In this document: positions 1-24,275 of the stretch, in pieces
How the letters are laid out: each line of letters starts with the position of its first letter
How positions within the stretch are numbered: the stretch's first letter is position 1
DNA from: Bremia lactucae
Taxonomy: Eukaryota; Oomycota; Peronosporomycetes; Peronosporales; Peronosporaceae
NCBI RefSeq assembly: GCF_004359215.1
Contig: NW_027152029.1
Coordinates: forward strand, 1,325,349 to 1,349,623
Direction of reading: 5' to 3'
Length of the DNA stretch: 24,275 nucleotides
Notes under the pieces: generated by a model
Told to the model about the DNA's origin: nothing
Database searches by the model: none
The model's input: only the letters and a program-made list of their open reading frames with translations
Made by a program: the position numbers and the translations under genes

Positions 1-1
1 T

Positions 2-688
2 GATCTCATGGCAGTACGCACTAAGCGTACTGAAAATGACAAAACAAATGAGTTAGCAGAAGAGTTTCTGCTAACTCGAGAATCAATTATCCGTTTCGTT
101 CAGGATTCCATTGCTAACGCAGTGGACCGACAGAAACGGAATGCGGACAAACATGGAAGAGCAAATGTTCATTCATTTAATATTAATGATCTAGTGCTAC
201 TCTCTACGGTAAACTTACCTAAGCGATTAGTCACTAATGTGGGTAGCAGTAAACTACTACCCAAGTTCATTGGGCCTTTCCGTGTACTGCATCGAAGAGG
301 CAATGCGTACACAATAGAATTGCCACGTAGGATGCGAACGCATCCTACGTTTTACGTTGGTCGGCTCCGCCCGTACCATCAGTACGCGGCTTCTTCCGAG
401 GACGGATGTGACCACCCTTTTCAAGAATCCCCAAAAGATTCTTGTGATCGCGAACCAGGTTCTCATGTTGAACCTGAAGTTTCTCATGCCGGTTCCGAAG
501 ATCCTCGAAACTACGATGAGCTGACGACAGCTCATCGCGAACAGCATGATAGTTCCGCTCGTACTCCAACAAGGAGTACGCACTCTTCGAACGGTCTTCC
601 AACCGCTCGATATGGTGAGCCTGCACCGTCTGCTCCAACGAAGACGCTTGCCGCGCTCGTGGCCAAGTCCCTCCTCCAAAATATGTAG
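2..688 (+). CDS. Integrase C-terminal region of Ty3/gypsy pol, partial
   Basis: The frame is open from the window edge, so the true start is outside; the first Met is at 8. About 225 residues are visible. The first half is the tail of a retroviral-type integrase: a basic helix (DRQKRNADKHGR), then the conserved C-terminal beta-barrel (ND-VLLST, LPKFIGPFRVLHRRGNAYTI, ELP, HPTFYVGRLRPY), which binds DNA and leads into a chromodomain in chromoviruses. The second half (from about residue 125) is polar and low in complexity. The frame stops at TAG 686-688, before the chromodomain, which lies in a different frame; a frameshift between about 660 and 735 is the likely cause. The integrase DDE core is not in the window. 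Confidence 0.85.
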   Translation, partial: DLMAVRTKRTENDKTNELAEEFLLTRESIIRFVQDSIANAVDRQKRNADKHGRANVHSFNINDLVLLSTVNLPKRLVTNVGSSKLLPKFIGPFRVLHRRGNAYTIELPRRMRTHPTFYVGRLRPYHQYAASSEDGCDHPFQESPKDSCDREPGSHVEPEVSHAGSEDPRNYDELTTAHREQHDSSARTPTRSTHSSNGLPTARYGEPAPSAPTKTLAALVAKSLLQNM

Positions 689-714
689 GAAGTGATCGAT
701 TTTGTCAATCTTAG

Positions 715-1005
715 ACTCTAGATCCGACACACGGTTCGGATCTATTTTTTCCTCCTCCACCACAACCATTGGTGGATTACCACGGTGGTCAACGTTTCCT
801 TGTGGAACGTATCCAGAACCACCGTGATGTGAAGGGGCAGCGAACGAGTTATCTTGTTTGCTGGCGCGGTTATCCACCTTCACATGACAGCTGGGAGCCT
901 CGTTCCCAGCTGGTTGCTGACGCTGAGGGCCTCGTCCATCAGTATGACGAGACCCATCCGATAGTTCAAAAGGTCCATCGGAAAACACGCGACCCTAGCG
1001 CTTGA
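715..1005 (+). CDS. Chromodomain tail of the family A polyprotein (frameshifted)
   Basis: Open from just after an in-frame TAG (712-714) to TGA at 1003-1005. From about 765 the translation is a chromodomain: FLVERIQNHR, then TSYLVCWRGYPPSHDSWEPR and an acidic helix ending LVHQYDE. The aromatic-cage type residues (F/Y, W, W) and the WEP motif are present. In chromoviruses this domain directs integration to methylated-histone chromatin. It should be the C-terminus of the integrase, which ends at 688 in another frame, so the polyprotein is broken here or the join is indel-damaged. There is no Met of its own, so it is not an independent gene. Confidence 0.8.
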   Translation, partial: TLDPTHGSDLFFPPPPQPLVDYHGGQRFLVERIQNHRDVKGQRTSYLVCWRGYPPSHDSWEPRSQLVADAEGLVHQYDETHPIVQKVHRKTRDPSA

Positions 1006-1069
1006 AAATCGATTGCAAAACGCCAATCAAATCCCGCATCTCAATAGAGATGCGAGCCCTCCCTCAGGG

Positions 1070-2064
1070 CTAAGAAAGGGAATAGACATCCCCTTTTACT
1101 CTCTTCGTGTTGTCAACACAACACGCACAGGGATCACCCCACGTGAGGCATGAAAGCCCAGCCTCACGTGACAACTGATGCAATTTATACCTTGCACCAG
1201 TTGGAGTTCGTTTCTCAAACTTAACGCGAATCGCGTTAAGTCTTTGAAGCCAAGCTTCGCGTCCAATGTCTTTGACATTGCGAATGAACGCACTCCAAGC
1301 TTGCATAAGCGAGACTTTATCTCGCTTATTGTTGCCACTATACCATCGATGCTTTAGAAAACATCGAGATAGAAATCTTCCTCAGCGCGAAAGTTCTTCG
1401 CGCTGGGATCAAGGCCATGTAGCTTTGTCGCAATAAATAAGGGATATTTATTGTGAGGAGTCGTCTCTCCAGACAAGATATTGATTAGCCGTTCTGGCAA
1501 AAGCCACGGCTTCTTTTCAGGGGAGAGATGAGAGATTTTATTGTATCAACTCTCCTGAAAGGTACCCACTGAAGCAGAGGTACCACAAGAACTTTTATTA
1601 CGATCGCTTACGCCATCGTCATTACCTTGCACAGAAACAGGTGCAGGTGACCGTACGGGAGACGGAACGGGCGATGAGGGATCATCCTCATCGTAGGAAC
1701 CAAATAGACTATAAACTTGTCTATCAGAATGAGCCCTCTCATTCGAAGGCTCATAGTCAGCCGCCTGACGTCTATCAGGCGACTGTTCTATTCTCCCCGA
1801 GTCGGCCATTTCGTCCGACTCGCATTCGTAGTCGACCTCCAAAGAGGAGTCGCGTTCACGTGGTGAATCACCGTGTGCACCCGCAACATCTAGTTTTGCG
1901 CGAGAAGAAAGTACTACAGCAGACGGAACGTCTGCCGCAAGAGACTTTAGTGCGTCATTCGCGGCTGCATGAACCGCAGCCGAAGGCTCCGCACTACCAG
2001 CACCCCGCATGGATTTATTCTTCATGCGATGGAATTTAAAATGATGGTTCTGACCAATCAACAT
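1070..2064 (-). pseudogene. Long antisense ORF between chromodomain and 3' LTR, interrupted
   Basis: On the minus strand a reading frame runs from an ATG at 2064 to a TGA at 1546-1548, stays open beyond it in the same frame to about 1364, then continues after one frame change to TAG at 1070. Without the breaks it would be about 330 residues. The N-terminal 170 residues are acidic and Ser/Pro-rich. The C-terminal part looks like a folded protein (KPWLLPERLINILSG, GLDPSAKNFRAEEDFYLDVF, then AWSAFIRNVKDIGREAWLQR). I do not recognise the family. Antisense extra ORFs at this position are known in some plant Ty3/gypsy lineages; a link here is only an analogy. The stop lies next to a long inverted repeat, and the frame change lies within a hairpin. 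Confidence 0.5.
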
Positions 2065-2131
2065 ATTTTGTTAAATTAAGTGGTCACATAGTGACCACTC
2101 CATGCAATGGCAGTCAAAGTGATTGTCGTTT

Positions 2132-2144
2132 AAGGGAGGGGTGA
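2132..2144 (+). promoter_or_regulatory. Polypurine tract of family A element
   Basis: AAGGGAGGGG followed by TGA sits directly before the LTR start TGTAACGGGG. A purine run touching the 3' LTR is the usual plus-strand primer site in LTR retroelements. It fixes the orientation of this LTR as +, matching the integrase and chromodomain upstream. Confidence 0.7.
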
Positions 2145-2716
2145 TGTAACGGGGTGTATCGCTACATGAAATTAACACTTAAAGGTTGTCAATTAATATA
2201 TTATCTAAAAGGTAGATAATATTTGGAGAATATTACTTTATATAGTAATATTTAGAATTCTTATCCACAAATAGGTATAGACCATTAAACCTATTTATTC
2301 CGCAGACTAATCAGCTGTAAACGTAAACAAAGAGAGAGAGACAGATGAGATTTCAATTGCATGTTTAGTATGCCTTCCTAAGGCTTGCGCATTGATTTGT
2401 AAGAGATAGAAGCCTTTCAAAGGGATTTACTCTTCGGCACAAGTTGCCACTTGGTTCTACGAACCCCTATTGCTCCCTGAGTTGTTAAACCCATTAGTTC
2501 TATAGAACTAAGAGACTCTCCGAGTCTAAAAGTCTTCCTCTGACTTAGGAGCGAGGTAGCCCCGCTACCTGGTAGCACTCGCAGTCAATCTGCTGCCAGA
2601 TTTATATCCACCATAATATATGGGATTTAAGTAATTAACTATTTTAGAATAGGATAAAAAGGTATATTACCCATAAGGTAAATGCACCACCACAACGGTT
2701 CTCCAACCCCATTACA
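2145..2716 (+). repeat. 3' LTR of family A element (572 bp)
   Basis: Begins TGTAACGGGG and ends CCCCATTACA, so it has the TG...CA ends and a near-perfect 10-bp terminal inverted repeat. The reverse complement shares long stretches with 21704-22094 and with 23930-24275 (for example the block around the 10-bp hairpin at 2198-2222 and the block at 2269-2310), which shows that these are three diverged LTR copies. It is hairpin-rich: stems at 2198-2222, 2229-2252 and 2269-2296, and an 18-bp perfect palindrome at 2494-2511. Confidence 0.8.
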
Positions 2717-3009
2717 TCTAAAATGTGCAAGGCACACCCAAATAGATACGTCTTTCATTTCTTTACGCCAGTTTCTTACCATAAATAAAGCACATTGTAA
2801 GTGGCCAACCTACCGGTTTGCTACGTGATAGCGTTTCTTGAAGGTGTCTGGTTGATGCGAAATAGGAAAAAAGCGTTTTTGCATTGCTCAATTATAAGCA
2901 AGCCATCAAAATTAAAGAAATTTGTGTAAAACACGGTACTACTGACTTCGCGCAGCCTAATAAATTAATCATAGCCCTGCGGACGGCTCAATTAGAGAGA
3001 GTGGCGAGC
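2717..3009. other. Spacer between the LTR and the chromatin gene
   Basis: No gene seen. The dense hairpins stop at the LTR end. This stretch must hold the promoter of the gene that follows, now only about 290 bp from a retroelement LTR. A pyrimidine-rich patch near 2748-2762 resembles an oomycete initiator only weakly, so I do not call it. Confidence 0.5.
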
Positions 3010-6000
3010 ATGTATCATGGTGCCGCTCGCGATCGCGGTGAAAAGGTGATATGCATTGCCCTCTTTTGCCTTTTTTTCGGACCTCTTACAAGCTTTCACG
3101 TCGGATCTCTTTCGTTCTGAATTGCATTTCACAGAAGCGTCAGCGCCTTACGCCCCCACCCAACGAACTTTGGATGGAAGCGGTCATGAACAAGATAAAA
3201 AAAACGGATGGGTGCAGTCTTGATCCAGCCGCAGCGGTCGATGAAGTGGCCGCGTCGTCAGCTGCGGCTTGGCAGGAAAGAGCGATGTGTGGCTACTCCC
3301 AAATGTCGATGCCTCTGGGACCGAAGTACTACGCCTCTACTTCAAGCTATAATGTTAGACCTGCAGAATGTTCTTTATCGTTCACGGAGGGGCCATCAGA
3401 CAGCTCAAATGCTTATCAAAATCGGAAAAGTTTTGCAAATTTTTCAGATAAGATGATAGATGGAGTGCATAGGAGCCAAGACAGACATATTAATGAATTT
3501 ACTGGATATCAAGCAACAGTAATGCCTGGTTCCAGGGGTAGCCAGAAAGATGCGGTAGCAATGTCTTCTGGTTTGCAAAGGATGAAGAGAAAAGGATTGA
3601 TATTATATCAGGGTGATGCGGCTGACGAAGCTGCAGCATACCAAAAGAGGCTAATACACGAAAAGTTTCCCATTGAGGGTCGAATTGTTGACAGCTCAAG
3701 TGAAAGGCAGCTATATCAAGGCGATAGGTCAGAAACGTCTACTTTGAGTGAGATGGGTACGACATACAAGCGAGACAGAAAGCTGCCTTCTAGACTGGAA
3801 GACATGTTAAGAGAGCAGGTAAATTTGGACGAGTCTATTCTCTTGGATGCGATTGCTGTTGCCATGGAGGATCTCACTCCCGAAAAAGAAGCTAACTTAG
3901 TGGCCAGGGGACGATGCCACTTATGTGGATTAAGCAAAACTCGCTTACTGCCTGTAGTGAACTTCTGTCCACATGCTGATGAAAACCATTCGCTTTGTAG
4001 AGAGCACTTGCGTAGCGTTTATCGAGTGCGAATGGAAGCTTTGTTTGTTGGTCGAAACGGATCTGCGCCCAATCGACGCCTCTTCCGTTGCTTGATGTGT
4101 ACGCGAGGTTGCCCGTGCTCCGGGTGCACAGCGGAGAAAGCGCAGGATGTACAGAACTATAGACGGTATCTCTTCGACACGTTGCGATGCAATGGACATG
4201 GCTTGTTCAATTCAGCCATGAGCGATCAAGCAACAGATGCTGCTTTTGGTGCAACTTCTACGAGTGCAATGGAAACGAGCATAGTATCAACTTCTGAAAG
4301 TCGATTAACTTACGGAATTGCTCCGACAATCAATGGTCGCCAGTACGGACAGCATTCACCCACATCATCTCCGGGGGATCGCCGTCTTACCTATCAAAAT
4401 GGAACATTCAGTCTCAGCGCTGAGTTGGAAAACATGCAAGATGGACGCAGGCACGTGCCAATTCAGCAATTCGGGTATGAGAAAAATTTAGCGAATAATT
4501 TTAAGCGCCACGAGGCATTTTCTGCCACTATGCAGGCACAGCCAAAGTCTCCACGTCAGCGTCCTCCTCTCCCAAAGCGTGCAGCCAAGGATACCTCTAG
4601 TAGTATGCTCGTTGTGATGGCAGATAGCGCTCATGTCAGTGGCTCTTCTCGATTGGTGCCACCTCAAGTTCAACAAAGCTGTGCAAATTCTCCTTCAGCC
4701 GCAACTGTTTTAAATTGTGCCGAGTCAGAGAAATCTTTGGTCCAGCTGTTAAATTCGTTAAATCAAGGCGGAAATTCGGTGAACTCGACTGAACGGAATG
4801 TTTTTAACGAAACGAGTAAGGATAGTAGCTACCGTTTGGACAACTCGCACTTCATTGCAAACGAAATTGCAGTGACGAGCGAAAGCAGTGGAATCACACT
4901 TAGTTCTAACAATGCGAAAACCGATACAATATACTCTGGTCATGGCATTGCTGGCCGGCTTCGCCGATACCAAGATCATTCGTCCCCGAACTTAAAGCAT
5001 TTAGGTGACGGCTTTCATCATGATGTATTCAATGTTAACACGCAATCTGTCGATGAGGCTCTGGCAAGCACGCGAACGACTAGTAATAACGATGTCAAAG
5101 ACAGTCTGTCTTCTTGCAATATAAAATTTACGGCACGAGACGATGGGAACGTTGAGCAGCGTGACAAAAGTGCTATTAAAAGAAAAGAAACTGAGCTAAA
5201 AGCGAGATCAATGCCAAGCTTGAAGCTGAAAGGCCATGAGAAAGGCAGCTCGCATACAGTCGGGAAAAAGGAAACTCAGTCCTTGCCAAAGTCATTGTCA
5301 CCACCAAGTCATCGTGAACCAAGACGTCAACGCAAACATCTCTTGCCAGGCGAGATTGCACCACCAGCGAAGCGAAGAACGCCAAAATCTGGCCCTGCCA
5401 TTAAGAGGGGTAGAGGAAGACCGCCTTCACGTGCTAAGCACGGGCACAAAGATGACCGGAAGTCAAAGCAAAAGCCTCGTGTGGAACAGGATGAGAAACA
5501 AGACGATTACGAGAGTGGCTCGGAAAGTGAGCTGGATGCAAACTTGGACTTTTGTGAGGTTTGTCAGGGTGCCGGCAATCTGGTCTGTTGCGATAAATGC
5601 CCACGCTCCTACCATTTACAATGCCTACACATGACGGAAAGTGATTTGCCCGAGGGCGATTGGCAGTGCAATGAGTGCAAAAAGCCGTCACGGTTTGACG
5701 CCTACTCTGCCGCTGTGGCCTCTGAGAGAAATTTGCTCGACAAATGTTTAAAAGTTGTTGCGTGTTTGAAGTCTCATCCATTTTCAAAGCCATTTCTATC
5801 GCCTGTAGAAAATGTACCCCTGTACACGCGGGTAGTGAAACAGCCAATGGATTTGTCAAAGATTGAGACTAAGCTGAAATTAGGTGCCTATGTCAGTGAC
5901 AGTAACCGAGTGGCATCTGAATTGGATATCACCCACTTTGCTAATGACGTTCGGTTGATGTGGTCGAACTGTAAGCTATTTAATGACGACGGCTCTGGCA

Positions 6001-6071
6001 TAACGCGTGCTGCTGATATCCTATCCGCTGGATTTGAGCGCTTGTTTCGAGAGTCGATTCAGCCGCATTGA
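3010..6071 (+). CDS. Cys-rich zinc finger / AT-hook / PHD / bromodomain chromatin protein
   Basis: Likely a nuclear reader of histone marks. Preferred model: ATG at 3010, intron 3046-3134 (donor GTGATA, acceptor TTTCACAG), then open to TGA at 6071, giving about 990 residues. An unspliced start at 3051 is possible but would translate a pyrimidine-rich, intron-like stretch. Domains in the spliced numbering: a Cys-rich zinc-binding region at 273-343 (CHLC, FCPH, C-EHL, CLMC, CPCSGC), resembling the zf-4CXXC_R1 type of CDCA7-like proteins; basic region with AT-hook RGRGRPP near 770; PHD finger 819-860 (C4HC3, FCEVCQGAGNLVCCDKC to CNEC); bromodomain about 879-987 with the ZA-loop segment QPMDLSKIETKL and the acetyl-lysine Asn in CKLFND. 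The middle is Ser/Asn-rich and probably disordered. PHD next to bromodomain at the C-terminus recalls TIF1-type readers. The gene converges on RNase H2B. Confidence 0.85.
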
Positions 6072-6382
6072 CTCCATGAACGAAATCTTGAAGGCTAGCA
6101 AATACCCAACAGCTGCAGCACATCAACGTTCTGTGAATTAATAGCGCCGTGAAGGAATGCATGGCTGCGATTCGTTTTGAACGAGGGCGTCATTATAAGA
6201 CAGCTCAACATTGAGTCATATTAGTATTATTACGTTTTGTTCAGAATAGCTTCAATTAAGTTTTGGCCTAAAGAGCAGTATTTTGCATTAAATGCATTAA
6301 CGTCCGTAAATTTTCACCAATCAATATTCTCGACGGGTGCGCAAACATTTAAGGCACTATTATAAAAATGACGAAAGCTCTT
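6072..6382. other. Convergent 3' intergenic spacer
   Basis: A 311-bp AT-rich gap between the ends of the bromodomain gene (+) and the RNase H2B gene (-). Both 3' UTRs must lie here. No RNA gene or repeat is seen. Confidence 0.6.
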
Positions 6383-7364
6383 TTATTTTCCAAAGAACGA
6401 CGTGAGCAACTTCATTCCCGTACGATCGACATTAGCAAGCTTGCTTTTCTTTTTGGCACCACTCACGCTCAATCCTTTCGGCCGCTTGGGCCCGTTGTCG
6501 GTTGCCTGACGCCGGTCAAATCGTGTGAACGCATCATGTGGGGCAATCTTCGCCTCAGACTTCGCTTGCTCCACGCTGCATCTACAAGAGACTCTCAGCT
6601 ACATTACATAAAATCTTTTAGTCAGCCACGACGTACTTGTATGTATTGCAGAGCGCCTCAACCCATTCGTTCGACAAGTAATCACCTATGACATCAATAG
6701 CTTCACGATAATAACTCGCAATGTCCTCTTGAGTCACAACGGTCTTCAATTCCTTCTTCGGGTACCCTGGAAGATAAACGCTTTCATCGATCGCCGAGGC
6801 GTGCTTACTTGCGTCAAGCTTGTGCGTTGCCAGCACCAGCGCCACTTTCTCCACTTTTGCCTTCAGCCAGCTGATAACCTTGCTTTCATTGATCTTAATA
6901 TACAGATCGTCAATTCCTCTCTCAACTCCATCCAACTGTACATCACACAAGACATTGATCGTCTCAAGTCGAAAGGTCTGAAGCTGCAGCAGCCAAGTGT
7001 TGTTGTCCCGCGCCAGTAAGTCGTAGACCGATAAAAAACGCGTTCGCTGTCCAGACGCTGCATCCAGTAGCAAAAATAGTGAATCGATTGGCGTGAAGAC
7101 TATCAAAGCACCGTCCTGCACCACAGAGTTTCCAACAAACCAGCTGCGGGATCCACCAATGCTTTGCAGTCGCTGCAGCTCCAAAAGCTGATGCCTGCTT
7201 CTGTCTAAGGCTAGTTGTCGCGACCGTGTCGACTCTGTACTGGGGCGAGAAGTCCACACATATAGAGAGGTAAGAGGATTATCAATTGCGTCTGAGTGAA
7301 AGCGCCCAAAATTGACAGTTAACGGTAGCGTCGACGGTACCAGCGCGAGCAACTTGCGCCCCAT
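6383..7364 (-). CDS. RNASEH2B: Ribonuclease H2 subunit B
   Basis: Non-catalytic subunit of the nuclear RNase H2 heterotrimer, which cuts ribonucleotides out of DNA and RNA from RNA:DNA hybrids. Spliced model: exon 7364-6637, intron 6636-6582 (55 bp, donor GTACGT, branch CTGAC, acceptor TTGTAG), exon 6581-6383; 308 residues, against about 312 in human. The N-terminal part has the triple-barrel signature of the family: SRSWFVGNSVVQDG and FTPIDSLFLLL. The middle is the winged-helix region (KINESKVISWLKAKVEKV, YREAIDVIGDYLS). The second exon is basic and ends GMKLLTSFFGK, a C-terminal PIP box in the same place and form as the human one. Start: the frame has no Met upstream of 7364 and a stop at about 7429; an unseen upstream exon is possible (another ATG at 7407 is out of frame). 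It is divergent from DNA ligase I. Confidence 0.88.
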
Positions 7365-7495
7365 GAAACAAAAGTTGCCAGGCTCTCCTGCCTCCAAAAC
7401 TCGACATATTAAAAAAGCAAAATAATATTTTTAAATAAAACAGTTTTATTAAAATATGTGCGGCTGGTGTACAGTTTGGCTGGAAACCTCACACC
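7365..7495. promoter_or_regulatory. Shared divergent promoter region (RNASEH2B / LIG1)
   Basis: Only about 131 bp separate the two predicted start codons, with transcription going outward. The middle (about 7410-7455) is very A/T-rich. Both promoters and 5' UTRs must fit here, so co-regulation is likely. No specific binding site can be named. Confidence 0.55.
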
Positions 7496-10400
7496 ATGGA
7501 AAAAAAAGATGTGCCGAGGCAGAGTTCCATTAAGTATGGTGAGCCGTAATAGTACTTTGCTAATACAGCGAGAAGCTCATCTATGCATTCTGCATCGTCG
7601 AAAGGTCTTTTTTTAGTGCAGGGGCAGCACCGTCGGCCAATAAGCGGAAACCCACAGACGCCGATGTGACGAACTCCTTTCAGACTCCAGACAAGGCGAA
7701 TAAAAAGCGAAAAGTGGGGAAAACGAAGAACAAAAGAATCGATTCGGTAAAAAAATACGATGAAAATGAGAAGGCATTTGTGAACGAACTTCAAGGCGTT
7801 AAGATGATTACAGAAGGTGAAGGAGACGAAGAGGAAGATACGAAAAGCAAGATGAAACGTACGTTTAAGTCGAACTCGAGGCATCACAGTTTTTGCTAAT
7901 ATTGCTGACTTTTTAGCTGGCCGACGTCGTCTGCGGCAACGCGCCGTGGCGGAAGAGGACGAAGACAGTGACGTGAATCTGCCCATGGATACAAGCAAAA
8001 GGAAGGAGAAAGTGACTGACACTTCTTCACGACCATTGAGTTCAGAAAGAGCTAAGGTTCAAGGAGATAACAGGAAAGTGAAAGCGACTTATCCTGCAGT
8101 GAAAACTTTTTGTGGTCAAAGAGCAGATTTAGAGAAAAACCCGGAGATGGCAAAGGAACTTGTGAATGCTGACGAAATTGATCAGTTAAAGACGAACAAG
8201 GCTAAAAAAGCGAATAATGAAGCTAAAAGAAATGAGAAAGCGTGTATCAAGGATACAGCTGTGACTGTTGTGGAAACACAGACGAGCTTTTTTACAGCAA
8301 CTTCTAGCCAAAAGCTTAAAGCCAAGTCTACTGTTGTTGACGATTTAGAAATATCAAAGACACTGAACAAGCTGAAACCCGACGACGTTGCAGAAAAGAA
8401 CACAGGACTTCGTATAGAATCTCGAGAGGTTCCGTACTTTGAGTTGGCGCACTTATTCGCCAACATTGAAGAAGTCACAGGTCGTCTTGTTATCCAAGAC
8501 TTGCTCACAGCATTTTTTCGTGACGTCATTCTTCGATCACCGAACGATTTATTAGCTTGCCTCTATCTTTGCGTCTGTGTGGACTTGGCGCCGCCTTTTG
8601 AGAACCTAAAAATCGGAATAGGTGATGCCATTTTGATGAAAGCCATTAGTGAAGCTACCGGTGCTGGCCTAAAATTTATTAAAGGCATGTATCACAAGGA
8701 AGGCGACCTCGGCAAGGTGGCACAAAAAGCGCGGTCAAAACAACAGACACTATCGTTTACGTCACCAAAATCCGCGACGTGGAATGAGAGTGGACTTACT
8801 GTGCAGCATGTGCACCAACAGTTTGTCAAAATTGCAAAAATGGCTGGAAACAATTCACAGCAACAAAAGTGCTCAATAATTAAAGGATTGCTTGTGAAGT
8901 GCGAAAAAGAAAAAAAAGATAAAGGTGCATTGTCTGCTGAGGGCGCCAAGTACATAATTCGTGGCCTCCAAGGTAAGCTTCGGATTGGGCTTGCGGAAAA
9001 ATCGATCTTGATGGGAATTGCATACGCATTTATGACGGACAAGGAGTACAAGGACAAGGAGAAACAACAGGAGGCTCTTAATTCTGTGAAAAAGGCATTT
9101 GCGGAGTGTCCAAGTTATAACGCCTTGGTCGCTGCATTTTACGATGTCCAGAAGACATCTTCTAGTGCCCCTTTTCTATGCGTGAATAATTTTAAACAGG
9201 TTGCCGAAAAGTGCACACTAACTCCCGGTACACCCGTCTCACCGATGCTAGCGCGTCCAACAAAGGCGTATGCCATGGTGTTTGATCGCTTTGAAGGGAA
9301 GCCATTTACCTGTGAGTACAAATATGATGGTGAACGTGCTCAAATACACATACTTTCAGACGGAAAAATTGCTATATTTTCACGGAATTTTGAGAATTCC
9401 ACCGAGCGATTTCCTGACGTCAAGCTTGCCATTTCCAGTGCTGCAAAGAAGACATTAGTTTCAAACTGTATCGTTGATGCAGAGGTAGTCGCTATCGATC
9501 GATCCACCAATAAGCGTCTTCCTTTTCAGATTCTTAGCACACGCTCTCGCAAGGTAAGCTGCTTGTTATTAAGCTGAAGTGTCATCATTGCATTTGATGT
9601 TCCTTTTTCTAAACTTTCTTTCAGAATGTGAAAGTAGAAGATATAAAGGTTCCCATTTGCATTTATGCATTTGACTTGCTGTATTTAAATAATGTGTCGC
9701 TCCTGGGCGTTTCGTTGGCCCAACGTCGTGAAAAGTTGCGCGAGCTGTTTGAAGTACATCCTGGTACCTTTGAGTTTGCAACTTCATTAGACGTCAAAGA
9801 TTGCGTCAATGTCAAGAATAATTCAGAGGCGATGGAAGAAGCGGTTGATAAAGTTCGCAACTTTTTAGAGGAGGCTGTACGTGAAAATTGTGAAGGCTTG
9901 ATGGTAAAGACTCTTGAAAAGGAGGCGACGTATGAACCAGCTAATCGTTCCCACAAGTGGCTCAAACTTAAAAAGGATTATTTGGATGGCATTGGAGATT
10001 CAGCTGACCTTGTTCCGATCGGCGCTTTTTATGGCCGTGGAAAACGTACAGGCGTTTACGGCGCGTATCTGCTGGCATGTTACGATCCGGACACAGAGAT
10101 GTACCAACCAATTACGAAGCTTGGTACAGGGCTGTCTGATGACGTTTTAAAAAAATTCTATGACCTGCTAAAGGAAAAGGTCGTGAACAAACCTCTAACT
10201 GATTATGCTATTGGCGAGGGCATCAAGCCTGATGTTTGGTTTGAAGCAAAATATGTGTGGGAGATTTTGGGCGCAGATTTGTCGATCTCGCCAAAGTACA
10301 CGGCAGCCATGGGTCTTGTGGCCAAGGATAAAGGCATCTCGCTCCGTTTTCCCCGCTTTCTTCGCATCCGTGACGACAAAAACTCGACTCAAGCGACCAC

Positions 10401-10551
10401 TTCAGTTCAGGTACGAAATAACAAGTGTATCAGATTACCAGTACTGATTGTGTCATGTTTGATGCTCTCATAGATTGCCGATCTCTACCGAGCCCAAGGT
10501 ATCACGAGTGTTGTTAATGTCGAAGAAGAGGATGATGACATGCTTATCTAA
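7496..10551 (+). CDS. LIG1: ATP-dependent DNA ligase I (replicative), five exons
   Basis: Seals nicks between Okazaki fragments and in excision repair. Exons: 7496-7533, 7605-7858, 7917-9553, 9625-10410, 10474-10551; introns of 71, 58, 71 and 63 bp. All junctions keep frame and give 930 residues (human LIG1 is 919). The 38-nt first exon ends inside the PIP box; splicing to 7605 makes QSSIKSFF at residues 9-16, a canonical PCNA-binding motif. The second donor is GTACGT with branch CTGAC; the third is GTAAGC. A basic, disordered N-terminal region follows, then the DNA-binding domain, then the nucleotidyltransferase core: motif I KYDGER with adenylated Lys about 566, motif III DAEVVAID (Glu about 620), EGLMVK (about 733), WLKLKKDYL (about 755), and the OB-fold with LRFPRFLRIRDDK. 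The tail is acidic. The first acceptor is AAAG rather than YAG; cDNA would settle it. Confidence 0.95.
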
Positions 10552-12204
10552 ACGTCAAGACGCTAAATTTACTAAATTCAGCTTAGTTACTGGGAAATTT
10601 GTTAATTCATTACTTGCAAGCGCAGAAAGTAATAAAAGATTTTTGAAGAAATTGTATAAATGAGACGACGGATTAGGAGCATTTACAAAGTGATCTTATT
10701 TGTCAATCGTTAAATAACCGTCACACACTGGAGCTTTCACGGCTCTTACCGCGCAACTGAAAATATCGAGACTATCATTGTTGGCGACAAAATTAATATT
10801 ATCATCCTAATGTGTGCAAATGTCAGATCTCGGACAAGGATAGATTTTTTTTGCGCTTGTACTAAAATAAGGCTTATACTTGAATGCTTGTCAGCTTATT
10901 TATTATCTAATGCGCGATTTGCAAGTGACGCGTGGACTATTGCAACATTTAAGTCAAGCACAGCATGTGGTTAATACATTTGCAAGTGCCCATTCTTCAA
11001 TATTAAATATGCTTGGCTTGAATTCTTATGGAATTACAAATACTTGAAAAACATCTGCGCTTTCGTGTGTCGAGAACATTAAGATTTCTCTTTTGGTCGT
11101 TTGCTCGAGTTGTAGCTGAAGGTTACGCTCAACACTGTTACCAGTAGGTAAAAATATTAATAAGGTCTCACCATCATCTTTTGAGCCAAGTTTGCAGTGA
11201 TTGTCCGGACTCACCACCATCTTTTGAGCCAAGTTTGCAGTGATTGTCCGGACTCACCACCTGCAGCCCAGCTCGCAGATAGGCTGGCTCATCGTCTTCA
11301 TTTTTATGCGCAAGCGTTTTTTACCGCTGTCGATCCTGCCTTATTGGAAGATAAAATGTTTTTTACAAACGCGAAGCAATATGATAGCATTGCACCTACT
11401 GTCGCATCCCAACGATGTACGCTTCCTTCACAATTGCGATAGCCTTAGCATTATCTTGCAAATCAAGCTCTTGCCGAGCGAGAAAAAAATAGATTTTTCA
11501 AACGATTAAGTCTGTTTCTTGCAAGCTAGAGAGAATTCGGATGGGTCTCCAATACTGCAACGTGCAGTCAAGCGCAAGACGTCGAGGCACCCCAGATTTA
11601 ATTGTTGGCTTCTGGCAAAATCGTCTCCGTCGAAGCTTTTAACAACTTGCAGTAATCTCGTTCAATTAAACAGCGCAGCCGTGACACAGAATGCGCTGTC
11701 ACTCCAAGCAGATCCCACTTTTTTTCAATTGGCGACTAGGTTCTCATATACAGTTCGCTGCAGCCTATGGTCAGTTCCAGTGCATGAGTTTTCTAGTACA
11801 TCACAGCGATTTACAGTGTTGACTCGAAGCTGATCATCAGCATCGACAACTGGCGCGAAAACAGCAATGCAGAGTCAAAAAGAAGCTTTGATTAACGTGC
11901 AAGCTCAAAACTTCTACTGTTTGAGACATTGATATTATAAGAGTGGACCAGAAAGCAACTCTAAAAGGAGATCTGGCTTGAAAAATTACCGGGAAATTTT
12001 TCGACAATGTATGCCGCGTGTCGACGAATGTACGCCATTTTCATCAATAGACGAGGTAAACCCTTCTTTCCGAGCACCACAGTAGTTAAATTTGTAAGCG
12101 CCATAATAGCAATAGAGCATTGAACTGAACCGGTCCAAAAATGCTGAATTGAAAGTGTCGTCGTGCGTGGATGTACAAAGCGGGGATAACATAGAGCAAT
12201 GATA
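10552..12204. other. Intergenic region with a short tandem duplication and an unassigned ORF remnant
   Basis: Mostly AT-rich and non-coding: 3' flanks of DNA ligase I and of the folate gene. One short frame on + (about 11254-11442) has protein-like composition (QLADRLAHRLHFYAQAFF, then ALLEDKMFFTNAKQYDSIAP) and ends at a stop; other short frames follow to 11833. I cannot assign a family; it could be a decayed exon. Nothing else is seen. Confidence 0.4.
11168..11253. repeat. 43-bp direct tandem duplication
   Basis: Two copies (11168-11210 and 11211-11253) starting TCACCAYCATCTTTTGAGCC and ending TTGTCCGGAC, differing by one base, with the start of a third (TCACCACC) at 11254. Too few and too long for a microsatellite; it looks like a recent slippage duplication. 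Confidence 0.9.
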
Positions 12205-13155
12205 CTATCCTCTGACTGCTTGCATACGTCGAAAAGCACATTGGATGGCATTTCTTAACAGCATCAACACAGTCGTGGGGCCGACACCGCCTGGCACAGG
12301 AGTGATGGCATGTACAACTTGAAATGCCGCATCAAAATCTACGTCTCCTACAAGACGATATCCACTCTTCTTTGTTGTATCCTTTACCGAATTCATACCG
12401 ACATCGATAACTGTAGCACCGGATTTCAACCATTCTCCTCCAGCAAAATTCGGACGTCCACCGGCTGCAATGACGATGTCGGCTTCATGCACGCGCGCCT
12501 TAAGATTTTTAGTATGCGAGTGGCAAATAGTTACCGTAGCGTTATGGTGAAGACATAGTAGCGACACGGGCAGACCGACGATCCTGCTACGGCCAAGCAC
12601 TACGACGTGCTTTCCTTCCAGTGAGATGTTGTGATGATCCAACAGCTCCAAACAGCCGACAGGTGTACATGGGCAGCGCAAATGGCGCATCCTCATACTG
12701 AAAGACCTTTCTGGTTGCCAACTGAAAAAGCTTGGCGTGATTCTCGGGGTGCAGTCCATCCACGTCCTTCGAAGGGTCAATATTGACAAGAATGGCACTT
12801 TCGTCACAGAATGATGGAAGTGGAAGCTGTACAATGATACCGTCCACATTATCGCGCTTGTTTAGCTGCTTAATAGTGGCCAACAGCTCGTTTTTTACCT
12901 CTTCATGGAAATGGTCTTCATCCGACGAAACTTCAATTTTCCAAGACTTGATACCAACTTTCGCACATGTTCTTCTGCTTCATGCGCGCATAGGTGGCAG
13001 AATCCCTGCGGGATCCCACGACCACGATTGCTAGCCCTACAAGTCGGCCGAAACGCTCTTCAACTGCGCACTCTGCGGCTGTAGTTGCTGTGTGCACATA
13101 AGTTCGCTTGTGGCCTTCCCGTCTAGCACATCGGGAATCTTTCGGGTCGCCACCA
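12205..13155 (-). pseudogene. Methylene-THF dehydrogenase/cyclohydrolase (FolD type), frameshifted
   Basis: Bifunctional enzyme of one-carbon metabolism (5,10-methylene-THF to 10-formyl-THF). Read from ATG 13155 (MVATRKIPDVLDGKATSEL) to a stop at 12205; about 310 residues if unbroken, near the usual 285-320. Family motifs in order: [10 protein letters not shown] with the active-site Tyr and Lys; [51 protein letters not shown] (nucleotide binding); DVGMNS; TPVPGGVGPTTVLMLL. They lie in different frames, with three single-base breaks: about 13095-13103, about 12975-12985 (one extra A on the minus strand), and at the GGG 12671-12673 (one extra C on the minus strand). Either a young pseudogene, since the motifs are otherwise conserved, or assembly errors. 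Confidence 0.85.
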
Positions 13156-13388
13156 TTTGCTTAAATGTAGGTTTCAATTTTTCAACAGATATATTTATGG
13201 AAAGAACACTTTTATTTATATTTAAAATTATTATTTAATTTTTTGTTGTTGGAATATTTTGTAATTGTTCCGGAATTTTTCTTAGCAACTATTTGATTAA
13301 TTTTATTATTATTTGGTGTTTTTATAAAATAATCAAAGTATTCAAAAAATTGAATATTAAAAATATTACTACTATAATAATATATTTA
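13156..13388. other. AT-rich spacer upstream of the folate gene
   Basis: Very AT-rich from about 13190. No gene is seen. Confidence 0.4.
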
Positions 13389-13855
13389 GGGCGTCGGTAT
13401 AGCGACACCCATTTTGATAATCTTGGCTTCTCCTCTGTAGGATGGTTGACCAGGGACAGGCTCGATATCGAGTGCTTGTCTTCCGAACTTGTGCAACCAT
13501 TGGTTGGTGTATTCCACCATGGGCGCAACCAAGCCAAACTTTCCTAACATTGTCAGAACTATCCTTTTTGGACCTCCTTCTCTTAAGTGCATAACCCTCC
13601 TGCTAGGCGACGTTTTTTACTGCTTCCTATGCAAGGTCAAGGGAAATATAGGCGCAGTTTGAAGGTGAGTTAAAAGACATTATTGCAGTGGAAGTAGATT
13701 ATGCAACTACAAAAAATGGGGTGAGTTATTTGAGTGAGTTATTTGAAGCAAAATTCTGTTTTGGTGCATAGTATGTATTAAAATAGCTGTACCAGCTGCT
13801 AGTACAGAAGTGAGGTGTCGCTATACCAAAATGGGGTTGTCGCTATACCGACGTC
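13389..13855. mobile_element. Short element with terminal inverted repeats (MITE-like, 467 bp)
   Basis: Left end GGGCGTCGGTATAGCGACAC then CCATTTTG; right end CAAAATGGGG then TTGTCGCTATACCGACG, the inverse. The right end carries a second internal copy of GGTGTCGCTATACC (from 13814), so its arm is duplicated. The flanks are AT-rich (TTTA before; TTATA after), suggesting a 3-bp TTA/TWA target as in PIF/Harbinger elements, but the duplication is not clean. Related ends occur at 22095 and 23885-23929. Confidence 0.6.
13519..13662 (+). pseudogene. Short ORF inside the MITE-like element
   Basis: 47 codons starting MGATKPNFPNIV. The start region resembles 22673 onward (ATGGGCGCAAGCAAGCCAC), inside the other inverted-repeat block. 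It may be the N-terminal remnant of the transposase that once moved these elements; the family is not identified. Confidence 0.3.
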
Positions 13856-14001
13856 TTATATTTATTATTAATTATTTTATTCGAAATTGAAGTCGTGAAC
13901 ATCGCTCATGAATGATCGGGCATGAAGCTCACAAGTACACGTGTGTTGAGCATAAAATGAGAGAAATCTTCGTGAATTGTAGTGAAGGGTTAAGTGCGAC
14001 T

Positions 14002-14050
14002 GGTCGCGCGGGTAGCTCAGTGGAGAGCGTTCGATTGCAGCTCGAATGGT
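14002..14050 (+). tRNA. tRNA-Cys(GCA), 5' part only (pseudo)
   Basis: GGTAGCTCAGTGGAGAGC is a D-arm; the anticodon arm is a perfect 5-bp stem TTCGA/TCGAA around the loop TTGCAGC (anticodon GCA at 14037-14039). The sequence then turns into AT-rich DNA with no recognisable T-arm or closing acceptor strand. Probably a truncated organellar copy. Confidence 0.55.
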
Positions 14051-14214
14051 TTATTCAATATAAAATAAAATATTTTAAAATACAACTTGATAGTATAAAA
14101 CTTGTTGAACAAATAATTAAATTTTGATATTTTTCGTACATCTTATAGTCGTAATATTCGAAAATAAAAAGAATTTAAAGCTGTAGCAAATGAATTACCT
14201 ATTAAAACAAAATT

Positions 14215-14280
14215 TAAATCACATTCAGAAGCTTGATCACAAATTGGACAGTCAAAAAGGTGATTTATTAAAAGATTTTT
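14215..14280 (-). pseudogene. nad11: Fragment of mitochondrial NADH dehydrogenase subunit 11 (nad11)
   Basis: Twenty-two codons reading KNLLINHLFDCPICDQASEC then DL. The LLINH-x-DCPICDQ-ECDL pattern is the second Fe-S cluster ligand region of the 75-kDa subunit of complex I (NuoG/Nad11). Oomycete mitochondria encode nad11. The homology stops after ECDL. It abuts the tRNA-Ser gene and sits in AT-rich sequence, so this is most simply a nuclear insert of mitochondrial DNA. Confidence 0.6.
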
Positions 14281-14283
14281 GAA

Positions 14284-14366
14284 AGGATAGGGTGGAATTT
14301 GAACCCACGGTATTTAAATGCTCCAGTTTTCAAGACTGACACCTTAAACCACTCGATCACCTATCC
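14284..14366 (-). tRNA. tRNA-Ser(UGA), probably of mitochondrial origin
   Basis: Complete cloverleaf: acceptor stem GGATAGG/CCTATCC (7 bp, perfect), anticodon stem TCAGT/ACTGG with loop CTTGAAA (anticodon TGA), an extended variable arm as in type II serine tRNAs, and T-arm GTGGG-TTCAAAT-TCCAC. No intron. Its AT-rich neighbours and the adjoining nad11 fragment suggest transfer from the mitochondrion, so it may be inactive in the nucleus. It lies immediately next to the broken end of a retroelement. Confidence 0.85.
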
Positions 14367-14371
14367 ACCTC

Positions 14372-16620
14372 GGCCTAGCGGCTTACCATCCGTATAAACC
14401 ACAAATGGTTCGGTGCCCAGTAGGTGCACTCGAAACTTGACAAGAGCATACTTAATTGAAAGTAGCTCTTTGTCATGCACGGGGTGATTCAGTTCCGCAG
14501 CTTTAAAAAGCCGAAACTGATAACAGATGACGCGGTCAACGCCGTCGTCATCCTTCCGCGTTAGCGCGCTGCCGATTGCAAAACTACTTGAATCACAGAC
14601 GACGCCAAACGGCTTATCCGCGTCTGGCAATGCCAAGACCGGTGGCACTACAAGAGATTGCTTCACTGATGTGAACGCATCATCTTGTTCTTTTAACCAA
14701 ACCCATTCTGCGTCCTTTTTAAGGAGGTCAGATAATGGTTTAGTTTGCTCAGCAAAATTCGTGCTATATTTACGCAAGTAATTAGCGAGCCCTACGAATT
14801 GGCGCCAATCCTTCACATGCCGTGGAATTGGCCATTCCTTTACTGATTTTACCTTTGCTCGTACACCATGTGTACCTACGATGCAACCCAGCATAGGTAT
14901 CTCAGGGACCCCTATGACGCACTTTTGCCAGTTGACGTACAATTGGACGTCCTTCAAAGTCTGCAACACAGCGTCTAAATGACGCTTGTGCGACTCTGTT
15001 GCGCTTAGCCCGTCCTCGGCCCTAGTATGCACGAATACATCGTCAAAGTAATGGGGCACGTAGGCACGGTGCTGACGCATCATGTGAGCCACGACCCGGT
15101 TGAATGTCGCTGGTGCGTTTTATAAACCTTGGGGCATCACAAGCCACTCCCTAAGCATACCGCTTGGTATGCTTACAGCTGTGTTGGCTAGATCGGACTC
15201 TCGCATGAGTACCTGATAATAGCCATCCTTCAAATCCAACGCGGAAAAGATAGTTGACTATCCCATGGAGTTCAACAAGACATCTTTCCGCGGGATTGGC
15301 GTTTGTGCCGGTATGGTCGCCGTGTTAGCTTATTGTAAGCATGGATAACGCGACATCAACCTATGGCTTTACGCACACAAAACGTCGGGCTGCAGTGAGG
15401 TGACTTTGCTCTCACGCACATGTCCCGCCTTGGCTCGCTTGTCAAAGAACTCATCAATATAATCGACTTGTTCTTTCGACAACGGCCATTGCCTGGTCAC
15501 ACAATACTTGGTGCAGGTCCGAGGTCTATCTCGTGGCCGATGCCCTTATCTGCTGGTAGGCGGCTCGGCTCTTCTTCTGGCAACACATCGCGATGTTCTA
15601 CAGAAACTCAAAGAACGAACTGTCTCTCGAGGCATCCCAGCCATGAGCAGCGAACCTTTCTATTTGTCCGTTTCTAGGACGCTAATGCCATTGTGGACGA
15701 CAAGCAACAGTTCGCCAAGTTCTCTTCTGCAACTAGTGTGACTATTTCGTGGCTCTTTCTTTCCTATAATTCGGCAAGGAACAGAGATCACGACATCTCC
15801 AGGAGATTTACTATCTCCTCGGAAGATTTAAAGACTTGCCGAAGCACCTCAACTGAGGATGCCTCAGCAATTTCGTCTTTGACGGCCTCGAACACCTCGT
15901 TCGAAGGCCCATCCTCTTTATTAGGAACTGATCCAAAGGTCACTTGTTTAGACGTGCCTTTGATCGTCCTAATCTGTCGGGTCCTCGTTCTTTGAGTCAC
16001 CACGACCTTTGTCTGGGAAGCGGGTGCCGTTGCTCTCCTGGCTAACGCACCCCTTCCACCGCACCAGGCTCTAGGCACTGTGCCGGTTCATGCGACGCTT
16101 GACTTCCTGTCAGCTCGCTGTCTACTGCCACAGGCTCTCGGCTCTGTGCAGAAATATAGGACACATGACTACTTGTCATTGCCCTTTTCACTACCTCAGT
16201 CTCCACGATCTGGGTAGAAATTGGTGACGTTTTACATGCCGTCAACGCACCCTCAATTGTGTTCGACACGACATCAGTTGCATATACCTCTCGCAAGAGC
16301 ACATCCTTTCCGGTGTCCTGCGTAGAGTTTGAAACTGTGCGTGTACGACAGTCTATCCATGGTTGGTGTTTTGCCAATCATGGCATGCCTAGGATAAGGT
16401 TATACGAACTCACCATACCTAGCACTGTGAACTTCTCTTTACAAGAGAAGTCACTAAATCTAAAGGCGAGTTCTACCTGAACTCCCTCAGAATTAACGAG
16501 CGCGCCGTTCGCTAAACGAACGGTCGCCTCTTCTCGCTTGCCATCCTGGCAAAGCGACTCAAACATCGCCGGTCTCTTTCTTAGAGCCACGAGTTTCACA
16601 AAATTTTGTGATGCACCCTA
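14372..16620 (-). mobile_element. Ty3/gypsy family B, broken copy 1 (protease to RNase H)
   Basis: On the minus strand: retropepsin part about 16600-16330 (FTVLGMVSSYNLILGMPWL); linker 16330-15800; RT from about 15600 to 14830 with the catalytic YFDD in HYFDDVFVH (about 15040); thumb and connection (GCIVGTHGVRA, WRQFVGLANYLRKYS, KPLSDLLKKDAEW); RNase H (VVCDSSSFAIGSAL, DKELLSIKYAL, VVYTD). It stops abruptly after VVYTD near 14385, next to the tRNA-Ser. Many stops and frameshifts lie in the RT N-terminal part (15100-15800), so it is not functional. No chromodomain or LTR is seen. It is far less hairpinned than family A. Confidence 0.85.
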
Positions 16621-19246
16621 AACCACTAGGAAGGTCATCACCTGGTCATAGCGTACTGGCGTAAACACTGTTATTTATAGCGAACTCCACAAAGAGCAAT
16701 TGCTTGCTCCACTCTTTGGGAGTTGCTATAGTGCGCAGGACATCCTCCACGACCCGATTGGCACGTTCTGTTTGGCCATCGGTCTGGGGGATGATTTGCG
16801 GTCGACATGTGGAGCTCATGTTGCCAAAAACCAGACGTAAAACGTGGATCCCGGTTCGGTACTATGGACTCGGGCATCCCGTAGAGTCGGTAAACATGAT
16901 CCAGGAACAAGAGAGCTGCCTCCTTGCCTGTGATCGATGTCTTACATGGTGCTAAATGCACCATTTTGCTCAGTCTGTCTACAAAGACGACTAGCCCCGT
17001 CCGACCCTTATGATCGGGCGACATGCCAAACATGAAGTCCAGGCTTACTGACTATCAACAATCCGTTGGAATCGGTAGCGGCTTCAGTGGCGCACTGCTG
17101 GACGGTGCAGGCATAATGCCCTGACACTGTTCGCAAGAGCGAACATAGATGGCCAACCATCAATATAGTATGGCCACCAAAATTCCTCTGACACTCGAAA
17201 GAATGTCTTTTCACGGCCCAGATGCCCACTAGATGGAGCATCATCGAGCTCGTGAAGGATCATCAACTTGAGATCTGTGTCATGAGGCACATAGATTCTC
17301 AAGGGATCACAAGGTGACAGCTGATGCCATAACAGGCCATCGCTGTAGCTAAAGCGATTTAACTTAGCTTTCAGGTGCGACGGAAGGGAGACCTTTGGTC
17401 CACCGAAGTGATCCAACAGCAGGCGAAAGTGGTCGTCCTGACTGTAGCTCTCTATTATCTCCGAGGCCAATGAGCTCGTCACGTGTTATGCCTTAATGGC
17501 TGCCAACGTTGACGGCTGAAATTGTGCTTTCGCACTAGACACACTTTCCTGGTATCTAACCTCGAAGCCTGGTCTGCGCGATAATGCGTCAGCCAAGGCA
17601 TTCGACTTACCCGGCTTATATTTAACTTTGAAATTAAATCAGAGAAGAATGTGAGCCATCTTGCCATTCTAGGCGAGAGGTGCGGTGAGTTTATTGCGGT
17701 CCGCAGTGATGCGTGATCCGTATAAACCACAAATGGCTCGGTGCCCAGTAGGTGCACACGAAACTTGACAAAAGCATACTTTATTAAAAGTAGCTCTCTG
17801 TCATGCACGGGGTGATTCACTTCCGCGGCTTTTAAAAGCCGGGACTGATAAGAGATGACACGGTCAACGCCGTCGTCATCCTTCTGCATGAGCAAGCTGC
17901 CGATTGCAAATAACTTGCATCGCAGACGACGCTTAAGGGCTTATCCGCGTCTGGCATGCCAAGACCGGTGCCTCTATAAGCGATTGCTTCACTGCTGTGA
18001 TAGCATTCTCTTTATTTTCCAACCAAACTCATTATTCGTCCTTTTTAAGGAGGTCAGACAAGGGCTTAGTTTTCTCAGCATAATTCCTGCTGAATTATGC
18101 AAATAATTAGCGAGCCCAAGGAATTAGCGCAAATCCTTAACATGTCGTGGGATAGGCCATTCCTATACTAATTTACCTTGTCTGGGTCTGCTCGTACACC
18201 ATGTGTACCTACGATGCTGCCCAGACAAGGTATCTCAGGGACCCCTATGATGCACTTCTTCAAGTTGACGTACAATTGGGCATCCTTCAAAGTCTGCATC
18301 ACAGCGTCAAAATGACGCTTGTGTGACTCTATTGCGGTCAGCCAGTCCTCGGCCCTTACTATGTACGATTACATCGTCAAAGTAAAGGGGCGCGTAGACA
18401 CGGTGCTGACGCATAACGTGAGCTACCACTCGGTTGATGTCGCTAATGCGTTTTTCAAACCTTGGGGCATCACAAGCCACTACCAAAGCATACCGCTTGG
18501 GGTGCATACTGCCGTTTTGGCTACATCGGACTCTCTCATCAGTACCTGGTAGTAGCCATCCTTCAAATTCAGCGCGGAAAAGATAGTTGACTTTCCCATG
18601 GAGTTCAACAAAACATTTTTCGGCGGGATTGGCGTTTGCGCCGGTATGGTCGCCGTGCTCAGCTTATTGTAAGCATGAACCACGCGCCATTTACCTGTGG
18701 CTTTACGCACACTAAAGGTCGAGCCGCAGTGAGACGATTTGCTCTCACACACATGTCCCGCCTTGGCTCGTTTGTCGAAATACTTATCGATATCGTCGAC
18801 TTTTTCTTTCGGCAACGGCCATTGCCTGGTCACACAATACTTGGTGCCAGGCTCGAGGTCTATCTCGTGCCCGATGCCCCTATCTGCTCGTAGGCGGCTT
18901 GGCACTACTTCTGGAACACATCGCGATGTTCTACCGAAACTCAAAGAACGGACTGTCTCTCAAGGCATCCCAGCCTTGAGCAGCGAACCGTTTCTTCTGT
19001 CCGTTTTTAGGACGCTCTCGTTCATTGTGGACGACGAGCAACAGTCCACCAAGTTCTCTTCAGGAATTGGCGCGACTATTTCGTGGATCTTTCCTTCCTT
19101 TAATTCTGCAAGGAACAGATCCCACGACATCTCTGGGAGATTTACTGTCTCCTCGGCAGATTTAAAGACTTGCCGGAGCACCTCAACTGAGGATGCCTCC
19201 GCAATTTCGTCTTTGACGGCCTCGAACACCTCGTTCGAAGGCACGT
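16621..19246 (-). mobile_element. Ty3/gypsy family B, broken copy 2 (linker to integrase)
   Basis: From the N gap downward on minus: linker (EVFEAVKDEIAEASSVEVLR), RT N-terminal part (GTKYCVTRQWPLPKEKV, WRVVHAYNKLSTATIPAQTP, SALNLKDGYYQVLM), YFDD (LYFDDVIVH, about 18390), RNase H (17895-17600), the HHCC zinc region of integrase (SGHLGREKTFFRV, about 17230; the Cys pair looks lost) and the first part of the integrase core (GRTGLVVFVDRLSKMVHLAP, then LYGMPESIVPNRDPRFTSGF, where the Asp normally before RDPRF is Asn). It ends near 16660, where the protease of copy 1 begins, so the two copies are joined in tandem by a deletion or recombination. Several frameshifts and stops: dead. Confidence 0.85.
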
Positions 19247-19346
19247 NNNNNNNNNNNNNNNNNNNNNNNNNNNNNNNNNNNNNNNNNNNNNNNNNNNNNN
19301 NNNNNNNNNNNNNNNNNNNNNNNNNNNNNNNNNNNNNNNNNNNNNN
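19247..19346. other. Assembly gap (100 N)
   Basis: Exactly 100 N, the standard placeholder for unknown length. It separates family B (left) from family A (right), so the join between them is not proven. Confidence 0.98.
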
Positions 19347-19439
19347 ACCCGTTCGTTCTCTGCAAAAATTACCGCTGACCGAATATCGGTTACGTAATCG
19401 TTCTCTGTGACGAAAACGCAGATCTGCTTGATTCTCCCG

Positions 19440-20520
19440 CTATGCAGATCTCTCAAGAACCGCTTGGGTTCTAGGGTTGGTAATTGAGTTTATTTCCGAA
19501 GTTAACTTCGGAGGCGCATAAAGATCAAGAGTATAAGCGTCTACTCTTGATCTGTCATTAACCAAGACATTCAATGTCTCGGTTCCTTCCTGGGATATAT
19601 CCACAGGCTGCCGAGGGATCAATCCCTCGGGATGCTGATGTCTAGTCACTTCAGCATTAACTATTTGAGGAGATTTCTCCTCAAGTACGTGGGGCCTTAT
19701 TCCCTCAACGTCTTCCGACTGTGATTGCGCTATCACCGATGGTTCCTCTACGGTCGACTCTCTACTCGACTTAGGATCATCGTGTTGTCCATTTTGGGCA
19801 ACCGGTATACTCCTTGAATGTCGCCCACTAAGCGTACATTCATCTCTTAATCCACTCGACTTATTCGAGTGGTGGACCTTCGGCGCTGCTTGTGCATTCG
19901 CACAGCCGCCGGCAGCTGACTTTACAAGGTGATTGGTAATCACAGTGTGATCTTGCGCAGTCGTACTAACGACCGTACCACAAGTGAGGCCATCGCACTC
20001 ACTTGTAGTACATCTACACGCTTGTGGACGCTCCAAGACGTTCATCAGATGGCCATCTGATGAACAAGTGGCAGGCACCTTTACGGATCGATGCTGCCAG
20101 CTGATTCTTAGCTCATATTTTCTAAGCCAAGATAAACCTAGAATGACATTGAATTTGTCATCTAAATCCAGTACGATGAGATTATCATCGTACTATAAAT
20201 CTTGTAACGTGTAGTGAAATTTCACTACGCGTTTCATTACTTTATCGATGCGCCTCTCGCTAAGCGCACCGTCATTCTCGTTGGAAGATGTCGCGCTCAA
20301 CATATTTGAGCCTACGACCCTCTAGCGACTGGCGAGGAATAAAGTTATTCGACTCCCCATACTCCACTAGGGCTCTAAGTGACAAATTATTTGTCCCTTT
20401 TAATTTCAAGGTGATGAGGGATACCTCACCGCCAGGTGCAGAGACACATAATGATTGTGTGTCTGGAGCAACTTTAGTCAAGAGATTTGCAATTTCTCTT
20501 GAAATTGCTGGATCAGTAGG
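19440..20520 (-). pseudogene. Aspartic protease and linker of family A, damaged
   Basis: First segment (to a stop at 20272): APGGEVSLITLKLKGTNNLS then LRALVEYGESNNFIPRQSL. The retropepsin active-site triad, normally D-S/T-G before A-S/N, reads EYGES here, so the catalytic Asp is lost. The next segment, in another frame, has LIVLDLDDKFNVILGLSWL, the second half of the protease fold, followed by a 200-residue acidic linker ending at 19440 that leads toward RT. The breaks fall in hairpins, for example the perfect palindromes at 20211-20228 and 20040-20065. Confidence 0.65.
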
Positions 20521-20669
20521 GCGTTGCGCCCCTGCTGACCCCGACCGTTTTTTGGCGCTCCGCCTCGCTGTTGCGATTTCGCAGCAACGTTGGACCCGCG
20601 TCCGTTGCCCTTTTTGGCATTCGGTCCATAATTGCGTTCGGTGCCTCTCGATACTGGGCGTGGGCCACT

Positions 20670-21647
20670 AAAGTTATGAGCTTAGTGTCTTAACTTTTGA
20701 CAGCGATTGCATTTCTGCAATCGCTTATTGTTCGAAAAGCGAGGGTCTCGCTTTCGACATAAGAGCGGTCCATAGTTTCCGGACCTCCAAGTTAGTGTCG
20801 TCTTAGAGGACGATACGATGACGAACTTGCTTGAGCCTGTCTCAAGCATAAGTCCTCCTGTTCCACTACGGATATTGCTTCTTCAAGCGTATCCAGTTCC
20901 AAGCGGAACTGGTAAGTCTTTACGGGACAATCCGTATGACCTTGCATGAACACCGTAATCAACGTATGTTCATGGACTGGGTTGTTTGTGATACAACTCG
21001 CTAAAAGTCGTATATGCTGGGCACAAGCGTGAACATCACCCTTGCCTTGCTTGAGTTTCAGAAGCTCTGATCGAGCTCTAAACTCAGCTCTCGGCGGTTC
21101 AAATGTCTATCTGAGCCGGGATTTAAATTTCTCCAGCGATTCAAAGACATATGGGTAGCGCAACTTAAGAGCTAGTGCTTAAGTTTTACACGACCTGCCA
21201 AATTTGACTGAGCAAATGCGACTTGTATTTGCTCGTCGACGATGTGACGACCCCTTATGGCATCGTCCAACTCGACAAATTATCTTAAGAGGGAGTCTTC
21301 TCCGACCCCCCTATACTTGAAGAAATCAATCTTTAAGGTTTCGGGACGACGCGTGTGCATCTTCAAGGTACAGGGGCCTGTACCTGTTGTAACCTCACCA
21401 ATTCTGTCTGTTGAGAGCCTTGCGTATTAAGCAAGGCTACCTTCTCCTTCGCCTCGTCAAGTTCATGTTGTATGAATTTGGCGATGGCTAAATGGAGGGC
21501 ATCTTTATCCAAACTGGACAGCGTGGCCAATATGGCATCGTTCCCTACGGTCGAACTCATTCGTTCGACCGCACTCATTTCTATGTCACTTAGAAAGCAG
21601 TAGCTATCACGCGAAACGTGATGCGTCTTTCCATTATCATCTAACAT
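20670..21647 (-). pseudogene. Gag of family A, frameshifted
   Basis: Starts at ATG 21647 (MLDDNGKTHHVSRDSYCF), about 56 nt after the LTR. An open part of about 95 residues with a coiled-coil-like helix (HLAIAKFIQHELDEAKEKVA) ends at a stop at 21363; the rest is broken. At 20670-20711 a zinc knuckle is visible, C-x2-C-x4-H, but its last Cys is Phe and an in-frame TAA lies inside. After it comes a basic tail rich in Gly, Lys and Arg (GPNAKKGNGRGSNVAAK). Role: capsid and nucleocapsid of the retroelement; this copy cannot be functional. Confidence 0.65.
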
Positions 21648-21703
21648 GTCAATGTTAGATGATGGAACTGTGGTCCTTGGACGGACTACAAAGTGCTTCC
21701 AGG

Positions 21704-22094
21704 TGTAACGGGGCACTGCCGATTTGTACTGCTTCAGTACAAGTCCATACGCACTGCCTCAGTGCGAGTGGTGCCTCACGTCACTTCAAGTACACTAGTA
21801 CGTGTAGAGGAAGACTCTTTTCAAAACACTTGCTTTAAAGAGGGTTAAAAGGTACTGTATATAATATAATAAAGCTCTTATGTTTATTTATATTTAATAC
21901 TTACTTGAATATAAACTGATACAACACATGTAGTAAAGTCTTATCTGTCTCTCTCTTTGTGCGCGTCCAGCGCTGACTGGACCGCGGAGAAAGCATATAT
22001 AATGGACTATATCTACCAATGGATAAGCTTTCCGAATATTACTTCGTAAAGTAATATTTTCCAAATATTATCTACCTTTTAGATAATATATTAA
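21704..22094 (-). repeat. 5' LTR of the minus-strand family A copy
   Basis: On minus it ends CCCCGTTACA at 21704, directly before gag; a possible primer-binding site TGGAAGCAC starts two bases on. Its other end near 22094 is not a clean TG end and meets the inverted-repeat block, so the LTR is truncated or has received an insertion. It matches the reverse complement of 2145-2716 around 21950-22094 and matches 23930-24020 at its other end. Confidence 0.7.
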
Positions 22095-22329
22095 GGGAAC
22101 CGGTAAAGGTACACCACCCTTTTGGTATAGCCACACCCCTCCTCCCGTCTGTTTGTTTTGATTAGATAAAAACTACAGATTAAAAATGACAACATAAAAC
22201 ATTTTATTATTTCATATATCGCAAAGTTAACAATTATTCCTATTGAGTCGTCGTTAGATCCCCTTTTGAACTTTGGTGAACCATCACACCCACTAAATTA
22301 CATTAGGGAATCGCAATAGCCACACACCA

Positions 22330-22937
22330 TAACTATCTACATGAGAGTAGTGTAATGCATCAGAGACCGTATTTTGTTTAGCGATGTTAGATGTACTATT
22401 TTTAACAGGTGAGAAAAAGCCAAGAGCGCCCGTACTTGATTGTCAAGTCATAAGAGGAGCGAAAAGAAAGAGCAGCAAATCGAACTCGAGGTAGAAGTTG
22501 AGCTTTAAAAAAGCGACAAGGGTCGGAGGTGTGCTCTTGCGCATGCGTGTTAGTTAGTATTTGGCTGTCAAGCTAAGGATGAATTTAATTTACTTTACTT
22601 ATAGCAACTTTTGCGAGAGTGCATTCTTACCTTTCAATTTGGCGAATCTTAGTGGTCTTTTTACGTACACATCATGGGCGCAAGCAAGCCACAATTTTCT
22701 ATGTTTCAGGTTTGTCGGCTTTCGCTCGTAATTTCTTTGTTCAAACACATCTTGCTAATAAACAAAGAAACTGCACAATCATTGAGAAGTCTTTTTGCAG
22801 GCCTTTTGAGCTACTGAAGCTAGGAAGGACTGCATAAAGGTTTCTCAATATGAATTCTAGTTATCAACAAGTTGCTACAATTACGCTACTCTCATAAACA
22901 GAGAAATAGATAATTAAGGGCTTTGGCTGTATCGGAA
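22330..22937. other. Unassigned interior of the inverted-repeat block
   Basis: AT-rich, no convincing gene. Around 22673 there is ATGGGCGCAAGCAAGCCAC, similar to the ORF start in the element at 13389-13855, so the two elements share interior as well as ends. Nothing else is seen. Confidence 0.4.
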
Positions 22938-23168
22938 GAGACTGCTTCACTGATGTGAACGCATCTTCTTGTTCTTTTAACCAAACCCATTATGTGTCCT
23001 TTTTAAGGAGATCAGATAATGGTTTAGTTTGCTCAGCATAATTCTTGCTATACTTATGCAAGTAATTAGCGAGCCCTAGGATTTGGCGCAAATCCTTCAC
23101 ATGCCGTGGGATTGGCCATTCCTTTACTGGTTTTACCTTGTCTGGGTCTACTCGTACACCATGTGTAC
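22938..23168 (-). pseudogene. Family B RT/connection fragment (inverted half 1)
   Basis: Closely matches 14650-14870 and 17980-18215 (the RT thumb/connection coding region, for example GCGTTCACATCAGTGAAGCA on minus). It ends at ACCATGTGTACCT, where the sequence switches strand and element position. Confidence 0.8.
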
Positions 23169-23884
23169 CTGAGCAACGGCACCCGCTTCCCAGAAAAGGT
23201 CGTGGTGACTCGAAGAACGAGTATTTGACAGATCAGGACGATCAGAGGCACGTCTAAATGAGTGACCTTCGGATCAGTTCCTAGTAAAGAGGACGGGCCT
23301 TCGAACGAGGTGTTCGAGGTCGTCAAAGACGAAATTGCGGTGGCATCCTTAGTTGAGGTGCTCCGGCAAGTCTTTAAATCTGCCGAGGAGATAGTAAATC
23401 TCTTGGAGATGTCGTTGGATCTGTTTCTTGCCATAGTAAAGGAAGGAAATAGCCACGAAATAGTCACACCAGTTCCAGAAGAGAAATTGGTGGACTGTTA
23501 CTCTTCGTCCACAATGGACGAGAGTGTCCTAGAAACGGACAAAAATAAACGGTTCGCTGCTCAAGGCTGGGATGCCTTGAGAGACAGTCCGTTCTTTGAG
23601 GTTTTGTGGAAACATCGCGATGAGTTCCCAGAAGAAGTGCCGAGCCGCCTACCAGCAGAGAGGGGCATCGAGCACGAAATAGACCTCGAGTCTGGCACCA
23701 AGTATTGTGCGACCAGGCAATGGCCATTGCCGAAAGAACAAGTCGATTATATCGATGAGTTCTTGGACAAGCGAGCCAAGGCGGGACATGTGCGTGAGAG
23801 CAAATCGACTCACTGCAGCCGGACCTTTTGTGTGCGTAAAGCCATAGGTGGATGGCGCGTGGTTCATGCTTACAATAAGCTGAA
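23169..23884 (+). pseudogene. Family B linker and RT N-terminal fragment (inverted half 2)
   Basis: Open on + from about 23262: linker (GPSNEVFEVVKDEIA, LVDCYSSSTMDESVLETD), then RT N-terminal part (FEVLWKHRDEFPEEVPSRLP, GTKYCATRQWPLPKEQVDYI, WRVVHAYNKL). It is cleaner than the copies at 14372-19246, with no stop over about 200 codons. RT is cut precisely after NKL, where the inverted-repeat end begins; the frame then runs on meaninglessly to 24011. Confidence 0.85.
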
Positions 23885-23929
23885 AGGGTGTGTGGCTATA
23901 CCAAAAGGAGTGTGTGCCTATACCGGTTC

Positions 23930-24275
23930 TGTAACGGGGCACTGCGACTTGTACTGTTTCAGTACAAGTCCACTTCACACTGCTTCAGTTGTGAGTGGTG
24001 CCTTTCGTTAGGTGAGGTACACTGTACGTATAGAGGAAGACTTCTCTTAAGGCAAGTTAGCTTAAGAGTGTAAAATGAAGAACTGTATTAATATAGTTAA
24101 GTGTCTCTTAATCTATCTTTGTAAATGCTGACTTAACTATAAACTAATACTAAACATGTAAATGAATTCTTATCTATCTTATCTTGTAACTCTCTTTGAT
24201 TACTTCTACAGCTGATTAGTCTGCGGAATAAATAGACATAATGGTCTATACCTATTTATGGATAAGAATTCAGGA
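23930..24275 (-). repeat. Third family A LTR, cut by the window end
   Basis: On + it begins TGTAACGGGGCACTGCGACT, as at 21704, and runs to the window end in the block (24200-24275) that matches the reverse complement of 2255-2310. Same orientation as 21704-22094. It could be a solo LTR or belong to a further element to the right. Confidence 0.75.

What the first reader, a model, noticed from the sequence alone, without database searches (positions are those of the whole stretch)
12..2716. A retroelement built as a chain of short perfect hairpins
At least 20 perfect inverted repeats of 8-12 bp with loops of 12 nt or less lie in 2.7 kb (coordinates in the feature entry); chance expectation is about 13 loop sizes x 4^-8 x 2700, or 0.5. 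They run through integrase, chromodomain, antisense ORF and LTR alike, so neither a protein motif nor a single RNA element explains them. I saw nothing like this density in the host genes. I know of no description. Two explanations: a mutational process that keeps turning near-palindromes into palindromes (template switching during reverse transcription or replication), or selection for a globally structured genomic RNA, as proposed for some RNA viruses, with stems too short for Dicer.
Basis: partly seen in the sequence, partly recalled or inferred. Interest (0 to 1): 0.92.

Follow-up and report, generated by a model that had tools for sequence, protein, structure and literature searches.

The report
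Retrotransposon folded into hairpins throughout
A family of jumping genes, in what is likely a downy mildew genome, is strewn with short perfect hairpins, many at the same places in two subfamilies; selection appears to keep the arms matched, and the folded RNA would likely be shielded from the host's gene-silencing system.

Summary
Confirmed and extended. Window 1-2371 (3' part of a chromodomain Ty3/gypsy element) holds 21 perfect hairpins against 0.52 in dinucleotide shuffles; the sister element at 19347-22100, minus strand, holds 23 against 0.57. Five host or intergenic stretches hold 0-2. Twenty copies carry 11-24 each. Folding exceeds shuffles by 34.5-50.5% in five copies, 21.7-23.6% in subfamily B, 35% over one whole copy, 0.6% in two copia loci.

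Singleton variants, mostly decay after insertion, are as frequent in stems as elsewhere; variants shared by three or more copies are 0.56 times as frequent in stems. Two subfamilies keep hairpins at common places: of double-changed stem pairs 15 of 23 (A-defined) and 15 of 17 (B-defined) still pair, control 40%; 17 of 19 such changes are transitions on both sides.

Both strands fold equally well and per-pair G.U and A.C counts are equal, so sense RNA is not shown to be the target. Most likely a genome-scale ordered structure that would shield the RNA from silencing (inferred). Nine literature searches listed no such report for a retrotransposon. A conserved antisense gene overlaps the integrase end.

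The parts
2..688 (+). Integrase C-terminal ORF with SH3_Tf2-1 domain (residues 63-126); open at the window edge
   Evidence: Pfam PF24626 E 5.5e-15
690..1002 (+). Chromodomain-coding stretch, in another sense frame in window coordinates
   Evidence: lowest stop rate of the sense frames here, 4.3 per 1000 codons; PF00385 is listed for relatives such as P0019; chromodomain in this copy read by eye
345..2143 (-). Open antisense frame across 23 copies, with one frame step near 1300 in window coordinates; relatives are 559 and 574 aa; start near 2064 (by eye)
   Evidence: stop rate 4.7-7.4 per 1000 codons in one antisense frame of each segment; relatives P0001 88%, P0004 55%, P0007 54%
1546..2064 (-). 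Open piece of the antisense gene in this copy, 172 aa
2144..2371 (+). 3' LTR, cut short at about 2371 in this copy
   Evidence: 2145-2371 recurs upstream in other copies; in L016 the LTR match runs about 217 bp further
12..32 (.). hairpin, stem 8 loop 5; double changes in subfamily B
50..77 (.). hairpin, stem 12 loop 4; double changes in B
325..350 (.). hairpin, stem 11 loop 4; imperfect in B
422..444 (.). hairpin, stem 8 loop 7; not kept in B
514..537 (.). hairpin, stem 10 loop 4; kept in B with a double change
560..580 (.). hairpin, stem 8 loop 5; not kept in B
719..744 (.). hairpin, stem 9 loop 8 (11 in other copies); four double changes in B
888..912 (.). hairpin, stem 9 loop 7; kept in B with a double change
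1035..1054 (.). hairpin, stem 8 loop 4
1106..1125 (.). hairpin, stem 8 loop 4
1140..1170 (.). hairpin, stem 10 loop 11
1219..1241 (.). hairpin, stem 10 loop 3
1305..1329 (.). hairpin, stem 10 loop 5
1383..1405 (.). hairpin, stem 9 loop 5
1431..1453 (.). hairpin, stem 9 loop 5
1672..1693 (.). hairpin, stem 8 loop 6
1798..1822 (.). hairpin, stem 8 loop 9
2079..2099 (.). hairpin, stem 9 loop 3
2198..2222 (.). LTR hairpin, stem 10 loop 5; same stem in the sister element at 22065-22089
2229..2252 (.). LTR hairpin, stem 9 loop 6; counterpart at 22035-22058
2269..2296 (.). LTR hairpin, stem 8 loop 12
19347..22100 (-). LTR-gag end of a sister element, 23 hairpins of stem 8 or more
   Evidence: 40 candidates scored of 6955 in the genome
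20040..20065 (.). gag hairpin, stem 11 loop 4; its 26 bases match their own reverse strand at 100% in the places listed
   Evidence: rows for query 2036-2061

Best explanation
This Ty3/gypsy retrotransposon family carries short hairpins along most of its length, which selection in its active lineages appears to maintain and which would likely shield its RNA from host silencing. How it would work: dense 8-12 bp stems with mostly 3-8 nt loops, about one per 45-50 nt, would leave little single-stranded RNA free to pair with siRNA or antisense RNA, while each stem would be too short to serve as a Dicer substrate. Shown here: the excess, its spread over LTR, gag, integrase end and antisense gene and more weakly pol, its decay after insertion at the rate of other sites, the deficit of shared variants in stems, and matched changes at homologous stems between two subfamilies. 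Inferred: that selection acts on a single-stranded form (RNA, or cDNA), and that the benefit is evasion of silencing. Separately rated: selection for pairing about 0.85; the shielding function about 0.4.
For: Excess: 21 against 0.52 and 23 against 0.57; codon shuffles. Whole family: 20 copies with 11-24 hairpins each. Folding excess over shuffles, 350-nt fragments: five A copies 34.5-50.5%, gag 39.3 and 41.1%, subfamily C 41.2%, subfamily B 21.7 and 23.6%, pol 22.3%, one whole copy L021 35.0% (23 fragments, range 6-63); two copia loci 0.6% each, two host stretches -3.0 and 6.6%. Selection: variants shared by 3 or more copies, stems 45 of 764 columns against 137 of 1428 (p 0.0026), gag 23 of 661 against 90 of 1232 (p 0.0007), while singletons do not differ (p 0.61, 0.86). 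Loops and linkers are not depleted. Pairing kept between subfamilies: double-changed pairs that still pair, 15 of 23 (A-defined hairpins seen in B, p 0.017) and 15 of 17 (B-defined seen in A, p 6e-5), control 955 of 2402. Silencing context: in P. infestans small RNAs map throughout two Gypsy elements in both senses (PMC3522703, passages); viral RNAs with genome-scale structure resist probe hybridisation (PMC3695492, passages).
Against: Strand: fold z-scores are equal on both strands, and per-pair counts shared by 2 or more copies are 71 G.U and 73 A.C, CI of the G.U share 0.41-0.58; a sense-RNA structure should favour G.U. Cell counts, which count one inherited change many times, are mixed: G.U ahead for window-defined hairpins (123 to 64), A with C (38 to 20) and A seen in B (134 to 71), behind for B seen in A (49 to 57) and within B (26 to 53). 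Subfamily B alone does not show the shared-variant deficit clearly: 18 of 404 stem columns, 95 of 1680 others, and its singletons are also lower in stems, 0.257 and 0.315. Within one family, double changes are not in clear excess: 26 against 21.4 expected (A), 24 against 13.6 (gag), 2 against 6.7 (B). Covariation rests on two subfamilies and about 1.1 kb. In Phytophthora, inverted and tandem repeats give the most small RNA per Mb (PMC3804510, passages), the opposite of shielding if short hairpins were processed too. No RNA data were available.
Confidence: 0.5

Rival explanations
1. A mutational process, template switching during reverse transcription or replication, makes and repairs the hairpins without selection.
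For: Stems are perfect and strand-neutral; the mechanism is published for RNA genes (PMC8794818, abstract and start of the introduction).
Against: No maintenance in integrated copies. Concerted copying would leave stem sites as variable as others but as matched pairs; matched variants in 3 or more copies are 2 of 44 (A) and 1 of 23 (gag) pair variants. 17 of 19 matched changes between subfamilies are transitions, where about half would be expected from copied single changes (unpaired sites 4299 of 8515 transitions). Among 31 matched cells within families only one copy has two in one hairpin. Host genes lack the pattern and copia loci fold like shuffled sequence.
Confidence: 0.12
2. The hairpins are dispersed packaging or Gag-binding sites, or aid reverse transcription.
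For: Spread over the genomic RNA; dispersed packaging signals are proposed for several RNA viruses (PMC6281560, listing only).
Against: Loops are as variable as linkers (shared variants 0.109 and 0.093 per column in A, 0.076 and 0.073 in gag) and 17 four-base loops show no common motif by eye.
Confidence: 0.2
3. Selection acts on a DNA form, such as single-stranded cDNA or the integrated palindromes themselves.
For: Strand neutrality of folding and of per-pair counts. LTR elements often target palindromes (title of PMC6911290, listing only).
Against: Stems of 8-13 bp extrude poorly from duplex DNA (general knowledge); no reason is known to me why cDNA would need them.
Confidence: 0.13
4. Chance, composition or low complexity.
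For: None.
Against: Shuffle tests and conservation across subfamilies.
Confidence: 0.01

Closest known systems
[quoted passage not shown]
   Same: Consecutive stem-loops over coding sequence, folding energy well beyond shuffled controls, no focus on untranslated regions
   Different: A retrotransposon, not a virus; 34.5-50.5% (window subfamily) and 21.7-23.6% (B) against 7.5-10.7% for HCV, about 15% for SARS-CoV-2 and 23.4% for the highest coronavirus in PMC7642675 (passages; their fragments overlap and their shuffling differs; no virus was run here). Many pairs are kept at homologous places, whereas there pairings are mostly non-homologous between relatives
Template-switch hairpins (PMC8794818, abstract)
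   Same: Perfect stems, matching changes
   Different: No whole-arm events seen; stems are depleted of shared variants; matched changes are nearly all transitions
Plant Retand, Grande and RIRE2 Ty3/gypsy elements with antisense ORFs
   Same: Antisense gene between pol and 3' LTR (PMC11963269, passages)
   Different: Here it overlaps the integrase-chromodomain end and matches no Pfam family above cut-off; the word hairpin does not occur in that paper's text
Oomycete Ty3/gypsy elements with chromodomains, such as Chronos (PMC5348765, passages)
   Same: Oomycete gypsy with chromodomain
   Different: No relation tested; that paper's text does not contain the words hairpin or antisense
Small-RNA-producing inverted repeats of Phytophthora (PMC3804510, passages)
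   Same: Hairpin RNA in an oomycete setting
   Different: Perfect stems here are at most 13 bp

Membership tests
Ty3/gypsy LTR retrotransposon | Integrase with Tf2-1-like SH3 and chromodomain | tested here: met
   PF24626 in window 2-688; PF00385 listed for relatives
Ty3/gypsy LTR retrotransposon | RT and RNase H with integrase downstream | tested here: inconclusive
   RVT_1 and RNase H above cut-off in window 14361-15092 minus, RVT_1 below cut-off in 18480-18944 minus, both in sister elements; gene order along one copy read from ORFs only, five of six copies having N gaps
Ty3/gypsy LTR retrotransposon | LTRs at both ends | tested here: met
   2145-2371 found again 8.1-9.0 kb upstream in six copies
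GORS | Folding energy beyond shuffled controls over the whole genome | tested here: met
   35.0% mean over 23 fragments of L021, range 6-63
GORS | Resistance to probe hybridisation | not testable with these tools
   needs bench work
GORS | RNA virus that persists in its host | tested here: not met
   it is an integrated LTR element; so it works like GORS and is not filed as a member
Template-switch hairpins | Several bases changed in one event, copied from the other arm | tested here: not met
Dispersed packaging signals | Shared loop motif | tested here: not met
   by eye on 17 four-base loops; loops as variable as linkers
Dicer-processed inverted repeat | Stem of about 20 bp or more (recalled) | tested here: not met
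   longest perfect stem 13 in 84 places

The most novel reading that the evidence does not exclude
A lineage of LTR retrotransposons has turned its whole genome, LTR to LTR, into a conserved chain of strand-symmetric hairpins, more strongly folded than the RNA virus genomes used for comparison, so that its sense genome and the transcript of its overlapping antisense gene can coexist without forming long double-stranded RNA: an armour against RNA silencing written into the coding sequence itself.
Probability: 0.3. Interest if true: 0.9.

Novelty: new variant of a known kind. Interest (0 to 1): 0.72.

Why it matters
If right, genome-wide RNA folding is not a peculiarity of RNA viruses but a way a transposon can live with, and multiply under, RNA silencing. 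Gypsy elements make up 58.6% of the contig sequence of Bremia lactucae (PMC6570648, passages), the genome this window probably comes from. It would also give a natural system with hundreds of copies (541 exact matches to one degenerate integrase motif) and several subfamilies in which the disputed purpose of genome-scale structure can be tested. For repeat annotation it means that hairpin-rich coding sequence need not be a mutational scar.

Tried and rejected
Chance or composition: rejected. Host-wide mutational habit: rejected; 27 stretches (66 kb, two of them the same place fetched twice) of the fetched loci and window that do not match the family hold 43 hairpins, 0.65 per kb, against 4.6-10.1 per kb in the 20 copies; but three fold better than expected (window 15612-16600 23.2%, L019:7425-9967 20.3%, L033:1-1491 15.9%) and two are rich in hairpins (L030:1-1491 3.4 per kb, L031:1-897 3.3 per kb), perhaps unrecognised relatives. 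Copia: four loci, 4 hairpins in 13.3 kb of known bases, not shuffle-counted. L028:1-2179, by eye another gypsy element, has 4 hairpins in 2.2 kb and 7.9%. Strand tests (fold z, G.U against A.C, loop A against T p 0.06): no clear signal, with mixed cell counts. A first all-hairpin count of G.U and A.C (297 and 372 cells in A) included chance hairpins and was replaced by the supported-pair count. A first covariation count with a strict local-identity filter left 5 unique double-changed pairs each way, 4 of 5 pairing in each. In the shared-variant test, columns in weakly supported hairpins were left out (178 in A, 0.073 per column; 233 in gag, 0.069). Relatives' DNA elsewhere: none in viral contigs or genome contigs, at close range. 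Proteins of relatives are named for Hyaloperonospora, Peronospora, Phytophthora and Globisporangium (the latter listing 120 of 228) but I had no DNA for them, so the pattern outside this genome is untested. Literature: nine searches (5-15 rows shown each, some out of hundreds) listed no report of genome-wide hairpin structure in an LTR retrotransposon; most subscription papers are not held.
Full report
What is there. Window 1-2371 is the 3' part of a chromodomain Ty3/gypsy element on the plus strand: integrase end with a Tf2-1-like SH3 domain, chromodomain (by eye and from relatives), a stretch of about 1.1 kb, and an LTR that breaks off at about 2371. A sister element lies on the minus strand with its LTR-gag end at 19347-22100. 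The window lies in an unnamed 116 Mb, 220-contig assembly. Relatives of its proteins in downy mildews and the published size of the Bremia lactucae assembly, 115 Mb with 24 Mb of gaps (PMC6570648, passages), make that species likely; this is inference.

There are 21 perfect hairpins (stem 8 or more, loop 3-15) in 1-2371 against 0.52 in 100 shuffles, and 23 against 0.57 in 19347-22100; five host or intergenic stretches between 2372 and 14300 give 0, 0, 0, 1 and 2. Preserving the encoded protein does not explain it: in four of six ORF pieces the count exceeds every codon shuffle, in two of the three antisense pieces it equals the maximum. The window copy and 19 others, 88.5-92.0% identical to it over their longest match, carry 11-24 each, 4.6-10.1 per kb. 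They are the best-scoring of at least 40 (8396 first-look candidates, 40 scored). Pooling 23 copies, 44 places have a hairpin in at least 3. Along six full-length copies, five of them with N gaps, the hairpins cover LTR, gag and 3' parts; in the gap-free one, L021, pol-side bins hold fewer but not none. The sister pol region, 14301-19240, holds 4 against 0.88, no more than the highest shuffle. Folding energy exceeds that of shuffled sequence by 35.0% over the 23 fragments of L021, 34.5-50.5% in five 3' ends, 22.3% in 2.3 kb of pol, 21.7 and 23.6% in two B copies; two copia loci give 0.6%.

What keeps it. Copies in the genome appear mostly dead, so singleton variants mainly record decay after insertion, and variants shared by several copies mainly record change in active lineages. 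Singletons are as frequent in stems as elsewhere (0.488 and 0.468 per column; gag 0.383 and 0.390). Variants shared by 3 or more are not: 0.059 and 0.096; gag 0.035 and 0.073 (Fisher p 0.0026 and 0.0007, pooled 6e-6). Loops and linkers behave alike. Subfamily B, with 7 copies, does not show it clearly: 0.045 and 0.057, singletons 0.257 and 0.315. Caveat: stems were defined by perfect pairing in at least 3 (gag, B: 2) copies, which could hide some shared mismatches; I judge the bias small but did not simulate it.

Pairing, not only sequence, is kept. Subfamily B (7 copies, two of them 99% alike; 71-77% identical to the window over two main blocks) has hairpins at many of the same places. From 16 window-type copies with L037, and 7 B copies, over the first 1.1 kb: A gives 137 stem pairs, B 74, of which 46 are common. 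Where both sides of an A pair differ in B, 15 of 23 still form a Watson-Crick pair (3 of the other 8 are G.U); where both sides of a B pair differ in A, 15 of 17; random pairs of like spacing 955 of 2402 (11 pairs are in both counts). The hairpin at 717-746 has four matched changes. Of the 19 matched changes 17 are transitions on both sides, against 51% in controls (p 0.0008). Single template-switch events would copy transversions as readily. Not all hairpins are shared: those at 422 and 560 are absent and the one at 838 is mostly broken in the six B copies shown, and 985-1005 is perfect only in B.

What is not shown. If sense RNA were the target, G.U should be tolerated more than A.C. Per pair, shared in 2 or more copies, there are 71 G.U and 73 A.C (A 44 and 41, gag 19 and 18, B 8 and 14), and 9 against 12 between subfamilies. 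Counts by cell, swayed by inheritance, lean to G.U for window- or A-defined hairpins (123 to 64; 134 to 71 and 38 to 20) and to A.C within B (26 to 53). Sense and antisense strands fold equally well in the 9 family sequences tested, no difference beyond 1.3 standard errors. Within a family, double changes barely exceed independence. So selection may act on both RNA strands, on cDNA, or on sense RNA in stems too short to bear G.U.

An antisense gene. One antisense frame of each segment has a stop rate of 4.7-7.4 per 1000 codons over window 345-2143 in 23 copies, close to the integrase frame at 3.9-4.7, with one frame step near 1300 in window coordinates. Its product has relatives of 559 and 574 aa, and in Hyaloperonospora arabidopsidis (54%) and Peronospora matthiolae (44%), with no Pfam family above cut-off. 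It overlaps the integrase-chromodomain end, so 345-1002 is open on both strands. Antisense genes at this place are known in plant gypsy elements (PMC11963269, passages). It gives a reason why both strands might exist as RNA, but gag hairpins lie outside it and are equally strand-neutral.

Reading. The closest known thing is genome-scale ordered RNA structure. It works like it, more strongly in the window's subfamily, and with many homologous pairs kept. In the coronaviruses surveyed in PMC7642675 (passages) whole-genome values reach 23.4%; my fragments and shuffles are similar but not the same, and no virus was run here as a calibrator. Such RNAs resist hybridisation, and disrupting the structure of murine norovirus lowered its fitness in vivo (PMC3695492, passages). 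Gypsy elements of P. infestans are covered by small RNAs of both senses (PMC3522703, passages). Shielding from silencing is therefore the mechanism I commit to, at about 0.4, within selection for pairing at about 0.85.

Noticed in passing
window 345-2143, minus strand; L016:7345-8502 minus: Conserved antisense gene with acidic N-terminal part and, by eye, a C-terminal coiled coil and basic tail; arrangement recalls retroviral antisense genes such as HBZ (recalled). Function unknown.
   Followed up: partly
L037 and table: A young subfamily: dozens of places with the same score over 129 residues; L037 is 91.7% identical to the window over 1-1063, then diverges; its first 1.06 kb folds 41.2% better than shuffles.
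   Followed up: partly
window 20201-20801, plus strand (antisense to gag): A second antisense frame with few stops (10.8 and 14.1 per 1000 codons) over part of gag; may be incidental.
   Followed up: no
window 15612-16600: Stretch without match to the fetched family members, folding excess 23.2%, with a 111 aa minus-strand ORF; perhaps a further subfamily.
   Followed up: no
window 2372-2716: Short pieces (2371-2591, 2381-2468, 2473-2568, 2611-2708) recur elsewhere in the genome at 74-90% identity, so another repeat abuts the broken LTR.
   Followed up: no
P0007: A database names the Hyaloperonospora relative of the antisense protein a 'Core-binding (CB) domain-containing protein'; Pfam gave no hit for it.
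   Followed up: partly
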